Shown here: positions 1-64,000 of the stretch, piece by piece
How positions within the stretch are numbered: the first letter of the stretch is position 1
Layout of the letters: every line of letters begins with the position of its first letter
Assembly (NCBI RefSeq): GCF_001306035.1
Contig: NZ_LGCM01000029.1
Span: forward strand, 1-64,000
Reading direction: 5' to 3'
DNA: 64,000 nucleotides
Origin: Levilinea saccharolytica
GTDB taxonomy: Bacteria > Chloroflexota > Anaerolineae > Anaerolineales > Anaerolineaceae
Notes under the pieces: generated by a model
Database searches by the model: none
Seen by the model: the letters and a program-made list of their open reading frames with translations, nothing else
Told to the model about the DNA's origin: nothing
Translations under genes and position numbers: made by a program

Positions 1-332
1 TTGGCCAGGAATGGCCAGCGGATTGATGGCTGCGGGGGTCAGGATCCATTAGGTCCCTTTGCCGAATATTCCCAAAAACCGCCTGCTGTTTGCGTGCTAA
101 ATCACCAACCGACTTTGGGACAGACACCAAATTATTCCTATTTTGACAATTTTGGTAAAATCATGTATCATAATTTTGTTGTCACACACCAACCAGTCAA
201 TCCAATAAGCCAATATCCCCGTTGCGCAGTGTTACGGCTGAACCCGGGTGGATGCATGGGTTCAAATTGAGATCGAAGGCTGTAAGGCCCTGATGTACAG
301 CGTTTCAAAATCATCTTTTGAGGAGAAACGGT
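1..332. other. Intergenic region and act operon leader
   Basis: No convincing gene is visible here. The only long open frame at the left edge has no ribosome binding site and no family resemblance. The right half holds a strong promoter (143-171) and, from about position 178, a roughly 155-base untranslated leader of the downstream respiratory operon. The leader contains a short stem (GAACCC at 240-245 with GGGTTC at 258-263) of unknown role. The first 100 bases show nothing recognisable. Confidence 0.6.
143..171 (+). promoter_or_regulatory. Sigma70-type promoter of the act operon
   Basis: TTGACA at 143-148 and TATCAT at 166-171 are separated by 17 bases, a near-consensus housekeeping promoter. 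The predicted start near 178 leaves a long leader before the ATG at 333. No other promoter is evident before the operon. Confidence 0.75.
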
Positions 333-1304
333 ATGAAACGACTCGATCCCTGGTACGGCGTCGTCTGGCTGTTCATCACTCTCCTGCTCATCCTGGGGGT
401 CAGCTTCCAGCCTGCCGCAGCCCAGTCCGCTGTAGACGGAGATGTGGCTCGCGGGGCCGCCCTCTATGACCATTGGGCAGCCGTGCTGGAAACTCAGCCC
501 CCTGCCGGCAGCATGCCCCTATGGGACAGCCAGTCCACCAACACCCGTTCCGGCGCGGATACCTGGCGCTGCTCCACCTGTCATGGTTGGGATTACCAGG
601 GCAAAGACGGCGCTTACCGCGCCGGTTCCAATTACACCGGCTTTCCAGGCGTGCTGACCGCCGGGCAAAAAATGGACACCGCCCAAATCATGGCAGCCCT
701 TCAGGGCAAAACCAACCCCCAGCATGACTTTTCCCCCTATCTGGACGATGCCAGCCTGAACGACCTGGCCGCCTTTCTGAAAGCAGGCGCGGTGGACGAC
801 TCGCAGTTTATTGACCCCACCAGCCTGAAAGTCCTCGACGGTAACCTAACCCAGGGTCAGACCCTTTACGGGCAGCGCTGTGCCAGCTGCCACGGCAGCG
901 ATGGGGCCAAGATCGCCTTCCGCTTTGAAGGCACCGATGCCACCCTGGGCACCCTGGCCGCCGTGGATCCCTGGCGTTTCCTGCACAAAACCCGCTTTGG
1001 CACCCCCGGCACGCACATGCCCATCGGTTATGAGCAAAACTGGACCGCCCAGGAGGGCCGCGACGTGCTCCTATATGCCCAGTCCCTCCCCGGCGCCCTC
1101 CCCGAAACCACCCAAAACCCGGCCCTGGAAGGCCGCCCCGATCTACCTGCCCCCTCCACCGGCGGGCCAGCCCAAAACTTCTTCACCGCCATCCTCACCG
1201 CCCTGGGGGCTATGGCCGCCAGCCTGGGCTTTGCGGTGCTCTTGGGCGGGGCCCTCATCGGCATCCTCCTGCTCATCGTGTGGTTCATCCGCGGACGGAA
1301 ATAA
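333..1304 (+). CDS. Membrane-anchored diheme cytochrome c
   Basis: A 323-residue protein starting with a signal peptide or anchor (hydrophobic residues 11-30, ending PAAAQS). It has two heme c attachment motifs, CSTCH near residue 80 and CASCH near 183, and a C-terminal membrane helix at about 290-318 followed by a basic tail. The heme domains should face the outside of the membrane. The ATG at 333 is chosen because AGGAG lies at 321-325; an upstream TTG would swallow that site. It is first in the operon before actA, 39 bases upstream, so it probably passes electrons to or from the alternative complex III encoded next. It is not one of the standard Act subunits, and its exact partner is unknown. 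Confidence 0.85.
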   Translation: MKRLDPWYGVVWLFITLLLILGVSFQPAAAQSAVDGDVARGAALYDHWAAVLETQPPAGSMPLWDSQSTNTRSGADTWRCSTCHGWDYQGKDGAYRAGSNYTGFPGVLTAGQKMDTAQIMAALQGKTNPQHDFSPYLDDASLNDLAAFLKAGAVDDSQFIDPTSLKVLDGNLTQGQTLYGQRCASCHGSDGAKIAFRFEGTDATLGTLAAVDPWRFLHKTRFGTPGTHMPIGYEQNWTAQEGRDVLLYAQSLPGALPETTQNPALEGRPDLPAPSTGGPAQNFFTAILTALGAMAASLGFAVLLGGALIGILLLIVWFIRGRK

Positions 1305-1343
1305 CGTTCACCGCTGCATCCTTTTCCTGATAAGGAGTCATGT

Positions 1344-1880
1344 ATGGATAAAGTCATCGCCTTAACCAAACGGCCCGCCTTCCGCATCGGCGTAGGTTTG
1401 GTGCTGCTGGTTCTTCTGGCTGGCGCCGGCGGCGGTCTCTACCTTACCCAAACCCCACCCCCTCAGCCCATCCAATTCCCCCATAACCTGCACGTCGGCA
1501 TCGGCGCCCAATGCCAATACTGCCACCCTGGCGTGGCCTGGGGGCCGACCGCGGGGCTGCCTTCCATATCCAAATGTTGGGGCTGCCACCAGCAGGTGCA
1601 GAAGAAGTCCCCCGAGCTGGAAAAACTGGCCGCCTATGTCAGCCGCAACGAGGCTGTCCCCTGGGTTCCTGTGGCCATCCAGCCCGATTTCGTTCATTTT
1701 AACCACCGCCCCCACGTGGCCGCCGGTGTCGCTTGCGAAAGCTGTCACGGCGATATCTCCAAAATGACTGTCGCCGAACCTCAACCCCGCCAAAACATGG
1801 GCTGGTGTCTCGACTGCCACAAAACCATGGCCCCCGAGAACTTCACCCGCCTCTCCGACTGCTCCATCTGCCATTACTAA
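1344..1880 (+). CDS. actA: Alternative complex III subunit ActA, pentaheme cytochrome c
   Basis: A 178-residue protein with an N-terminal membrane helix (about residues 14-34) and five CxxCH motifs: CQYCH (57), CWGCH, CESCH, CLDCH and CSICH near the C-terminus. Five hemes, one anchor and the position before a molybdopterin-type ActB match ActA of known alternative complex III, which takes electrons from the iron-sulfur/quinol module and passes them to mono-heme ActE or soluble carriers. Additional histidines (FPHNLH, FNHRPH) fit distal axial ligands, as in cytochrome c7-like proteins. An AAGGAG site precedes the ATG. Family assignment is firm; electron partners are inferred. Confidence 0.88.
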   Translation: MDKVIALTKRPAFRIGVGLVLLVLLAGAGGGLYLTQTPPPQPIQFPHNLHVGIGAQCQYCHPGVAWGPTAGLPSISKCWGCHQQVQKKSPELEKLAAYVSRNEAVPWVPVAIQPDFVHFNHRPHVAAGVACESCHGDISKMTVAEPQPRQNMGWCLDCHKTMAPENFTRLSDCSICHY

Positions 1881-1906
1881 TCCTGGCTGCTGCGAAAGGA
1901 TGCGGT

Positions 1907-4039
1907 ATGACCCAAAAGTACACTCGCCGTGAATTCATCAAATTATCCGGACTCACCGCCGCGGCTGCGGCCGTGCTCACCGGCTGCGGCCCGGCCTCCC
2001 GCTACGTGGTGCGCCGTCCCTACACCGACATGCCGGAGTACCAGCAAACCGGTCTGAGCACCTACTTTGCCACCACCTGCCGCGAATGCCCCGCGGGCTG
2101 CGGCCTCATCGTCCGCACCCACGAAGGCCGCGCCATCAAGGTGGAGGGCAACCCCGCTCACCCCGTCAACCGCGGCAAAGTCTGCTCGCGCGGTCTCACC
2201 GCCGTGCAGGGCCTCTACAATCCCGACCGCATCACCGGCCCGCTTCAGAACGGATCGGAGATCTCTTGGGATCAGGCCGTTGCCCAGGTAAGTGAGGCTC
2301 TCAAAGCCGACCCGCAAGGCGTGGCCTTTTTCCTCGGCCTGGCTCCCGACCACCTCTTTGATCTGGTCTCCGAGCTGACCGCCGCCCTGGGCGCGCCGCC
2401 CCCTGTTCGCTATGGGGCCTACGGCATGTTCGACGCCCGCCGCACGCTCACCGAGGCGGCCAAGCTCACCTTCGGCGTACCTTCCATGCCCTTCTTTGAC
2501 CTGGGCGAATCGGATTTCATTCTCTCCTTTGGGGCCAACTTCCTGGAGACCTGGGTATCCCCCCTGGCCTATGCCCGCGGTCTCAGCCAGATGCGCCGCG
2601 GCAAAAACAACGCCCGTGGCCGCCTGGTGGTGATTGAGCCGCGCCAATCCGTCACCTCCGGCACGGCGGACCTGTGGCTTGCCCCCGCCCCCGGCACCGA
2701 GGCGCTGGTGGCCGCCGCCCTGGCCAATCTGGTGGCAGCCCGCTTGGGTCTGTCACTGCCCGATGACCTGGCCAGCGTAGACCCCAAAGAGGCCGCCGCT
2801 GCCGCTGGAATCGCTTTTGAAAAGCTGCAAGAAGTGGCTGCTGGTTTTGCCTCTGCCCGCGCTCCGCTGGCCTTGCCCGGCGGCAGCGCCCTGGCGCATG
2901 CCAACGGCCTGGCGGCTGCCCGCGCCGTGCTGGTCCTGAACGCCCTCGTGAAGAACCTGGGCAGACCCGGCGGCGTCTTCCTCACCCCCGCTGACCCCGC
3001 CGCCAGCTCCTTTGCGGATGTTCAGGATCTGGTGGCCCGCATGAACGCCGGCAAGATCCACACCCTCTTCATCCACGGCGTTAACCCCGTTTTTGAGCTG
3101 CCCGCTGCCCTCGGCTTCGCCGCCGCTCTCAAAAAAGTGCCCCAGGTGGTCTCTTTCGCCTCTTTCCCCGACGAAACTGCCGCCCTCAGCACCCTGGTGC
3201 TCCCCGACCACACCCTGCTGGAATCCTGGGGCTACCAGCGCACCCTGGCAGGCGCAGACCGCGAAGCCTATTCCGCTGCCCAGCCCGTGGTCGTCCCCCT
3301 GCACAACACCCGCGCCGCCGCGGACGTGCTGCTGTCCGCCGCGCGTCAGCTTCCCACATTGGCCGCAGCCCTGCCCTACGCCGATGAGGTGGAATTCCTC
3401 CAGGCGCGCCTGCTGCCTCTGCTGGAAAGCCGCAAAGGTTTCTACGACGCGCCCGAAATCCTCACCTTCTGGTCTCAATGGCTGCAGTACGGCGGCTGGT
3501 GGCCGCAGCGGGCCGGGCTGGAAGCGCCCATTGTCGCCGAGCTGTACGCCGCTGCCGCCCCGCTGACCCCGCCTGCCCCCCTGGCCTCCGGCGAGCTGCA
3601 TTTCTACACCTACCCCACCCAGCTGGGCGACGGCAGCGGGGCCAACCGCCCCTGGCTGCAAGAAACGCCCGACCCCATGACCACCGTCATGTGGAACTCA
3701 TGGGTCGAAATCCACCCAGAAACCGCCGCCAAACTGGGCATCCACGATGACGACGTGGTGAAAATTGTCTCCGCCAGCGGCGAGATCGAAGCCGTCGCCT
3801 ATCTGTACCCCGCCATCCGCCCCGACACGGTGGCCGTGCCCTTTGGCCAGGGCCATTCTGCCCTCGGCCGCTACGCCGAAGGACGCGGCGCCAACCCCGC
3901 CGCCCTCTTGCCGCTGTCGGTCAACGAATCGGGTGACCTTTCCTTTGGCGACACCCGCGTGTCTGTGCAACCCACCGGTCAGCGCCGCCCCCTCAGCCGC
4001 ATGGAAAATCGGCACGGGGTCTACGATCACGCTGAATAA
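1907..4039 (+). CDS. actB1: Alternative complex III subunit ActB, large molybdopterin-like part (B1)
   Basis: A 710-residue protein with a twin-arginine signal (TRREFIKLSG, residues 6-15) merging into a lipobox (LTGC, Cys27), so it is probably Tat-exported and lipid-anchored. It has an N-terminal iron-sulfur pattern C58-x2-C61-x3-C65-x27-C93 and then a molybdopterin oxidoreductase fold with the ActB-like stretch LSFGANFLETW. No obvious Cys, Sec or Ser Mo ligand is seen, consistent with ActB proteins that lost the Mo cofactor. The usual C-terminal ferredoxin half is absent and encoded by the next gene, so ActB is split here. The ATG at 1907 has AAAGGA upstream; a longer frame would overlap actA. 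Confidence 0.85.
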   Translation: MTQKYTRREFIKLSGLTAAAAAVLTGCGPASRYVVRRPYTDMPEYQQTGLSTYFATTCRECPAGCGLIVRTHEGRAIKVEGNPAHPVNRGKVCSRGLTAVQGLYNPDRITGPLQNGSEISWDQAVAQVSEALKADPQGVAFFLGLAPDHLFDLVSELTAALGAPPPVRYGAYGMFDARRTLTEAAKLTFGVPSMPFFDLGESDFILSFGANFLETWVSPLAYARGLSQMRRGKNNARGRLVVIEPRQSVTSGTADLWLAPAPGTEALVAAALANLVAARLGLSLPDDLASVDPKEAAAAAGIAFEKLQEVAAGFASARAPLALPGGSALAHANGLAAARAVLVLNALVKNLGRPGGVFLTPADPAASSFADVQDLVARMNAGKIHTLFIHGVNPVFELPAALGFAAALKKVPQVVSFASFPDETAALSTLVLPDHTLLESWGYQRTLAGADREAYSAAQPVVVPLHNTRAAADVLLSAARQLPTLAAALPYADEVEFLQARLLPLLESRKGFYDAPEILTFWSQWLQYGGWWPQRAGLEAPIVAELYAAAAPLTPPAPLASGELHFYTYPTQLGDGSGANRPWLQETPDPMTTVMWNSWVEIHPETAAKLGIHDDDVVKIVSASGEIEAVAYLYPAIRPDTVAVPFGQGHSALGRYAEGRGANPAALLPLSVNESGDLSFGDTRVSVQPTGQRRPLSRMENRHGVYDHAE

Positions 4040-4059
4040 TGGAATCAGGAGCGCATCTT

Positions 4060-4779
4060 ATGGCTGAAGTGACTGAAGAAAAAATGAAATGGGGCATGGC
4101 CATTGATCTGGACGTGTGTACCGGCTGCAACGCCTGCGTCACCGCCTGCGCCATGGAAAACAACATCCCCTTCACCGGCGAAGATGAGTCCGGCTATGGG
4201 CGCGGCCTGCACTGGATTCGCATCCAGCGGTATTGGCACGGCGATTATCCTGAAATCAAGCCCGATTACTCCCCCATGCTCTGCCAGCAGTGCGGCAACG
4301 CCCCCTGCGAACCCGTCTGCCCGGTTTTCGCGGCGGTGCACAGCGAGGAGGAGCAAATCAACCTCCAGGTCTATAACCGCTGCATCGGCACGCGCTACTG
4401 CGCCAACAACTGCCCGTATCTCTCGCGCGTGTTCAACTGGTTCGATTATGAGATCCCCGAACCCATGGCCTATTACCTCAACCCTTCGGTCACTGTTCGC
4501 CGCCGCGGGGTGATGGAAAAATGTACTTTCTGCGTCCAGCGTATCCACGCCGGGCAGGAACAGGCCAAAGCCGAAGGCCGGCCTGTGCAGGACGGTGATA
4601 TCGTCCCCGCCTGCGCCCAGGCCTGCCCCACCGATGCCATCATCTTTGGCGACCTCAGCGACCCGCAAAGCCGCGTCAGCCAAATGGCCCGCAGCCAGCG
4701 CAGTTTCCGCCAGTTGGAAGAATTGGGCACCGAGCCCCGCGTCATCTATCTGAAGGGAGGTGGACAATATGGCGGCTGA
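4060..4779 (+). CDS. actB2: Alternative complex III iron-sulfur subunit (ActB2-like ferredoxin)
   Basis: A 239-residue four-cluster ferredoxin of the PsrB/NrfC/HybA type. Cysteine groups include CTGCNACVTAC, CQQCGNAPCEPVCP, CIGTRYCANNCP and CTFC with a later CAQACP. It should form the electron wire between the quinol-binding NrfD-like subunit ActC and the large subunit. No signal peptide is visible, so it may be carried out by the Tat signal of the partner, as is typical of these complexes. The ATG at 4060 follows CAGGAG at 4046-4051; an in-frame ATG at 4039 lies before that site. The gene overlaps actC by 11 bases, implying translational coupling. In many genomes this domain is fused to ActB1. 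Confidence 0.85.
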   Translation: MAEVTEEKMKWGMAIDLDVCTGCNACVTACAMENNIPFTGEDESGYGRGLHWIRIQRYWHGDYPEIKPDYSPMLCQQCGNAPCEPVCPVFAAVHSEEEQINLQVYNRCIGTRYCANNCPYLSRVFNWFDYEIPEPMAYYLNPSVTVRRRGVMEKCTFCVQRIHAGQEQAKAEGRPVQDGDIVPACAQACPTDAIIFGDLSDPQSRVSQMARSQRSFRQLEELGTEPRVIYLKGGGQYGG

Positions 4780-6211
4780 AGTCAAACCGTACCAGCGCGT
4801 CTATAAGCAATCCGAAGCCGAGGAAGAAGACCCCCGGCAGCATCTCATGTTAGACCCGCGCCCGCGCGAGGAGATGAACCACATGGTCATGGAAGCTATG
4901 ACCACCACCTCCCGCCGCTATTGGATCATCGTGGGCGCCCTGGCCGTGGCCGTGGCGGTGCTTCTCTTCGGCGCCTGGGGCAACATGATCTTCACCGGCA
5001 TGGGCATGGCCGGCATCCGCCGCCCGGTTTTCTGGGGTGTCTTTATCGTCACCTTCGTCTTCTGGATCGGCATCAGCCACGCCGGGACATTCGTTTCGGC
5101 CATCCTGCGCGTTTTTAAAGCCGAATTCCGCCGCCCCTTCACCCGTGCCGCCGAGCTGATGACCACCTTCGGCCTGGCCGCGGGCGCGCTCTACCCCCTC
5201 ATCCACCTGGGCCGCGTGTGGGTCTTCTATTGGATGATCCCCTACCCCAACAGCCGCTGGCTTTGGCCCAATTTCCGCTCCGCCCTGGTGTGGGACTTCC
5301 TGGCCATCACCACCTACCTGCTCAGCAGCACCATCTATCTCTATCTGCCGCTCATCCCCGATGTGGCCATGGCCCGCGACCGATCCACCGGCTGGCGTCA
5401 CACCCTCTATAAGCTCCTGGCCCTTGGTTTTCGCGGCACCGAAGCCGAATGGACCCGCATCCGCAAAGCGATTAACATCTTCGCCTTTGCCATCATCCCC
5501 GTCATGTTCTCGGTGCATACCATCGTGTCGTGGGATTTCGCCTCCACCAAGGTCGTCGGCTGGCAGTCCACCATCTTTGGCCCCTACTTCATCATCGGGG
5601 CCATCCTCTCCGGCGTCTCTGCCGTCATCACCATCCTCTTCGTGCTGCGCTACACCCTCAAGAACATGGATTACTTCATCCGCGAAGAGCATTTTGATGC
5701 CCTGGGTCTGCTGGTGTTGATTTTCTCAATGGCCTGGGCCTATTTCTTCTACAACGAATATCTCCTGCATTGGTACGGCGGCGGAACGGTGCTGAAACAG
5801 CTCCTCACCCTGCACGCCTCAGGTCCCTCGGCCTGGGTGTGGTATCTGATGCTCGCCTGCAACGTGGCCGTGCCCTGGCTGACTCTGTGGAACAAGAAGC
5901 TGCGCCGAACCCCCTGGGCCATCTTCATCGTCTCCATCCTCATCAACGTGGGCATGTATGCCGAGCGCTACACCATCATCCCCCTCACCCTCGGTCATCA
6001 GCGCTTCCCCTTCGACTGGGGCGAATACACCCCCCGCCTCACCGAAATCAGCATCGCCCTGGGCACGCTGTGTCTGTTCGTCCTCTTATACCTGCTGGCC
6101 TCTCGCCTCATCCCCCTCATTCCGGTGTGGGAAGTGCAGGAAGGGCAGGAATCCCATCGTCTGCGCAAGGTGGGTAAAACCCAGGTCCCATCCGTCAGCG
6201 AGTTGGAGTAG
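4769..6211 (+). CDS. actC: Alternative complex III subunit ActC, NrfD/PsrC-type quinol oxidoreductase
   Basis: A 480-residue integral membrane protein of the NrfD/PsrC family with about ten membrane helices beginning near residue 53 after a charged N-terminal tail. ActC/PsrC-type subunits bind menaquinol at the outer side and deliver electrons to the ferredoxin subunit; a proton path has been proposed for the family. The start at 4769 is supported by GGGAGGTGG at 4755-4763 and overlaps the end of actB2. It is the only NrfD-like gene in this operon: the paralogous ActF subunit present in characterised complexes is not found downstream. Confidence 0.88.
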   Translation: MAAEVKPYQRVYKQSEAEEEDPRQHLMLDPRPREEMNHMVMEAMTTTSRRYWIIVGALAVAVAVLLFGAWGNMIFTGMGMAGIRRPVFWGVFIVTFVFWIGISHAGTFVSAILRVFKAEFRRPFTRAAELMTTFGLAAGALYPLIHLGRVWVFYWMIPYPNSRWLWPNFRSALVWDFLAITTYLLSSTIYLYLPLIPDVAMARDRSTGWRHTLYKLLALGFRGTEAEWTRIRKAINIFAFAIIPVMFSVHTIVSWDFASTKVVGWQSTIFGPYFIIGAILSGVSAVITILFVLRYTLKNMDYFIREEHFDALGLLVLIFSMAWAYFFYNEYLLHWYGGGTVLKQLLTLHASGPSAWVWYLMLACNVAVPWLTLWNKKLRRTPWAIFIVSILINVGMYAERYTIIPLTLGHQRFPFDWGEYTPRLTEISIALGTLCLFVLLYLLASRLIPLIPVWEVQEGQESHRLRKVGKTQVPSVSELE

Positions 6212-6229
6212 TCTTAAGGAGGCTCCCCT

Positions 6230-6757
6230 ATGCCAGAAGATCCCGTCCATATCGCTTTATTTGAAGAAGACCGCATTGACCACGCCGCCGAGGCTCTCGA
6301 CCGCCTGCGCGCCCTGGGGATTCGCGATAAAGATATGTCCGTTCTCTCCGGTGTGCCCTACTCTGATAAGATCCTGGGCCGACCGATGGCCTGGACGCGC
6401 GTGCCCATCATCGCCCTGGCAGGGGCGGGCGTGGGTTTTGCCGCCTCCCTCGCGCTGATCCTCATCGCCAACCGTCAATACCCATTGGTGGTCGGAGGCT
6501 TCCCCTACGTCGCCATCCCCACCATCATCCCGGTCACCTTTGAGCTGACCATGCTCGGCCTGCTCATCAGCACCTTCCTGGGAGTCTTCGTCGAAATGAT
6601 CTCGCCCACCTACGGCCCCAAGGCCTACCATCCCAAAATCAGCGACGGCTACATCGGCATCGTCTTCACCTGCCCGCCCAAGCTGGACCAACCCATGCAC
6701 GCCGCCCTCACCGAATTGGGCGCGGAGCTGGTGCATCAATCGGAGGTGCAGCCGTGA
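6230..6757 (+). CDS. actD: Alternative complex III subunit ActD (DUF3341)
   Basis: A 175-residue protein with an N-terminal soluble domain and two membrane helices (about residues 60-80 and 95-120), matching the DUF3341/ActD layout. The N-terminal opening EDPVHIALFEEDRIDHAAEAL and the tail EIM.. with a proline-rich link to KAYHP are typical of this subunit. ActD is a structural subunit of the membrane part of alternative complex III. AAGGAGG precedes the ATG. Its end overlaps actE by four bases (GTGA), so the two are probably translated together. Confidence 0.85.
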   Translation: MPEDPVHIALFEEDRIDHAAEALDRLRALGIRDKDMSVLSGVPYSDKILGRPMAWTRVPIIALAGAGVGFAASLALILIANRQYPLVVGGFPYVAIPTIIPVTFELTMLGLLISTFLGVFVEMISPTYGPKAYHPKISDGYIGIVFTCPPKLDQPMHAALTELGAELVHQSEVQP

Positions 6758-7269
6758 CCAAACGTCTCATCCTCATCCTGGCGCTGCTGGCTCTCCCGCT
6801 GATTGTGGGCCTGCTTTTCACCTATGATGTCATCAAGATCGAATGGATCAGCCTGATGGAGATCCAACCCTCCTTTAACCCCCAGGAAGACCCCTTGCCG
6901 CTGCCGCCCAATTCGGTTCCCATCCAGGGCGCGGCCTACATTCCCAAGTTGGGCGCGCCGGTCAACCCCGTTGCCGCGGATGAGACCTCCCTGGCCCGCG
7001 GCGAGCAGCTCTATCAAACCCACTGCGCCCTGTGCCACGGCCCCGAAGGCAAAGGCAACGGGCCTTTCTCCGCCTTTCTGGTCAAAAACCGACCTGCCAA
7101 TCTGCTGGAGGGCAACGCTGTGACTCAGAGCGACGGCGCTATGTTCATGGTGATCACGGACGGGGTAGCAGAGCGCATGCCCGCCCTCAAAGAAAACTTG
7201 CCCACCCCGCAGTCGCGTTGGGATGTGGTCAATTTTGTGCGCTCCCTGCAAAAGAAGGCCGCCCCCTGA
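6754..7269 (+). CDS. actE: Alternative complex III subunit ActE, monoheme cytochrome c
   Basis: A 171-residue protein with an N-terminal membrane anchor (residues 5-25) and one heme motif, CALCHG, at residues 91-95. A later Met-containing segment (MFMVITDGVAERMPAL) probably supplies the axial ligand. The GTG start overlaps the actD stop codon. ActE collects electrons from ActA and hands them to a periplasmic carrier or terminal oxidase. It is the last gene before a strong terminator, and no cytochrome oxidase genes follow. Confidence 0.85.
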   Translation: MTKRLILILALLALPLIVGLLFTYDVIKIEWISLMEIQPSFNPQEDPLPLPPNSVPIQGAAYIPKLGAPVNPVAADETSLARGEQLYQTHCALCHGPEGKGNGPFSAFLVKNRPANLLEGNAVTQSDGAMFMVITDGVAERMPALKENLPTPQSRWDVVNFVRSLQKKAAP

Positions 7270-7295
7270 TCGCCGCATTCAACGATGCAGTCCTC

Positions 7296-7328
7296 GGGTC
7301 TGGAAGATCACTTCCAGGCCCGTTTTTT
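7296..7328 (+). terminator. Rho-independent terminator of the act operon
   Basis: An 11-base stem (7296-7306 with 7311-7321, one G-T pair) closes an ATCA loop and is followed by a run of T at 7323-7328. It lies 26 bases after actE and ends the operon; the next gene is convergent. Confidence 0.85.
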
Positions 7329-7332
7329 GTAC

Positions 7333-7572
7333 TCACCCGCCGCGTGCCAGCCGCAGACCGGCGGCCGCCAGCGCCCCCAGCCCCAGCGGATACAATCCCA
7401 GCAAAAACACCCACGAAATCCAGCTCACCTGCTGCGCCGCTTTGCCCCAACCCAGTTCGCCTCCCGCCTTGAGGAAGTCGTACCAGGTGCTCAGCCCCAG
7501 CGCCCCCGCCGCCAAATTCATGGCCACCGCCCCCACCAACACCATCCAACCTGCCAAAAAAATCGCGCCCAT
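7333..7572 (-). CDS. Small two-helix membrane protein
   Basis: A 79-residue hydrophobic protein with two predicted membrane helices (about residues 2-25 and 48-75) and a C-terminal basic end. I do not recognise a family. It is believable as a gene because GGAAGGAG lies directly before its ATG, and that site overlaps the end of the upstream patatin gene whose stop sits inside the spacer, so the two are coupled. Function is unknown; a membrane partner of the lipase is only a guess from position. Confidence 0.65.
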   Translation of the reverse strand: MGAIFLAGWMVLVGAVAMNLAAGALGLSTWYDFLKAGGELGWGKAAQQVSWISWVFLLGLYPLGLGALAAAGLRLARGG

Positions 7573-7575
7573 CCG

Positions 7576-8535
7576 TCACTCCTTCCGTGCTGCGGTCAAT
7601 CCGGCTTTTTCAGGCGCCAGTTTGGGGCTGACTCCCTGCGCCCGGTCCACCGCGTCGTTCAGGATCATCCGCCCCAGCCGCACCCCATACCCCGCCAGCC
7701 GGTCCACCTGATCCGCAGCGTCCATCTCGATCGGCTGCTCCAAATCCACCTGGAAACGCCGGAAATCCAGTTCCGGGAAGTAAGTCTCCACCAGGTGCAC
7801 CTGTTGGTCGTAGGCCGACTGCAGAAAAGCCCCCAGCATGGGCATCAGCCAATCCCAGGCCCAAAGCTGCCCGGCTTTCTCCGGCGCATAAGCATGCGGC
7901 TCGCGCCCTGTTCCCAGGCTGATCAGGGTAGTCTCCGCCGGGTCCCACCCCAGGCACTGCTGGGCCTCATAGGCCGCCAGATAGCACGGGTTGGCATACG
8001 ACCCCACCCCGCCGTCAATGTAGCGGTCTTCCACGACCGGGAAATAGGTTGGAACTGTGCAGGAAGCCTGCACCGCCTTGACCACCGGCCAATCGGCGTA
8101 TTCCTCCTTCCAGGGTTTCACAAAGCGTGTGCGGTTCTCAGCCAGATCAAAAGCGGTGATGACCACATCCATCGGCGGTTGGCTGATCCAGAAATCGCCC
8201 ATGCGCCGCTCCCCAAAATAGGTGTGCAGCGCCTCGGCCAACCCTTCCCCCGGATAGCGCACCTTGCTCAGTGGGAACAGGGCTGTGCGCCACGAGCGGC
8301 GGAAGATCTGCGGCCCTTCCTGCCGGTAGAGCTGCGTCATCTCCTGCGCGCGGATATGCGCCCCCAGCCCCGCAGCGATGATCGCGCCGGTGCTGGTACC
8401 CACCGCCAGTTGAAACATCTCATGCGCCGGTTTGCCCAGCGCCTCCTCCAACATGGCCAGCGCCTGCGTCACCACCACCCCGCGGATGCCGCCGCCGTCC
8501 ACCGCCAGCGCCACATGTTTGCGAAAGGGTTTCAT
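7576..8535 (-). CDS. Patatin-like phospholipase
   Basis: A 319-residue patatin family lipid acyl hydrolase. The oxyanion loop DGGGIRG is at residues 13-19, the nucleophile elbow GTSTG at 46-50 (Ser48), and the catalytic Asp in DGG near 174, so the Ser-Asp dyad is complete. No signal peptide is visible, suggesting a cytoplasmic enzyme acting on membrane lipids or acyl esters. It is followed immediately by a small membrane protein gene. The exact substrate cannot be told from sequence. Confidence 0.88.
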   Translation of the reverse strand: MKPFRKHVALAVDGGGIRGVVVTQALAMLEEALGKPAHEMFQLAVGTSTGAIIAAGLGAHIRAQEMTQLYRQEGPQIFRRSWRTALFPLSKVRYPGEGLAEALHTYFGERRMGDFWISQPPMDVVITAFDLAENRTRFVKPWKEEYADWPVVKAVQASCTVPTYFPVVEDRYIDGGVGSYANPCYLAAYEAQQCLGWDPAETTLISLGTGREPHAYAPEKAGQLWAWDWLMPMLGAFLQSAYDQQVHLVETYFPELDFRRFQVDLEQPIEMDAADQVDRLAGYGVRLGRMILNDAVDRAQGVSPKLAPEKAGLTAARKE

Positions 8536-8654
8536 CTGCTGCCTCCTATCCTAAAACGGCCCTCTGGGCTGAACGGTGCATACTCAATGCCAGTTCGCTC
8601 ACTTCATCATACAACATCCCCCGCTCAAACATGCCCCGTTGTAGCAGGTCAACG

Positions 8655-8691
8655 TTTAAAACAAAACAGCCGACGTATTCCGTCAGCTGTT
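8655..8691 (-). terminator. Terminator of the tRNA-Ser transcript
   Basis: Read on the minus strand, AACAGC/GCTGTT (8686-8691 with 8665-8670) and GACG/CGTC form a stem-loop, followed by a T-rich stretch (TTTTGTTTT) at 8665-8655. It lies just downstream of the tRNA gene. Confidence 0.7.
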
Positions 8692-8699
8692 GGGTCGAG

Positions 8700-8786
8700 C
8701 GGAGAGGGCGGGATTCGAACCCGCGTACCCTTGCGGGTAACGCGCTCTCCAGGCGCGCGCGTTAGGCCAGACTACGCTACCTCTCC
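8700..8786 (-). tRNA. tRNA-Ser (GGA)
   Basis: On the minus strand a GGAGAGG/CCTCTCC acceptor stem (8786-8780 with 8707-8701), discriminator G at 8700, a T-loop GGTTCGAATCC and a long variable arm are visible, giving 87 bases. The anticodon loop reads CTGGAGA with a CGCGC/GCGCG stem, so the anticodon is GGA, decoding UCC/UCU serine codons. The long variable arm agrees with serine. CCA is not encoded, so it depends on a CCA-adding enzyme such as the one at 28.2 kb. Confidence 0.95.
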
Positions 8787-8817
8787 AGAAGCCCGTCTTT
8801 CTTGGTGGGCGCGTGTG

Positions 8818-8823
8818 ATTATA
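8818..8823 (-). promoter_or_regulatory. -10 box for tRNA-Ser
   Basis: TATAAT on the minus strand 32 bases before the mature tRNA 5' end. No clear -35 box is seen at the expected distance, so confidence is moderate. Confidence 0.45.
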
Positions 8824-8908
8824 CCATAGGAATTCCAGAACATAGCGTTTTTCCTCCCCGACTTCTTGCCCGTATCCCGTATAATTAACCTATTCAGGAG
8901 GCAGTCTC

Positions 8909-9559
8909 ATGACAACCACCAGCCAACAAGACGAGCAGCTTCGCCGCACGTTTAAGTCGTTTAACCCCTTCATGGTACTCATGTGGCGCATGGGTCTGGG
9001 TTCCATGATCAACATCTGGCCCTCCCGCATCGGGCGCATCATGGTGCTGGCGCACACCGGCCGAAAAACGGGCCGCCGCCGTCTGACACCGGTCAATTAC
9101 ACCGAAATCAACGGCGAAATCTACTGCGTGGCCGGCTTTGGGGCCGTTGCCGATTGGTACCGCAATCTCCAGGCCAATCCCGCGGTCGAAATCTGGATGC
9201 CCAACGGCTGGTGGAACGCCAGCGCAGAGGATATCAGCGACCATCCCAACCGGCTCGACCTCATGCGCCAGGTGCTCATCGCCTCTGGTTTTGCCGCCCC
9301 CCTGGCCGGCATCCATCCCCTCACCGACACGGATGAGGCCCTGCAGGCAAACACTGCCGACTACCGCCTGGTGCGCATTCGCCGCAGCGCCGCCCGCACC
9401 GGCCCCGGCTGCGCCCGCCGCCTCCGCTCCCGAAATCGAGGCTTTGCGCGTGCGCATCCGCGAGCTGGAAACCGAAAAGTTCCAGCTGGCCCAAAAGGCC
9501 GCCCCCGCGGCAGCCTCCGCCGACCGCGACCTGCAATCTCTGCTTTCAGTTCAGGCTGA
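8909..9559 (+). CDS. Deazaflavin (F420)/flavin-dependent nitroreductase-family domain, apparently frameshifted
   Basis: The first ~158 residues match the DUF385/Ddn family of split-barrel proteins that bind F420 or related flavins: LAHTGRKTGRRR, then GGF-like VAGFGAVADWYRNLQANP. The ATG at 8909 follows AGGAGG (8896-8901) and a TATAAT box at 8880-8885. After ADYRLVRIRR (near 9385) the natural domain ends, yet this frame runs on for 58 Arg/Pro-rich residues unlike any protein to 9559. The +1 frame over the same bases encodes an Ala-Pro linker and coiled coil leading into the kinase-like protein. The simplest reading is a frameshift within one fused gene, real or an assembly error; otherwise these are two overlapping genes. 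Confidence 0.7.
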   Translation: MTTTSQQDEQLRRTFKSFNPFMVLMWRMGLGSMINIWPSRIGRIMVLAHTGRKTGRRRLTPVNYTEINGEIYCVAGFGAVADWYRNLQANPAVEIWMPNGWWNASAEDISDHPNRLDLMRQVLIASGFAAPLAGIHPLTDTDEALQANTADYRLVRIRRSAARTGPGCARRLRSRNRGFARAHPRAGNRKVPAGPKGRPRGSLRRPRPAISAFSSG

Positions 9560-10523
9560 AGCTCAAAAGCTCATCGAGAAGCTGCAAGAGGAAAACAGCC
9601 AGCTGCGCGCCGATCTGGCTGGGCTGGGCACCGCGGGCAGCCAGCCCGTTGGCGGAGAGACCGCCCACATGGAAGCTGAACTGCGCCTGGCTTTGGAAGA
9701 AGTCGCCCACCTTCAAAATGTGCTGGCCGGGGCCAATATGAAAATCCTGGCGCTGGAAATGCAGTCGAAAAACCTGGCGGATGACAGCGGCGGCAGCCAC
9801 GAAGTCATTCGCTCGCTCATTCAAGAGCTGCGCCAACCCCTTACCTCCGTCATCGGCTACACCGAGCTGCTCATGTCCGAATCGGTCGGCATCCTCGGCG
9901 CGCTCCAACGCAAATTCATGGAACGCATCCGCGTTTCTGCCACCCGCATGGACACGCTCATGAACGACTTGAGTAAGATTTCGTCCATCGAAACCGGTTC
10001 TGCCGCCGCCATCCGTGCCGTAGACCTGTACGAAGTTATGGATCACGCCGTCAGTGAAACGAGTGAGCGCGTCAGCCAGAAAGAGATCGCCCTGGAATTA
10101 GACCTCAGCGAAGATTTGCCCAGCCTGATCCTGGATCAAGACGCCGTGGAGCAAATTATCATCCAACTCCTGCAAAACGCGGCTTCCGTCACCCCTCAGG
10201 GCGGCACCATTGAGCTGAGCGCTCGTAAACAGGATATGGAGAGCCAAAGCTTTATCCTGGTGCAGGTCACCGATCAGGGCGGCGGTATCGCCGCAGATGA
10301 CCTTCCCCGTTTATTCTGGCGGCATTACCGCAACGGCTCCCCCACCATCGCCGGCATCAGCGATAACGGCGTGGGTCTGTCCATCGCGCGCACGCTGACC
10401 GAAGCCCAGGGCGGGCGCATCTGGGTAGACAGCATCCCCAACAAATCGGCCACCTTCAGCATCTTGCTGCCCGTCACCCGCGCCTTGCCCCAGCCTGTTT
10501 TGGCCGATGAAAATCCTGCGTGA
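9450..10523 (+). CDS. Histidine-kinase-like protein without the phospho-acceptor His
   Basis: The frame holds an Ala/Pro linker (from about 9385), a coiled coil (9441-9780), a dimerisation-helix region and a full HATPase domain (N-box LLQNAASVTPQGG, G1 DQGGGIAADDL, G2 GVGLSIARTL). The H-box reads IQELRQPLTSVIGY: the His of the usual HELRTPL is Gln, so autophosphorylation as in normal kinases is unlikely. The start is uncertain. GTG at 9450 is given, TTG 9444 and ATG 9669 are alternatives, and none has a good ribosome site, which supports a fusion to the upstream domain by a lost frame. The 3' end overlaps the LysM gene by 17 bases. It may sense or bind ATP without signalling to a regulator. 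Confidence 0.7.
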   Translation: MRIRELETEKFQLAQKAAPAAASADRDLQSLLSVQAEAQKLIEKLQEENSQLRADLAGLGTAGSQPVGGETAHMEAELRLALEEVAHLQNVLAGANMKILALEMQSKNLADDSGGSHEVIRSLIQELRQPLTSVIGYTELLMSESVGILGALQRKFMERIRVSATRMDTLMNDLSKISSIETGSAAAIRAVDLYEVMDHAVSETSERVSQKEIALELDLSEDLPSLILDQDAVEQIIIQLLQNAASVTPQGGTIELSARKQDMESQSFILVQVTDQGGGIAADDLPRLFWRHYRNGSPTIAGISDNGVGLSIARTLTEAQGGRIWVDSIPNKSATFSILLPVTRALPQPVLADENPA

Positions 10524-11346
10524 CCTCTTCTCAGGCGTTTTGTTCGCCGCCGCCTCCTCCATTCTCGTCTTAGGGGCTGCTGCCCTGGCCCTGGTGGAGA
10601 CCGGCAGCCTGCCCCTCGACCCCGATTCACTGCTGCCTTCGCTCACCCCCACCCGTCCCACCCAGGTGATCCTGTCCATCCGCACCGGAGTGCCCACTCA
10701 GATCTTCGCCACCCCCACCCCGGTTTGCCGCCCACCAGCCCGCTGGCAGCTGTACCTCATCCAACCCGGAGACACGTTGGAGAGCCTGGCCAAAGCCGCC
10801 GGAACCAGCCCCGAGCGCATCCGCGACAAGAACTGCCTGGTTTCGGATTCTCTGCCCGTCGGGTATGAGCTGTACCTGCCGCCCCCGCCGGACGCAAACC
10901 CGCTTGCTGCCAGCCGCACCCCCACCCTCACGCAAACCGTGTACCGCACTCAGCGCGTTTGCGGCCCTCCCGCGGGCTGGGTGACGGTCGTCGTCCAGCC
11001 GGGTGAAACCCTTTCCATGCTCAGCCGCGCCTATAATATCTCGATGGATCAGCTCCTCACGGCCAACTGCAAGACCAATGCCGATCTGATTTACGCGGGT
11101 GAAACCCTGTTCGTACCCAACGTCCCGCGCCTCACCTCCACCCTGGCGGCCGCCTCCCCCACCCCCATCCCCCCCACGGCCACCCGCACTCTGAACCCGC
11201 CCACCCCCACGGCAGCCCCCACGCAGACGTACAGCCTGCCTTCGCCCACCAATACCCCCTATCCCAATACGGACGAACCTCCGGCAGAGGGCGAACCCAC
11301 CGACGCTGTTACCAATAATGATACGCAGCCCAGCCCCACGCCTTAG
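10507..11346 (+). CDS. Double LysM-domain membrane-anchored protein
   Basis: A 279-residue protein with an N-terminal signal anchor (residues 8-30), then two LysM modules (YLIQPGDTLESLAKAAG near 80 and VVVQPGETLSMLSRAYNI near 160) joined by Pro/Thr-rich linkers, and a long low-complexity Pro/Thr tail from about residue 215. LysM binds GlcNAc-containing glycans, so it should attach to peptidoglycan outside the membrane. Cysteines precede each LysM (PVCRPPARW, RVCGPPAGW) and occur within them (KNC, ANC), suggesting disulfides. It overlaps the gene before and the LCP gene after it, forming a coupled envelope operon. Confidence 0.85.
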   Translation: MKILRDLFSGVLFAAASSILVLGAAALALVETGSLPLDPDSLLPSLTPTRPTQVILSIRTGVPTQIFATPTPVCRPPARWQLYLIQPGDTLESLAKAAGTSPERIRDKNCLVSDSLPVGYELYLPPPPDANPLAASRTPTLTQTVYRTQRVCGPPAGWVTVVVQPGETLSMLSRAYNISMDQLLTANCKTNADLIYAGETLFVPNVPRLTSTLAAASPTPIPPTATRTLNPPTPTAAPTQTYSLPSPTNTPYPNTDEPPAEGEPTDAVTNNDTQPSPTP

Positions 11347-12406
11347 TGTTTCTGCCAACCTGCGCAGCGCTCTGATCCTCACGGTTGCGTTAACCGTGAT
11401 GCTGGCCGCTTGCGGCGTTTTGCCATTCCAGCAAACCGCGCCCGCCGCGCAGCTGCCCGCCCAGGTGGATTTCACCGCCGCCACCCGCACCCCTTTCCAA
11501 CCCCAGCCGCCCACCCCGGTGGTCACACGCTCGCCTCGGCTTACTCCCCTGGCCACCCCCAGCCCGGCGATCTCCCCCTCGCCCACCTCCGGCGGAACCC
11601 CTTTGGCGGCCCTCTACCCCCTGCCGCCCACCAACGCCAACGTCACCAACATCCTCGTCCTAGGTTCCGATCAGCGCCCCTATGACGGCGGTTTCCGCAC
11701 GGATGCCATTTTGTTTGTCTCCATCCATCCCCAAACGTCCAGCGTGCGCGTGGTCTCTGTTCCCCGCGACCTGTGGGTGTGGATTCCCAACTGGGGCTAC
11801 AACCGCATCAACACCGCCTTTGGCGTGGGCGGTTTTCCCGCCCTGGCGCAAACCTTTGAGGTCAATTTTGGGGTGCGCCCCGATTACTACCTCATGGTCA
11901 ACTTCCGGGGCTTTATTGACATCGTCAACACCCTGGGCGGCATTGATGTGCACGCCGAAAAAGGCCTGCGCGACGCCTGTGCCCTGCCGCAGCAGTTGGG
12001 TGACGGCACCTGCCGCATCGAGCCGGGGGTCATCACCATGGACGGCGACACCGCCCTCTGGTATGTGCGCGCCCGCTACACCACCAGCGATTTTGACCGC
12101 ACACGCCGCGAGCAGGAAGTGCTTTTCGCCCTCTTCCGCGCCATGATGAGCCTGGACGCCGTTCAGCGCGCGCCGGAGCTGTTCGCCATCTACTCGCGCA
12201 GTGTGGATACCGACCTGACCCTCGACACCATCCTGCCCCTGGCGCAAATTGCCCCTGCCCTGGTGGAAGGCAAGAATATCCAGCGCTACGCGATCGGCCC
12301 TGGCGAGGTGTACGATATGTTCATCCCCGAAAGCGGCGCCATGGTGCTGCAGCCCATCCCCGGCGCGGTGCAGGCCGTGTTCCAGCAAGCCGTGGCTGAG
12401 CCCTGA
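11318..12406 (+). CDS. LytR-CpsA-Psr (LCP) family lipoprotein
   Basis: A 362-residue protein with a signal sequence ending in a lipobox (LAAC), a Pro/Thr-rich spacer to about residue 100 and an LCP domain: NILVLGSDQRP, RTDAILFVSIHP, SVPRDLWVWIP, NRINTAF and the late DFDRTRREQEVLFALF. LCP enzymes transfer undecaprenyl-phosphate-linked glycopolymers onto peptidoglycan at the outer membrane-leaflet face. The Asp and Arg residues expected for pyrophosphate binding are present in these motifs. Most LCP proteins have a membrane helix; a lipid anchor here is unusual. The start overlaps the LysM gene by 29 bases, linking the two envelope functions. Confidence 0.88.
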   Translation: MIRSPAPRLSVSANLRSALILTVALTVMLAACGVLPFQQTAPAAQLPAQVDFTAATRTPFQPQPPTPVVTRSPRLTPLATPSPAISPSPTSGGTPLAALYPLPPTNANVTNILVLGSDQRPYDGGFRTDAILFVSIHPQTSSVRVVSVPRDLWVWIPNWGYNRINTAFGVGGFPALAQTFEVNFGVRPDYYLMVNFRGFIDIVNTLGGIDVHAEKGLRDACALPQQLGDGTCRIEPGVITMDGDTALWYVRARYTTSDFDRTRREQEVLFALFRAMMSLDAVQRAPELFAIYSRSVDTDLTLDTILPLAQIAPALVEGKNIQRYAIGPGEVYDMFIPESGAMVLQPIPGAVQAVFQQAVAEP

Positions 12407-12425
12407 TTCTGCCCGCCTGGTGTGA

Positions 12426-12454
12426 TTGACATCCCCTTCGGAATCCATTAAACT
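12426..12454 (+). promoter_or_regulatory. Promoter of the recombinase-like gene
   Basis: TTGACA (12426-12431), 17 bases, then TAAACT (12449-12454), with GGAGG near 12474 before the ATG at 12485. A near-consensus promoter gives this gene its own transcription start. Confidence 0.7.
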
Positions 12455-12484
12455 ATACGAAAATTAAGCAAGTGGAGGTTCCGT

Positions 12485-13408
12485 ATGCCGCCCGAATCCA
12501 CCCCCGCCAGCATCCATCTGAGCGCCCAGTCATCTTTCCTGCCTGCCATCCAGGCCTGGGAACAGTACCTGCAAGATCAGGCTCGCTCCCTCTACACCAT
12601 CAAAGCCTTCACCGGTGATCTGGAGCTGTTTGCCAGCTACTTGCCCCCCGACCGCACCCTGGGAGCCGTCACCACCCGCGACATCAACCACTTCCTCCAA
12701 TGGCTGCAAACCGGCCGCAAAGTGCCGTGCAGCCCCAAGAGCCTGGCGCGCCGCGTCACCTCGCTCAAGGCCTTTTTCCGCTGGCTCACCAAATACGGTG
12801 TGCTGCTGGTGGACCCCGCCGAAAAAGTGCTCCAACAAACTGTCATCAGCCCCTTGCCTCAAGTGCTGACTGTGGAGGAGCAGGCCAAAGTGCTGGAGAT
12901 TGCCAACCGCTACCGCACAGCCAAGAAGCCCGATGCCCGTCCCTACACCCTCACCGCCCTGCTGCTGGCCTCCGGCATTAAAAAAGGTGAATGCCTGGGC
13001 ATTCACCAAAATCATATTGACCTCGACACCCCCGACGGCCCGGTGCTGTTCATCCGCTACCCCGAGCCGCATAACCGCTACAAAGAGCGCAAGATCAACC
13101 TGCCTGGCGAATGGGTGGGCGCCTATCACGAATATTTAGCTCAATATCAACCCACCAGTCAGGTGTTCGCCTGGTCGCCCCGCCGCCTGGAATACATCCT
13201 GGAAGATCTGGGCAGCGCCGCCGGGCTGAGCAAGCACCTGTCTTTCGACATGTGCCGCTGGACCTGCGCCCTCAACGACTACCGCACCGGCACAGAAGCC
13301 GATCAAATCCGTCAAAAACTGGGGATTTCCAAAATCCAATGGCGTGAAATTGGCCTCAAGCTGCGCAAACTGGCCGAGAACGAAGCCGATTCTCCCCCCG
13401 CGGTGTAA
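12485..13408 (+). CDS. Degenerate tyrosine recombinase-fold protein
   Basis: A 307-residue protein with an N-terminal SAM-like core-binding domain (AIQAWEQYLQDQ to FFRWLTKYGVLLVDPAEKV) and a C-terminal XerC/D-like fold. The catalytic set is largely gone. The box I Arg of GLRxSEL is Lys in SGIKKGECL; the box II His is Phe in SFDMCRWTCAL; the LGHS His is Ile in KLGISKIQ; and the nucleophile Tyr position falls in WREIGLKL with no Tyr. The hairpin Lys (YKERKINL) remains. It is therefore probably a DNA-binding protein without strand exchange, not a mobile-element integrase. It has its own promoter and stands alone, convergent with tilS. Confidence 0.8.
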   Translation: MPPESTPASIHLSAQSSFLPAIQAWEQYLQDQARSLYTIKAFTGDLELFASYLPPDRTLGAVTTRDINHFLQWLQTGRKVPCSPKSLARRVTSLKAFFRWLTKYGVLLVDPAEKVLQQTVISPLPQVLTVEEQAKVLEIANRYRTAKKPDARPYTLTALLLASGIKKGECLGIHQNHIDLDTPDGPVLFIRYPEPHNRYKERKINLPGEWVGAYHEYLAQYQPTSQVFAWSPRRLEYILEDLGSAAGLSKHLSFDMCRWTCALNDYRTGTEADQIRQKLGISKIQWREIGLKLRKLAENEADSPPAV

Positions 13409-13420
13409 CCTCAGGCGGCC

Positions 13421-14848
13421 TTAGCCTTCGGCTGGGTTTCGGCTCAGCCGCAGATGAACCCAACGCCGTGTGGTTTCACTCACCCGGCAAAACTCCGCCG
13501 TCCGCCCCCCCGGAATCCAGGCGATCTCATCCGCGCTGCACACCAGCGGCCAGCCCGCCCGCGCTTCGCGCGGCACGCGTTGGTTCACCCAAAAGTCGGA
13601 TAGTTTCTGCGAATGCCCCCCCATGCCGAACGGACAGAAACGCTCCCCCGGCCGGCCCGTGCGCACGCGCAGGGGCAGCCGCACCTGCTCCAGGTCCAGC
13701 CAGGCCTCCCAGGGGTCACCGCCCAGGTTTTGCGGCACCTCCTCAACCGCGGCCGCCGCCAGAATCCACCCCCCGCCCAAGGGCACCTCCCCGGGCACGC
13801 TCAAAACCACCTCACTGCCGGCTTCCATCTGCGGGTAATTGCGCCGCACGTCCCTGCGCTCCGGTTCGATGAACTGCACCTCACCGTAGCGCAGCCGCAT
13901 TTCCAACCCGCCCGTCAGCTCCAAACCGCCCGTCTCCCCATCCTGCTGAATCAACCCCACCGCCTGCTCCACCTGAGAGAAGTCAAAATCGCGCAGTCCC
14001 GGCCGCAGCCAGCCCACCGCCCGTCGGATGATGCCCCGCTGCACGCCCAAAGGCGCAGCCCGCAGCCCATCCGCGCGCAGCCGCACCCAGCCGGGTTCCG
14101 CCCGAATCAGGCAGTCTTCCCAGGCGTGCTGCACCCGCTCCTCCACCAGCGCATAATCCGCCGCCAGCACCGCCGCCGTGCGCCACAGGCGTTCTTTGAT
14201 CTGCGGGTTATACTCAGCCAGATACGGCAGCAGCTCATGGCGCAGCCGGTTGCGAAAATAGGTGGTGTCCGCGTTGCTGGCGTCCTGCACCGGCTCCAAT
14301 CCGCGCGCCTGACACCAGGCTTCTGTCTCGGCGCGCCACACCCCCAGCAAGGGCCGCACCAGGGGTAGCTCTGATTCCCATTCATGCGCTGTCATGCGCG
14401 CCGCCATCCCCCGCAGTCCGGCCATACCCGCGCCGCGCAGCAGGTGCATGAGCACGGTTTCCACCTGATCATCCGCCGTGTGCCCCACCGCCACGGCCTG
14501 CGCCCCCAATCGCTGCGCCTGCCCAAACAGGGCCTGATAGCGCAGTTTCCGCGCCGCTTCCTCCACCGAAAGATGCTGGCTGGCCGCCGTCCCGCGCACA
14601 TCCGCGTCTTCCACCATCACCCGCACCCCCCACTTCCGCCCCCAATCCACCACCCGCTCTGCTTCTGCCTCGGCTTCAGGCCGCAGCCCGTGGCGCACAT
14701 GCACCGCTGCGGTCTGAAAGCCAGCTTCCACCATAATCCCCCACAAACTCAGGCTGTCGGCTCCGCCAGAAACACCCACCAAAGTGAGTGCGCTGGCATC
14801 CAGCTTGCACGTCTTTACCAAATGCAGCCTCATCCATTCCATATCCAT
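13421..14848 (-). CDS. tilS: tRNA(Ile)-lysidine synthase TilS
   Basis: A 475-residue enzyme that converts the wobble C of tRNA-Ile(CAU) to lysidine, making it read AUA. The N-terminal PP-loop motif SGGADS is at residues 27-32, followed by HxxHGLRPEAEAEA-type (HVRHGLR) and VAVGHTADDQVETVLMHLLRGAG, the substrate-binding section typical of TilS. The C-terminal TilS domain includes RTGRPGERFCPFGMGGHSQKL-like elements. The start at 14848 is favoured because a TATAAT at 14856-14861 puts the transcript start at or beside it, implying a leaderless mRNA; GTG/ATG codons further upstream would precede that site. Confidence 0.9.
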   Translation of the reverse strand: MDMEWMRLHLVKTCKLDASALTLVGVSGGADSLSLWGIMVEAGFQTAAVHVRHGLRPEAEAEAERVVDWGRKWGVRVMVEDADVRGTAASQHLSVEEAARKLRYQALFGQAQRLGAQAVAVGHTADDQVETVLMHLLRGAGMAGLRGMAARMTAHEWESELPLVRPLLGVWRAETEAWCQARGLEPVQDASNADTTYFRNRLRHELLPYLAEYNPQIKERLWRTAAVLAADYALVEERVQHAWEDCLIRAEPGWVRLRADGLRAAPLGVQRGIIRRAVGWLRPGLRDFDFSQVEQAVGLIQQDGETGGLELTGGLEMRLRYGEVQFIEPERRDVRRNYPQMEAGSEVVLSVPGEVPLGGGWILAAAAVEEVPQNLGGDPWEAWLDLEQVRLPLRVRTGRPGERFCPFGMGGHSQKLSDFWVNQRVPREARAGWPLVCSADEIAWIPGGRTAEFCRVSETTRRWVHLRLSRNPAEG

Positions 14849-14855
14849 ACCGAAA

Positions 14856-14861
14856 ATTATA
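14856..14861 (-). promoter_or_regulatory. -10 box of tilS
   Basis: TATAAT on the minus strand with its downstream edge 7 bases from the proposed ATG at 14848. No good -35 is visible. The spacing predicts a leaderless transcript. Confidence 0.55.
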
Positions 14862-14909
14862 CGCCTTTTGGGGCACATCCCCTCGCTGTAAATGGGCGCA
14901 GCATCGCGC

Positions 14910-14938
14910 TTGCAAGCTTTTGCACTTTATGCTAGACT
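14910..14938 (+). promoter_or_regulatory. Promoter of the response regulator-sirtuin-kinase operon
   Basis: TTGCAA (14910-14915), 17 bases, TAGACT (14933-14938), about 40 bases before the ATG at 14978. It shares the unusual TAGACT -10 with the tryptophanase promoter at 57.1 kb. Confidence 0.55.
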
Positions 14939-14977
14939 GACTTAACTATCAAGGGTGCACATTAAGGATTAGGCAGA

Positions 14978-16129
14978 ATGGCGGAAAAGATTCTAATCGT
15001 CGATGATGATGCAGAAACCCTGCGCCTGGTGGGCTTAATGCTCCAACGGCAGGGTTATCAGGTTGTGTCTGCTGCGAACGGCACTCAAGCCATCCAAATG
15101 GTCACCGCCGAGAAACCCGACCTGGTCATTCTGGATGTGATGATGCCGGATATTGACGGCTTCCAGGTGACGCAGCAGCTGCGCGCCAACCCGGAAACAG
15201 CCTATGTGTCCATTTTGATGTTCACGGCCAAATCCCAGGTAGAGGATAAGGTCGTCGGTTACGAAGCGGGCGTGGACGATTACCTGACCAAGCCCATCCA
15301 CCCCGCAGAATTGACCGCTCATGTGCGCTCCTTATTGGCCCGCGGCAAAACCCGCCCGGGCGGCGCCAAATCGGACCGGGGCTACACCCTGGGCGTCATC
15401 GCCCCTCGCGGCGGCATGGGCGCTTCCAGTCTGGTGCTCAATTTAGGTATTGCCCTGCACACCGCCATGAGTACCGAGGTGGTGGCTGCCGAACTGCGCC
15501 CCGGCCAGGGCAGTTGGGCCATTGACCTGGGCTTTGCCAAGCCCACCGGCCTCAACAACCTGCTGCGCCGCAAGCCAGCCGAGATCACCGCTTCGGTCAT
15601 CGAACAAGAGCTGGTGCGCACTACTCTGGGCCCGCGCCTGCTGATGGCCTCCAATGACATGAAAGACGTGGAGCTGATCGCCGCCTCGGCCCAAATGCAG
15701 GCCATCCTGCAAAACCTGCCCACCCTCAGCCCCATCACCCTGCTGGATTTTGGTCACAACGTCCTGCCCAATTTTGAAAGCCTGATGGCCTTCTGCACTG
15801 AAGTCATCGTCCTCTCCGAGCCTTTCCCCATCAGCATTCAGCGTTCGCGCTTGCTCATGGATGAACTGGCCGCCCTGGGCTTTGGCAAGTCCAAATTGAT
15901 GAGTGTGGTCGTGCTCAACCGCGTGCGCGCGGATATGCAGCTTTCCATCCCCCAGATGCAGGAAATGCTGGGGGTCAACCCCCTGGTGGTCATCCCGCCC
16001 GCACCCGAACAGGCCTATCAGGCTGGGCTGCGCAATATCCCCCTCATCAATGTCCAGCCGGACGGCCTGGTTGCCCTGCAATTCAAGAAGCTGGCCGAGA
16101 TTTATTCAGAACGCATTCAGACCAAATGA
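14978..16129 (+). CDS. Response regulator receiver fused to a CpaE/TadZ-like ATPase domain
   Basis: A 383-residue protein. Residues 1-120 are a complete CheY-like receiver: acidic pocket VDDD (8-11), phospho-acceptor Asp53 in LDVMMPD, Thr83 and Lys105 (LTKP). After a short linker, residues ~132-380 resemble the MinD/ParA-like domain of CpaE/TadZ. The deviant Walker A reads PRGGMGASS, without the GKT lysine, so ATP hydrolysis is doubtful, as in TadZ. CpaE-type proteins place pilus or division machinery at the pole, but no tad/pil genes are near. It is translationally coupled (ATGA) to a sirtuin and then a kinase gene, so this regulator is likely the kinase's target. Confidence 0.85.
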   Translation: MAEKILIVDDDAETLRLVGLMLQRQGYQVVSAANGTQAIQMVTAEKPDLVILDVMMPDIDGFQVTQQLRANPETAYVSILMFTAKSQVEDKVVGYEAGVDDYLTKPIHPAELTAHVRSLLARGKTRPGGAKSDRGYTLGVIAPRGGMGASSLVLNLGIALHTAMSTEVVAAELRPGQGSWAIDLGFAKPTGLNNLLRRKPAEITASVIEQELVRTTLGPRLLMASNDMKDVELIAASAQMQAILQNLPTLSPITLLDFGHNVLPNFESLMAFCTEVIVLSEPFPISIQRSRLLMDELAALGFGKSKLMSVVVLNRVRADMQLSIPQMQEMLGVNPLVVIPPAPEQAYQAGLRNIPLINVQPDGLVALQFKKLAEIYSERIQTK

Positions 16130-16887
16130 ACCCTGCGGTGGAGCCAGCCCTTCAAAAAGCGGCTGATTTATTCGCGCGTGCCCGTCATGCCGTCGCCTTC
16201 ACCGGAGCGGGTTTTTCCACCCCCTCCGGCATTCCGGACTTTCGTTCGCAATCCACCGGTCTGTGGACCCGCTTTGACCCCATGCAAGTGGCCTCACTCA
16301 GCGCCTTTCGTCAGCGTCCCGAGGCCTTTTTTAATTGGCTGCGGCCGCTGGTGTCTGCCGTCTCCGCTGCCCAGCCCAATCCCGCCCACCAGGCTCTGGC
16401 TGAGCTGGAAAAACGCGGTTTGCTGCGCGCAGTCATCACCCAAAATATTGACAGACTGCACCAAAAAGCCGGTTCGCAAACCGTCATCGAAGTCCACGGC
16501 TCCCTCAACCAGTGGGACTGCCCGTCCTGCCGAGCCGCGTTCACCGCGGACGAAGCTCTGGGATCTTTCCTTCCCGACGGCCCTCCCCCGCGCTGCCCCC
16601 GCTGTGATGTGCGCCTGAAACCCGGCATCGTCTTGTATGAGGAAATGCTCCCGCCAAAAGCCTGGCAGGCAGCCGAAAGCGCATGTCGGCGCGCCGACCT
16701 GGTGCTCATCGCCGGCACCTCGTTGGAGGTAGCCCCCGCCAGCTATTTGCCCTCGTATGCGCTGGAAAACCGCGCCCGTTTGATCCTGGTCAACCTCTCG
16801 CCCACTCCCCTCGATCCGCAAGCGGATGTCTGTTTACCGATGGACGTAGCCCAGGCCCTTCCAGCGGTGGTGGAGCGCATCCAATGA
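16126..16887 (+). CDS. cobB: NAD-dependent protein deacetylase, Sir2 family
   Basis: A 253-residue sirtuin with all signature elements: GAGFSTPSGIPDFRS for NAD binding, TQNID, the catalytic His in VIEVHGSL, two zinc-binding pairs (CPSC and CPRC) and GTSLEVAPA. It should remove acyl groups from lysines using NAD. The class III (desuccinylase) Tyr-x2-Arg pair is not kept: the equivalent area reads AFFNWLRPL, so plain deacetylase activity is more likely. It overlaps the regulator gene upstream by four bases and the kinase gene downstream by four bases, so it sits inside a two-component operon, an uncommon setting. Confidence 0.88.
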   Translation: MNPAVEPALQKAADLFARARHAVAFTGAGFSTPSGIPDFRSQSTGLWTRFDPMQVASLSAFRQRPEAFFNWLRPLVSAVSAAQPNPAHQALAELEKRGLLRAVITQNIDRLHQKAGSQTVIEVHGSLNQWDCPSCRAAFTADEALGSFLPDGPPPRCPRCDVRLKPGIVLYEEMLPPKAWQAAESACRRADLVLIAGTSLEVAPASYLPSYALENRARLILVNLSPTPLDPQADVCLPMDVAQALPAVVERIQ

Positions 16888-18107
16888 GCGAACAGCTTTT
16901 CGCCAATCAGGATCAGCGCGTGCAGCGGCTGCTGCAAATTGCTGTGGATCTGGCCTCCACCCTCAACATCAACGAGCTTTTGCAGCAAATCCTCAGCGCC
17001 GCGGTGGAATTCAGCCACGCCGAAGAAGCATCCATTTTGCTGTACGATGCACAGCGCCGAGAATTATTCATCCGCGCGGCCACCAACGACGAAACCGAAG
17101 AAACACTGCGAGAAATTGCCGTGCCCACCGAAAGCATCGCCGGTTGGGTGGCCCTCAACCGCCAGCCGATCATCGTGGACGACGTGCATCAAGACCCTCG
17201 CTGGTTCTCGCAAGTTGGCGAAACCCTGCAATTCCCCACCCGCAGCCTGCTGGCCATCCCCATGATCGCCAAAGAACAGCTCATCGGCGTTCTGGAACTG
17301 CTGAACAAAAAAGAAGGCCGGTTTAACGAAGAAGATCTGGAAATCCTCACCGTCCTCTCCGCCCAGGCCGCTGTTGTCATCCAAACCGCGCAGCTCTTCG
17401 CCCAAAGCGACCAGATTTCGACACTGGTACACGAACTGCGCACCCCGCTGGCTTCCATCAACACCATCGCCTACCTGCTCCAACACCCCGGCCTTTCCAA
17501 CAGCAAACGTCTGGAATTGACTCAAATGATCCAAACCGAAACCGACCGTCTGAACAAAATGACCACGGCTTTTTTGGATCTGGCCCGCATGGAAACCGGC
17601 CGGGCGGCGTTCAACTGGAGCAGTTTCAGCCTGGCAGAGCTGGCTCAGGAATGCCTCAACTTATGTCAGCCGCGCGCTGCACAGCTTTCCATCGCCCTCA
17701 GTCTGGATAGCCCCCCCGGCCTGCCTGCCGTCCTGGCCGATCGGGATAAGATCAAGCAGGTTCTGCTGAATCTGCTCAACAACGCTGTCCAATACAACCA
17801 CCCCGGGGGTCAGGTGACCCTGCACCTGCGCCATCAAGATGCCGCTTTCGAACTTCGCGTGCAAGATACCGGCCCCGGCATCCCGCCCGAGGATCTGCCC
17901 AAGCTGTTCACCAAATTCTACCGCGCGCCCAAAAATGAAAAAGCCTCCCCCGGAACCGGGTTAGGCTTAACCATTTGCAAACAGATTGTCGAAAGCCACG
18001 GGGGGAAAATTGGAGCAGAAAGTCAGCCAGACGTGGGCACAACCTTCTGGATCTACCTTCCCCAAACGCCTAAATCAGCTCGCGTGCCACGGCAGCTCCG
18101 CAAATAA
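16884..18107 (+). CDS. GAF-domain sensor histidine kinase
   Basis: A 407-residue cytoplasmic kinase with no membrane helix. A GAF domain spans about residues 12-170, a HisKA domain has His183 in LVHELRTPLASIN, and the HATPase has the N-box LLNLLNNAVQYNHPGG, G1 DTGPGIPPEDL, F-box LFTKFYRA and G2 GTGLGLTICKQIV. All residues for autophosphorylation are present. The GAF should sense a small internal ligand or redox state; which one is unknown. The ATG at 16884 overlaps the sirtuin stop codon. The last 33 bases overlap the convergent degV gene. Confidence 0.88.
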   Translation: MSEQLFANQDQRVQRLLQIAVDLASTLNINELLQQILSAAVEFSHAEEASILLYDAQRRELFIRAATNDETEETLREIAVPTESIAGWVALNRQPIIVDDVHQDPRWFSQVGETLQFPTRSLLAIPMIAKEQLIGVLELLNKKEGRFNEEDLEILTVLSAQAAVVIQTAQLFAQSDQISTLVHELRTPLASINTIAYLLQHPGLSNSKRLELTQMIQTETDRLNKMTTAFLDLARMETGRAAFNWSSFSLAELAQECLNLCQPRAAQLSIALSLDSPPGLPAVLADRDKIKQVLLNLLNNAVQYNHPGGQVTLHLRHQDAAFELRVQDTGPGIPPEDLPKLFTKFYRAPKNEKASPGTGLGLTICKQIVESHGGKIGAESQPDVGTTFWIYLPQTPKSARVPRQLRK

Positions 18108-18950
18108 TTCCCACGGCCCCACCGACAACCCCACCAGGCTGGGGCCGGTGTGCGCACCCAACGCCGGCGCAACAGGAACGGTTGGTTCCCAATGGATTTC
18201 AAACCGGTCTATTAAACTGGCCTTGAGAATCTCGACCCCTTCCAAATTCAACCCATGCAGAAGCTGCACGCGAAGAGCGCTGCCTTCGCCGTACAAAGAC
18301 GCCACCTGATCCACAAGCTTATGAATGGCGCGCTTCAGGGTAATCTCTTGTCCCAGGTTGGTATACGTTCCCCCGACTTTCTCCACCCCAATCACCGGCT
18401 TAATGTTCAGTAAAGACGCCAACAGCCCCTTCAAATGGCTGATGCGTCCGCCGTGGATGAGGTACCGCAGGCTGGCCAGTGTGTACATGCCTTCACAGCG
18501 CTGGTTGATTTTTTCCATCAAAGCAATCGCCTGCTCTAATGACCACCCAGCTTTCAATGCCTTCGCCCCCGCTTCCACCTGCCACCCAAACGGGCAGGAA
18601 AGCGTTTTTGAATCCACGATGGTCACTTTGGCTTCCGGGACCATGGCTGCCCCCGCTCTCGCCGCGTTGACCGTGCCGCTCAGCCCTGAGGAAATGTGGA
18701 TGGATAAAATCTCGGGGTCCACCTGTGCCAGCGAGCGGTAAATTTCAGCAAATTCCCCCGCCGAAGGCTGGGATGTGGTCGGGTACGCTTCCGTTTCCGA
18801 CAACATACGGTAAAACGTTTCCGGGTCAATGTCCACCCCGCTGGAGTAGGTTTTACCTTCCAGCGTGATCCTCAATGTTGCAAATTTTAACGATAACCCT
18901 TCCATCTGCTGTGCAGAAAGGTCCATGCCTCGATCCGTGACGATTTGCAT
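18075..18950 (-). CDS. degV: DegV family fatty-acid-binding protein
   Basis: A 291-residue DegV protein. The family fold binds a fatty acid between two domains and serves as the FakB carrier where a FakA kinase exists. Motifs seen are the N-terminal IVTDRGMDLS, TTSQPSAGEF, the lipid-head loop HISSGLSGTVNAAR, and YLIHGGRISHLKG. The expected fakA partner is not in the window. GGAG lies about 8 bases before the ATG. It converges on and slightly overlaps the kinase gene. FakB role is inferred from family only. Confidence 0.88.
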   Translation of the reverse strand: MQIVTDRGMDLSAQQMEGLSLKFATLRITLEGKTYSSGVDIDPETFYRMLSETEAYPTTSQPSAGEFAEIYRSLAQVDPEILSIHISSGLSGTVNAARAGAAMVPEAKVTIVDSKTLSCPFGWQVEAGAKALKAGWSLEQAIALMEKINQRCEGMYTLASLRYLIHGGRISHLKGLLASLLNIKPVIGVEKVGGTYTNLGQEITLKRAIHKLVDQVASLYGEGSALRVQLLHGLNLEGVEILKASLIDRFEIHWEPTVPVAPALGAHTGPSLVGLSVGPWELFAELPWHAS

Positions 18951-19120
18951 GCGGCGTGCTCCACGAACGTAGAATCTGGAAATCTCTCAAGTTGATGCAC
19001 TTGCCCCTCAAGATTTTTCCAATGTTCAGTGTATCTTACCCCCCGCCGTCTTGTGATGTGCCCCCAGTCACACCAGCGCTCACATTCTCGCCAGTGGGTT
19101 TTCTGTGACCCAGCCGCCGC

Positions 19121-20902
19121 CTAACGGCTGCCGCGCCGCCCAAACTGGCGCTCCAACACGTCCACCGTCAGGTGAATCATGGTCGGGCGGCCGTGCGGAC
19201 AGGTGCGCGGCGAAAAACACGCCTCCAAATCGCGCAGCAAGGCCCGCTGCTCTTCCGGGCTGAGGCTTTGCCCGCCTTTCACCGCCGCGCGTTTGCAAAT
19301 GCGCGCCACCAGGCGCGCCTCGCGCTCGGCCTGCAGCGGGGTTTCGTCCTCTTCAAAATCTTCCACCAGCACCCGCACCGCCGCAGCCGGGTCGCTGCCG
19401 GTGATCAGCGCCGGGATGGCACGCACGCGAAACGTGTTCGGTCCAAACGGCTCAATATCAAACCCCAGGCGGCTCAGCAAAGGGATTTGTTCGTTCAGCA
19501 AAGCCGCCTGCGCCGCGGGAAGCTGCACCACCGCCGCTTCTAAAAGGGCCTGCCCCGCCAGAGGAGCCGTCAGCCCGCCCATCATGCGCTCAAATAAAAC
19601 CCGCTCGTGGGCGGCGTGCTGATCAATCAAATACAGGCCGTCCGGCCCCTCCGCCACCAGATAGGTGCCCCCCACTTGCCCCACCAGTCGCAGCAGCGGC
19701 AGCATCCCCGAAGGCGGCAGCGCAGCGGGATTCTGCGCGCTCGCCGCGTTGACGGCCGCCCCCTCGCTTTTTTCGGCTCTCGCCAAATCCGCGGCCATGT
19801 CCCAGGCCGGGTCAATCGCCGGGCGGCTGGCGCTGTGCAAATCGAATGCCCCCTGACCCAACGCTGTGGGTTGGGGCGGCTGCCAGCCGCTGGAAACCTG
19901 CGGCACGGGCGAAGAGGTCAGCAAAGCCCGCCGCACCGCCCGCTGCACCCCGCTGAAGACCGCATCCGGACTGCGGAAGCGCACCTCAGCCTTGGCCGGA
20001 TGCACGTTCACATCCACGGCTTCGGGGTCCAATTCTACAAACAATACCGCCAATGGGAAACGCCCCACCATCAGCAGAGTGCGGTACGCCTGCAGCAGGG
20101 CCGTGCTTAAGGCCGAGTCCTGCACCCAGCGGCCGTTTACAAAAAAGGTGATCTCCCGCCGGTTGGAACGCGTCAGCGCCACCGGGCTGATGTATCCCTG
20201 CACGCGCACATCCTGGTCTTCCAGCGCCACCTCAATCATCTGCCGCGCCGTGTCCACCCCCAACAGGGATGCCAGAATCTCGCGCCGGTCGCCGTTCCCG
20301 CTGGTTTGCAGCACCGCGCGCCCGTCCTGAAACAGCGAAAAACGCACCTGCGGGTATGCCAGGGCGTAACGCGTCACCAAAGCGTCAATCTGCTGCCGTT
20401 CGGTGATATCCCGCTTGAGAAATTTCAAGCGCGCCGGTACGTTGAAGAACAGGTTTTCCACGCGCACCACCGTGCCCTCCGGCGTGCCCAGCGGCTCGTT
20501 GGCCCGCAGCGTCCCACCCTCCACCACCAGCCGCGCCCCCACCGCGTGCTGGGCCGGGCGCGAGGTCAGCGTCAGGCGTGAAACCGAGCCAATCGAAGCC
20601 AACGCCTCACCGCGGAAACCCAGGGTTTGAATGTGGAACAAATCCTCTGCGCTCCGCAGCTTGCTGGTGGCGTGGCGCGTCACCGCCAGGGGCAGTTCTG
20701 CCGCCGCAATCCCAGCCCCGTCATCCGCAATCTCCATCAGCCGTCTGCCCGCGTCCTCCACGCGCACGGTCACCTGCCGCGCGCCGGCATCCAGCGCGTT
20801 CTCTAGCAGTTCTTTCACCACCGAAGCCGGGCGTTCAATCACCTCACCGGCGGCAATTTGCGAAGCGACAGCCTCAGGTAAAATTTGGATGGCGTGCATC
20901 AT
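19121..20902 (-). CDS. mutL: DNA mismatch repair protein MutL
   Basis: A 593-residue MutL. The N-terminal GHKL ATPase has AAGEVIERPASVVKELLENALDAGA, DDGAGI and GFRGEALASI. The C-terminal dimerisation domain keeps the metal-dependent endonuclease motif DQHAAHERVLFE and the CPHGRPT element near the end, so this is a nicking MutL of the methyl-independent kind. mutS is not adjacent. Two consecutive ATG codons at the start (20902, 20899) are both possible; GAGG lies just upstream and a TATAAT is at 20921-20926 on the minus strand. It is divergent from a MoaD-like gene. Confidence 0.95.
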   Translation of the reverse strand: MMHAIQILPEAVASQIAAGEVIERPASVVKELLENALDAGARQVTVRVEDAGRRLMEIADDGAGIAAAELPLAVTRHATSKLRSAEDLFHIQTLGFRGEALASIGSVSRLTLTSRPAQHAVGARLVVEGGTLRANEPLGTPEGTVVRVENLFFNVPARLKFLKRDITERQQIDALVTRYALAYPQVRFSLFQDGRAVLQTSGNGDRREILASLLGVDTARQMIEVALEDQDVRVQGYISPVALTRSNRREITFFVNGRWVQDSALSTALLQAYRTLLMVGRFPLAVLFVELDPEAVDVNVHPAKAEVRFRSPDAVFSGVQRAVRRALLTSSPVPQVSSGWQPPQPTALGQGAFDLHSASRPAIDPAWDMAADLARAEKSEGAAVNAASAQNPAALPPSGMLPLLRLVGQVGGTYLVAEGPDGLYLIDQHAAHERVLFERMMGGLTAPLAGQALLEAAVVQLPAAQAALLNEQIPLLSRLGFDIEPFGPNTFRVRAIPALITGSDPAAAVRVLVEDFEEDETPLQAEREARLVARICKRAAVKGGQSLSPEEQRALLRDLEACFSPRTCPHGRPTMIHLTVDVLERQFGRRGSR

Positions 20903-20995
20903 TTGACCTCATCTCCCGCCATTATACCAATTTCGCTCACCTCGCTGGGGACAAGTGAGGGTAAAATCAAACCATCTCGTTTTGGAGCCTGCCCC

Positions 20996-21280
20996 ATGCG
21001 CGTGACCCTTTTTGCCAATTTCCGCGAACATGCCGGCGTCAAGTCCTTTGACCTGGACCTGCCCGCGTGCACCACCGTCCAGCAGGCCGTGGAAGCCATC
21101 ATCCAGCGCTACCCGGCCCTGCGCCGCCATTGGCTCAACGAGGCGGGGGAAATTCACGCGCATGTGCATATCTTCGTCAACGGTGAAGAATATCTCACCC
21201 TGCCGGAGGCCGAGCGCACCCTTTTGCAGCCCCAAGACAGCCTGGATTTCTTCCCTCCCGTGGCGGGCGGTCAGCTCTAG
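20996..21280 (+). CDS. MoaD/ThiS-family ubiquitin-like protein
   Basis: A 94-residue beta-grasp sulfur-carrier type protein: MRVTLFANFREHAG at the start, a VNGEEY hairpin and FFPPVAGGQL at the end. MoaD proteins are thiocarboxylated or conjugated at a C-terminal Gly-Gly; here the GG is followed by Gln-Leu, so it would need trimming or may not function as a carrier. No moaE, moeB, thi or JAMM protease gene lies nearby. A TAAAAT at 20962-20967 could be its -10 box. The exact role (molybdopterin, other sulfur transfer, protein modifier) cannot be told. Confidence 0.75.
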   Translation: MRVTLFANFREHAGVKSFDLDLPACTTVQQAVEAIIQRYPALRRHWLNEAGEIHAHVHIFVNGEEYLTLPEAERTLLQPQDSLDFFPPVAGGQL

Positions 21281-21299
21281 ACCGCTTTCGCGCCCACGG

Positions 21300-21328
21300 T
21301 TGACGGCGCGCCCCGAAGGCGGTATCAT
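21300..21328 (+). promoter_or_regulatory. Promoter of rnpB
   Basis: TTGACG (21300-21305), 17 bases, TATCAT (21323-21328), giving a start near 21335, exactly at the RNase P RNA 5' end. Very good agreement. Confidence 0.8.
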
Positions 21329-21335
21329 CACCTTA

Positions 21336-21734
21336 CCCCAGGTCGGCCGGGAGATCGCGGCTTCGCTATGTCGAAGTCGAGGAAAGTCCGCGCTCCACAG
21401 GGCAAGATGCCGGGTAACCCCCGGGGCGGGGTAACCTGCCGGATCGGGCCACAGAAACATACCGCCCTCACGGGCAAGGGTGAAACGGTGGTGTAAGAGA
21501 CCACCGGCGTCCGCAGCAATGCGGCGGCCAGGCAACCCCCATCTGGAGCAAGGCCAAGCAGGCGCAAGCGCCCCTTGTGGGCGCAGGAAGCGGCTCGTTT
21601 CCTTTGAGCGTCGGGTAGGCTGCTTGAGCGCATCGGAGACGGTGCGCCTAGAGAGATGATCTCCAAAACCGAGGCAGTCCCCGCGTGGGATACCCCTTGG
21701 TTGAACAGAACGCGGCTTATAGGCTGACCTGGGG
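21336..21734 (+). ncRNA. rnpB: RNase P RNA, bacterial class A
   Basis: The catalytic RNA that trims 5' leaders from pre-tRNAs. The ends pair in a long P1 helix (21336-21348 with 21722-21734). Conserved universal elements are present: GAGGAAAGTCCGCGCTCC near 21380 (P4 5' strand region), the ACAGAAACATACCGCC section, AGGGTGAAACGGTG, GAGAGATGATC near 21650 and ACAGAACGCGGCTTATAGG near 21706. Length of about 399 bases and this architecture fit class A. A T-rich stretch at 21737-21741 ends the transcript. The convergent transporter gene stops 33 bases further on. Confidence 0.97.
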
Positions 21735-21766
21735 CCTTTTTCCCTTCCATCCCCCAATATCAGATT

Positions 21767-22954
21767 TCAGGCCGTCCGCTCCGAGTGGGTCTTGCCCAGC
21801 CCGGTTCTGCGCACGCCCCAGGCCAGCACCCCACCCGCCGTCAGCGCCAGGACGATATACAGCCCGTACAGCGTGGACCCACCCCAATGATCAAATACCC
21901 AGCCGCTCAGCGGTGCGCCGCTGACCGTGGCCAGGCTGACCACCGAAGTGACCAGGCTTTGGGCGGTGGTTTGGTATTCCGGCGGGGCGATGGTGTTGAT
22001 GTACACCACCGCCGAGACCCAAAACATGCCGAAGGTCAGGCCGTTCAGCAGCCCCACCAACAAAGCCCATTCTGCCGAGGGCATCCAGCTGTACAGCACA
22101 AAGCGCAGCGCATACGCCCCGCAGGCCAGCAGCAGCATCCTGGGGGCTCCCAGGCGCTTCAGGAAAAACTGGCTGAAGCGCATCACGGGCAGCTCCGAAA
22201 CAGCCCCAATCCCCACCGCCATGCCCACCAGGCTTTCCCCGGCCCCCAATTCGCGCATATACACACCCAGAAAATGGTTCATGCCCGTGCTGGAGATGCT
22301 GAGGATGAACTGCCCTACGGTGAAGATCATCCAGGCCGGGTTCGTGACCAGCAGCCTCAGCCCGCCGGATGACCCCCGCCGCTCGGTGCGCAGCCCGGCA
22401 GGCAGGCGCAGCACCCCCACCAGCATACCCAAAAAAGCCGCCCCGCAGACGGCGAACATGGTATGCAGTCCAAAGCGCTCAAACAGCCAGCCGGTGCTCA
22501 GGGTGGTGAAGATAAAGCCCAACGACCCCCAAATGCGCTGTTCGCCGTACCGTTCGCGCTGCCCCTCCAGCAATTTCAGGTTGACCACATCCACCACCGG
22601 CATCAGCATGCTGTAAAACGCGCCCAAGACCCCCACCGCCCCCAAAAGCTGCACAAATGAGGACGCCGCGTTCATCCCCACCAGGCTGCCCAGCGTACCC
22701 GTCGTCGCCAGGGCCAGAATTACCTTGGGGTTGCCCAGACGGTCGTTTAAATACCCCCACAAGGGCGCAAAGATCATCCCGACCAAAGGAAAGGCTGCCG
22801 TCAGCGTGCCGATCTGCAAGCCGCTGATCCCCCGTGAACGGTAATACACGTTCAGGAATGTCATCAGAATGCCGAAGCCGCTGAAGAAGAAGAAATACAC
22901 CATTCTTCCCGTGTGCAGGTCTTTGGTGGAAAACCGCTTTGGTTCCATCCTCAT
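21767..22954 (-). CDS. Major facilitator superfamily transporter
   Basis: About 395 residues with twelve predicted membrane helices in two halves. The conserved loop between helices 2 and 3 is seen as GYLNDRLGNPK. The general look is that of the LacY/nucleoside-symporter branch of MFS. ATG at 22954 has GGGGG just upstream; a longer start at 22996 would overlap the preceding transporter gene, so the start is not certain. It is the last gene of a GntR-BtpA-PfkB operon and probably imports the sugar or nucleoside that the kinase uses; the substrate is not identifiable. Confidence 0.82.
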   Translation of the reverse strand: MRMEPKRFSTKDLHTGRMVYFFFFSGFGILMTFLNVYYRSRGISGLQIGTLTAAFPLVGMIFAPLWGYLNDRLGNPKVILALATTGTLGSLVGMNAASSFVQLLGAVGVLGAFYSMLMPVVDVVNLKLLEGQRERYGEQRIWGSLGFIFTTLSTGWLFERFGLHTMFAVCGAAFLGMLVGVLRLPAGLRTERRGSSGGLRLLVTNPAWMIFTVGQFILSISSTGMNHFLGVYMRELGAGESLVGMAVGIGAVSELPVMRFSQFFLKRLGAPRMLLLACGAYALRFVLYSWMPSAEWALLVGLLNGLTFGMFWVSAVVYINTIAPPEYQTTAQSLVTSVVSLATVSGAPLSGWVFDHWGGSTLYGLYIVLALTAGGVLAWGVRRTGLGKTHSERTA

Positions 22955-22967
22955 CTGCCCCCAGATC

Positions 22968-23972
22968 TTATGAAACAGCCACCAGATATGCGCCAATCAA
23001 ATAAAACAAGATTGCGCCTGCCAAAGCGGCATACACCCGCCGAGAAGCGCCCCGAAATTCGCCGTACGCCAACCCCCACAGCTGAGTCCACAGGTTGGCC
23101 GTCACCCCCAAAGGCCACGAGATCGCCGCGCTCAAAAAAGCGGTTCCAAACGTGTGCAAAATATTGCCGCCGTAATGTGCCAACCCGCTGAGCATGCCGA
23201 ATTTGTGCACCGAGAACGGCGCGCGCAGCACCCTACCCCACTCTTTGCGCACCGTCAGCGGGATGCCGCTGGAAAGCAGCGCCCCCACAAACGCACCGCT
23301 GGCCAGCAGGGCCATGAAGGGCAGCACCGCCAGCCCTGCCGGTTGGGTCACGGATTTCAGCCCGTAGGACAGCGCCATGGTGTAGCTGGGGGTAAACGCC
23401 GCCGCCACCGCCATCAACCCCAGCGACTTCCACAATTCGCTGGGGGTAAACTGCACCGTGCTGCGGTTTTCCGCCTGCTGATCGCGCGCCTTCCAGTTGC
23501 CTGCCGTCATTGAAGCCCCCACGGCCGCCAGCAGGAACAGGGTGGAAGCCGCCAGCCGCCCCACCGAAAGGGTCTCCGGCATGCCCCCCACCAGCGCCGA
23601 AACCGCCGTGCCCGCCAGAATATTGATCGAAGCCTGAATCGGCTGGGCCAGCAGCAGCCCAATCTTAGAAAGCACCACCAGCGAAAGGCGCATGCCAAAC
23701 ACATACAGCATCCCGCACAGGAGTGTGATCCACACCCGGCTGGGGTCCTGCGCCCAAACGCTCTGGATATGAGTCCACAGGTTCGGCCCCTCCAAAATGC
23801 CCGCTACGCCCCACACAAATATCAGCGAAGTGGCAAACAGGGTCAGATAAAATCCGTCAATCGGATAATCCTTGAGATATTTCAACGAAATAAACCACGT
23901 ACCCCACAAAAAAGCCGCCGTCAGGCTCATCATGACAGCGGCTCCCGTTGTCAGCTCAGGCTGAAAGTTCAT
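22968..23972 (-). CDS. EamA/DMT-type ten-helix transporter
   Basis: A 334-residue membrane protein with about ten helices, resembling drug/metabolite or sugar transporters of the EamA/GRP/RhaT group: FLWGTWFISLKYL near the start and glycine-rich second-half helices (AHYGGNILHTFGTAFLSAAI). ATG at 23972 has GGAGAG in front; an upstream TTG is less likely. It sits between the PfkB kinase and the MFS transporter in the same orientation with short gaps, so two transporters are co-expressed with one kinase. Substrate unknown. Confidence 0.75.
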   Translation of the reverse strand: MNFQPELTTGAAVMMSLTAAFLWGTWFISLKYLKDYPIDGFYLTLFATSLIFVWGVAGILEGPNLWTHIQSVWAQDPSRVWITLLCGMLYVFGMRLSLVVLSKIGLLLAQPIQASINILAGTAVSALVGGMPETLSVGRLAASTLFLLAAVGASMTAGNWKARDQQAENRSTVQFTPSELWKSLGLMAVAAAFTPSYTMALSYGLKSVTQPAGLAVLPFMALLASGAFVGALLSSGIPLTVRKEWGRVLRAPFSVHKFGMLSGLAHYGGNILHTFGTAFLSAAISWPLGVTANLWTQLWGLAYGEFRGASRRVYAALAGAILFYLIGAYLVAVS

Positions 23973-23996
23973 TGTTCTCTCCAATAAAAGAATGGA

Positions 23997-24935
23997 TTAC
24001 AACCGGTAGGCGGTCTCAATCGCCCGCTCTAGCCCTTCCACGGCCTCTGTGCGCAGTCCTGGCCGCCAGGAGGGAGTGCCGGGGGTGCGCACCACAAACA
24101 TGGCTGAAATGGCTGCGTACGCGCCTGCCAAACGAGCTTCTCGGCCCAGCGCCCAGCCCACGCACAACCCGCCGCCGTAGGCGTTGCCCGCGCCGGTGGG
24201 GTCCACCGCCGCCACAGGCACCGGCGGGAGGCACCACATCTCGTCGTGCTCCCGATCCCACACATACGACCCGTGCGACCCGTGCCGTACCGCCACCAGG
24301 GCCGGGCCGAGTGTAGACCAATAACGCATCACCGTCAAGGGGTCATCGCTGCCGGCGATGCCGCTGGCCGCGGGCCAATCGGGCGTCACCGTGTCGGCCA
24401 GCCGCACCAGAGCCAGCATCTCCTCGCGGTTGCGCCAATCGTCCGACCAAATCAGCGGCTCCAGCGAAAAAATGCTGCCTGCCGCCTGCAAGGCCAGGGC
24501 ATTTTGCACCATCGGCTCATCCGCGAACTCGGTGATGAGGTGAATGCAGCGCGGATTCTGGTAGTCCGCCGGCAGCCCGATTGGATGCACGATCAGTTTT
24601 TCAATCGCCAGGGTCAACCCCGCCAGATCCAGCCCCAACTGGGGGTCGTCTGCGCGGTATTCTGAATCGGTATACTGCAGCCCGCCGTGCGGCGTGGGGA
24701 TGCCCGCAAAACGCACAACCCCCTGCAAATCCACCCCCACAGCCTCCAGCTCGGCCTGATTGCCCGCCGGAAAGTCATCCCCCACGCGCGAAAGCAGGCC
24801 GACCGAATCGTGCCAGACGCGCGCCCCAAAAGCCGCCTGCGGCCCGCCCCCGCCCAAAACCCGCCGCACCACGCGCCCATCCAACAGACGGATGCTGTCC
24901 AGGATGATTTTTCCGTAAATGGCAAAATCTATCAT
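23997..24935 (-). CDS. PfkB-family sugar/nucleoside kinase homologue
   Basis: A 312-residue ribokinase-like protein. The N-terminal glycine motif is LGGGGPQAAFGARVW and the C-terminal signature is DPTGAGNAYGGGLCVGW. In most members this reads GAGD, the Asp being the catalytic base; here it is Asn251. The anion-hole glycines are kept. Activity may therefore be reduced or altered, though some GAGN members exist in the family. Start at 24935 (ATG) lies 11 bases after the BtpA gene stop. Probably phosphorylates a sugar or nucleoside supplied by the transporters downstream. Confidence 0.82.
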   Translation of the reverse strand: MIDFAIYGKIILDSIRLLDGRVVRRVLGGGGPQAAFGARVWHDSVGLLSRVGDDFPAGNQAELEAVGVDLQGVVRFAGIPTPHGGLQYTDSEYRADDPQLGLDLAGLTLAIEKLIVHPIGLPADYQNPRCIHLITEFADEPMVQNALALQAAGSIFSLEPLIWSDDWRNREEMLALVRLADTVTPDWPAASGIAGSDDPLTVMRYWSTLGPALVAVRHGSHGSYVWDREHDEMWCLPPVPVAAVDPTGAGNAYGGGLCVGWALGREARLAGAYAAISAMFVVRTPGTPSWRPGLRTEAVEGLERAIETAYRL

Positions 24936-24946
24936 AGGCCCGATCT

Positions 24947-25759
24947 TTACCGCTCCAGTTGGCGCACCAGCTCCACATAGCGCCGCACTTTTTCCACATC
25001 CACCGCGCTGCCCCAACGGCCTTTTTCCAGGCAGCTGCCCACAAAAACCCCATCCGCTTCGGCCATGCGCCGCTGCACATTTTCGTGGTTGGTGAACCCG
25101 CCCAAAAAGACCGTCAGGCCAGGGTTGGCCGCCTTGATATCGCGCACCAGGGCCGCGTTTTGCGCCTCATCCGCATGGGCCACTTCCACCGCGTCGGCTC
25201 CCACCATCGCTGCCATGCGCGCCACCTCTGCCGCCGGTTTGGGTTCCCCGGCCCAATGGAAATGCATCCCCGATACCTCGGCCACCAGTTTCAGCCCCTG
25301 CGCGCCAATCGCCCGGCGGTAATTCAAAAACGCCAGCGGGTTGGCCTCCACCCTGCCAAACGGTGATTCCGTGCATCCCACCAGGGCCGTGCAGCGCAAA
25401 AAAGAGCCGCCCGCCACCCGGGCTGCCGCTGCCGAAGCGCTCAGTGCGTTCCACATGATCTGCACACCAATTTGAAAATCTTCACCGGTGGCCTGCGCCA
25501 CCGCATGGGTGATCACCGCCACGCCGGCCGTACGTACCGGATCGGCCTCATCCTGAATGGGATAGACCTTATCCACCGTCTGAATCAAACAGCCGTCCGC
25601 GCCGCCTTCATACAAGGCGCGCGCATCCTGCACGGCCTTCTCCAGCGAACGCTCAAAATCGCCTTCCTGAAAGAAAGGCGTGCCCGGCATGGGCAGCAAA
25701 TGCACCAGCCCAATCACCGCTTTTTTCTTCCCCAGTGATTCAAAATTTCGCATGGTCAT
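24947..25759 (-). CDS. BtpA/SgcQ family TIM-barrel protein
   Basis: A 270-residue protein matching the BtpA family: KAVIGLVHLLPMPGTPFF at the start, GGADGCLIQTVDK, GEDFQIGVQIMWNA, ADAVEVAH and DGVFVGSCLEKG phosphate-loop-like end. BtpA of cyanobacteria is linked to photosystem I biogenesis, but the family is broad and SgcQ is tied to sugar catabolism, which fits this operon better. Several start codons are close together (25774, 25759, 25753); 25759 is a compromise. It lies between the GntR regulator and the PfkB kinase. Reaction unknown. Confidence 0.8.
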   Translation of the reverse strand: MTMRNFESLGKKKAVIGLVHLLPMPGTPFFQEGDFERSLEKAVQDARALYEGGADGCLIQTVDKVYPIQDEADPVRTAGVAVITHAVAQATGEDFQIGVQIMWNALSASAAAARVAGGSFLRCTALVGCTESPFGRVEANPLAFLNYRRAIGAQGLKLVAEVSGMHFHWAGEPKPAAEVARMAAMVGADAVEVAHADEAQNAALVRDIKAANPGLTVFLGGFTNHENVQRRMAEADGVFVGSCLEKGRWGSAVDVEKVRRYVELVRQLER

Positions 25760-25802
25760 CCCCGGTAAACTCACCCTCGCCCCCGGCTCCCATCCCTGGG
25801 CG

Positions 25803-26570
25803 CTACTCGGGCTGGATCGGCTCGCTCTTCAAGCGGTAAATACTGGTGGAAAACTGGAACATGTTCCCGTTGAACGTAGCAATACACACCTCAACGGGCA
25901 CGTTCCCTTCGATGTAGCTCACCCCGCGAAAGTGGAAATGCGGAGACCCAGGGCGCACTTGCAGCATTTGCGCCACCTCGGGTGTGGCGGTGATGGGCAC
26001 CAACGTGGCATCGTTGCGCACGACCGGCGCCCCCATTAATTCCTCATACAACTGATAAAAGGACGCCCGCTCCAGGTCGAATTTTTGCATCTTCAGCCCC
26101 AGCGACTCGCGCACCACGTTGGTCATGATCACCGCCGGGGTGTCGTTGACAAAGCGCAGGCGGCGAAAGCGGATGAAGCGGTGTTCCCGATCCGGCGGCA
26201 GCCCGAATTCGCGCGCGAGCGTATCGCTGCCGATCACCGGCTCCACCGACAGCAGCTTCGATTGGGTGTAATTCCCCGCGTCCTGAATGTTACGCGAAAA
26301 ACCGCTGATCTTTTTGAGCGTGTCCTGATACTTCGGGTAGGTGATCAGGCTGCCTTTGCCTTGGATGCGCTTAATGAACCCCTCGCGTTCCAAATCGTCC
26401 AGGGCGCGCGTCACCGTGATGCGGCTGACGGCATGAGTCTCGCAGTAGGACTGTTCCGAGGGCAGCAAAGACCCCGGCGGCATATTCCCTTCCAAAATCT
26501 GGTCGCGGATGATCAATTTGAGCTGTTCATATAAAGGAACAGGGCTGTCACGGTGAATTTTTCCAGTCAC
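25803..26570 (-). CDS. GntR/HutC-family transcription regulator
   Basis: A 255-residue regulator. The N-terminal winged helix (PLYEQLKLIIRDQILEGNMPPGSLLPSEQ, then VSRITVTRALDDLEREGFI) and the C-terminal UTRA effector domain (RFIRFRRLRFVNDTPAVIM, to the last strand FQFSTSIYRL) define the HutC subfamily, whose ligands are usually sugar phosphates or related small molecules. The start is GTG with GGGAGGG upstream. It heads the operon BtpA-PfkB-two transporters and probably represses it and itself through the palindrome over its own -10 box. Confidence 0.9.
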   Translation of the reverse strand: MTGKIHRDSPVPLYEQLKLIIRDQILEGNMPPGSLLPSEQSYCETHAVSRITVTRALDDLEREGFIKRIQGKGSLITYPKYQDTLKKISGFSRNIQDAGNYTQSKLLSVEPVIGSDTLAREFGLPPDREHRFIRFRRLRFVNDTPAVIMTNVVRESLGLKMQKFDLERASFYQLYEELMGAPVVRNDATLVPITATPEVAQMLQVRPGSPHFHFRGVSYIEGNVPVEVCIATFNGNMFQFSTSIYRLKSEPIQPE

Positions 26571-26639
26571 ACATACCCTCCCGAGGAAAAATAAGGTCGA
26601 AGCCGGGGACTGCGTGCAGCAGCGCTCCGGCTTAAGTTG

Positions 26640-26677
26640 CTATAGTAAGATTATAGCCCAACCTGGGGGGATGTCAA
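26640..26677 (-). promoter_or_regulatory. Promoter of the GntR operon with overlapping inverted repeat
   Basis: On the minus strand TTGACA (26677-26672), 16 bases, TATAAT (26655-26650). The interrupted palindrome CTATA-N7-TATAG at 26640-26656 covers the -10 box, a good place for the GntR protein to block RNA polymerase. The leader to the GTG is about 75 bases. Operator function is inferred. Confidence 0.65.
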
Positions 26678-26728
26678 ATCGGAAAAGGGGCAGGCATTTC
26701 TGCCTGCCCCTTCGGGTGTCAAATCGGA
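26672..26728. repeat. 12-base direct repeat flanking a hairpin
   Basis: TGTCAAATCGGA occurs at 26672-26683 and again at 26717-26728, bracketing the perfect stem-loop at 26685-26712. The left copy includes the -35 box of the GntR promoter. Its meaning is unknown; small duplication or a paired binding site are options. Confidence 0.6.
26685..26712 (-). terminator. Terminator of the ZIP transporter gene
   Basis: A perfect 12-base stem (26685-26696 with 26701-26712) around a four-base loop; on the minus strand it is followed by TTTTCC. It lies 29 bases after the ZIP gene and insulates the GntR promoter. Confidence 0.75.
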
Positions 26729-26740
26729 CTTCCCACCAGC

Positions 26741-27553
26741 CTACCCCAAAGCCACATCCAGCAGCATCATCAGCGCAAAGCCCAGCATGGCCCCAATCGT
26801 TGAAATATCCGTGCTGCCTGTGCGCTGTGATTCAGGGATCAGCTCTTCAATCACCACGTAGATCATGGCTCCCGCTGCGAAAGCCAGCGCGTACGGCAGC
26901 AGCGGCCGGATAAAAATCACCAGCGCCGCCCCAAACACGCCCGCCATCGGCTCCACCACGCCCGAAAGCTGCCCATAAAAGAAGCTGCGCCAACGCGAAA
27001 AGCCCTCCCCCCGCAGCGGCATGGAGACCGCCAGACCTTCGGGGAAATTCTGCAGGCCAATACCGATCGCCAGCGCCACCGCCGAGGCCAGGGTCGCCGT
27101 GGGTATGCCCGCTGCCGCCGCACCAAAGGCCACCCCCACCGCCAGCCCTTCGGGGATATTGTGCAGGGTGATCGCCAGCACCAGCAGCACGCTGCGCTGC
27201 CAGGTGGTCTTCAAACCCTCGGCCTGATCCCGGGGCAGGTCCATGTGCAGGTGGGGCAGCAGCTTATCCACAGCGTACAAAAACCCGCCGCCCAACAGGA
27301 AACCAATCACCGCCGGAAGCCAGGCGATCTGCCCGTTATCCTCCGCCATAGCGATGGCCGGAGAGAGCAGCGACCAAAAACTGGCGGCGATCATCACCCC
27401 TGCCGCAAACCCCAGCATGGCGTTTAAGAACGAACGATTCACTTTCTTGGTGGTAAACACCACCGCCGCCCCCAGGGCCGTTAACCCCCAGGTAAACAGA
27501 GTGGCCAAGAGGGCCTGCAAAATTGGATTTAAAGAACCTAAGGTTTCTAACAT
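26741..27553 (-). CDS. ZIP family divalent metal transporter
   Basis: A 270-residue membrane protein with eight predicted helices and the ZIP signature [10 protein letters not shown] in helix 4, with a second metal site in helix 5 ([11 protein letters not shown]; the HxxxE version has Asn here). A histidine-bearing loop (LLPHLHMD) lies between helices 3 and 4. ZIP proteins of this ZupT/GufA type import zinc or other divalent cations. ATG at 27553 is preceded by AAGGAG; a TATAAT at 27628-27633 is the likely -10. No obvious Zur/Fur box was recognised. Confidence 0.9.
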
Positions 27554-27723
27554 ACGGTTCAACTCCTTCGATAAAAGCGGTCACTTGATGCTACAATTCA
27601 GTGATTGTTATTCCTATCGTGCCATTGATTATAGTCATCCCAGCCAAAATTTCACCCCCTTTTAGGGTGATCTTTCGGAGCTTTCTCCAACAAAAAAGCC
27701 ATTTTCAAAATGAGGTTTTCGGT

Positions 27724-27729
27724 ATATAG
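27724..27729 (+). promoter_or_regulatory. -10 box of a leaderless transcript
   Basis: TATAGT only 7 bases before the ATG at 27737, so transcription should start at or next to the start codon. No ribosome site lies between them. No good -35 is seen. Confidence 0.5.
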
Positions 27730-27736
27730 TGAACCT

Positions 27737-28186
27737 ATGTCAACCATCGGCCCAACCTCACTTTCGGTCATAGAAGGTCTTGCCCTGTGGCGTGCCCGGC
27801 CATTTGGAGACGCTCTGCGCCTGGATTTCGGTGCCGTCGTAGCAGATCCCTGCTGCGGGCGGCTCGATCAAACCCGCGGTTCTTATTATATTGAAGCCTC
27901 CGCCCCCTGGCACGCCCAGACCCCCCAGAACCAGGTCTGGCACGGCTCCGTCAGCGACCAAAGCGCCGCCGCCGCCCTCGCCAGCTATCTGGCAAGCTGC
28001 TCCGATTCCGACAACAGCGTCCAAACGGCCGCCCTCACCGCCGCCCATACTCTGCACATCCAGTTAGCCAGCGGTCTCACTCTGGAAATTGATTCGGCCG
28101 CCGTCCCAGGTGAAGAAGCCTGGCGCCTGGCCTCCGGCGAGCCCTACACCAGACCTCTGATCTTCACCCTGGATTTGCCAGGCTGA
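27737..28186 (+). CDS. Hypothetical protein before the CCA-adding enzyme
   Basis: A 149-residue soluble protein without signal peptide or recognised motifs; contains a CC pair (ADPCCGRLDQ) and an Ala-rich helix in the middle. I do not recognise a family. It is likely real because its codon use resembles its neighbours and it lies 12 bases before the CCA gene in the same direction, with a -10 box just upstream of its ATG. An earlier in-frame start is possible but precedes the promoter. Confidence 0.6.
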   Translation: MSTIGPTSLSVIEGLALWRARPFGDALRLDFGAVVADPCCGRLDQTRGSYYIEASAPWHAQTPQNQVWHGSVSDQSAAAALASYLASCSDSDNSVQTAALTAAHTLHIQLASGLTLEIDSAAVPGEEAWRLASGEPYTRPLIFTLDLPG

Positions 28187-28198
28187 GAACCCGCAGCC

Positions 28199-30868
28199 AT
28201 GCACCTCATTCTCACTCACGAACAGGCAGATTTCGACGGCATCGCCTCCCTCTTAGGCGCCGCCCTGCTCCACCCGCAGGCCGTGGCCCTCTTGCCGCGC
28301 CGCATGAACCGCAATGTGCGTTCATTCATTGACCTGTACGGCCAGGATCTGCCCTTCACCGAGAATCGAGATCTCCCCAACCGCCCCATTCAAACCATCA
28401 CCCTGGTGGATACCCAGTCTCTGGCCACCCCCAAAGGCATGAGCGCCGCCACGCGGGTCAATGTCATCGATCATCATCCCCTGCGTCCCGACCTGCCCGC
28501 CGAATGGGAACAATCTCTGCACGAGCTGGGCGCCTGCACCACCACCTTCGTTCAAGCCCTGCAAGAGAAAGAGATCTCCCTGTCTTTCGTGCAGGCAACC
28601 TTGCTCCTGCTGGGCATCTACGAAGATACCGGCGCTCTGACCTACGCCAGCACGACCCCCCAGGATATCCGCGCCGCGGCTGACTTGCTCGAGCGCGGGG
28701 CCAGCCTGCGCATTTTGGCCAATTTTCTCAATCCGCCGCTCTCCCCTGAGCAGCGCAGCTTGCACGACCGCCTGCTGGCCTCAGCCCGCAGCCTGACCCT
28801 CAACCACCAGAATATCGTCATCGCCGCCGCCTCTGGGGAAGAGATGACCGAAGAAATCTCTTCCATCGCCCATAAACTGCGCGATTTCCTCGACCCCGAC
28901 GCCCTCTTTCTGCTGGTGCAAACCAACGAAGGCATTCGCCTGGTGGCCCGCTCCACCACCGATCAAATTAACGTGGGTCAGGTGTCCGCGCATTTTGGCG
29001 GCGGCGGCCACGCCCGCGCGGCTGGGGCTCTCATCCATCCCGGCTCGCTCTCCCTCCAACCGGATGAATCCCCCTTGGAGGCAGTCTACCGCGAACTGAG
29101 CACCGTCCTTTCCCAACACGTCCGCCCGCCCATCACCGTGCGGCGGCTCATGTCACGCCGTCCCCTGGTGCTGAACCCTGAAACCTCGGCTCAGCACGCC
29201 GCGCACCTCATTCAACGCTACGGCTACGAAGGCTATCCCGTGGTGGAAAAAGGCCGCGTCATTGGGCTGCTCACCCGCCGCGCCGTAGACCGCGCCATCG
29301 CCCACAAACTCGACCTCAAAGTGGCCAGCCTGATGGACGCAGGCGAAGCCTCGGTTCACCCCCACGACACCATCGAACACTTGCAAAAAGTGATGGCTTC
29401 CACCGGCTGGGGACAGATCCCCGTCACCGACCCCGAAAGCGGCGAAGTCATCGGCATTGTCACCCGCACCGATCTGCTCAAGACTCTTGCGGGCGGTTCC
29501 CAGCCTGTTTCGGAGCGGCAGAATTACGCCCTGCGCCTTGAGGCTGCCCTGCCCCCTGCGCGTCTGTCTCTGCTGCGCGCCATCGCCGAAGAAGCCCACG
29601 GCCGCCGTCAGGCCGTTTACATCGTGGGTGGTTTTGTCCGCGACCTGCTCCTAGACCGCCCCAGCCTGGATTTTGACATCGTGGTCGAAGGGGATGCCAT
29701 TCTGTTGGCCAACGCCCTGGCCGCCCGCTTGGGCGGGCGCGTGGTCAGCCATGCCCGTTTTGGCACCGCCAAATGGTGGATCGCTGAAACCCGCGCCGAC
29801 CTTGTCCAGCGCCTGCCCGAAGACGGCCACCTGGACCCCCAGGACTTGCCCGAATTTTTGGATCTCATCACCGCCCGCACCGAATTCTACGACCATCCCA
29901 CGGCCCTGCCCACCATTGAGCGCAGCAGCATCAAGCTGGATCTGCACCGCCGCGACTTCACCATCAACACCCTGGCCCTGCGCCTCGACGGTCATCATTA
30001 CGGCGAACTGTACGATGACTGGGGCGGCTTGCTCGATCTGCGCCGCGGCTGGGTGCGCGTGCTGCACTCGCTCTCTTTTGTGGACGACCCCACCCGCATG
30101 ATTCGCGCCGTGCGCTTTGAGCAGCGTTTCCATTTTAAAATCGAGCCGCGCACCCAGCAGTTGATGAGCGAGGCGCTGCCCCTGCTGCGCCAGCTCTCCG
30201 GCGCGCGCCTGCGCCACGAGATGGACCTCATCCTGGCCGAAACCAACGCCCACCTCATGCTCACCCGCCTGGAAGAACTCGGCCTGCTGCAGGCCGTTCA
30301 CCCCAGCCTCACTTACACCCCCGCCATGCAGCCTGCCCTGCTGACCGCTCTGCAAACCACACCCTCCGCGGATTGGCAGCTCCCCGACTTCCACAGCGGC
30401 CTCTCCACCCCTCAGCGCCTGGCTTATGCCGTGTGGATGCTCCAGCTTCCTTCTCAGGCGCTCATCCCCATCGCCGACCGCCTGCGTTTTCCGGCGGATC
30501 TCACCGCCGCCGTTCACGCAGCCCAGCGCCTCTCGGAACGCTGTGATGCCGTCAGCGCACAATCGCCCAGCCAGATCAGCGAAGAGTTGGATAAAGTCCC
30601 CCCCCTGGGGCGCTATGCCCTGTATCTCACCTGCTCCAGCCCTCAGGCTCGCCAGCTCTTGGAAACCTACACGCAGATCTGGTCTAAGGTTCAGCCCACC
30701 CTCAGTGGCGACGATCTGCGCGCCCGCGGCTTGCCCCCGGGCCCGCTTTACCGCCAAATTCTCACCATGCTGCGCGCCGCCTGGCTCGACCAGCACATTC
30801 ATACACCCGCCGAGGAATGGCCTCTGGTGGAAGCCTGGCTGAAAGCTCACCCCCTGCCTGCAGAGTAA
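28199..30868 (+). CDS. cca: DHH-CBS-nucleotidyltransferase fusion: CCA-adding/poly(A) polymerase family
   Basis: An 889-residue three-part protein. Residues 1-310 are a DHH/DHHA1 phosphoesterase domain (ADFDGIAS, VDTQSL, VIDHHPLRPD and FGGGGHARAAGA). Residues ~318-430 are two CBS repeats (VRRLMSRRPLVL, VASLMDAGEAS). Residues ~455-889 are a class II tRNA nucleotidyltransferase with VYIVGGFVRDLLLDRPSLDFDIVVEG (metal Asp pair DxD), RRDFTINTLAL and DDPTRMIRAVRFEQRF. It adds CCA or part of it to tRNA 3' ends, needed by tRNA-Ser(GGA) here, which lacks an encoded CCA. In organisms with split activities this fused type is often the A-adding or CC-adding enzyme; which applies is open. Confidence 0.9.
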   Translation: MHLILTHEQADFDGIASLLGAALLHPQAVALLPRRMNRNVRSFIDLYGQDLPFTENRDLPNRPIQTITLVDTQSLATPKGMSAATRVNVIDHHPLRPDLPAEWEQSLHELGACTTTFVQALQEKEISLSFVQATLLLLGIYEDTGALTYASTTPQDIRAAADLLERGASLRILANFLNPPLSPEQRSLHDRLLASARSLTLNHQNIVIAAASGEEMTEEISSIAHKLRDFLDPDALFLLVQTNEGIRLVARSTTDQINVGQVSAHFGGGGHARAAGALIHPGSLSLQPDESPLEAVYRELSTVLSQHVRPPITVRRLMSRRPLVLNPETSAQHAAHLIQRYGYEGYPVVEKGRVIGLLTRRAVDRAIAHKLDLKVASLMDAGEASVHPHDTIEHLQKVMASTGWGQIPVTDPESGEVIGIVTRTDLLKTLAGGSQPVSERQNYALRLEAALPPARLSLLRAIAEEAHGRRQAVYIVGGFVRDLLLDRPSLDFDIVVEGDAILLANALAARLGGRVVSHARFGTAKWWIAETRADLVQRLPEDGHLDPQDLPEFLDLITARTEFYDHPTALPTIERSSIKLDLHRRDFTINTLALRLDGHHYGELYDDWGGLLDLRRGWVRVLHSLSFVDDPTRMIRAVRFEQRFHFKIEPRTQQLMSEALPLLRQLSGARLRHEMDLILAETNAHLMLTRLEELGLLQAVHPSLTYTPAMQPALLTALQTTPSADWQLPDFHSGLSTPQRLAYAVWMLQLPSQALIPIADRLRFPADLTAAVHAAQRLSERCDAVSAQSPSQISEELDKVPPLGRYALYLTCSSPQARQLLETYTQIWSKVQPTLSGDDLRARGLPPGPLYRQILTMLRAAWLDQHIHTPAEEWPLVEAWLKAHPLPAE

Positions 30869-30881
30869 GGATCGCGTCCTC

Positions 30882-31424
30882 ATGCAGCCCTCACCCCCCC
30901 ACCCGCTCCACGCCCAACCCGCCTGGCTCTCCGGCGTGATCATCCGCCGGGCGGTCTTCACCGACCTGGCCCGCATGGAATGGGAAGGGCAGTACCAGCA
31001 TTTCCGCAACGTCTATGCCGAAGCCTACCGCCGCGCTCGCGACGGGCTGTCGGTGCTGTGGGTGGCGGATCTGCCGGAGGTGGGCCTGATCGGGCAGGTC
31101 TTTATTCAATTCATCTGCGATCGTTTGGAACTGGCTGACGGCGTGGACCGCGCCTATCTCTATGGTTTTCGCATTCGCCCCACCTACCGCGATGCCGGCC
31201 TGGGCTCGCGCATGATGGAAATAGTCGAAGACGATCTGCGCAGCCGCTGCTTCCGCTATTTAACGCTGAACGTGGCTAAAGACAATTTTCGCGCCATCCG
31301 CCTATACACCCAAAAGGGCTACCACATCGTTGCGCATGAACCCGGCATCTGGTCTTACCCCGACCATAACGGCGAATGGCAGACTGTGGAAGAACCCGCC
31401 TGGCGCATGGAAAAAAAGCTTTAG
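30882..31424 (+). CDS. GNAT family N-acetyltransferase
   Basis: A 180-residue acetyltransferase. The acetyl-CoA loop lies in YGFRIRPTYRDAGLGSRMME, with the QxxGxG-type signature degenerate as RDAGLGSR, and the C-terminal part has NVAKDNFRAIRLYTQKGY, typical of RimI-like members. Substrate unknown. It follows the CCA gene by 13 bases and probably shares its transcript. The 3' end overlaps the convergent methyltransferase gene by four bases. Confidence 0.85.
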   Translation: MQPSPPHPLHAQPAWLSGVIIRRAVFTDLARMEWEGQYQHFRNVYAEAYRRARDGLSVLWVADLPEVGLIGQVFIQFICDRLELADGVDRAYLYGFRIRPTYRDAGLGSRMMEIVEDDLRSRCFRYLTLNVAKDNFRAIRLYTQKGYHIVAHEPGIWSYPDHNGEWQTVEEPAWRMEKKL

Positions 31425-32008
31425 CCCTCGGTCTTCGCGAACACAAACCAGGTTGAAGGCTGCCCGGCATGTTCCCAGCCGTCCGCGCGCTGCACCAGCC
31501 GGAAACGCTCTTGAATGCGTGCGATCCCCTCGGCATTCACCCCCATCCCTGCTCCCACCTGAATCCAGGCATACAGCAAGAATTCTCCTCCAGGGGTCAA
31601 AAGCTGCTCCAATCGGTCTAAAACTGCCTGCTGCCCCTGCGGCGAAAGGGTGTGAAAGCAGCCGATATCCAAAACCAGATCAAACGGCCCTTCCACCCCC
31701 TCCAGACGAGTCACATCACCGGTCAAAAAGCGCACCCGCCCCTGCACTCCCGCCTGGGCTGCCCGCTGCCGCGCCCGCCCCACCGCGCGCAGCGCAAAAT
31801 CAACCCCCACCACCTCCCAGCCCGCCCGGCCCAAACGCACAGCGTTCAGCCCGCTGCCGCAGCCCAGTTCCAGCGCCCGCCCAGCCGGGTGCTGCTGCAC
31901 ATAGGCTTCCACCTCCGGTGGGGTCATTTCTGTATCCCACGGAGGCCGCTGCAAATACCAACCGTTAAACAGCAGCCATTTTCTCCAGCGTTCCAGAATG
32001 ATCTTCAT
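31421..32008 (-). CDS. Class I SAM-dependent methyltransferase
   Basis: About 195 residues. The SAM-binding motif I is ALELGCGSGLNAV, motif II VVGVDFALRAV, then FLTGDVTRLE and FDLVLDIGCFHTL (motif IV), as in thiopurine-type/Methyltransf_25 enzymes. The N-terminal NGWYLQRPPWDTE(M)TPPEV is shared with the TPMT/tellurite-resistance-like group. Start at 32008 is favoured by AGGAG upstream; a longer start at 32065 exists. Substrate not identified. Confidence 0.85.
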   Translation of the reverse strand: MKIILERWRKWLLFNGWYLQRPPWDTEMTPPEVEAYVQQHPAGRALELGCGSGLNAVRLGRAGWEVVGVDFALRAVGRARQRAAQAGVQGRVRFLTGDVTRLEGVEGPFDLVLDIGCFHTLSPQGQQAVLDRLEQLLTPGGEFLLYAWIQVGAGMGVNAEGIARIQERFRLVQRADGWEHAGQPSTWFVFAKTEG

Positions 32009-32127
32009 CTTCAAATGCTCCTGTCCATGTGTACCGAAAAGCCCCAAAAACGCGCCAAATATCATCTTTTAAGGAATCCACTAAGCGATTTCGCTCACTC
32101 TGTCAACCCAAAACCGCTAACTCTTGA

Positions 32128-32133
32128 TATAAT
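32128..32133 (+). promoter_or_regulatory. -10 box of the EF-G-like gene
   Basis: TATAAT 112 bases before the ATG at 32245; a roughly 105-base leader follows. A -35 box is not clear. Confidence 0.5.
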
Positions 32134-32244
32134 AATAAGGTTTGCACCCCCAGTCACGTACCTGTCTTCTGTAGACAGGACCCACGACTTTCTTAACATT
32201 TGCGAGTCACTAAACTCCAGTTTGAAAAGAGAAGGATTGGATTC

Positions 32245-34317
32245 ATGAAAGAGTATACCGCCGAATTTATCCGCAATGTTGCTCTGGTCTCCCATTCCAG
32301 CGCTGGGAAGACCATGCTGACTGAGGCGTTCCTGCATTTCACAGGCGCCACCACACGCATGGGCAAGATCGAAGATGGCACCACCGCCTCCGACTACGAT
32401 GATGAAGAACATCGCCGCGGCATCTCCCTCTACACCACGGTCATCCCGATCGAATACAAAGATGTTAAGATTAACCTGCTGGATACGCCGGGTTACACGG
32501 ACTTTGTCGGCGAGGTCATCTCCGCCTTACGCGTTGCGGATGCGGCCGTCGTGCTTTTAGACTCGGTCTCTGGCCGCGAAGTCGGCACGGAAATCGCCTG
32601 GAACTACTGCAACGAATTCAAACTGCCGCGCTTCCTGGTCGTCAACAAGATGAACCGCGAAAACGCCAACTTCCAGAAGGCCCTGGCCACCATGGAAGAG
32701 TATTCCGATATTCGCCTCATCCCCGTTCAGCTCCCCTGGGGTGAAAAAGCCGACTTCCAGGGCGTCATTGACCTGCTCTCCCTGAAAGCTTACAAGGGCG
32801 ACGGCAAAACCGTGGTGGATATCCCCGCCGAGTACAAAGACGCCGCCGAAAGCGCCCACACCGCCCTGGTGGAAGCCGCTGCCGAAGGCGAAGATGAACT
32901 CCTGGAAAAATATCTGGAAACCGGCGAACTGACCCAAGAAGAGGTCATTCGCGGCTTCCGCAAAGCCATCATCAACGGCAGCTTCGTGCCTGTGCTGGTT
33001 TCCGCCGGCACCGCCATGATCGGCCTGGCTCCCCTGCTCGATGCCATCATCAACTTCCTGCCCTCGCCCAAGGACGTTCCCCCAGCCAAAGCTGCCGGGA
33101 AATCCGGTGAAGAGACCCTCGAAGCGGTGGATTCTGGCCCGTTGGCCGCTTATGTGTGGAAAACCACCGCTGACCCCTTTGTGGGCAAGCAGACCTTCTT
33201 CCGCGTTTACTCCGGCATGATCTCGGCCGATTCCCGCGTTTGGAACCCCAAGCACAATAACGAAGAACGCATCGGTTCCGCCTTCATCTCCCGCGGCAAA
33301 GAGACCATCAACGTCAAGCTGATCCACGCTGGTGATATTGGCCAGGTAGCCAAGCTGGGCGAAACCGTCACAGGCGACACCCTGTGCGACCGTGCCCACG
33401 TCCTCAGCCTGCCGATCCCCACCTACCCCAACGCTCTCTTCCGTGTGGCCGTCAACCCCAAGACCCAGGCCGACTCCACCAAAATTAGCTCCACCCTCAC
33501 CCGCCTGTGCGAAGAGGATATGACCCTCTCTTGGATGATGGAACCCGCTACCTCGCAGACCATTCTGCAGGGCATGGGCGACCAGCACATCGAAGTCGCC
33601 GTACGCCGCGCCGAAGCCAAATTCCAGGTCAGCCTGCTCACCGATATTCCCCGCGTTCCCTTCCGCGAAACCATCACCAAGAAGGGCCAGGCCATGTACC
33701 GCCACAAGAAACAGACCGGCGGTTCGGGCCAGTTCGGCGAAGTCCACCTGCGTGTGGAGCCCGCCCCCAACGGCGAATTTGAACTGGTGAACGACATTTT
33801 CGGCGGTGCCATCTCCGCTTCCTACCTGCCCGCCATCGAAAAAGGTATCCGCAGCACCATGAAAGAAGGCATCCTGGCCGGCTATCCGGTGCACAGCATC
33901 CGTGTGTCGGTCTTCGACGGTAAGGAACACCCCGTCGACTCCAAACCGATCGCCTTCGAAATCGCTGGCCGCGAAGCCTTCAAACTGGCCTTCGCCGAAG
34001 CCGGCCCCGTGCTGGAAGAACCCATCATGATGGTCAAGATCATCGTCCCCGAAGCCAACATGGGCGACGTCCTCGGCGATCTGAACACTCGCCGTGCGCG
34101 TGTGATGGGCATGGAGACCGAAAAAGGCCACTCCATCGTCAACGCCACCGTCCCGCTGGCCGAAATGCAGCGCTACACCACCCAGCTCCGCTCCATCACC
34201 GGCGGCCGCGGTATCTTCGAGATGACCTTCAACTCTTATGAAACCGTCCCGGCGCACATTGCCCAAGAGGTGATCGCCGCGCGCCAGAAGGAAATTCAGG
34301 ACAAGAAGGACGAATAA
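32245..34317 (+). CDS. Elongation factor G paralogue (EF-G2/FusA-like GTPase)
   Basis: A 690-residue translational GTPase with the five EF-G domains: P-loop SHSSAGKT (16-23), DTPGYTDFV (80-88), then domain IV (QTGGSGQFGEVHLRVEP) and C-terminal GGRGIFEMTFNSYE. It aligns with the shorter EF-G2-type paralogues rather than the canonical fusA of the str operon, and rpsL/rpsG/tuf are not next to it. The guanine-specificity motif NKxD reads NKMN at 134-137, so the Asp is replaced by Asn, which is striking. AAGGA lies before the ATG. A ribosome-related role is likely; true translocation is uncertain. Confidence 0.85.
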   Translation: MKEYTAEFIRNVALVSHSSAGKTMLTEAFLHFTGATTRMGKIEDGTTASDYDDEEHRRGISLYTTVIPIEYKDVKINLLDTPGYTDFVGEVISALRVADAAVVLLDSVSGREVGTEIAWNYCNEFKLPRFLVVNKMNRENANFQKALATMEEYSDIRLIPVQLPWGEKADFQGVIDLLSLKAYKGDGKTVVDIPAEYKDAAESAHTALVEAAAEGEDELLEKYLETGELTQEEVIRGFRKAIINGSFVPVLVSAGTAMIGLAPLLDAIINFLPSPKDVPPAKAAGKSGEETLEAVDSGPLAAYVWKTTADPFVGKQTFFRVYSGMISADSRVWNPKHNNEERIGSAFISRGKETINVKLIHAGDIGQVAKLGETVTGDTLCDRAHVLSLPIPTYPNALFRVAVNPKTQADSTKISSTLTRLCEEDMTLSWMMEPATSQTILQGMGDQHIEVAVRRAEAKFQVSLLTDIPRVPFRETITKKGQAMYRHKKQTGGSGQFGEVHLRVEPAPNGEFELVNDIFGGAISASYLPAIEKGIRSTMKEGILAGYPVHSIRVSVFDGKEHPVDSKPIAFEIAGREAFKLAFAEAGPVLEEPIMMVKIIVPEANMGDVLGDLNTRRARVMGMETEKGHSIVNATVPLAEMQRYTTQLRSITGGRGIFEMTFNSYETVPAHIAQEVIAARQKEIQDKKDE

Positions 34318-34341
34318 CCCTTCTTCCCCCAAAAACCAAAG

Positions 34342-34375
34342 GCTGGGTGGGCGATCTCGACCCACCCAGCTTTTT
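34342..34375 (+). terminator. Terminator of the EF-G-like gene
   Basis: A perfect ten-base stem (34342-34351 with 34361-34370), nine-base loop and five T residues. It ends just before the palindromic promoter of the next gene. Confidence 0.88.
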
Positions 34376-34380
34376 CGTAA

Positions 34381-34401
34381 GCAAACGTTTGCGATTATAA
34401 T
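34381..34401 (+). promoter_or_regulatory. PurR-like palindrome beside the -10 box of the MazG-like gene
   Basis: GCAAACGTTTGC at 34381-34392 is a perfect 12-base palindrome, followed by TATAAT at 34396-34401. The core is identical to the Escherichia coli PurR operator consensus (ACGCAAACGTTTGCGT), a LacI-family site, and sits between the -35 and -10 positions, where a repressor would block initiation. No LacI-family gene is in the window. That the site works here is inferred. Confidence 0.6.
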
Positions 34402-34442
34402 AGACCCATTCACCGGCAGACCCGCCGAGAGGGAAGCGAAAC

Positions 34443-34772
34443 ATGCAACTGCAAGAGTTAACCCAGGCGATGGACGATTTGGTGCGCACCAAGGGCTGGT
34501 ATCAGCCCCACAGTCAGCGTCCGCAGACCCCGCGCAATATCGCCATCTCCCTCTCTTTAGAAGCCGCTGAGGTGTTGGAGCACTTCCAATGGACTGACAG
34601 CGTCCAAGACCGTGAAGCCCTGGCTTCTGAACTGGCGGATGTCACCCTCTATCTGCTCCAGCTGGCCAAGATTGCTGACATCAATCTGGAACAGGCCGTG
34701 CTGCAAAAAATTGCCCAGAACTACCAGCGCACCTGGGATCAGAACCCGGCCGGGTCCACCGGCCAATCTTAA
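34443..34772 (+). CDS. MazG-like nucleotide pyrophosphohydrolase
   Basis: A 109-residue all-helical protein of the MazG-like/dCTP pyrophosphatase (RS21-C6) group. The acidic metal-binding pattern is visible as SLEAAEVLEHFQW and ELADVTLYLLQLA (E-x-x-E, then E-x-x-D). It should hydrolyse non-canonical or excess (d)NTPs to monophosphates and pyrophosphate, keeping the nucleotide pool clean. A PurR-like operator at its promoter fits nucleotide metabolism. It lies nine bases before the LOG-family gene. Confidence 0.85.
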   Translation: MQLQELTQAMDDLVRTKGWYQPHSQRPQTPRNIAISLSLEAAEVLEHFQWTDSVQDREALASELADVTLYLLQLAKIADINLEQAVLQKIAQNYQRTWDQNPAGSTGQS

Positions 34773-34781
34773 GGACTCTTC

Positions 34782-35309
34782 ATGAAAATTACGGTATTTG
34801 GCAGCGCCTCGCCCCGCCCCGAAACCCCGGCTTATGACGAAGCTCTTCGCCTGGGGCTGCTCTTAGGCCAGGCCGGACACACCGTGCTCACCGGCGGCTA
34901 CATGGGCACGATGGAGGCGGTCTCGCGCGGCGCTGCGCAGGCTGGAGCCAAAGTCATCGGCGTGACCTGCACGGAGATCGAGCAGTGGCGGCCCATCCAG
35001 GCTAACCCCTGGGTCAACGAAGAATGGCGCATGCCCACCCTCGCCGAACGGCTGGATCAGCTCATCACCCAATGCGATGCCGCCCTGGCCCTATCGGGCG
35101 GAGCCGGAACCCTGGCTGAAATTGCCCTCATGTGGAACCGGCTGATCATCGGGTCACTTCCTCCCCGCCCGCTGATCCTCATCGGCCCCGCCTGGCACGC
35201 TGTCTTCGACGCCCTCTACACCCATCAAAACGGCTCGCTGGGCGAACGCGAAAAGCAGTGGATCCGCTTTGCCGACACGGTGGACCAAGCCGCCGCCTTG
35301 CTTGCCTGA
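34782..35309 (+). CDS. LOG/SLOG family Rossmann protein
   Basis: A 175-residue protein of the TIGR00725/LOG-like group. It has GSASP at the start, LTGGYMGTMEAVSRGA and the hallmark PGGxGTxxE as SGGAGTLAE (first Pro is Ser). LOG proteins hydrolyse nucleotide monophosphates to release a base and ribose 5-phosphate, and SLOG proteins bind nucleotides in signalling. It follows the MazG-like gene by nine bases, so both probably act on nucleotides in the same transcript. Precise substrate unknown. Confidence 0.82.
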   Translation: MKITVFGSASPRPETPAYDEALRLGLLLGQAGHTVLTGGYMGTMEAVSRGAAQAGAKVIGVTCTEIEQWRPIQANPWVNEEWRMPTLAERLDQLITQCDAALALSGGAGTLAEIALMWNRLIIGSLPPRPLILIGPAWHAVFDALYTHQNGSLGEREKQWIRFADTVDQAAALLA

Positions 35310-35376
35310 TTTCTTTCATCCAACTGCGGCTCCGGCCGCCCGAAAAAAGTAAACTTGACGAAAGCAGAGTACCAAC

Positions 35377-36810
35377 ATGAGCGAAGATAAACTGACCCCC
35401 CGCGCCGAGAATTATTCTGAATGGTACAACCAGCTGGTGCAGCGCGCCGAGCTGGCCGATTACGCCCCTGTCCGCGGCTGTATGGTGGTGCGCCCCTACG
35501 GTTGGGCCTTATGGGAAAATATCCAGCAGGCTCTGGACGGCCGCTTCAAAGCCACCGGCCATGTCAACGCCTCCTTCCCCCTCTTCATCCCCATGTCCTT
35601 CCTGGAAAAAGAGAAAGAGCATGTGGAAGGCTTCTCCCCCGAGCTGGCCGTGGTCACCATCGGCGGCGGGCAAACCCTGGAAGAGCCTCTGGTGGTGCGC
35701 CCCACCTCTGAAACCATCATCGGCCACATGTATTCCAAGTGGATCAAATCCTACCGCGACTTGCCCGTCCTGATCAACCAATGGGCCAACGTCGTCCGCT
35801 GGGAAATGCGCACCCGCCTCTTCTTGCGCACCCTGGAATTCTTCTGGCAAGAAGGCCACACCGCCCACGCCACCGCCCAGGAAGCCGAAGAAGAAACCCG
35901 CCGCATCCTCGACCTATACACCGATTTCGCCGTCAACGAAGCCGCCGTGCCGGTCGTGCCGGGCCTCAAATCCAAGACTGAGAAGTTCGCGGGCGCCCTG
36001 CATTCCTATTCCATCGAAGCCATGATGGGCGACACCAAAGCCCTCCAATCCGGCACCTCGCACAACCTCGGCCAGAACTTCGCCAAGGCCTTTGAAATTC
36101 AATATCTCGACCAGAACAACCAGCTCCAGCACTGCTGGACCACCTCCTGGGGTGTTTCCACCCGCTTCGTCGGCGCCATCATCATGACCCACGGCGACGA
36201 TCAGGGCCTGATTTTGCCCCCGCGCCTGGCCCCCATCCAGATCGTCATCGTGCCCATCTTCCGCTCAGACGAAGAATTCTCCCTGGTCATGCCCGTGGTC
36301 GAGCAGGTCAAAGCCGCCCTGGCGGGTTTCCGCGTCAAAGTGGACGACCGCAGCGAAGTGACTCCCGGCTTTAAATATCACGATTGGGAAATGCGCGGCG
36401 TGCCTCTGCGCCTGGAAATTGGTCCCAAAGATGTGCAAAACGGAACCGTCATGGCCGCCCGCCGCGACATCCCCGGCAAAGCCGGTAAGACCCTCATTCA
36501 ACAGGATCAAATCGCCGCCCAGGTCAGCGAACTGCTCAAGACCATTCAGGCCAGCCTGCTCCAGCGCGCCACCGAATTCCGCGACAGCAACATCCACGAG
36601 CCGAAGGACTACGCCGACCTGCAAAATATCGTGCAGAACGGCTGGGCCTACGCCTGGTGGTGTGAAGACGCCGCCTGCGAAGCCAAGGTGAAAGAAGATA
36701 CCAAGGCTACCACGCGCTGTATCCCCCTGGATCAGGAAGGCGGATCCGGCCGCTGCATCGTCTGCGGTCAGCCCGCTGCCCGCAAAGTGTATTTCGCCCG
36801 CGCCTACTAA
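35377..36810 (+). CDS. proS: Prolyl-tRNA synthetase, short (archaeal/eukaryal-type) form
   Basis: A 477-residue class II synthetase that charges tRNA-Pro. Seen are the class II motifs WENIQQALD and VVRPTSETIIGHMYSKWIKSYRDLP, TRLFLRTLEFFWQEGHTAHAT, and the C-terminal zinc-type domain (C near 429, C near 434, CIVCGQPA) ending in a Tyr as in ProS type 3. The editing insertion of long bacterial ProS is absent. A terminator hairpin follows within ten bases. Confidence 0.95.
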   Translation: MSEDKLTPRAENYSEWYNQLVQRAELADYAPVRGCMVVRPYGWALWENIQQALDGRFKATGHVNASFPLFIPMSFLEKEKEHVEGFSPELAVVTIGGGQTLEEPLVVRPTSETIIGHMYSKWIKSYRDLPVLINQWANVVRWEMRTRLFLRTLEFFWQEGHTAHATAQEAEEETRRILDLYTDFAVNEAAVPVVPGLKSKTEKFAGALHSYSIEAMMGDTKALQSGTSHNLGQNFAKAFEIQYLDQNNQLQHCWTTSWGVSTRFVGAIIMTHGDDQGLILPPRLAPIQIVIVPIFRSDEEFSLVMPVVEQVKAALAGFRVKVDDRSEVTPGFKYHDWEMRGVPLRLEIGPKDVQNGTVMAARRDIPGKAGKTLIQQDQIAAQVSELLKTIQASLLQRATEFRDSNIHEPKDYADLQNIVQNGWAYAWWCEDAACEAKVKEDTKATTRCIPLDQEGGSGRCIVCGQPAARKVYFARAY

Positions 36811-36819
36811 AGCACCCCT

Positions 36820-36852
36820 GGGGGGCGGTGAGCACTCACCGCCCCCCTTTTT
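36820..36852 (+). terminator. Terminator after proS
   Basis: A perfect 12-base stem (36820-36831 with 36836-36847), a four-base loop and five T residues. It ends only four bases before the ATG of the next gene. Confidence 0.9.
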
Positions 36853-36856
36853 CCCC

Positions 36857-37690
36857 ATGCCCGCCGTACAGCTCACCCGCCTCCGCACTCAGCTGCAAGA
36901 CCTCCGCTGGCACTTCACCCAGCCGGAAGCCTATGCCGCTGCCCTGCGCGGCTTATTTGAGGAATATTCCGACCTGACCTACCGGCCCAGTCCGGCGCTT
37001 CAGTCTGCGAATATTCTGCCCTCCTTCCACATTCCGCCGGTCATCCTGCAGCAGCTTGAACTCAGCCTTTTCCCCCTCATCCAGGAAAATCCATCGGCTG
37101 CCCTGGCGGTGGCGGATGCGCTTTGGCGCGACGATCACATTGAAATGCGCCGCAGCGCTGCTTACATCTTAGGTCAAACCCCCACCAGCCACCTGAACGA
37201 GGTGCTCAACCGCCTCACCCTGTGGTGCCGCCCCCAGGAGGCCCGCACCTATCTGGAAGCCCTGCTCACTCTCGGCAGCCAGCGTCTGCGGCGCGAAGCC
37301 CCCAAAGCCTACCTCAATTTGATCTACACCTGGTTGGAAGACCCTGCTCCCGCCGCCAAATCATTGGGGCTGCTGGCTCTGCACGGCCTGGTGCAGGATA
37401 TCTCCTTTGAAAACCTGCCCCTGCTCTACCCCCTCCTGACCTCCCCCCTGCAAAAGGCCCCCAACGCTCTGCATGCTGAATTGCAGCAGGTGGTCAAAGC
37501 CCTCATGCACCGTTCCCCCAACGAAACCACCTTCTACCTGCGCCAGGTGCTGGGCACAGCCTCCGCCGACAGCCCCGTCCAGCGCATTGTCCGCCGCCTT
37601 CTGCCAACTTTCTCCCCCGAAACGCAGGAAAAGCTGCGCCCCCTGCTGCATTCCAGCCTGAGCGCCGCCGATGAGCTGCCCTCCGCCTGA
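36857..37690 (+). CDS. HEAT-like helical-repeat protein of unknown function
   Basis: A 277-residue all-alpha protein, rich in Leu/Ala helices such as AALAVADALWRDDHIEMRR, which recalls HEAT/AlkD-like (DNA alkylation repair) folds. I do not recognise a specific family. The ATG lies right behind the proS terminator with no ribosome binding site, so the true start may be different or expression may rely on read-through. It stands before the rpsO promoter. Confidence 0.6.
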   Translation: MPAVQLTRLRTQLQDLRWHFTQPEAYAAALRGLFEEYSDLTYRPSPALQSANILPSFHIPPVILQQLELSLFPLIQENPSAALAVADALWRDDHIEMRRSAAYILGQTPTSHLNEVLNRLTLWCRPQEARTYLEALLTLGSQRLRREAPKAYLNLIYTWLEDPAPAAKSLGLLALHGLVQDISFENLPLLYPLLTSPLQKAPNALHAELQQVVKALMHRSPNETTFYLRQVLGTASADSPVQRIVRRLLPTFSPETQEKLRPLLHSSLSAADELPSA

Positions 37691-37730
37691 GACGCGTGGA
37701 TATTATCTTCCCCCCCTCCCAATTCTCTGG

Positions 37731-37784
37731 TATAATGATGGTCTGACTGGTCCTCTCCGCGGGTACGCCTGCGGTTAAGGAGAC
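37731..37784 (+). promoter_or_regulatory. rpsO promoter and structured leader
   Basis: TATAAT at 37731-37736 precedes a roughly 75-base leader with a stem of CCGC (37757-37760) and GCGG (37771-37774) inside TCT/AGA (37754-37756, 37781-37783). S15 binds its own mRNA leader in several bacteria, so this could be an autoregulatory site. The fold is only eyeballed. Confidence 0.45.
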
Positions 37785-37818
37785 TTGCTACATATTTTTT
37801 CAAGGAGAAAGCAGCGTC

Positions 37819-38091
37819 ATGCCTCTGTCTAAAGAAGAGAAATCCAAACTGATCGGTGATTACAAGAAGCACGATACGGACACCGGTTCCCCCGAAGTCC
37901 AGATCGCCTTGCTCACCAAGCGCATCGTCCAGCTCACCGAGCACCTGCGCGCCAACGAGCACGATGAATCCTCGCGCCGCGGCCTGCTCAAGCTGGTCGG
38001 TCAGCGCCGCCGTCTGCTGTACTACGTGCGCGGCAAAGATTTTGCCCGCTACCTGGCCATTACCGAACGCCTCAACCTACGCCAGAAGTAA
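37819..38091 (+). CDS. rpsO: 30S ribosomal protein S15
   Basis: A 90-residue S15, the usual length, with [34 protein letters not shown] and [12 protein letters not shown] intact. S15 binds 16S rRNA early in small-subunit assembly. AAGGAG precedes the ATG. Synteny rpsO-pnp is widely conserved in bacteria. Confidence 0.97.
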
Positions 38092-38104
38092 ACAGCGTCC
38101 ATCA

Positions 38105-38140
38105 ACGGGTAGATGGAGACAACTTCATCTACCCGTTTTT
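38105..38140 (+). terminator. Terminator after rpsO
   Basis: An 11-base stem (38105-38115 with 38126-38136) followed by five T residues. It separates rpsO from pnp, so pnp has some independent transcription or receives read-through. Confidence 0.82.
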
Positions 38141-38212
38141 ATTCAACCCCCAGGAGGTTCCCCAGAAAACGTCACTTTTGTCCTTAGGCCGCATCGAATG
38201 AAATAACATAAG

Positions 38213-38284
38213 CCGCCGTTGGTTGGGAATTGAGATCTGCTGAGAAACTGCGTTCTCGGTCGCTCTCAGTCCCTAACCAGGCGG
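38213..38284 (+). other. Long hairpin in the pnp leader
   Basis: CCGCC (38213-38217) pairs with GGCGG (38280-38284), TGGTTGGGA with TCCCTAACCA (one bulge), TGAGA (38231-38235) with TCTCA (38264-38268), and TGAGAA with TTCTCG at the tip. This nearly continuous 72-base stem ends 22 bases before the pnp ATG. In Escherichia coli an RNase III-cut hairpin at this place mediates PNPase autoregulation; a similar mechanism is inferred here. Confidence 0.6.
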
Positions 38285-38306
38285 GATTTATAGGGAGACT
38301 ATAAAA

Positions 38307-40559
38307 ATGAAACCAGAAGCAAAACAATACACCGCCGTTGTAGGTGGTCGTGAAATCGTGTTTGAAACCGGAAAACTGGCCCACCAGGCAGGCGGGGCCG
38401 TTACCGTTACTTTGGGTGAATCGGTCGTCTTTGGCGCCGCCACCATGAGCGCCAAGCCCCGCCTGGGGTTGGATTTCTTCCCCCTCTCCGTGGAATACGA
38501 AGAGCGCATGTACGCGGGCGGGCGCATTCCCGGCTCGTTCTTCCGCCGCGAAGGCCGCCCCAGCGAAGATTCCATCCTGGTTGCCCGCCTCACAGACCGC
38601 CCTCTGCGCCCCCTCTTCAACCAGGAAATGCGCAACGACGTGCAGGTCATCCTCTATTCCTTCTCCGCTGACCCGGAAAATCCCCTCGATATTCTGGCCA
38701 CCAACGCTGCTTCCGCCGCATTGATGATCTCCGATATCCCCTGGGGCGGGCCGGTGGGCGCGGTGCGCGTGGGCCTCATTGACGGCGAATTTGTCATCAA
38801 CCCCACCTTCAGCGAAATGGAAAAATCCACCCTCAACCTGCGCCTGGCCGGAACCAAAGATGCCATCCTCATGGTGGAATGCGGCGCCGAAGAGATCAGC
38901 GAAGAGGTCATGGTCAAAGCCCTCATCGCCGGTCACCAGGCCATTCAGCCCCTGGTTGAGGTGCAGGCCCGCATGGCCGCCGAGATCGGCAAAGCCAAGC
39001 GCGAAGTGACCCTCTACACCCTCGATGCCGGTATGGTGGAAAAAGCTGCCGAGCTGTTCGCCCAGCGTATCGAAGACGTTCTCGACGCCCCCCACACCAA
39101 AGCCGAAATGTACGCGGCCGTGGATGAAATGGAAGCCGAAGCTGTTGCGCAGTTCGCCGGAGAGGATGAAACCCTCGTCGGCCAGGCCAAAGAAGCCTTC
39201 CACGCCGTTTACAAGCGCGTCATTCGCGACCGCATCACCAACCGCCACATCCGCCCGGACGGCCGCGGCATCACCGAGATCCGCCCCATCTGGTGCGAAG
39301 TTGGCGTCAGCCCGCGCGCCCACGGCTCCGGCCTCTTCACCCGCGGTGAAACCCAGGTGCTCACTCTGGCCACCCTCGGCACGCCCAAAGAAGCGCAGGA
39401 AATTGACAGCCTCACCCCCACCGATTCCAAGCGCTATATGCACCACTACAACTTCCCGCCCTTCTGCACCGGCGAGGTGAAGCCTCTGCGCGGATCTTCC
39501 CGCCGCGAAATTGGCCACGGTGCGCTGGCCGAACGGGCCCTCCTGCCTGTTTTGCCCTCCGAAGCCGAATTCCCCTACACCCTGCGCCTGGTCTCCGAAG
39601 TGCTGGCCTCTAACGGCTCCTCTTCGATGGCCTCGGTGTGCGGTTCAACCCTGGCCCTCATGGACACCGGCGTGCCGATTAAAGCCCCCGTGGCGGGCAT
39701 CGCTATGGGTCTCATCAAAGAAGGCGACAGCTACGTCATCCTCACCGACATCCAGGGCGCCGAAGATCACGAAGGCGATATGGACTTCAAGGTGGCCGGA
39801 ACCGACAAGGGCATCACCGCCCTGCAGATGGACATCAAGATCACCGGCATCACGCCTGAGATCATGACCGAAGCCCTCGCCCAGGCGCATGAAGCCCGCC
39901 TGAATATCCTCGATCAAATGCTGGCCGTCATCCCCGCCCCGCGCCCCGACCTGAAGCCCCACGCGCCGCGCATCACCACCGTCAAGATCCCGGTGGATAA
40001 GATCGGCGCCATCATCGGCCCCGGCGGAAAGATGATCCGCGCCATCCAGGAAGAGACCAACACCAAGATCGACATCTCCGACGACGGCACGGTCTTCATT
40101 GCGGCCACCAGCGGCGAAAACGAAGCCGCCGCCCGCGAACGCATCCTCGGCCTCACCGAAACCGCCCAGATCGGCCGCATCTACACCGGCAAGGTCGTGC
40201 GCATCACCGATTTCGGCGCCTTTGTCGAAATCCTTCCCAACATGGACGGCCTGGTGCACATCTCCCAGCTGGACACCGAGCGCGTGCGCAGCGTGGAAGA
40301 TGTCGTCTCCATCGGCGATGAGATCACCGTCATGGTCACGGCCATTGACGAAAACGGCAAGATCCGCCTGTCCCGCACCGCGGTGCTGGAAGGCTGGACC
40401 CCCGAAGAAGCCCTCGAACACGATCAGCCCAAGCGCCCCTCCGGCGGCGACCGTGGTGGTGATCGCGGCGGGCGTCCCTTCAACGGCAGCCGCGGCGGCG
40501 ACCGCGGAGGTCGCGGCGGCAGCGGCGGTCGTGGTGACCGCGGCGGCTCCCGGCGCTAA
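38307..40559 (+). CDS. pnp: Polyribonucleotide nucleotidyltransferase (PNPase)
   Basis: A 750-residue phosphorolytic 3'-5' exoribonuclease. Two RNase PH-like domains ([18 protein letters not shown]; then [11 protein letters not shown] and FPPFCTGE), a KH domain ([22 protein letters not shown]) and an S1 domain ([20 protein letters not shown]) are in the normal order. The C-terminal 40 residues are an unusual Gly/Arg/Asp repeat of RGG type, which may add RNA binding or contact a helicase. Followed by a strong terminator. Confidence 0.96.
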
Positions 40560-40582
40560 ACTGCTTTTGCAATAGAATTCAA

Positions 40583-40620
40583 AACCGGTGCTTTCAGCTT
40601 CGAAAGCACCGGTTCTTTTT
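40583..40620 (+). terminator. Terminator after pnp
   Basis: A perfect 13-base stem (40583-40595 with 40602-40614), then C and five T residues. The convergent murE gene ends 27 bases downstream; on the minus strand an A-rich run beside the stem would allow bidirectional use. Confidence 0.9.
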
Positions 40621-40646
40621 ATGTTGGTTTCGCCTGCGCCCAGGTC

Positions 40647-42266
40647 TCACACCTCAGGCAGCAGCGGCATAGACGGCCCCTCCACCCCCAGGTGTTCCGC
40701 CAGCGCCGAACGCAGCGCCGTACGGTCGTCCCACGGGTATTCCACCGTCCCAAAGCACATAGACTGCTCATGCCCCTTGCCGCAGGCCATGACCACATCC
40801 CCAGGCCGCGCCAAAGCCACCCCCGCGCGCAGCGCAGCCCGCCGGTCGGCCACCCGCCAAAAGGTCTCCCCCTCCACGCCGCCCGTGTCCCGTGCAGCCT
40901 GGGCCATTTCTTCCAAAATATCATCCAGCGACTCGGTGCGCGGATCCTCCGCGGTTAACACCGTGAAATCTGCCAGTTTGGCCGAAACCTCGGCCATCAT
41001 GCGCCGCTTTTGCCGGTCGCGCAGGCCCGCCGAGCCAAAAATGGCAATCACCCGCCCCTGGGTCATCTCGCGTGCCGCCCGCAGCGCGCTTTCCAGCGCA
41101 AAGGGTGTGTGGGCAAAATCCACAATGGCGGTGAAATCCTGCCCCAGGTCAATCCGTTCCATCCGCCCGGGGATAGCCGCCAGCTGGCGCACCCCCTCGG
41201 CCGCATCCTCCGGTGCAATCCCCAGCCCAAAGACACACGCGCTCAGCGCCGCCAGGATGTTGGCGATGTTAAACGCCCCCACCAGGTGCGAATCGATCTT
41301 CACGCGAAAATCGCGGCTCACCGCCCAAAAATGCAGCCCGCTGGCGTCATAGTGAATATCCTCAGCCCACAGGTCAGCCCCGGCATCCGCCCGCAGACTG
41401 TAACCCACCTGCCGTGCCGAGGTCACCGCCTGCAAATAGCTGTAAGAACGGTCGTCGCAGTTCAGCACCGCCAGGCGCGGGTTGCCCTGCGCCTTCACGC
41501 TGGTTTCGCTCAGGCTGGTGAACAGGCGCGCCTTGGCCGCCCGGTAGGCCTCATAATTCCCGTGGTAATCCAGATGTTCGTGGGTGATGTTGGTCACCAC
41601 CGCCACATCAAATTCACAGGCACTCACCCGGTGCTGGGCCAGGCCGTGCGAGGTTGATTCCAGCACCACATGGGTCAGCCCCGCCGCCACCATGCGCGCC
41701 AGATACCGCTGCACCTCCGGGGCCTCCGGCGTGGTCACGTGAAAGCCCGTGTCCAGCGTTTCACTGCCAATCTGGGCGTTGACGGTCGAGATCATCCCCG
41801 CCCATTTGCGCCCCGCCAGCAGCATGTGGTAAATCAGGTTCGACGTGGTGGTTTTCCCGTCCGTACCGGTCACCCCCACCACCGTCATCTGCCGCGCCGG
41901 ATAGTCGTAGAACGCCGCCGAAAGGTAAGCCAGTGCCTCGCGCGGTTCCACCACCTGCACATACGGCACGCCCGGTTCCAACCCGGCCTGCATGCCCACC
42001 ACCGCGCTGGCCCCGCGCTCCACCGCGTCTGCAATAAAGCGGTGTCCGTCCACAGAGCCGCCCTGCAGGGCCACAAACACATAGCCCGGCTGCACCGCCC
42101 GCGAATCAAACACCACGCCGGTGACAGGCGTTTCGGGGATCAGCGCCGGGGACAACACCGCCAGCGGAAACCCCTGAAACAACTGAGCCAGGTTTTTCTT
42201 CACAAAGCCAGTCACATCTTCTCCTTCTTGATCCGTCGTCCGCTTGTCCTGCGTTTTCATTCCCAT
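40647..42266 (-). CDS. murE: UDP-N-acetylmuramyl-tripeptide synthetase MurE
   Basis: A 539-residue Mur ligase. N-terminal UDP-binding part (VVFDSRAVQPGYVFVALQG), ATP loop GVTGTDGKTTT, the carbamylated-lysine segment YRAAKARLF and the third-domain ligand-specific region. It adds the diamino acid at position 3 of the peptidoglycan stem. The selectivity motif is DNPR in meso-DAP enzymes and D-D/N-P-A in Lys enzymes; here it reads AEDPRTES. This departs from both. ATG at 42266 has GGGGA upstream; a longer start at 42314 is less supported. No other mur gene is next to it. Confidence 0.9.
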   Translation of the reverse strand: MGMKTQDKRTTDQEGEDVTGFVKKNLAQLFQGFPLAVLSPALIPETPVTGVVFDSRAVQPGYVFVALQGGSVDGHRFIADAVERGASAVVGMQAGLEPGVPYVQVVEPREALAYLSAAFYDYPARQMTVVGVTGTDGKTTTSNLIYHMLLAGRKWAGMISTVNAQIGSETLDTGFHVTTPEAPEVQRYLARMVAAGLTHVVLESTSHGLAQHRVSACEFDVAVVTNITHEHLDYHGNYEAYRAAKARLFTSLSETSVKAQGNPRLAVLNCDDRSYSYLQAVTSARQVGYSLRADAGADLWAEDIHYDASGLHFWAVSRDFRVKIDSHLVGAFNIANILAALSACVFGLGIAPEDAAEGVRQLAAIPGRMERIDLGQDFTAIVDFAHTPFALESALRAAREMTQGRVIAIFGSAGLRDRQKRRMMAEVSAKLADFTVLTAEDPRTESLDDILEEMAQAARDTGGVEGETFWRVADRRAALRAGVALARPGDVVMACGKGHEQSMCFGTVEYPWDDRTALRSALAEHLGVEGPSMPLLPEV

Positions 42267-42309
42267 TGTACCATCCCCAAAAAGCCTCAGAACCACGTGC
42301 TTAAAGCAA

Positions 42310-42349
42310 CACACTTTGGCAGAACGGGAACCAATTCCGCCAAAGTGTG
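42310..42349 (-). terminator. Stem-loop at the end of the atp operon
   Basis: CACACTTTGGC (42310-42320) pairs with GCCAAAGTGTG (42339-42349), with a GGAA/TTCC inner stem. On the minus strand it is followed by TTGCTTTAAG, a weak T tract. It lies between the b/delta gene and murE, so it probably terminates the F0 operon. Confidence 0.6.
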
Positions 42350-42366
42350 CAGGGAGTCAGTTCGAA

Positions 42367-43110
42367 TTACTGCAAGCTCTGCCGCAAACCAGCCAACTGC
42401 CCGGCCACCGAGCCGTCCACCACACGGTCGCCCACGCGCACCACCAGGCCGCCCAAAATGGCCGGGTCCACGCGGAAGGTGATCGTCCCGCCGCTGTCGA
42501 GCGTCTTCAGCAAGTCGCGGCGCACCGCTTCCTGCTCCGCTTCAGTCAGGGGCAGGGCTGAGGTAACCTCAGCCGAGGCGCCGCGCAGGCCGGATTCTTC
42601 CACCAGCGTCACCTTGCCGGAACGCACGCCGGAGAAGAACTCATCCACCAGCGCGCGCTGACGGGTCTCATCTGCCTTCAGCGACTCGCCAATCAAGCGC
42701 TGCGTCGCCGCAATCGCCAGGCTGGCCACCTGACTGCGCAGACTGGCCAGAGCCACATTGCGTTCCGAGGCCACTTCTGCCAGGGCCACTTCGCGGGCTT
42801 TGGCGGTTTCCGCTTCTGAGGCTGCGCGCACTTCACGGGCAGCCACTTCGGCCCGGTCAGTCGCTTCGCGCACAATCTCCGCGGCTTTGGTTTGCGCTTC
42901 AGACAAAATCCGGCTGGCCTCTCGCTCTGCATTTGCGCGGGCGTCCGCCGCCACACGGGCGTCTTCCAAACCCTGCGCAATCGTCTCGCGCCGCTTTTCC
43001 AACATGCGGATAATCGGCTTGACCACCCAGGCATTGATCACCACAAACATGATCAAGAAGTTGAACAGCTGTACCAACAGATAGCCGAGGCTAATTCCCA
43101 ATCCTTCCAA
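42367..43110 (-). CDS. atpFH: ATP synthase b subunit fused to the delta C-terminal domain
   Basis: A 247-residue protein. Residues 1-165 are a normal F0 b: membrane helix (LLVQLFNFLIMFVVINAWVV), then a long charged coiled coil ending AIAATQRLIGESLK and ALVDEFFSGV. Residues ~178-247 are the C-terminal domain of the delta subunit: VTSALPLTEAEQEAV, DPAILGGLVVRVGDRVVDGS and AGLRQSL. The N-terminal six-helix domain of delta, which caps the alpha subunits, is absent. It is the last gene of the F0 operon; the ATG at 43110 is close to an AAGGAG site. Confidence in both domains is high. Confidence 0.9.
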   Translation of the reverse strand: MEGLGISLGYLLVQLFNFLIMFVVINAWVVKPIIRMLEKRRETIAQGLEDARVAADARANAEREASRILSEAQTKAAEIVREATDRAEVAAREVRAASEAETAKAREVALAEVASERNVALASLRSQVASLAIAATQRLIGESLKADETRQRALVDEFFSGVRSGKVTLVEESGLRGASAEVTSALPLTEAEQEAVRRDLLKTLDSGGTITFRVDPAILGGLVVRVGDRVVDGSVAGQLAGLRQSLQ

Positions 43111-43146
43111 GGCGGTACTCCTTCCTTTTTAGCGGTGGTCTTCGGA

Positions 43147-43383
43147 CTAAAGAACGAAGAGCATTAAGAATGCGATCACCAAGCAGTAGATCGCGATCGC
43201 TTCTGAAAAAGCGATGCCCAGGATCATGTTCGTCAAGAGGGTCCCGTAGGTATCTGGGTTGCGGGCCATGCCTTCCAAAGCCCCTTGCACGCTCAACCCA
43301 ATGCCGATACCCGCACCCAACGCGCCGATCATCGCCAGACCAGCTCCAATGAATTTTGCAGCCATTACGATATCGCCTGTCAT
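43147..43383 (-). CDS. atpE: ATP synthase F0 subunit c
   Basis: A 78-residue two-helix hairpin that forms the rotor ring. Helix 1 has the packing motif GAGIGIG; the loop is ARNPD; helix 2 carries the ion-binding Glu61 in IAFSEAIAIY. The Gln of sodium-type c rings (GxGQG) is Ile here and the Ser after Glu is Ala, so a proton ring is expected. AGGAGG sits before the ATG. It stands between atpB and the b/delta fusion as in normal operons. Confidence 0.93.
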   Translation of the reverse strand: MTGDIVMAAKFIGAGLAMIGALGAGIGIGLSVQGALEGMARNPDTYGTLLTNMILGIAFSEAIAIYCLVIAFLMLFVL

Positions 43384-43455
43384 TCGAACGTCTCCTCCTG
43401 AGTCTCTAGGTTCAATCTAAACTGGTTTCAAGCGTGGTCGCTTCGGTATTTCCGC

Positions 43456-44433
43456 TTACGAATGTTCCTCGCCGCCGTGCCCCACCGTGGCCTGCGCCAT
43501 GAACACCATGGTGAGCATGCCAAAGACGAAGGCCTGGATCAAGCCGATGAAGAACTCAAACAAATAGATGCCCGAGGGCAAGAAAGTCGGCAGCATGGTG
43601 CCGATCAAAATCAACAAGACCAACCCGGCGAACATATTGCCGAACAACCGGAAGGCAAACGAGAGAATTTTCGCCAGCTCTGAGATCAGTTCCAGTATAC
43701 CCACGGCCAGGTCAATGGCGCCAAAACCGGGTTTGGTGAAGATCGTGCGCACATTCAGAAATTTGAGGAAATAGCCCAAACCCTGCGCGCGAACGCCGAT
43801 CACCTGGGTCATAAATACCGAAAACAGCGCCAATGCCACGGTGAAGTTCAGGTCCGTGGGCAGTCCGCGCAGGAAGCCGATCAGCGCATACCCATCGTGG
43901 GTTTCGGCGTGGGCATCTCCCTGCACCAGCGAATAAATCCCAGGCAGAATCTCCTGCACCGGGTTGCCGTGATCCGAATGATGCAGCAGGCCGATGGTTT
44001 CATACCCCGGCAGCAGCTTGCTCCAGTTGGCCACCAGCACCACCAGGGTGATCGCCGCGAAGTAGGGGAAAATGCGCTTGGTCCACTTGCCCGCTGAAGA
44101 TTCGGTCAGGTTGTACAGCGCTTCCATCAAAGCTTCCACCGCGCCGTAGATCCCCTTCGGAACTAGGCTGTCGCCCTTGGCGAAGCTGCGCACCGCCAGC
44201 GCCAGCGCCAGGATGATCGCATCCATCACCAGCATCGCCAGCATGGTGTTGGTCAGGTACACATCCCCACCCAACGAAAACAGCGGCTTCTTGGATACAG
44301 CTTCTGCGGCAACCTGAATATGCGGCCGCACCGGGAAGAAGTAGTTCACCGAAACAGCCGTTAATATGGCAAAGAGCAGCACCAACCAGCGGTTCACCCC
44401 CCAGCGCCACTTACGAGTTTTGGTTTCTTCCAA
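43456..44433 (-). CDS. atpB: ATP synthase F0 subunit a
   Basis: A 325-residue membrane protein, stator partner of the c ring. The essential Arg is in SFAFRLFGNMFAGLVL; the last helices are FIGLIQAFVFGMLTMVF. The TTG at 44433 is chosen because AGGAGG lies at the right distance just upstream; an ATG at 44505 would lie inside atpI and precede that site. Overlap with atpI is then 23 bases. A periplasmic-side insertion of about 30 residues (YETIGLLHHSDHGNPVQE) is larger than in short forms. Confidence 0.92.
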   Translation of the reverse strand: MEETKTRKWRWGVNRWLVLLFAILTAVSVNYFFPVRPHIQVAAEAVSKKPLFSLGGDVYLTNTMLAMLVMDAIILALALAVRSFAKGDSLVPKGIYGAVEALMEALYNLTESSAGKWTKRIFPYFAAITLVVLVANWSKLLPGYETIGLLHHSDHGNPVQEILPGIYSLVQGDAHAETHDGYALIGFLRGLPTDLNFTVALALFSVFMTQVIGVRAQGLGYFLKFLNVRTIFTKPGFGAIDLAVGILELISELAKILSFAFRLFGNMFAGLVLLILIGTMLPTFLPSGIYLFEFFIGLIQAFVFGMLTMVFMAQATVGHGGEEHS

Positions 44434-44725
44434 CGCTTGCCTCCTTCTGTTGCGAAGATGGGGATCCAATCTGCGTCTTAATGCGCGCAACCGCTCCCCG
44501 AACAATGACCAACATTAGCACGATGGAAATCGGTACGCTGACCGCCACCAAAATCAGGGTGATCACCGGTCGGGTCTGAAATTGCTGGTCCAACCACAAA
44601 CCCAAAAGAACAGAACCGAGCACAACGACCAGGGTTAAACAACCCACCTGCCCAGCAACCGCCGCCAATGCCAAATTGATGGCTTTTTGTTTCCCGTTGT
44701 TCGCGCCAGGAGCAGGATCAATCAT
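44411..44725 (-). CDS. atpI: AtpI/AtpZ-type accessory protein of ATP synthase
   Basis: A 104-residue protein with two membrane helices (about residues 25-45 and 55-75), the size and place of AtpI/AtpZ-like proteins that help assemble the c ring. It overlaps atpB. A TATAAT box ends 9 bases before the ATG, leaving no room for a leader; no ribosome site is visible, so it is probably leaderless and heads the operon. Confidence 0.78.
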   Translation of the reverse strand: MIDPAPGANNGKQKAINLALAAVAGQVGCLTLVVVLGSVLLGLWLDQQFQTRPVITLILVAVSVPISIVLMLVIVRGAVARIKTQIGSPSSQQKEASVGRNQNS

Positions 44726-44734
44726 AACGTAGAG

Positions 44735-44763
44735 ATTATATCAAAAGCGAAAATTCAAGTCAA
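44735..44763 (-). promoter_or_regulatory. Promoter of the ATP synthase F0 operon
   Basis: On the minus strand TTGACT (44763-44758), 17 bases, TATAAT (44740-44735), a near-consensus promoter. The -35 overlaps the stop codon of nuoN. Predicted start is within a few bases of the atpI ATG at 44725. Confidence 0.78.
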
Positions 44764-46217
44764 TAAACGATGAGACTTGCTGCTGCCTGACTGGCCCAGG
44801 TGTAAAACGGCGACACCAAAACGCCCAGCACCACCACCAGCACAACGCAGCCCACCAAGGCCGCCTTCCAGGCCGATGTCATGTTCAGCGGCTGAGTCTC
44901 ATTTTCCGCGCGGTCCAAATACACCACCTTCAGCACGCGCAGATAGTAGTACAGCGCCGCGACAGAGTTGACCACACCCACCACCGCCAGCCAGGCCATG
45001 TTGGCTTCCACCGCCGCGCCAAACACCAGCAGTTTGCCGATGAACCCAGCGAAGGGGGGAATGCCGCCCAAAGAAAGCAGCACCGCCAGCAGGATCAAGG
45101 CCGTCCCCGGCGAGCGGCGGCTGAGGCCCGCGTACGCGCTGATCTCGTCCGAACCCACCGCGCGCCCCACCACCATCACCACGCCAAAGGCGGCCAGGTT
45201 GGTGACCAGATAGGCCATCAAATAGTACATCGTGGCCGTCACGCCAAAATCGCTCTGTGCCGCCGCGCCGATCAAGATCGTCCCGGCCTGGGCGATGGAA
45301 GAATAGGCCAACAAGCGTTTGATATTCTTCTGGTTCAGCGCCTGTAAATTGCCCACCACCATGCTCGCCACCGCCAGCGCCGCAATCAGCCCCGTCCACA
45401 GGCTGCTCAGCGCCGGGTACACCACCAACAGCACGCGCAGCAGCACAGCAAAGCCCGCCGCTTTCGACGCGGTGGATAAAAAGCCCGCCACCGAAGTGGG
45501 CGCACCTTCATACACATCCGGCGCCCAAAAATGCAGCGGGGCCGCCGACACCTTGAAAGCAAAGCCCACCGTCACCAGCAGCGCCGTCAGCACCGCTAAT
45601 CCCGCGGGCAATTGTCCCGCACTCAGCTGCGCACCGATCTCATATAAATTCGTGCTGCCGGTGAAGCCGTACAGCAGGCTGAAACCGTACAGCATCACTG
45701 CCGAGGTCATCGCCCCGAACAGCAGGTATTTCACGCCGGATTCCACCGACTTCTTGTCGCGGATCAGGAAACCCGCCAGCGCGTACAGCGGGATCGAAGC
45801 GGTTTCAAACGCCAGATAGATCATGATCAGATCCACCACCGAGGCCATCAAGGTCATCCCCAGGGTGGAAATGACCAGCAGGGTGAAGAACTCACCGTGC
45901 TCGCAAATGCCCTCGTTCTCGGTGGCAAACAGCGCCGTGATGGCCATGCCGGTCACAAACAGCATGCGAAAGACAAAGCCGGTGCTGTCCAGGCGCATCA
46001 TCCCACCCCACAACAGCAGCGGCTCCGGCCCTGGGCGGGCAAACAGCAGGCTCAGCAGAATCACCACCGCGCCGCCCCCCGCCGCGATCCAGCCCAAAAA
46101 CCGGCAGCGGCGGCTGCGCCAGAGCAAATCCAGGGTCAGCAGCACCGCCGCCAACACCAGCAAGCCCAATTCTGGCAGGATCTTCAGCAGCATGTCACCC
46201 AATGGAACAGTCATCAT
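44760..46217 (-). CDS. nuoN: NADH-quinone oxidoreductase subunit N
   Basis: A 485-residue antiporter-like subunit of complex I with about 14 helices. Conserved parts include MTLMASVVDLIMIYLAFETASIPLYALAG and the proton-path Lys in LLFGAMTSA-preceding VKYLLFG, FKVSAAPLHFWAPDVYEGAPT and KRLLAYSSIAQAG. Last nuo gene; GGGAGGG precedes the start, and the stop overlaps the atp promoter. Confidence 0.95.
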   Translation of the reverse strand: MMTVPLGDMLLKILPELGLLVLAAVLLTLDLLWRSRRCRFLGWIAAGGGAVVILLSLLFARPGPEPLLLWGGMMRLDSTGFVFRMLFVTGMAITALFATENEGICEHGEFFTLLVISTLGMTLMASVVDLIMIYLAFETASIPLYALAGFLIRDKKSVESGVKYLLFGAMTSAVMLYGFSLLYGFTGSTNLYEIGAQLSAGQLPAGLAVLTALLVTVGFAFKVSAAPLHFWAPDVYEGAPTSVAGFLSTASKAAGFAVLLRVLLVVYPALSSLWTGLIAALAVASMVVGNLQALNQKNIKRLLAYSSIAQAGTILIGAAAQSDFGVTATMYYLMAYLVTNLAAFGVVMVVGRAVGSDEISAYAGLSRRSPGTALILLAVLLSLGGIPPFAGFIGKLLVFGAAVEANMAWLAVVGVVNSVAALYYYLRVLKVVYLDRAENETQPLNMTSAWKAALVGCVVLVVVLGVLVSPFYTWASQAAASLIVY

Positions 46218-46220
46218 TGC

Positions 46221-47687
46221 CTACCCTCCCAGCAGCCCAAGAATATTCTGAACTCCCGGCTGCAGCACCGAGGTCATCAGCGACGGGAACCAACCCAAAC
46301 CAATCATGAATGCGGCCAACAACCCAATCGCCAGCTTATCCATCCAGGTGATATCCGGAATGTTCTGGAACTGCTTGGGCAGCTCGCCAAAGAACACCCG
46401 CCGCACCACCAGCAGAATATAACCCGCCGTTACCACCACCCCCAGGATGGCGATGATCGCCACCAGCGGGGCCGTGCGCCAGGCCCCCATGAAAATGGGG
46501 AATTCCGCCACAAATCCGCTGAACCCAGGCATGCCCATGCTCACCAGACCGGCAATGATAAAGCCCACCGCCGCCCAGGGCATCTTCTGCACCAAACCGC
46601 CCAACTGGCTCAGCTCGCGCGTGTGGGTGCGGTCGTATACCATGCCGACCACAGAGAAGAAGAGAGCCGTCATAATGCCGTGCGAGAACATCTGCATCCC
46701 CGCCCCCAACAGGCTGTCGTGGTTGAGGCATGCAAAGCCAATCAGCACCAGGCCCATATGCGAAACGGATGAAAAGCCGATGACGTACTTGAAATCGCTC
46801 TGAATCAGCGCGATCAGCGCACCGTAGACCACATTGATGGTGGCCAAAACCAGCACCGCCGGAGCCCAAAAGCGCGCCCCATCCGGCAGCAGCATAATGG
46901 CCACGCGCAGGGCCGCAAACGCGCCCACCTTCATTTCCACACCCGCCAGCAGCATGGAAACCGCCGTGGGTGCGGCCACGTGGCCGTCCGGCGCCCAGCT
47001 ATGGAAGGGGAAAATGCCGCTCAACACGCCGAAGCCCAAGAAGAGGAAGGGGAACCACAGCTGCTGAAAAGCGATGGGGAAGCCGGCCTTTTCCAGCACC
47101 AGCATGTCAAAGGTGCGCAGCCCCGACCCAAAGTAAATCGCCAGCGCGCCCACCAAAGCCAGCACCGAACCGGCGAACAGGAACAGGGTCAGCTTCATGC
47201 CGCCGTATTCGCGCGTCTTGGGCGACCCCCACAGGATGATCATCAAGTATTTGGGAAAGACCGCCAGTTCAAAGAAGAAGAACAGCTGAAACAGGTCCAG
47301 CGAAGCGAACACGCCCAACACGCTGGAACCCAGGAACATCAAATAGGAGAAGAACTCCCGCGGTCGCTCATCCACATGCCACGAAACCAGCACACCGGTG
47401 AACACCACCAGCCCCGAGAGCAAGATCAAGGGCAGGCTCAGCCCATCTACCCCCACATGGTATTGAATCCCCAAAGCCGGAACCCAGGGCGCGGTCTCAA
47501 CAAACTGATACCCCGCCTGGGCCACATCGTAAAGCGCATACACCGCCACGCTCAGCACCAGCACAACCGCCGCGCTGCCCAGGGCGATCCCGCGGATCCA
47601 ATCTTTGCGCTGGGCTGGCACCATCAAAAGCACAATCCCGGCCAGCAGTGGTATGAAGATTAAGACGCTCAAGATAGGAAACTGCAT
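46221..47687 (-). CDS. nuoM: NADH-quinone oxidoreductase subunit M (second copy)
   Basis: A 488-residue proton-pumping antiporter-like subunit. Conserved sites are FFFELAVFPKYLMI (the Glu on helix 5), GIFPFHSWAPDGHVAAPTAVSM, KYVIGFSSVSHMGLVLIG and MPGFSGFVAEF. It is preceded by another nuoM in the same operon, with 10 bases between them. The two differ clearly, so this is an old paralogue, not a recent duplication. GAGAGGTGAG lies before the ATG. Confidence 0.94.
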   Translation of the reverse strand: MQFPILSVLIFIPLLAGIVLLMVPAQRKDWIRGIALGSAAVVLVLSVAVYALYDVAQAGYQFVETAPWVPALGIQYHVGVDGLSLPLILLSGLVVFTGVLVSWHVDERPREFFSYLMFLGSSVLGVFASLDLFQLFFFFELAVFPKYLMIILWGSPKTREYGGMKLTLFLFAGSVLALVGALAIYFGSGLRTFDMLVLEKAGFPIAFQQLWFPFLFLGFGVLSGIFPFHSWAPDGHVAAPTAVSMLLAGVEMKVGAFAALRVAIMLLPDGARFWAPAVLVLATINVVYGALIALIQSDFKYVIGFSSVSHMGLVLIGFACLNHDSLLGAGMQMFSHGIMTALFFSVVGMVYDRTHTRELSQLGGLVQKMPWAAVGFIIAGLVSMGMPGFSGFVAEFPIFMGAWRTAPLVAIIAILGVVVTAGYILLVVRRVFFGELPKQFQNIPDITWMDKLAIGLLAAFMIGLGWFPSLMTSVLQPGVQNILGLLGG

Positions 47688-47697
47688 CGCTCACCTC

Positions 47698-49230
47698 TCA
47701 GAACCACAGGCTCATCGCCAGGCTAATCATGCTCACGGTGCGATTGATCACATCCAGCGCCCAGGCCGGCCACACGCCCAGGATCAGCATCAAGACCATC
47801 AACGGGGCGATCACGATCCCTTCGCGCAGGCTCATCTCCGGCAGTTTCCCCTTCCAGCGCTCGTTCAGCGGCCCGTGCAGCACCATCTTGAGCGCCTTGA
47901 GGATGTACGCGCCGGTGAAGAACAAGCCGATCATGCTCAGCGCTGTGGCCAGCGTGAACACCGGCCAGGCTCCCCGCACCACCAGGAACTCCGATACAAA
48001 CCCCGCCAGACCCGGCAGCCCCAGTGAACCCATCGCCGTGAACAGCAGCACCCCGCCGTACACCGGCATCTGCGCAAACAGCCCGCCAAATTCCGTCAGG
48101 TCGCGCGTGTGGGTGCGCTCATAGATCACGCCCACCAGGAAGAACATCCCCGCCGCCGAAAGGCCGTGCGTCACCATTTGCAGCACCGCGCCGTTCAGCG
48201 CGATGACCGCATCCTGGCTGCCCACCGCCGCGGCCGCTGCGGCGATCCCCAAAACCACAAAACCCATATGGTTAATGGATGAATAGGCCACCAGCCGTTT
48301 AAAGTCTTTTTGCCCAAAGGCGCCCAGCGCCCCAAAGATGATCGCCAAAGCCCCCAGCGCCGCCAGCCAGCCCGCGAACAGTTTCGATTCCAGCGGATAC
48401 AGCGGCAGCACCAGGCGCAGGAAGCCGTACGCGCCCAGTTTCAGCAGCACACCGGCCAAAATCATCGAACCGGCAGTCGGCGCTTCGGTGTGCGCGTCGG
48501 GCAGCCAGGTGTGGAACGGCCACACCGGCACCTTGATGGCAAAGGCGATCACAAAAGCCCAAAAAGCCACCGCCTTCACCGTTGCCATCGGCAGCCCCAG
48601 CAAAGTGCCGCTGTTCAGCGCCGGCCAGATCTGGAACAATTCCGTCAAGTCAAAAGTGCCCGCCACCACTCCAATCATCTGAGTGGCCAACAGCAGCCCC
48701 AAAGAGCCGCCCATGGTGTACAGGATGAATTTCAGCGCCGCATAGTTGCGCCGCGTCCCACCCCACTGCGCGATCAGGAAATACATGGGCACCAGGCCCA
48801 CCTCCCAGAACACGAAGAACAGCAGCAGATCCAGCGATAAGAAAACGCCCAGCATGCCCGTTTCCAGCAGCAGGAACAGGAACATATAGGCCTTCACCCG
48901 CTCCGTCACCGTGAAAGAGGCCAAAACCGCCAGCGGAGTCAGCACCACGGTCAGCAGCACCATCATCAGCGAAATCCCATCCACCCCCAGATGGTATGAG
49001 GATTGAATCGCCGGATACCACGGCATCATTTCGACAAATTGAAAGCCCTCCGCCGAAGGGTCAAAGCGCGCCCACAGCCCCAGCGCCAGCCCAAAAGGAA
49101 CCAGACTGGCCGCCAAAGCTGCCCAGCGCAGCACCCGGATGTTTTTCGCAGGCAGGAACAGCAGTACCACCGCGCCCACCACCGGCGTGAACAAAATCAG
49201 GGTCAGGAGATGATTGGTCAAGAGATCCAT
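47698..49230 (-). CDS. nuoM: NADH-quinone oxidoreductase subunit M (first copy)
   Basis: A 510-residue subunit M with FFVFWEVGLVPMYFLIAQWGG, KVPVWPFHTWLPDAHTEAPTAGS, KRLVAYSSINHMGFVVLG and LPGLAGFVSEF all in place. It follows nuoL by 14 bases. As there are two NuoM here plus L and N, the complex could have four antiporter-like channels instead of three. Confidence 0.94.
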   Translation of the reverse strand: MDLLTNHLLTLILFTPVVGAVVLLFLPAKNIRVLRWAALAASLVPFGLALGLWARFDPSAEGFQFVEMMPWYPAIQSSYHLGVDGISLMMVLLTVVLTPLAVLASFTVTERVKAYMFLFLLLETGMLGVFLSLDLLLFFVFWEVGLVPMYFLIAQWGGTRRNYAALKFILYTMGGSLGLLLATQMIGVVAGTFDLTELFQIWPALNSGTLLGLPMATVKAVAFWAFVIAFAIKVPVWPFHTWLPDAHTEAPTAGSMILAGVLLKLGAYGFLRLVLPLYPLESKLFAGWLAALGALAIIFGALGAFGQKDFKRLVAYSSINHMGFVVLGIAAAAAAVGSQDAVIALNGAVLQMVTHGLSAAGMFFLVGVIYERTHTRDLTEFGGLFAQMPVYGGVLLFTAMGSLGLPGLAGFVSEFLVVRGAWPVFTLATALSMIGLFFTGAYILKALKMVLHGPLNERWKGKLPEMSLREGIVIAPLMVLMLILGVWPAWALDVINRTVSMISLAMSLWF

Positions 49231-49244
49231 CGTCCGCGCTCCCC

Positions 49245-51434
49245 TTATGCCATCACAAAGAAAAAGTAGATGATCGCGCTGGCCGCCAGCACCACCGCCA
49301 ACCCCATCAGCATGTACTGCTGCAGCCGGCCGGTCTGAATCTTGCTGGTCTCCGCGCCCAGTTTGCGCGTGCCCCCCGCCACCACTGTATCCCCCAAAAA
49401 TCGGTTGATCACCGGCAGGTCAAAGCCGTTGCGCAGCACGCCGCCCAGCCACAAGCCCGCTGCGGCAATGCCGTGGAGAATGCCGTCAATCACACCCCGA
49501 TCCAGCCAGCGGTCGGTGAACACCTCCGACACCCAGCGGGAGAAGCGCACCACGGTGGCCCCGTACAGCTCGTCAAAGTAGTACTTGTTCTGCAGCAGGG
49601 TGTACACCGGCCCCAGGGGCTTTTGCAGGGGGTCTTTTTGCCCCGCGCGCACATCCCGGTACACCCACCAGCCCAGCGCCAACCCACCCAGCGCCACCAC
49701 CAGCGAGGTGATCAGCGGCACCAGGCTGTGATGTGCCGCCTCACCGTGCACCAGCAGCATCTCACCCACAAATTCCTCAAACCAGTTGGGCACCAACCCG
49801 CCCAGCCCAGGAAAGGCTTTGGGGATGCCCACCCAACCGGCGGTGATCGCAAAAAAGGCCAAAACCACCAGCGGCGCCGTCATCACCGCGCGCGATTCGC
49901 TGGCGTGTTCGGCCGCTTCGCTGCGCGCCTGGCCCAAAAAGGTCAGGGTGATCTGCCGCGCCGTGTAAAAGGCCGTCAACAGGGCCGCCAGGGCCAAGAT
50001 GACGAAGACCCACACATGCCCGCCGTTAAACGCCCCGGATAGGATTTCATCTTTCGACCAAAAACCCGCCGTCACCAGAGGGAAGCCCGAAAGAGCCAGC
50101 CCGCCCGCCAGGAAAGTCCAAAACGTCACCGGCATTTTCTTGCGCAGGCCGCCCATGTGCTGCATATCCTGCGGGTCAATGTGCTGGTGGGTATGCAGCA
50201 CACCGTGTTCCATGCCGTGGATCACCGAGCCCGACCCCAGGAAGAGCAGCGCTTTGAAGAAGGCGTGCGTCACCAGGTGGAACGCCGCTGCCACATACGC
50301 CCCCACCCCCAGGGCCGCTATCATGTAACCTAATTGAGAGATGGTCGAATAGGCCAGCACACGCTTGATGTCATTTTGAGCCACGGCGATCGTAGCCGCA
50401 AACAGCGCCGTCACCGCCCCCACCACCGCCAGGGTCATCATCGCCGGGGTCAGCGCCCCACCGCCGTCCCAGCCCGCCGAAATCAACGGGAAGAAGCGGA
50501 TGGAAAGGTACACGCCCGCCGAAACCATGGTGGCCGCGTGGATCATGGCCGAAACCGGCGTGGGGCCTTCCATCGCGTCCGGAAGCCACACGTGCAGCGG
50601 GAACTGGGCGCTCTTGCCCACCGTGCCCATGAAGATCAAAATGCCAATCAACCCCGCCCACGACAGCCCCAAAACAGGCGCCGCCTGGCTGGCCAGCATC
50701 TCCAGCACAGTCGGGTTGGCCAGAATCTCCTGGTAATTCAGCGTGCCGGTCATCTTATACAGGGCCGCCATGCCCAGGAGCATGAACATATCCCCCACGC
50801 GCGTGGTCAAAAAGGCCTTCACAGCCGCGTCGCGCGCCGAGGGCTTGGCATACCAGAAACCAATCAGCAGATAAGAGCACAGGCCCATGATCTCCCAGGC
50901 CATGTACAGGGTCAGCAGGTTATCCGTCACCACCAGCAAGAACATGCCAAAGGCGAACAGCGAGATCATGGCAAAGAAGCGGCTGTACATCGGCTCCACC
51001 GACGGAACCTGATGGCCGTGCCCCTTGACCTTCACCGTCGCCCCGTGAGGCGGCAGGCCCGGCTTATCATGATCGCCCGCGGGCTGACCAAAGTTGTGGT
51101 AGCCCACGCTGTACACAAAGATCATCAGCACCGTCCAGGCCACGAAGAACAGGATCACCGCTGACAGCGGATCGACCTGCACGCCGATCTTGAACGCGCC
51201 GTCGCCCAACGGCAGCCAGTTCACCTTCAGGTCTACCCCCAGCGGATGCTTGGCCAGCTCTTCACGGCCTACCGCCGTGAAGAACACCACCATGCTCGCC
51301 AGCCAGGATAACCCCGCCGCCCCAATCGCCAGGCTGTGGCTTAGCGCTTTAGAGCGGTTGGTAAACAGCACAATCGCCGCGAATGCCAGCAGCGGGGGAA
51401 GCGGGATGAGCCAGATCAACAAGTCCATATTCAT
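49245..51434 (-). CDS. nuoL: NADH-quinone oxidoreductase subunit L
   Basis: A 729-residue subunit L, longer than the roughly 610 of E. coli. Core motifs: YMAWEIMGLCSYLLIGFWY, LHVWLPDAMEGPTPVSAMIHAATMV and KRVLAYSTISQLGYM. The long lateral-helix tail ends in a last membrane helix (LMGLAVVLAASAIIYFFF). An insertion of about 30 residues rich in His (NFGQPAGDHDKPGLPPHG) sits between helices 3 and 4 before EPMYSRFFA. Extra length in the lateral arm could span a second NuoM. GGAGGG precedes the ATG. Confidence 0.95.
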   Translation of the reverse strand: MNMDLLIWLIPLPPLLAFAAIVLFTNRSKALSHSLAIGAAGLSWLASMVVFFTAVGREELAKHPLGVDLKVNWLPLGDGAFKIGVQVDPLSAVILFFVAWTVLMIFVYSVGYHNFGQPAGDHDKPGLPPHGATVKVKGHGHQVPSVEPMYSRFFAMISLFAFGMFLLVVTDNLLTLYMAWEIMGLCSYLLIGFWYAKPSARDAAVKAFLTTRVGDMFMLLGMAALYKMTGTLNYQEILANPTVLEMLASQAAPVLGLSWAGLIGILIFMGTVGKSAQFPLHVWLPDAMEGPTPVSAMIHAATMVSAGVYLSIRFFPLISAGWDGGGALTPAMMTLAVVGAVTALFAATIAVAQNDIKRVLAYSTISQLGYMIAALGVGAYVAAAFHLVTHAFFKALLFLGSGSVIHGMEHGVLHTHQHIDPQDMQHMGGLRKKMPVTFWTFLAGGLALSGFPLVTAGFWSKDEILSGAFNGGHVWVFVILALAALLTAFYTARQITLTFLGQARSEAAEHASESRAVMTAPLVVLAFFAITAGWVGIPKAFPGLGGLVPNWFEEFVGEMLLVHGEAAHHSLVPLITSLVVALGGLALGWWVYRDVRAGQKDPLQKPLGPVYTLLQNKYYFDELYGATVVRFSRWVSEVFTDRWLDRGVIDGILHGIAAAGLWLGGVLRNGFDLPVINRFLGDTVVAGGTRKLGAETSKIQTGRLQQYMLMGLAVVLAASAIIYFFFVMA

Positions 51435-51448
51435 ACGCCCTCCGCGGC

Positions 51449-51757
51449 CTAGCCTTTCATCAGGTTCAATTCGTCTGCCATCACGGTTGTGCGCCGCCGG
51501 TAAACGGAAATGATCAGCGCCAAACCCACAGCCGCCTCAGCTGCGGCAGCCGCAAAGACAATGGCCACAAATACCAGGCCGTTCATCTGCCCCGCGTACC
51601 GATAAGCCCAAAACGCCAACAGATTAATATTGACCGCGTTGAGCATCAATTCCACGCCCATCAACATGCCGATGGTGTTTTTGCGCGCCAACACACCGAA
51701 CAAACCAATGCAGAATAACGCTGCGCTGAAAATGAGGAACCAGGAAATAGGGATCAT
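51449..51757 (-). CDS. nuoK: NADH-quinone oxidoreductase subunit K
   Basis: A 102-residue three-helix subunit, typical length. The conserved Glu residues are in GMLMGVELMLNAVNINLLAF and AAAEAAVGLALIISVYR. The ATG overlaps the nuoJ stop (ATGA). It takes part in proton transfer near the quinone arm. Confidence 0.95.
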   Translation of the reverse strand: MIPISWFLIFSAALFCIGLFGVLARKNTIGMLMGVELMLNAVNINLLAFWAYRYAGQMNGLVFVAIVFAAAAAEAAVGLALIISVYRRRTTVMADELNLMKG

Positions 51758-52278
51758 CGCTTGCCTTCCTTCCGGTCGGTCGCCAGATAAATGGCCGCCA
51801 CCATCGCCCCCAGCAGCAGCGCCGAGGCAATCTCAAAGGGAAGCACGAAACCGTTGGGGTCCACCAGGGCCTTGCCTAATTCCATCACATTCTCGCCTTC
51901 GGCCCCCACCGTGCGCGTGCTCAAGCCAAAATCGCCCCAACCGGATAGAACCACCACCAGCCCCACGAACAGCAGCACCACAACCACCAACGGCAGCCAC
52001 CATCCGCGGTTCACCTGCGGCCCCACATCTTCCATCGAATTGCGCGTCAGCATCACCGCCACAATGATCAGCGTGGCGATAGCGCCGATGTACACGAACA
52101 CCTGAATCACCGAGAAGAAGCGGCTGCCCAGCATGGCAAAGGTGGCGGCCACCCCCATCAGCGCCAGCACCAGCCACAGGGCCGCGTGCACCAGCTTGCG
52201 CGAGCTGACCACCTTGACTGCCGCAAACAATGTGATCAGCGCGTTAACCAGGAAAAAAGCTTGCAGTCCAGTTATCAT
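51754..52278 (-). CDS. nuoJ: NADH-quinone oxidoreductase subunit J
   Basis: A 174-residue five-helix subunit. YIGAIATLIIVAVMLTR is the usual conserved helix with the pi-bulge area. ATG at 52278 has GGGGA upstream; a TTG nine bases earlier overlaps the nuoH stop and is the alternative. Normally nuoI lies between nuoH and nuoJ; here the two are adjacent. Confidence 0.93.
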   Translation of the reverse strand: MITGLQAFFLVNALITLFAAVKVVSSRKLVHAALWLVLALMGVAATFAMLGSRFFSVIQVFVYIGAIATLIIVAVMLTRNSMEDVGPQVNRGWWLPLVVVVLLFVGLVVVLSGWGDFGLSTRTVGAEGENVMELGKALVDPNGFVLPFEIASALLLGAMVAAIYLATDRKEGKR

Positions 52279-52283
52279 CGTCT

Positions 52284-53498
52284 TCAATCCCCTGGGTCAG
52301 TTGGAGCGGGTTGTACATAATGCGCCACAGGCCGCGGAGCCTGGGCCACCTGCCGCCGCGCGGAGCGCCGCCGGGTCATCAGCCGGTCCGCAGCCGCGAA
52401 AATGATCCCGTTCAAAGCCAGCATCACCACCAGCCGCAGCCCCGCCATCTCCGCCGGAACGATCTTTCCAGCCACCGCCGTTGCGGCCACCAGCACCAGA
52501 GCCAGCGGCGTCAAATACTTCCAGTTCAAATCCATCATCTGATCAATGCGGAAGCGCGGCAGGGACGCCCGCATCAGAATGCCGATGAAATACACCACTG
52601 CGGTTTTCAGCGCGAAATACACAAAACCCAGCATGGGGTACTGCTCAGCCCCAGGGCCGCGCCATCCGCCCAAATATAGGGCGGCAAACAGCAGTGAAAT
52701 GGTGAAGGCATGCAAAAAGTCCGCCACATAGAACATGCCGAACTTCAAGCCCGAATATTCAATGTTGAAGCCCGAAACCAGCTCTGATTCCGATTCCACC
52801 AGGTCAAAAGGCGTACGTCCCACCTCGGCAATAGAAGAGATGAAGAAAATCAGCGCAGCCACCGGAGCCAGAAAGATAAACCAGATATCCTGCTCTTTCA
52901 CCAATGCCTGCAAACTCATCGAACCGGTGAACATCACCGGGATCATCAATGCCAGCACCATCGGCACTTCGTAAGAGATCAGCTGCGCCACCGCGCGGAA
53001 GGCGGCCAGCATGGCATATTTGTTGTTGGAACCCCAACCCGCCAGGATGACGCCCATTTCGCCCAGCGCGCCCACCGCCATCAGGTACAGCACGCCCGCG
53101 TTGAAATCCACGCCGACCACCGTAGCGGTGAAGGGGATCACCGCCCACACCATCAGCACCGCCCCCACCGAGATCACCGGCGCCAGGTTATAAGCTACAC
53201 CGTCTGCCCCATCCGGGGTGATGTGCTCTTTGGTGAAAATCTTGAGCATATCCGCAAAGGTTTGGAAAATGCCCCACGGCCCCAGCCGGTTCGGCCCCAG
53301 GCGGTCTTGCACGCGGCCAATCAGCTTGCGTTCCAACCAGATCAGGAACACCACCAGCAGCATGGCCAGCAGCGTGGTCACAAACGCGCCAATCAAATAC
53401 ATCACAAAAGTCACCAGGCCGGGCTGTAACCCCCAGGATTCCAGCAGCCCCTTTAACCAGGCGATCACAAAATTGATGGGATCAATCCAGAAGCTCAT
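52284..53498 (-). CDS. nuoH: NADH-quinone oxidoreductase subunit H
   Basis: A 404-residue subunit that forms the quinone cavity. Conserved regions: RKLIGRVQDRLGPNRLGPWGIFQ, ADMLKIFTKEHITP, GWGSNNKYAMLAAFRAVAQLISYEVP and SIAEVGRTPFDLVESESELVSGFN. A basic, Pro-rich C-terminal tail of about 35 residues extends past the last helix. GGAGGTGG lies before the ATG. nuoB, C and D, usually found before it, are missing. Confidence 0.95.
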   Translation of the reverse strand: MSFWIDPINFVIAWLKGLLESWGLQPGLVTFVMYLIGAFVTTLLAMLLVVFLIWLERKLIGRVQDRLGPNRLGPWGIFQTFADMLKIFTKEHITPDGADGVAYNLAPVISVGAVLMVWAVIPFTATVVGVDFNAGVLYLMAVGALGEMGVILAGWGSNNKYAMLAAFRAVAQLISYEVPMVLALMIPVMFTGSMSLQALVKEQDIWFIFLAPVAALIFFISSIAEVGRTPFDLVESESELVSGFNIEYSGLKFGMFYVADFLHAFTISLLFAALYLGGWRGPGAEQYPMLGFVYFALKTAVVYFIGILMRASLPRFRIDQMMDLNWKYLTPLALVLVAATAVAGKIVPAEMAGLRLVVMLALNGIIFAAADRLMTRRRSARRQVAQAPRPVAHYVQPAPTDPGD

Positions 53499-53519
53499 GC
53501 CACCTCCAGCTTTCGCGGG

Positions 53520-53876
53520 CTATGCCCACTCCAAAGCGCCCTTCCGCCAGGCATAGAGCAGCCCGCCCAGCAAGATGGCAATGAACAGCAGCGCTTCTAC
53601 CACGGCAAACAAGCCCACCTGGTTATACGCCACCGCCCAGGGGTACAGGAAAATCGTCTCCACATCGAACACCAGATAGACCAGCGCATAGACGTAATAC
53701 TGCGGCTTGAACTGGATCCAGGTTTCGCCCACGGTTTCCATACCGCATTCGTAAATGGATGTTTTGAGTGGATCGGGTTTCTTGGGGGATAACAGCGCCG
53801 CGATGGTAATGGCTGCGGCGGGAAGGAAAAGGGAGATTACCGTAAAAATTCCCAGGTAAAGCCAGTCATCCAGCAT
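53520..53876 (-). CDS. nuoA: NADH-quinone oxidoreductase subunit A
   Basis: A 118-residue three-helix subunit. Conserved SIYECGMETVGETWIQFKPQYYVYALVYLVFDVE with the quinone-site Glu/Asp residues. ATG at 53876 follows AGGAG. First nuo gene; nuoH comes next after 21 bases. A TAAAAT at about 53945 on the minus strand may be the -10 box. Confidence 0.94.
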   Translation of the reverse strand: MLDDWLYLGIFTVISLFLPAAAITIAALLSPKKPDPLKTSIYECGMETVGETWIQFKPQYYVYALVYLVFDVETIFLYPWAVAYNQVGLFAVVEALLFIAILLGGLLYAWRKGALEWA

Positions 53877-53964
53877 GAGGCTCCTCCATTCACCACGCTT
53901 AAGTTGAATTTGAGCGGTCTCATACACCGCTGAGGCCTGTAAATTTTATCACAAGTTGACCAAC

Positions 53965-54726
53965 TCAGGCTGTTTTTGTCTGTTTTCGCCGCGTCCGCTT
54001 CCAGGCCCAACCCAACGCCTGTTCCAAGAAGGGGATGCCCAACACCGTGCTGACGGCGGTTCCGATCCCGCCTAAAATTCTCACCGTCTGGGCTGGCAAG
54101 CCCCACACTGAACGTACCTCAATCTCCACCGGCGCGGCCAGCAGCACCCGGCGAGTGCGTTCACCACCCGCCTTTGGAACCAGATTCAACGCCACCCACA
54201 GCGTTCCCCGGTAATTCCCTGCCTCTTTGCAGCGCACCGTCCAACGAAACACCACTTCTTCCCCCGGCCGCAGCGGTTCGCTCACCTCGCCCTGGGGCGT
54301 CATTTCAAAACCCACCAGGTCCAAACGCGCCTCAACCACCAGATTGTGCGTGTCGTACAAATTGGGAATTTTTACGCCCTGCCCTTCCACCACGTGTCCC
54401 CCCACCTGCGCCGTGGGAGTCAGGGTTCCATGCGCATCCATCTTCAAGCGCAAATCCACCACATCCGAGTCCCCCTCGCGCAGCCGGTCAGGCCATTCCC
54501 ACACCAGCTGCCGCCGCTCCAAAAGCTGAGCCGGGGCCGGGGAAGCCTGAGGTTCAGGAAGGCTTGCTGCCGGTGTGGGCGTCTCTGGCAGCTCCGACGG
54601 TTCTTCCGCCGCGGGGGGTGCGGTCGGGGCTGCCGCCGGCGCACAGGCCGCCAGAATCAGCACCAGCAGAGCCGCCGCGGTCAACCCCACAGCCAGGCCT
54701 TTTTTCAGCCTGCTCAGGCCTGCCAT
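53965..54726 (-). CDS. Lipoprotein with C-terminal membrane helix, unknown function
   Basis: A 253-residue protein with a signal peptide and lipobox (LILAAC), an Ala/Pro/Glu-rich spacer, a beta-rich extracellular middle (residues ~75-205) and a C-terminal hydrophobic segment (PAQTVRILGGIGTAVSTVLGIPF) ending in a basic tail. The middle could be an immunoglobulin-like domain. No family recognised. Its ATG overlaps the end of the small gene before it, and it lies 88 bases upstream of nuoA, so some read-through into the nuo genes is possible. Confidence 0.7.
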   Translation of the reverse strand: MAGLSRLKKGLAVGLTAAALLVLILAACAPAAAPTAPPAAEEPSELPETPTPAASLPEPQASPAPAQLLERRQLVWEWPDRLREGDSDVVDLRLKMDAHGTLTPTAQVGGHVVEGQGVKIPNLYDTHNLVVEARLDLVGFEMTPQGEVSEPLRPGEEVVFRWTVRCKEAGNYRGTLWVALNLVPKAGGERTRRVLLAAPVEIEVRSVWGLPAQTVRILGGIGTAVSTVLGIPFLEQALGWAWKRTRRKQTKTA

Positions 54727-54899
54727 ATTTCCTCATACAACGAAAGTGTAGGGGTCACCAGCGCCGGAACTTCAATCGTCGGCAGCGGCACTTGCTGAAG
54801 CCGGCGCGGCTGCGGCCACCAACTGACCGCCAAGGCGATCAACGACAGAATCAGGATCACCACTGCCGCCCCCAAACGGATTTTTTGCCTCGCGTTCAT
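54714..54899 (-). CDS. Small single-helix membrane protein
   Basis: A 61-residue protein: basic start (MNARQKIRLG), one membrane helix (AAVVILILSLIALAVSWW) and a short Pro-rich outer part. The 3' end overlaps the lipoprotein gene by 13 bases, suggesting coupling. No known family. Real gene status is supported by the coupled position and composition. Confidence 0.6.
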   Translation of the reverse strand: MNARQKIRLGAAVVILILSLIALAVSWWPQPRRLQQVPLPTIEVPALVTPTLSLYEEIWQA

Positions 54900-55055
54900 C
54901 CGCACGCCTCCAGGGTTTCTTCCGCTGGATTCATTATACAAACAAACCGACGCCCCTGTCTATAAGCATCCCGCAGCGATTTCTTCATACCGCGCTGCAA
55001 AGCAAACAGCCCCGGCTGGGCGCCAGGGCTGGTAAAGATATCCGGGAGATGGGAT

Positions 55056-55745
55056 TCAGGCTTTACCCACCAGCAGCACTTCCACATGCTCGCCGTCTTC
55101 GTCATCCACCACCACATGCATGGGCGCCTCCGCCTGCAAATGATCTTCCAGGTCGCGCAGCACAGCGCTGGCCTTACCGCCGCGCATCTCTTCCGGCAGG
55201 CGCGAGTCAAAAAAGTGCGTGCCCCAGGCGGCCCAACGGAAGGGCAGCGGCAGGAAGAAGGTCAGGTTCTGGGGCGATTCACCAGGTTTTTGGCGGATGT
55301 GAATGTACAGCCAGGGCGCTTTCTGCGCCTCCCAGCCCAGGGCCGTCAGCGCGGCTCCCAGCAGGAAGGGGATCCACGACAGCCAGAAGCCCCAGCTTAA
55401 CCCCGCCGCCTGCAAGCCCTGATACATCCAGGTCCCGCCAAAAACCAAAAGCAGCAAACCCACCCCAAAGGGCAGCAGCCACCACTGCCGCCAATGGTTT
55501 ACCCGCGCACGGATGTGCTCATCCCCTGCGTCAAGGCTCTCTTCCTCCCCAGCCCAAGCAGCGGACTCACCCGCCGCGGGGTGCAGCGCCTCTTCCACCT
55601 GCGGCGCGGGTTCAGGCGTAAACGCAGGCTGCGGGGCGGGATCCCCGCCTTCTAAAGCCGCCAAAATTTCCGAAGCGGCCTCCACCGAGATGTTGCCGGC
55701 TTCCACTTCGCGCAAAATCGCCATTCGTTGCTCTTTGGCTCCCAT
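55056..55745 (-). CDS. SHOCT-like N-terminal, membrane protein of unknown function
   Basis: A 229-residue protein. The first 30 residues (RMAILREVEAGNISVEAASEILAALEGG) form a helical hairpin as in SHOCT/YvlB-type domains. After an acidic spacer come two membrane helices (WWLLPFGVGLLLLVFGG and LSWGFWLSWIPFLLGAALTALGW), then a soluble domain ending VVVDDEDGEHVEVLLVG. The same hairpin ends the upstream gene. Lies 28 bases after that gene. Possibly an envelope-stress-type module; function is not known. Confidence 0.72.
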   Translation of the reverse strand: MGAKEQRMAILREVEAGNISVEAASEILAALEGGDPAPQPAFTPEPAPQVEEALHPAAGESAAWAGEEESLDAGDEHIRARVNHWRQWWLLPFGVGLLLLVFGGTWMYQGLQAAGLSWGFWLSWIPFLLGAALTALGWEAQKAPWLYIHIRQKPGESPQNLTFFLPLPFRWAAWGTHFFDSRLPEEMRGGKASAVLRDLEDHLQAEAPMHVVVDDEDGEHVEVLLVGKA

Positions 55746-55773
55746 CCTTCTCTCCTTTTTTGAAGCGTTTTCC

Positions 55774-56859
55774 CTAGCCCCGCAAAGCCGACAGCAGTAA
55801 ATCGGCCTGTTCTGCGCTAATCTTACCCTCTTGCAGCATCTGCAGCACCATCAAGCGTTCCTCGCTGCTTACCCCCTCGCGCGGCTCAGCCTGCGCTTCT
55901 CGCCGCTGCGCTCCGCCGCCCATCTTGGGTTCCATCGGCACGGGGGGAATCGGGGGGATCGGCGGCACGGGGGGAATCGGCGGCACGAACATCCCTTTGC
56001 GTGCCATTCGCTCCATCTTACTGCGCATCTTGCGGTCAAGCCCCTCAATCTTCACCCCCATGCGCCAGGGCTGGCCTGCAGCCGCCTGTTCCAAATGCAC
56101 ATGAATGGAATCATCCTCCCATTCCTGATCGGTCAGCATCAGCTCGCCTCCCGCCAAAACGGTCAGTCGCGCGCCGCCCGTGCCAAGGGTCAAGACGTGC
56201 TGTTTCGTGTTCAGTTCCGAATGTTGATTGCCAAAGCTCAAGTAAATTACATGGTCGTCGCTGTCCAACAGAACCTCAGCGTTGAACTCCGGCAGCAGAT
56301 GCACTCTCACATCCCCGCCCGCACGCAGGGTCACGGCGGAAGCGGCGCACTGCGTGGGTGAAATCACCAGATCACCGCCGCAGCGCAAATCGCCCCCCAA
56401 ACCCACCCGGCGCAAATGCGCTTCCCCACCTACTTTTGGAGCGGTCAAGGCACCGATTTCGTCGCAGATCAAATCACCGCCCACCTTGCCCAACATCAGG
56501 CTTCCGCGCACCTTACGCGCCTTCACCTCTCCGCTGACCTGTTCTACCCACAGATTGTCCGCCCCGTCCACAGTCAAATCACCGGATAGGCGCTCCATCT
56601 TCAGGTCGCAGCCCGCCCCGTGCACGTTCACGTCACCCGAGGCGCGCTCCACTGTCACCTGCCCTTTGGCCGAAAGCTCAGCCCGCAGGTCGCCGCTGCA
56701 CACCACCACCACCTGCCCTTCCATCTGCTCCACACGGAAATCACCGCGCCCGCCGTGCAACGTCAGGCCATCCGAACTGCCCCCCTCCAAAATCAAATCA
56801 CCCGACACACGCAAATACACTTTTTGCGATTCATTGACAGGAACGGATTGGACCACCAT
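55774..56859 (-). CDS. Beta-helix adhesin-like protein (DUF4097-like) with a C-terminal SHOCT-like hairpin
   Basis: A 361-residue protein. Residues ~20-240 are short beta repeats with spaced Gly-Asp turns (SGDLILEG, SGDVNVHG, LSGDLTVDG, VGGDLIC), as in DUF4097/bactofilin-like right-handed beta structures. Then a Pro-Ile/Val repeat (VPPIPPVPPIPPIPPVP, coded by near-repeats at 55930-55990) and a final helical hairpin (RLMVLQMLQEGKISAEQADLLLSALRG). No signal peptide, so it is cytoplasmic. ATG at 56859 has AAAGGAG. It leads the four-gene operon. Role unknown; family members include LiaX/YvlB-like stress proteins. Confidence 0.72.
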   Translation of the reverse strand: MVVQSVPVNESQKVYLRVSGDLILEGGSSDGLTLHGGRGDFRVEQMEGQVVVVCSGDLRAELSAKGQVTVERASGDVNVHGAGCDLKMERLSGDLTVDGADNLWVEQVSGEVKARKVRGSLMLGKVGGDLICDEIGALTAPKVGGEAHLRRVGLGGDLRCGGDLVISPTQCAASAVTLRAGGDVRVHLLPEFNAEVLLDSDDHVIYLSFGNQHSELNTKQHVLTLGTGGARLTVLAGGELMLTDQEWEDDSIHVHLEQAAAGQPWRMGVKIEGLDRKMRSKMERMARKGMFVPPIPPVPPIPPIPPVPMEPKMGGGAQRREAQAEPREGVSSEERLMVLQMLQEGKISAEQADLLLSALRG

Positions 56860-56931
56860 AGGGGTATCTCCTTTAGGAATTCTTACAGCTGCGTCTACAA
56901 AGTTAAAGCGCCGCTTTTGATTTACAAACAA

Positions 56932-56959
56932 ATCATAGCACGAATTTTATAAATGTCAA
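56932..56959 (-). promoter_or_regulatory. Promoter of the four-gene envelope operon
   Basis: On the minus strand TTGACA (56959-56954), 16 bases, TATGAT (56937-56932). It lies in a very AT-rich island (56935-57020), unlike the GC-rich surroundings; the A/T tracts upstream could act as UP elements. Confidence 0.68.
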
Positions 56960-57069
56960 TATATTATTTTCATTATTTTATTATTCAATTGATGAATTTT
57001 AGATTTCTTGACCATTTCACCCTTTTTACAAGGCGGAACATTCTCTATCCAATCGGTGATATTCCGCAG

Positions 57070-57098
57070 TTGGCTGATCCCCCAAAATCTGCTAGACT
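57070..57098 (+). promoter_or_regulatory. Promoter of the tryptophanase gene
   Basis: TTGGCT (57070-57075), 17 bases, TAGACT (57093-57098), then GGAGG near 57120 and the ATG at 57133. No TnaC-like leader peptide was found in the short leader. Confidence 0.6.
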
Positions 57099-57132
57099 GT
57101 AACTGCTTTCATCCCCCCTGGAGGATCCCCCT

Positions 57133-58512
57133 ATGCCCTATTACCCCCCTGAACCGTTCCGTATCAAAATGGTGGAACCCATTCGTCTGATTTCCCCCGA
57201 AGCGCGTCAGGCCGCCATGCAGGCGGCTGGGCACAACCTGTTTGCCCTGCGGGCTGAGGATGTGTTCATTGACCTGCTCACCGATTCCGGCACGGGCGCC
57301 ATGAGCCAGGCGCAGTGGGCCGCCATCATGCAGGGCGATGAATCCTACGCCGGCGCTCGTTCCTATTACCGCTTAGCTGAGGTCATGCAGGATATTTTTG
57401 GTTTTGAATTCTTCGTCCCCACCCATCAGGGCCGCGCCGCCGAAAACATTCTCACCGCCCTGCTGGTCAAGCCCGGCCTGCACATCCCTTCGAACATGCA
57501 CTTCGACACCACCGAGGGCAACATCCGCGCCCGCGGAGGCCGCCCTGTCAATCTGGTGATTGATGAAGCCTTCGACCCCACCTCCACCCACCCCTTCAAA
57601 GGCAATATGGATCTGGCCAAGCTGCGCGCTTTCATCGAAAGCGTCGGCCCCAGCCAAATCCCCTTTGGCACCATGACCATCACCAACAACGCCGGCGGCG
57701 GGCAGCCGGTTTCTCTCGAAAATCTGCGCGCGGTCGCGGCCATCTACCGCGAATATCACATCCCCTTCTTCATTGACTGCTGCCGCTATGCTGAAAATGC
57801 TTATTTCATCAAGCTGCGCGAGCCGGGGTATGCCCAAAAATCCACCCTGGAAATCGCCCGCGAGACCTTTGCCCTGGCCGACGGCGCTTTCATGAGCGCC
57901 AAAAAAGACGGTCTGGTCAACATCGGCGGCTTCCTGGCTGTGCGCGACCCCAAGCTCCACCAGGAAATCTGCAACCAGCTCATCCTGCGCGAAGGCTTCC
58001 CCACCTACGGCGGCCTGGCCGGGCGCGATCTGGACGCCCTGGCCGTGGGGCTGCGTGAGGGTCTGGAAGAATCCTACCTGGCCTACCGCCTGACCCAAAC
58101 CGCTTATCTGGCGGCCTGCCTGCGCGACCGGGGCATCCCCTTTGTGGAACCCCCCGGCGGCCACGCCATCTATCTGGACGCCGGAAGGCTGCTGCCCCAC
58201 ATCCCCCACGCCGAATTCCCCGGGCAGGCCCTGGGCGCGGCCCTCTATCTGGAAGGCGGCATCCGCGGCGTGGAAATCGGTTCGGTCATGTTCGCCTACC
58301 CCCACCCCGACAGCGGCGAATGGGTCTACCCCAAGCTGGAGCTGGTGCGTCTGGCTCTGCCGCGGCGAGTCTACACCCAATCACACCTCGATTACGTGGC
58401 CAATGTGTGCTGCAAGCTGGCCGAAAAAAGCAGTCAGCTGCGCGGCTACCGCCTCACCTACCAGGCCCCCCTCATGCGCCATTTCACCGCCCGCTTCGAG
58501 CCGCTGGCATGA
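57133..58512 (+). CDS. tnaA: Tryptophanase
   Basis: A 459-residue PLP enzyme of the tryptophanase/tyrosine phenol-lyase family: [11 protein letters not shown], the PLP lysine in [12 protein letters not shown] (Lys258), [19 protein letters not shown] and LRLxxPRRVYTQ. Tryptophanase is favoured over tyrosine phenol-lyase: it has Asp125 in HFDTTEG (Asp in tryptophanase, Thr in the lyase) and VEIGSVMF, which matches tryptophanase VEIGS rather than the lyase MERGI. It cleaves L-Trp to indole, pyruvate and ammonia. It has its own promoter and GGAGG site. The next gene begins in its stop codon (ATGA). Confidence 0.88.
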
Positions 58513-58949
58513 AAGCTCGTTTGCTCACCAGCACCGTCATCCTTTTGGTGGTGGCGGTGCTGGTCATTGTGCTCCAGTCCCTGGGTCAGGGGCAAAACCG
58601 CGTATTTGAAGGCGAGGATCGCGCGGCGATCCTCGCCTATGCCCAGCCCGCCAGCCAGGCGTTAATTGAAGCTTTAGATCAGGGAGATTTTGAGGCGTTT
58701 TCCGCCAATTTTGGCCGCAAGATGGAACGCCAGTTCACCCAGGCCGATTTCGACGCGCTGCGGGCTTCTCTGGCCCCTCTGGGGGGCTATCAGGATTTCG
58801 CCGTGCAGCAGGTGGAGTTCTACAACGGCTACATCATCACCACCTGTCATGTTAACTATGCGCAAGGCGCTGCGGATTTTAAGATCATCCTCTCCCCCAA
58901 GAAAACGCACACCCTCGAAGGCGTTTCGGTGCGCCTGCCCACGCCCTGA
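58509..58949 (+). CDS. DUF3887-like secreted or anchored protein
   Basis: A 146-residue protein with an N-terminal signal anchor (residues 5-25) and a compact domain with the pattern [22 protein letters not shown], then [27 protein letters not shown], as in DUF3887 (NTF2-like) proteins of unknown role. The ATG overlaps the tryptophanase stop. Co-expression with tryptophanase is likely. Confidence 0.7.
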
Positions 58950-58970
58950 GGCCGTGCGAGGACTGTCCCC

Positions 58971-59846
58971 GTGAAAATTGTCGAAGTTCAGGCGCGCACC
59001 GTCCTTAACCCCATCCGTCAACCCGATCCCCTTTTCGGCCTGCGCTATACCCTGAATCTGTACCGCGGCTGCCAGCATCACTGCATCTACTGCGATTCGC
59101 GCAGCGCCTGCTACAACATCGCCGATTTTGACGGCGAAATTCAGGTTAAAACCAACGCCCCGCAGCTTCTCGACCAGGAACTGGCCCGCAAGCGCACCCG
59201 CGGAACCATCGGCACCGGCTCCATGAACGACCCCTACATGCCCCTGGAAACGCATTACCGCCTCACCCGCGCCGCCCTGCAGGTCATCGCCCGGCGCGGC
59301 TTCCCCGTCCACGTGCTCACCAAAAGCGACCTGGTGCTGCAAGACCTGCCCCTCTTGCAGGAGATTCACAAGGTGTATGCCGCCGTCACCTTCACCATCA
59401 CCACCCCCGCCGATGATCTGGCCGCGCGCATCGAGCCTGCTGCGCCGCCCCCCACGCGCCGCTTTCAGGCTGTGGAAACCCTGGCCAGCGCCGGCCTGTA
59501 TACCGGCATCGCCCTCATGCCGGCCCTGCCGTGGATTACCGACCGCTGGGAAGACCTCCGCGAGCTGATTCGCCGGGCGGCCGGGTGCGGCGCCCAATAC
59601 ATCCTGCCGCTCATGGCCCTCACCCTGCGCGACCGCCAGCGCGAGCATTACTACGCCCAGCTCGACCAGCATTTCCCAGGCCTGCGCAGCCGCTACGAAC
59701 GCCAGTACGGCCAGCGCTACACCGCCTGGGCGCCGCACAGCCGCGAATTGTTTCACAAAATTGGGGATTTTTGCAGCCAGTTGGGCCTCGCGTGTCAAAT
59801 CACCCCCTACCAACCCGCCGCGCCGGCCCAACCAGCTTTGTTCTAA
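58971..59846 (+). CDS. Radical SAM protein of the SPL/Rv2578c-like family
   Basis: A 291-residue radical SAM enzyme. The 4Fe-4S motif is CQHHCIYC (Cys-x3-Cys-x2-Cys), preceded by LNLYRGC, and later GTGSMNDPYMPLE and LTKSDLVLQDLPLL, as in spore photoproduct lyase-related Rv2578c proteins. The natural substrate is unknown; no spore-forming context is present. The start is GTG at 58971. It lies 21 bases after the DUF3887-like gene. Confidence 0.85.
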   Translation: MKIVEVQARTVLNPIRQPDPLFGLRYTLNLYRGCQHHCIYCDSRSACYNIADFDGEIQVKTNAPQLLDQELARKRTRGTIGTGSMNDPYMPLETHYRLTRAALQVIARRGFPVHVLTKSDLVLQDLPLLQEIHKVYAAVTFTITTPADDLAARIEPAAPPPTRRFQAVETLASAGLYTGIALMPALPWITDRWEDLRELIRRAAGCGAQYILPLMALTLRDRQREHYYAQLDQHFPGLRSRYERQYGQRYTAWAPHSRELFHKIGDFCSQLGLACQITPYQPAAPAQPALF

Positions 59847-59865
59847 TCCGTCTGCCCGCCCGCCG

Positions 59866-61338
59866 TCATTCCAGGCGCTTGGCCTCATCCCACCAGGCGT
59901 CCATCTCCGCCAGGGTCATCTCAGCCAGAGAGCGCCCAGCTTCGCGTGCCCGCTTTTCAATGTGCGCAAAACGCTGCCGGAAACGGCGGTTGGTTTGCCG
60001 CAGGGCATTTTCGGGGTCCACCTTGTACCAGCGCGCCAGATTCACCACCGCAAAGAGCAGATCCCCCAACTCCCCTTCGCGCTCCTCTTCCGGCGCGTTC
60101 AGCACCTCTTCCAGCTCCTCGCGCACCTTGGCCACCACGGGGTCAATCGTTTCCCAATCAAAGCCCACCCGCGCCGCGCGATCTTGAATCTCGTGCGCCA
60201 AATTTAAGCCTGGCAAGGCCTGGGGCAGTCCGTCCAGCAGGCCCTTGGTTTCGGCGGTGCCGTTGGCGGCCCGCTCGGCCTCTTTGATCTTCTCCCAATT
60301 GCTCAGCACCTCGCCCACCCCCTCCACAGCGGTTTCACCGAACACATGCGGATGGCGGCGAATGATCTTTTCGGAAATGCTGCGAATCACCTCAGCCATG
60401 CTGAATTCGCCGTACTCGCTGCCAATTTGCGCATGCAGCACAATCTGCAGCAGCAGATCGCCGAATTCCTCACACATCTCTTGAGGGTCATCGTTGTCAA
60501 TGGCTTCCAAAGTCTCATAGGTCTCTTGCAGCAGGTGCGACCGCAGAGTCTGGTGGGTCTGCTTTTGATCCCAGGGGCAGCCGTCTGGCGCGCGCAGGCG
60601 GGCGATGATATCCTGAAAGCCCTCAAAACTGGTATTCGCTTCCAGCGGCGGCACATACAGCGAGGTCAGCAGGCCCACATAGGCGCTGCGGTCAATCTCG
60701 TACAGGGGCAAATCTTCCACCTTTTGGCGCGGGCTGCCCGCCGCGTGCACCAGCCGCACCGGGTGCGTATCGGGGTACACCGCGCTCAGGGTCAGCTTCA
60801 CCTCCGCCGCCACCTGGCGCGAATAAATCTGCGCCACCAGGGCCGGGGTGTCGGGCGGGAAACCGGGCATGTGCGCCGGGCCCAATTCCAAAGCGTCCAC
60901 CAGGGCCAGCCGCGGGTAAGGATCCAGCTCCAAGGCCGTGAAGGTCGGTTCCAAAAAGCTCACCCCTTCCACCACGCGCACTTCCAGGCCCTGCTCACGG
61001 GCGCGCCGCGCGATCTCTGGGCTGGTGGCCTCGGCCACGTAAGGGTGCCCCGGCACAGCGTAAGTCACGCCGCCCGGCTGTTGGCCCAAGCGCAGCACCG
61101 CTTCCACAATGCCCGCGTACACCTGTTCAAAGGCCTCACCCTGGTCGTAGAGATCGTCAAAGGAAACCACCTCCAGCCCTTCCGGGAAGCCCGCCACGGT
61201 GGGATGGTGGCGCGTGCGCACATACACCCGCGGGATCTGGCACAGCCAATCCCACGCTTCGCGCGTCAGCAGGTTGGCCTCGCCTGGGCCTAACCCCACA
61301 ATGACAATCCCGCCGTTTTGCATCCAGCTTTGATCCAT
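59866..61338 (-). CDS. mazG: MazG with N-terminal tetrapyrrole-methylase-like domain (YabN type)
   Basis: A 490-residue fusion. Residues 1-220 resemble SAM-dependent tetrapyrrole methylases (VIVGLGPGEANLLTREAW, YAVPGHPYVAE), residues ~235-490 are the two MazG repeats (DGCPWDQKQTHQTLRSHLLQETYETLEAI, EFGDLLLQIVLHA, and REELEEVLNAPEEEREGELGDLLFAVVN). MazG hydrolyses NTPs; the first domain is probably structural. ATG at 61338 follows GGAGGAG. Opposes the radical SAM gene tail to tail. Confidence 0.92.
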   Translation of the reverse strand: MDQSWMQNGGIVIVGLGPGEANLLTREAWDWLCQIPRVYVRTRHHPTVAGFPEGLEVVSFDDLYDQGEAFEQVYAGIVEAVLRLGQQPGGVTYAVPGHPYVAEATSPEIARRAREQGLEVRVVEGVSFLEPTFTALELDPYPRLALVDALELGPAHMPGFPPDTPALVAQIYSRQVAAEVKLTLSAVYPDTHPVRLVHAAGSPRQKVEDLPLYEIDRSAYVGLLTSLYVPPLEANTSFEGFQDIIARLRAPDGCPWDQKQTHQTLRSHLLQETYETLEAIDNDDPQEMCEEFGDLLLQIVLHAQIGSEYGEFSMAEVIRSISEKIIRRHPHVFGETAVEGVGEVLSNWEKIKEAERAANGTAETKGLLDGLPQALPGLNLAHEIQDRAARVGFDWETIDPVVAKVREELEEVLNAPEEEREGELGDLLFAVVNLARWYKVDPENALRQTNRRFRQRFAHIEKRAREAGRSLAEMTLAEMDAWWDEAKRLE

Positions 61339-61401
61339 GTCTCCTCCGCGCACATCCTGCCCCATCGGATCTTTTTGAGATGAGGGCTATAAACAAAACC
61401 A

Positions 61402-61435
61402 TGCGTTTCGGCAGACGAGAATCTGCCGAAACGCA
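61402..61435 (-). terminator. Terminator of the rpoA-rplQ-truA-rplM-rpsI operon
   Basis: A perfect 14-base stem (61402-61415 with 61422-61435) with a six-base loop; on the minus strand followed by TGGTTTTGTTT. It lies 29 bases after rpsI. Confidence 0.82.
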
Positions 61436-61463
61436 CGTGAAATTCCGGAAACAAACCGGAGAT

Positions 61464-61859
61464 CTAACGCTTGGTGTAGGTCGGGGCCTTGCGGGCGCGC
61501 TTGAGACCTGGCTTCTTGCGTTCCTTGATGCGCGGGTCGCGCGTCAGGAAACCGCCCTTGCGCATGGCAGAGGAAAGCTCAGGGTTCATCTTCAGCAGCG
61601 CACGGGCCAAACCCAGCTTCACCGAATCGGTCTGGCCAGTCACCCCACCGCCCATCACCTTCACGGTGATGTCGCAGGTGGCGCGGTCCATCCCAGCAGC
61701 AACCATGGGGCCTAAGATCGATTCAATGTCGCCCATGCGGGTGAAATATTCTTCCACGGTCTTATCGTTGACCGTGAACACACCCGACCCGCTCATCACA
61801 CGCACACGCGCCGAGCTTTCTTTGCGGCGGCCAATGCCCTCAAAATACTGAACGGTCAT
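61464..61859 (-). CDS. rpsI: 30S ribosomal protein S9
   Basis: A 131-residue S9. GIGRRKESSARVRV at the start, GGGVTGQTDSVKLGLARALLKMNP, LTRDPRIKERKKPGLKRARKAPTYTKR at the end with the tRNA-contacting terminal Lys-Arg. ATG at 61859 follows AAGGAG. Follows rplM by 13 bases, the usual pair. Confidence 0.97.
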   Translation of the reverse strand: MTVQYFEGIGRRKESSARVRVMSGSGVFTVNDKTVEEYFTRMGDIESILGPMVAAGMDRATCDITVKVMGGGVTGQTDSVKLGLARALLKMNPELSSAMRKGGFLTRDPRIKERKKPGLKRARKAPTYTKR

Positions 61860-61872
61860 CTCTACAACTCCT

Positions 61873-62304
61873 TTACGCAACCGGCTTAGGGTTCTGGGCC
61901 TGGTGAGGATGCTCACTTCCGCCGTACACTTTTAACCGCTTGATAATGTGGCGGCCAAACTTATTGTGCGGCAGCATCCCCCACACGGCGCGGCGAATCA
62001 CCCGGTCGGGATACTTCGCCAGCATATCCCGCAGCGAAGTGGTGGTTAACCCGCCGGGATAGCCAGAGTGCCTGTGATAATTCTTGGTCGTCAAACGTTT
62101 CGGGGTCAGCCCCAGCGCGCTGGCGTTCACAACCACCACAAAGTCGCCCATATCCACGCCAGGCGTGAAGGTCGGCTTGTGTTTTCCCATCAGATACATC
62201 GCAATCGTCGTCGCTAAACGGCCCAGTCCCTGTCCGCTGGCATCCACCAGCAGCCATTCCTGTTCCGCCGCGCCCTTAATGACGTAGGTCTTTTCCACAG
62301 TCAT
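61873..62304 (-). CDS. rplM: 50S ribosomal protein L13
   Basis: A 143-residue L13: KTYVIKGAAEQEWLLVDASGQGLGRLATTIA, GDFVVVVNA, YHRHSGYPGGLTTTSLRDML, RRAVWGMLPHNKFGR and KVYGGSEHPHQAQNP. ATG at 62304 matches family length; a GTG at 62331 overlaps the truA stop and is the alternative. GGAGAGG is directly upstream. Confidence 0.96.
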   Translation of the reverse strand: MTVEKTYVIKGAAEQEWLLVDASGQGLGRLATTIAMYLMGKHKPTFTPGVDMGDFVVVVNASALGLTPKRLTTKNYHRHSGYPGGLTTTSLRDMLAKYPDRVIRRAVWGMLPHNKFGRHIIKRLKVYGGSEHPHQAQNPKPVA

Positions 62305-62327
62305 CCTCTCCAAACATACAAGGATCT

Positions 62328-63086
62328 TCACGCAATCCAGTCATCTTGCTTCGTGTCATACTCTACCCGGGTCAGCACCAGCCCTTGCGCTGGGGCCAAT
62401 CCAGGGGTCTGCGGCTGAGCTTGAGTGACGGCCTGGCCCAGGTTCTCCAGCGAGAGTCGTCCCCCGCCGGCCTGCACCAGCAAAAACACCGTCCGGCGCA
62501 CCATGTGATACAAAAAGGCGTTGGCCCTAATCTCAAACAGCAGACCCCCAGGCTGGCGCACCCAATCTGCCTGAAAGACCCTTCGCACGGTGCTGCCTCC
62601 GGTCCGGGGCGGGGTTCCGAACGCAGCGAAATCATGGGTCCCTATCAGCAGATCAGCAGCGGCCTGCAGCCGGTTCAGATCCACTTCCGGCCAAACTCTC
62701 CAGGCGTATCGTTCCCGCAAGGGATCGCGCAGCGCCTCACAAAAAATGTGATATTGGTAGGTGCGGGAGCGGGCATCATAACGCGGGTGAAAATCGTCCC
62801 GCGCCGTGCTCGCCGCCCTTGCCGCCACATCCTTCGGAAGCTTTGCGTTCAGCGCCCGGCATAATGCCTGAGGGTCGTGGCCCCAGTCCAGGTCAAAAGC
62901 GATCACCTGTCCCGAAGCGTGTACCCCGGTGTCCGTCCGTCCGGCTGCCAGCAGGGTATCCTGCTGCCATCCCAGCTCGCGAAGTGCTTTTTCCACTTCA
63001 AGCTGAACCGTACGGACTTCTCCCTGGCGCTGAAAGCCTAAAAAGCCTGTGCCGTCGTAAGCAAGAGTAACTTGGTAACGTGCCAT
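62328..63086 (-). CDS. truA: tRNA pseudouridine(38-40) synthase TruA
   Basis: A 252-residue pseudouridine synthase. The catalytic Asp is in AAGRTDTGVHASGQV; ARSRTYQYHI and FLYHMVRRTVFLLVQAG are also typical. It modifies positions 38-40 of tRNA anticodon stems. GGTTGGA before ATG. Its place between rplQ and rplM is common in bacteria. Confidence 0.95.
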   Translation of the reverse strand: MARYQVTLAYDGTGFLGFQRQGEVRTVQLEVEKALRELGWQQDTLLAAGRTDTGVHASGQVIAFDLDWGHDPQALCRALNAKLPKDVAARAASTARDDFHPRYDARSRTYQYHIFCEALRDPLRERYAWRVWPEVDLNRLQAAADLLIGTHDFAAFGTPPRTGGSTVRRVFQADWVRQPGGLLFEIRANAFLYHMVRRTVFLLVQAGGGRLSLENLGQAVTQAQPQTPGLAPAQGLVLTRVEYDTKQDDWIA

Positions 63087-63114
63087 TCCAACCCAATCTT
63101 ACGATTTGGCCGGA

Positions 63115-63492
63115 TTATTCCTCAACCAATTCAATCAGGACCATCTCAGCCGCATCACCCAGGCGAGGGACCAGACGATAAATGCGGGTGTACCCGCCGG
63201 GACGCTTCGCAAAGCGCGGTCCGATATCGTCAAACAATTTCTTAACCACTTCGGGATTCGCCAGGCGCGCAGCTGCCAGACGGCGGGCGTTCACCTTGCC
63301 CATCTCATCGGCTTTTTCTGCGTTCCGCGCCAGCGTGATCATCTTTTCCGCTTCCCCGCGAATGGCCATAGCCTTGGCCCGCGTGGTGCGAATGCGCTCG
63401 TGCGTGAACAACTGGCAAATCAGGTTCCGCCGCAAGCTGTTGCGCTGATCTTTATCTCGGCTTAATTTATAACCAGCAACGTGATGTCGCAT
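63115..63492 (-). CDS. rplQ: 50S ribosomal protein L17
   Basis: A 125-residue L17: MRHHVAGYKLSRDKDQRNSLRRNL, TTRAKAMAIRGEAEKMI and GGYTRIYRLVPRLGDAAEMVLIELV. Six bases separate it from rpoA. GGAG is before the ATG. Confidence 0.97.
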   Translation of the reverse strand: MRHHVAGYKLSRDKDQRNSLRRNLICQLFTHERIRTTRAKAMAIRGEAEKMITLARNAEKADEMGKVNARRLAAARLANPEVVKKLFDDIGPRFAKRPGGYTRIYRLVPRLGDAAEMVLIELVEE

Positions 63493-63498
63493 GTCTGC

Positions 63499-64000
63499 TT
63501 ACTCCGTCTTTTCTTCCGTGGGCAAAAAGCCCTTTTCTTGCATCTTCTGGCGCAGCTCGTCCAGGCTCTTCTCGCCAAAGTTGCGGATGGACATGACTGC
63601 CTCATCGCCCTTTTCGAGAAGTTCAAGCACATCGCCCACCGTGGTGATGCCCGTCCGCTTCAGCGAATTGAACACGCGCACGGAAAGGTCCAGGTTTTCA
63701 ATGGGCGTCTCTGCCGCCTCGCTCGTCAACCGGCTGCCCGTGGTTTCCTTCTCCGGGCTAATCACCAGCGTTTCCTCGCTAATGCCAGAGATGAAGCGCA
63801 AATGATCAATCAATATTTTCGAGGCTTTGCCCAGGGCTTTTTCCGGAGCAATCGTGCCATCTGTCCAGATCTCCAGGGTCAAACGGTCGTAGTTCGTGCT
63901 CTGCCCCACGCGCGCATTGCTCATCACATTCCAGGAAACACGTTTCACCGGGCTGTAGATGGCATCCACCGGCAGTTCGCCAATCGGAAGGCGGTTGCTG
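63499..64000 (-). CDS. rpoA: RNA polymerase alpha subunit (C-terminal part; gene continues past the window)
   Basis: About 166 residues are visible; the start is beyond the right edge. The visible part begins in the N-terminal domain (LPIGELPVDAIYSPVKRVSWNV, RVGQSTNYDRLTLEIWTDG) and includes the whole C-terminal domain (VRVFNSLKRTGITTVGDVLEL, FGEKSLDELRQKM). The second domain binds UP-element DNA and activators. The linker is of normal length. Confidence 0.97.
   Translation of the reverse strand, partial: SNRLPIGELPVDAIYSPVKRVSWNVMSNARVGQSTNYDRLTLEIWTDGTIAPEKALGKASKILIDHLRFISGISEETLVISPEKETTGSRLTSEAAETPIENLDLSVRVFNSLKRTGITTVGDVLELLEKGDEAVMSIRNFGEKSLDELRQKMQEKGFLPTEEKTE

Follow-up and report, generated by a model that had tools for sequence, protein, structure and literature searches.

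The 64,000-nucleotide stretch of DNA from Levilinea saccharolytica, a member of the class Anaerolineae, analysed here (hereafter the window) carries the membrane arm of a complex I with two NuoM subunits (2M type). Very probably this arm is one part of a split enzyme, whose connector is encoded on another contig (C23), which has no NuoE, NuoF and NuoG (EFG) of its own, which most likely uses ferredoxin, and whose second NuoM (NuoM2) does without the Glu/Lys switch. The arm belongs to the already known Chloroflexi-type split 2M complex I. What we add to the 2M type, with priority checked against part of the printed record, is the loss of a lysine in NuoM2, a long lateral helix (HL) in NuoL that is not diagnostic, and a linkage to ATP synthase Fo genes. 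An extra pump subunit lacking a lysine thought to be essential calls into question the simple idea of "one more proton" for the 2M type.

A two-NuoM membrane arm

Eight open frames with strong family matches occupy 44760-53927 on the minus strand, in the order nuoA-H-J-K-L-M-M-N. All membrane subunits of the complex I family (A, H, J, K, L, M and N) are present, and two nuoM genes lie within the one operon. An earlier note, made from the sequence of this DNA, had given the same gene order and proposed a 2M complex I; both are borne out, the latter by the two nuoM genes and the long HL. Genes of the ATP synthase Fo part follow the arm, and they are linked downstream in 31 of the 34 other split two-M loci.

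Table 1 Features of the membrane-arm locus, in window positions.
Feature	Positions	Strand	Description
nuoA	53520..53927	-	135 aa from GTG start; PF00507 1.1e-37
nuoH, quinone-site membrane subunit	52284..53498	-	404 aa; PF00146 7e-112
nuoJ	51754..52287	-	177 aa; PF00499 4.3e-31
nuoK	51449..51757	-	102 aa; PF00420 8.3e-24
nuoL, extended lateral helix	49245..51434	-	729 aa; NF005141 NuoL 615.7 bits, cut-off 556
HL of NuoL	49347..49586	-	residues 617-696; one continuous helix in AlphaFold2 model
HL insertion, ~29 residues	49344..49430	-	NuoL residues ~669-697; aligned to own canonical and E. coli NuoL
nuoM1	47698..49230	-	510 aa; TIGR01972 531 bits
nuoM2	46221..47687	-	488 aa; TIGR01972 466.6 bits
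Codon of NuoM2 Leu222	47022..47024	-	aligned place of E. coli NuoM K234
nuoN	44760..46217	-	485 aa; TIGR01770 403 bits, cut-off 332.6
Linked ATP synthase Fo genes	42367..44725	-	same strand, directly after nuoN
atpI	44411-44725	-	Fo gene group after nuoN
atpB	43456-44505	-	Fo gene group after nuoN
atpE-like ORF	43147-43383	-	assigned by place and by eye
Fused b-delta gene	42367-43110	-	Fo gene group after nuoN

NuoM2 and the TM7 lysine

NuoM1 and NuoM2 are 34% identical to each other, and 47% and 36% identical, respectively, to the NuoM of the genome's own canonical operon on contig C64. In the alignment, NuoM1 has the counterparts of E. coli E144, K234, K265 and E407; NuoM2 has those of E144, K265 and E407 and lacks that of K234, the lysine of TM7. 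This lysine is retained in the alignments of the window's NuoL, NuoM1 and NuoN, as in the homologous subunits of canonical 14-subunit complex I (E. coli and C64). Across two-M operons it occurs in 38/38 NuoM1 and 0/38 NuoM2, and a second set gave 15/15 and 0/15. A phylogeny of the NuoM copies, suggested in the earlier note, places the 58 lysine-less NuoM in one clade (a single FastTree run). Glu144 and His322 are kept in all 38 NuoM2, Lys265 in 35, His348 in 36, and Glu407 in the 37 of 37 that have a residue there; this retention of most other channel residues argues that NuoM2 still conducts protons somehow. Charged columns enriched in NuoM2 stand at E. coli places 114, 168, 379, 438 and 465, and the scan found no such charge within 10 places of the TM7 lysine.

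We take K232 of P. denitrificans ND4 to be the equivalent of E. coli NuoM K234. In the excerpts seen of the two reports, the ND4 Glu-Lys pair with K232 is described as essential for catalysis (PMC9802314), and mutation of K234 as abolishing function (PMC3046159). These residues bear on the plain reading of the 2M type, in which NuoM2 adds a fourth complete proton channel and five protons are moved per reaction cycle. The extra-proton hypothesis is already published (quoted in the parts seen of PMC7117926 and PMC6606698), and the channel residues largely retained in NuoM2 agree with it. The TM7 lysine, however, is missing from every NuoM2 of both sets, and the enriched charges lie elsewhere. 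A fourth channel equal to the others is doubtful from these alignments, as the Glu/Lys switch of this unit has no TM7 lysine, and we regard the five-proton account as a serious contender that probably does not hold.

In the reading that we prefer, NuoL, NuoM1 and NuoN would be ordinary antiporter-like proton pumps, and NuoM2 a fourth antiporter-like unit, probably placed between NuoM1 and NuoN as in the gene order. Because NuoM2 descends from an ancient branch of NuoM in which the TM7 lysine is missing, its transfer or relay of protons would have to dispense with the Glu/Lys ion-pair switch on which the other units rely. With NuoM2 the pump may grow longer and yet gain no fifth proton gated in the same manner. 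Views differ on whether each antiporter-like unit of complex I pumps a proton itself; ejection of all four protons through ND5/NuoL has also been proposed (excerpts of PMC9802314). A natural four-unit enzyme with one unit devoid of the switch lysine, together with long-helix three-unit relatives, offers a comparison set for proton stoichiometry.

A search of 148 genomes, from the phylum of a Nitrospiraceae MAG, gave 82 with matches at E 1e-95 or below. In the NuoM read (30 loci listed by this search plus four obtained separately), the TM7 lysine is present in 34/34, with 31 loci of L-M-N arrangement and three without a visible N; the Nitrospira 2M genes are probably not among them. The literature searched, seen partly as excerpts and with Chadwick et al. 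2018 outside its scope, contained no mention of a missing TM7 lysine in NuoM2 or of long HLs with a single NuoM.

The lateral helix of NuoL

NuoL has 729 residues, against 670 in the canonical copy on C64 and 613 in E. coli. The alignment places 29 additional residues in the HL and roughly 25-32 in a loop around residues 115-147. The HL segment measures 86 residues, as opposed to 52-56 in canonical complex I (E. coli and C64), which also differs from the window set in its single NuoM and in the presence of EFG. The earlier note had left the helix length to be checked in a structural model; the insertion is found in the alignment, and the AlphaFold2 model, with a mean pLDDT of 77 overall, 51-76 in 10-residue blocks of the HL and 51-58 in the inserted part, agrees with a helix beyond normal length. 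By its repeat spacing, the insertion holds a second copy of a ~27-residue (F/W)Dxxx(I/V)(D/N) unit, and this second copy may dock a NuoM.

A long HL is found in 51/51 two-M NuoL and also in 58/72 one-M NuoL; among complete one-M arms of the class sample the count is 41/42 (in one of these, L198, L and M are separated by an unexplained 3.3 kb). Since long helices are common in the one-NuoM relatives examined, a fourth unit cannot be read from HL length alone, and we rejected the length as its marker. The earlier note's step from a long NuoL to four channels is unsupported as it stands, in view of these helices of the same size and of the missing lysine of NuoM2; the presence of equally long helices where there is no second nuoM gene also weighs against a fourth full channel.

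HL lengths are mostly stepped (52-57, 80-86, 108 and 136), although 92 and 104 also occur, and repeat spacings are 26-28 residues in 80 of 102 cases. This pattern would suit a ruler of ~27-residue NuoM-docking units, with one-NuoM enzymes of long HL building in several copies of that NuoM; the 136-residue HL of L179 comes from a genome with three PF00361 genes (E 1e-20). Against this, the repeats could expand without extra subunits, and the proposal is drawn from sequence. The docking motif appears twice in only 25/51 long two-M HLs, versus 45/49 one-M HLs of 80-86 residues, and the docking-site Tyr is Phe in 23/38 NuoM2. P. denitrificans mutants, moreover, have been interpreted as evidence that the helix has a structural role only (excerpts of PMC9802314). 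We consider the ruler with multiple copies improbable.

Where we looked for it with PF00361 at E 1e-20, no unlinked extra NuoM gene turned up as the cause of a long HL; counts from MAGs may miss genes. Exactly three PF00361 genes at this threshold occur in five long-HL genomes (G108 and G111, of 12; G017, G007 and G068, of 19). Six are found in each of two records titled as chromosomes (L069/G100 and L108/G106), and by position they form two L-M-N sets. An AlphaFold2 model for L069, a one-M NuoL with a long HL, scores low in its HL blocks (pLDDT 37-55) and was left out of the evidence.

On the NuoL tree, NuoM number and HL class each change twice; support for the groups is weak (27 for a two-M group, 37 for a long-HL group), and the independent-pair comparison of the two traits comprises 2 pairs only. 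Tentatively, the HL may have lengthened before the second NuoM joined. A wider proposal unites these points: NuoM2 of the 2M enzymes of Chloroflexota, Verrucomicrobiota and Acidobacteriota would form a single ancient NuoM branch that works independently of the TM7 lysine switch, adding no fifth identically gated proton; the HL would be a repeat-built ruler, lengthened before the second NuoM; and some one-NuoM relatives may hold several NuoM copies. Taken whole, it is speculative and rather unlikely.

Connector, electron donor and known relatives

Contig C5 carries the window and the membrane arm; C13, C17, C23, C27, C37 and C64 are other contigs of the same genome. None of the hits from genome-wide searches for the D, F, C and B families falls on C5. 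With the genome's own B, CD, C, D, E, F, G and I and E. coli G and I as queries, tblastn found no B, C, D, E, F or I match at E 1e-3 in the window and the next 20 kb; its sole match is a weak G at 2069-2680 (23.5% over 217 aa, E 1e-5), 42 kb from the operon. Together with the family searches, this upholds the absence of B, C, D, E, F and I from the window, as the earlier note had it, and of G near the operon.

That note had also expected the peripheral arm to come from elsewhere, and a candidate connector was located: nuoB, a fused nuoCD and nuoI stand alone on C23, outside the window. Aligned by eye, NuoB has cysteines where N2 ligands belong, NuoD has its quinone-site His and Tyr positions filled and no CxxC pair, and NuoI has two CxxCxxCxxxC motifs. 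We assume the usual roles for these residues, with CxxC pairs as the mark of a NiFe site, which the C23 set then lacks. The other NuoD-like sets, in the C64 operon and on C13 and C27, own membrane genes, and the NuoD relatives on C13 and C27 carry CxxC pairs as in NiFe hydrogenases.

Genome-wide, 51K-family genes occur only on C64, C17 and C37; those of C17, which forms a hydrogenase-linked NuoEFG set, and of C37 sit with hydrogenase-like and formate dehydrogenase genes. Sets of nuoBCDI thus lie on C23 and C64, and EFG sets on C64 and C17. Close to the membrane arm, and within the 19 kb surrounding the C23 genes, E, F and G gave no match. This makes an electron donor different from NADH likely; the earlier note had raised another donor as a possibility. 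Joined to the C23 NuoB-NuoCD-NuoI, the membrane arm would form a quinone oxidoreductase that has no NADH (EFG) module to itself; given the absence of EFG, reduced ferredoxin would be the most likely donor, or the enzyme may run backwards to reduce ferredoxin. Alternatively, it might share EFG with the C64 operon or with the C17 set.

C64 bears a complete canonical 14-gene nuoA-N operon, and the window arm could borrow its entire peripheral arm (B-G and I), which C5 lacks. Such sharing is very unlikely in view of the separate C23 genes, whose products clearly differ from those of C64 (55% identity for NuoB, 45% for NuoD), and of our survey. In the class sample (100 genomes, NuoL locus read in 59), a NuoCD match spanning both parts is found in 43/46 genomes without B/C/D/I beside the arm versus 0/13 with them; NuoB and NuoI flank NuoCD in 25/30 loci read, our own counted. 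The earlier note had named a second complete operon, with this set silent, as grounds against its reading, and the operon does exist; that the arm is a relic or silent duplicate is nevertheless barely credible beside eight open frames, the Fo linkage of other split loci, a gene order shared with most of the closest relatives (NuoL identity 65-72%; L042 has no M2) and, in Chloroflexus aggregans, transcription of both nuo sets (excerpts of PMC8004040).

The split enzyme with its C23 connector matches what is in print for cultured Chloroflexi and a Lost City MAG (PMC7117926, seen in part, citing Chadwick et al. 2018), with NuoM1 and NuoM2 of Anaerolinea thermophila as reference for the type: nuoL-M1-M2-N order, nuoBCDI away from the arm and a fused nuoCD. 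Gene content is the same as far as visible; the NuoM2 lysine loss and the Fo linkage are added here. Going by excerpts of PMC3150298 and PMC8004040, the Chloroflexus 2M set is similar in its duplicated nuoM, its lack of NuoG and the second complete operon in the genome; its connector genes, in contrast, share a cluster with the membrane genes. The Nitrospira 2M type (clade 3; excerpts of PMC6606698 and PMC12342949) likewise has two NuoM and a lengthened NuoL. Its cluster is reported without nuoE, nuoF and nuoH, with an enlarged NuoG and separate NuoC and NuoD, a combination that differs from the window and C23 set.

Among the 46 split loci, nuoA was not seen in 11, most being cut at a contig end. 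In the window, the operon end at 53876 given in the earlier note would imply a later nuoA start than the GTG at 53927.

A membrane arm without its connector

On the minus strand of the window, from 53927 to 44760, eight complex I genes stand in the order nuoA-H-J-K-L-M-M-N, exactly as the earlier note had read them; all eight are open frames with family matches. Among named genomes, this NuoL is closest to those of Anaerolineae and of related Chloroflexi MAGs, the nearest sharing 65-72% identity, which places the genome in that class or near it. The same note held that genes B to G and I are absent. In the window and the next 20 kb we found no relatives of B, C, D, E, F or I, which bears out the claim for these six; for G, the same stretch holds a single weak and distant match (see the table).

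Directly downstream of nuoN follow Fo genes of the ATP synthase, so named in the table, and the one gamma-subunit (F1) gene that we found in the genome lies on contig C65. The membrane parts of both machines, complex I and ATP synthase, are clustered in the window. We call an arm split if no B/C/D/I connector genes are seen beside it, and two-M or one-M by its number of nuoM genes. Counting the loci that extend 700 bases or more past nuoN, we find the Fo linkage again in 31 of 34 further split two-M loci (exceptions L040, L062 and L066), in one of the 29 split one-M loci (L179) and in none of the 44 with connector genes upstream.

Coordinates of features in the window and on other contigs of the genome
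Feature	Location	Match or size	Remark
Weak match to NuoG of the C64 operon	window 2069-2680	23.5% over 217 aa, E 1e-5	42 kb off the nuo genes
ATP synthase Fo genes atpI, atpB, atpE-like ORF, fused b-delta	window 42367-44725		directly 3' of nuoN, same strand
nuoB	C23:149910-150566
nuoCD, fused	C23:148175-149932
nuoI	C23:147539-148159
2-oxoacid:acceptor oxidoreductase alpha subunit	L032:530-2416 (C23)		~3.6 kb past the RicT gene
C64 duplicate copies, including complete nuoA-N	L030 C64:39000-58000; L031 C64:89000-108000	18.5 kb	perfect inverted repeat in one contig
Hydrogenase-like cluster (VhuA-, VhuG-like) that also holds NuoE-, NuoF-, NuoG-like genes and another member of the 51K family	L035 C17:42-51 kb

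The probable partner and the likely electron donor

The draft assembly comprises 65 contigs and 4.23 Mb, with completeness of 97.65% and contamination of 4.94%. Genome-wide family searches placed relatives of NuoB, C and D on C64, C23, C13 and C27, and a further NuoB relative on C17. C64 carries a canonical operon with all 14 genes (K assigned by sequence match). The operon is there twice: the two stretches that we compared share 18,510 identical bases in opposite orientation, most probably an artefact of the assembly. The NuoD relatives of C13 and C27 bear CxxC pairs towards either end, like NiFe hydrogenases, and are accompanied by antiporter-like genes belonging to their own clusters. By elimination among these sets, the C23 trio of nuoB, fused nuoCD and nuoI appears to be the partner of the window arm; the search for nuoBCDI elsewhere that the note had called for led to a separate set. 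By eye, its NuoB has cysteines at the expected places of what we take to be the N2 ligands, its NuoCD has the His and Tyr of the presumed quinone site with no CxxC pair, and its NuoI has two motifs presumably binding 4Fe-4S clusters. After nuoI come an unassigned ORF overlapping it, then genes for an iron-sulfur carrier of the NUBPL/ApbC type and for a RicT-type protein.

The arrangement is of a type already described. As far as the available text of PMC7117926 goes (citing Chadwick et al. 2018), cultured Chloroflexi have the order nuoL-M1-M2-N, a nuoBCDI set located elsewhere and a fusion of nuoC with nuoD, Anaerolinea thermophila being the reference for both NuoM; the window genome shares the gene order, the separate connector and the fusion. 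A related set in Chloroflexus is, in the source consulted in part, transcribed in C. aggregans.

In a 100-genome class sample, 66 NuoL places were listed besides the window's; we read 60 of these loci, which come from 59 genomes. A NuoCD match spanning both fused parts occurs in 43 of the 46 genomes with split arms (G087 placed among them by hand) and in 0 of the 13 whose arm adjoins B/C/D/I, a co-occurrence statistically weakened by the kinship of the genomes. No nuoA was seen in 11 of the 46 split loci, most of which end at a contig end. Altogether 60 genomes have a fused-type NuoCD match, 16 of them without a NuoL match at the threshold used; another, G022, has both, its NuoL locus lying outside those read. 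NuoB and NuoI adjoin NuoCD in 25 of 30 loci read, the genome's own included; two of the others are incomplete at their ends, and at L140, L142 and L144 canonical nuoA and nuoB occupy that place.

Genes for E, F and G were also sought, and none turned up close to the arm or within the 19 kb that surround the C23 trio. As for 51K (NuoF) genes, the genome has them in the C64 operon, in the hydrogenase-like C17 cluster and, on C37, in a cluster with formate dehydrogenase genes. Since these are tied to other clusters, ferredoxin seems the likeliest electron partner of the split complex; the C23 2-oxoacid:acceptor oxidoreductase is a possible link to its reduced form, and the C17 cluster a possible alternative entry. 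A ferredoxin partnership is likewise proposed for Nitrospira 2M complexes working in reverse (PMC6606698, consulted in part).

A second NuoM without the TM7 lysine

In 38 two-M operons (37 loci and the window), the lysine aligned with E. coli NuoM K234 is present in all 38 first copies (M1) and in none of the second (M2), where Leu (37) or Thr (1) takes its place. M2 otherwise keeps Glu144 (38/38), Lys265 (35/38), His348 (36/38) and Glu407 (37/37 with a residue there). The class sample agrees: M1 15/15, M2 0/15 (Leu 11, Thr 4).

In the NuoM phylogeny, another check proposed in the note, all 58 lysine-less NuoM form one clade (support 98) with no lysine-bearing row inside. Since this clade also supplies the sole NuoM of other operons, M2 is, on sequence grounds, an old NuoM lineage and no recent copy of M1. 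Those operons, from Desulfoscipio (L098), Syntrophomonas (L107) and Verrucomicrobiota (L089, L097, L117), all have a short NuoL lateral helix (HL); F-G or E-F-G lie upstream in L089 and L117, and the L097 locus stops short of its upstream part.

In the parts of PMC3046159 and PMC9802314 consulted, the TM7 lysine is essential in model enzymes, and the E144/K234 ion pair belongs to a proposed pumping wave (PMC9271201, likewise in part). Lacking the lysine, NuoM2 presumably cannot use this switch; perhaps it moves protons with help from charges enriched in M2 elsewhere. The five sole-NuoM operons are natural tests of how essential the lysine is. The literature searched, with Chadwick et al. 2018 represented by a citing paper, yielded no mention of the lysine loss, nor of how loosely HL length follows the number of NuoM.

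Lateral helix length and NuoM number

Aligned with the genome's own canonical NuoL and that of E. coli, the window NuoL has ~29 extra residues in the HL, directly N-terminal of the last TM helix. AlphaFold2 predicts a single continuous helix (residues 617-696), the inserted block at low confidence (pLDDT 51-58).

Two distinct NuoM together with a long NuoL had been taken to point to four antiporter-like channels. A long HL does accompany two NuoM, in 51/51 two-M NuoL, but 58/72 one-M NuoL have it as well (123 rows with countable NuoM number), and it loses its diagnostic value; in the class sample it is found in 15/15 two-M arms versus 41/42 complete one-M arms. On the sequences compared, a long HL is no proof of a fourth antiporter-like unit. 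Of the 74 one-M loci with N, 72 show gaps of at most 300 bases both between L and M and between M and N. One exception, L085, proved to be a two-M operon with an overlooked M1 frame and is counted as such; the other, L198, is a one-M operon with a 3.3-kb nuoL-nuoM gap and an HL segment of 104 residues. PF00361 searches in two hand-chosen sets of 12 and 19 genomes gave five genomes with a long HL and exactly three PF00361 genes at E 1e-20, including that of L179, with the longest HL seen (136). In L042, NuoL falls within the two-M clade, yet NuoM1 directly adjoins NuoN; NuoM2 was apparently lost.

Segment lengths in 140 NuoL rows are mostly stepwise: 52-57 (17 rows), 80-86 (114), 92 (2), 104 (2), 108 (4) and 136 (1). 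Of 102 spacings measured between copies of a repeat unit, (F/W)Dxxx(I/V)D, 80 are 26-28 residues long. HLs of 80-86 residues have two units in 45/49 one-M rows; the 51 two-M rows have two (25), one (20), none (5) or three (1). This motif count has flaws, and two-M rows do not come out ahead in it. In P. denitrificans, an HL aspartate docks onto His and Tyr of ND4/NuoM and the HL is read as purely structural (PMC9802314, in the part consulted); by analogy, each repeat may be one NuoM dock. At the docking-site columns, NuoM2 keeps His in 36/38, and Tyr becomes Phe in 23/38. Two or three extra ~27-residue repeats occur in one-M operons: L179 (HL 136), L191, L193, L194 and L195 (108).
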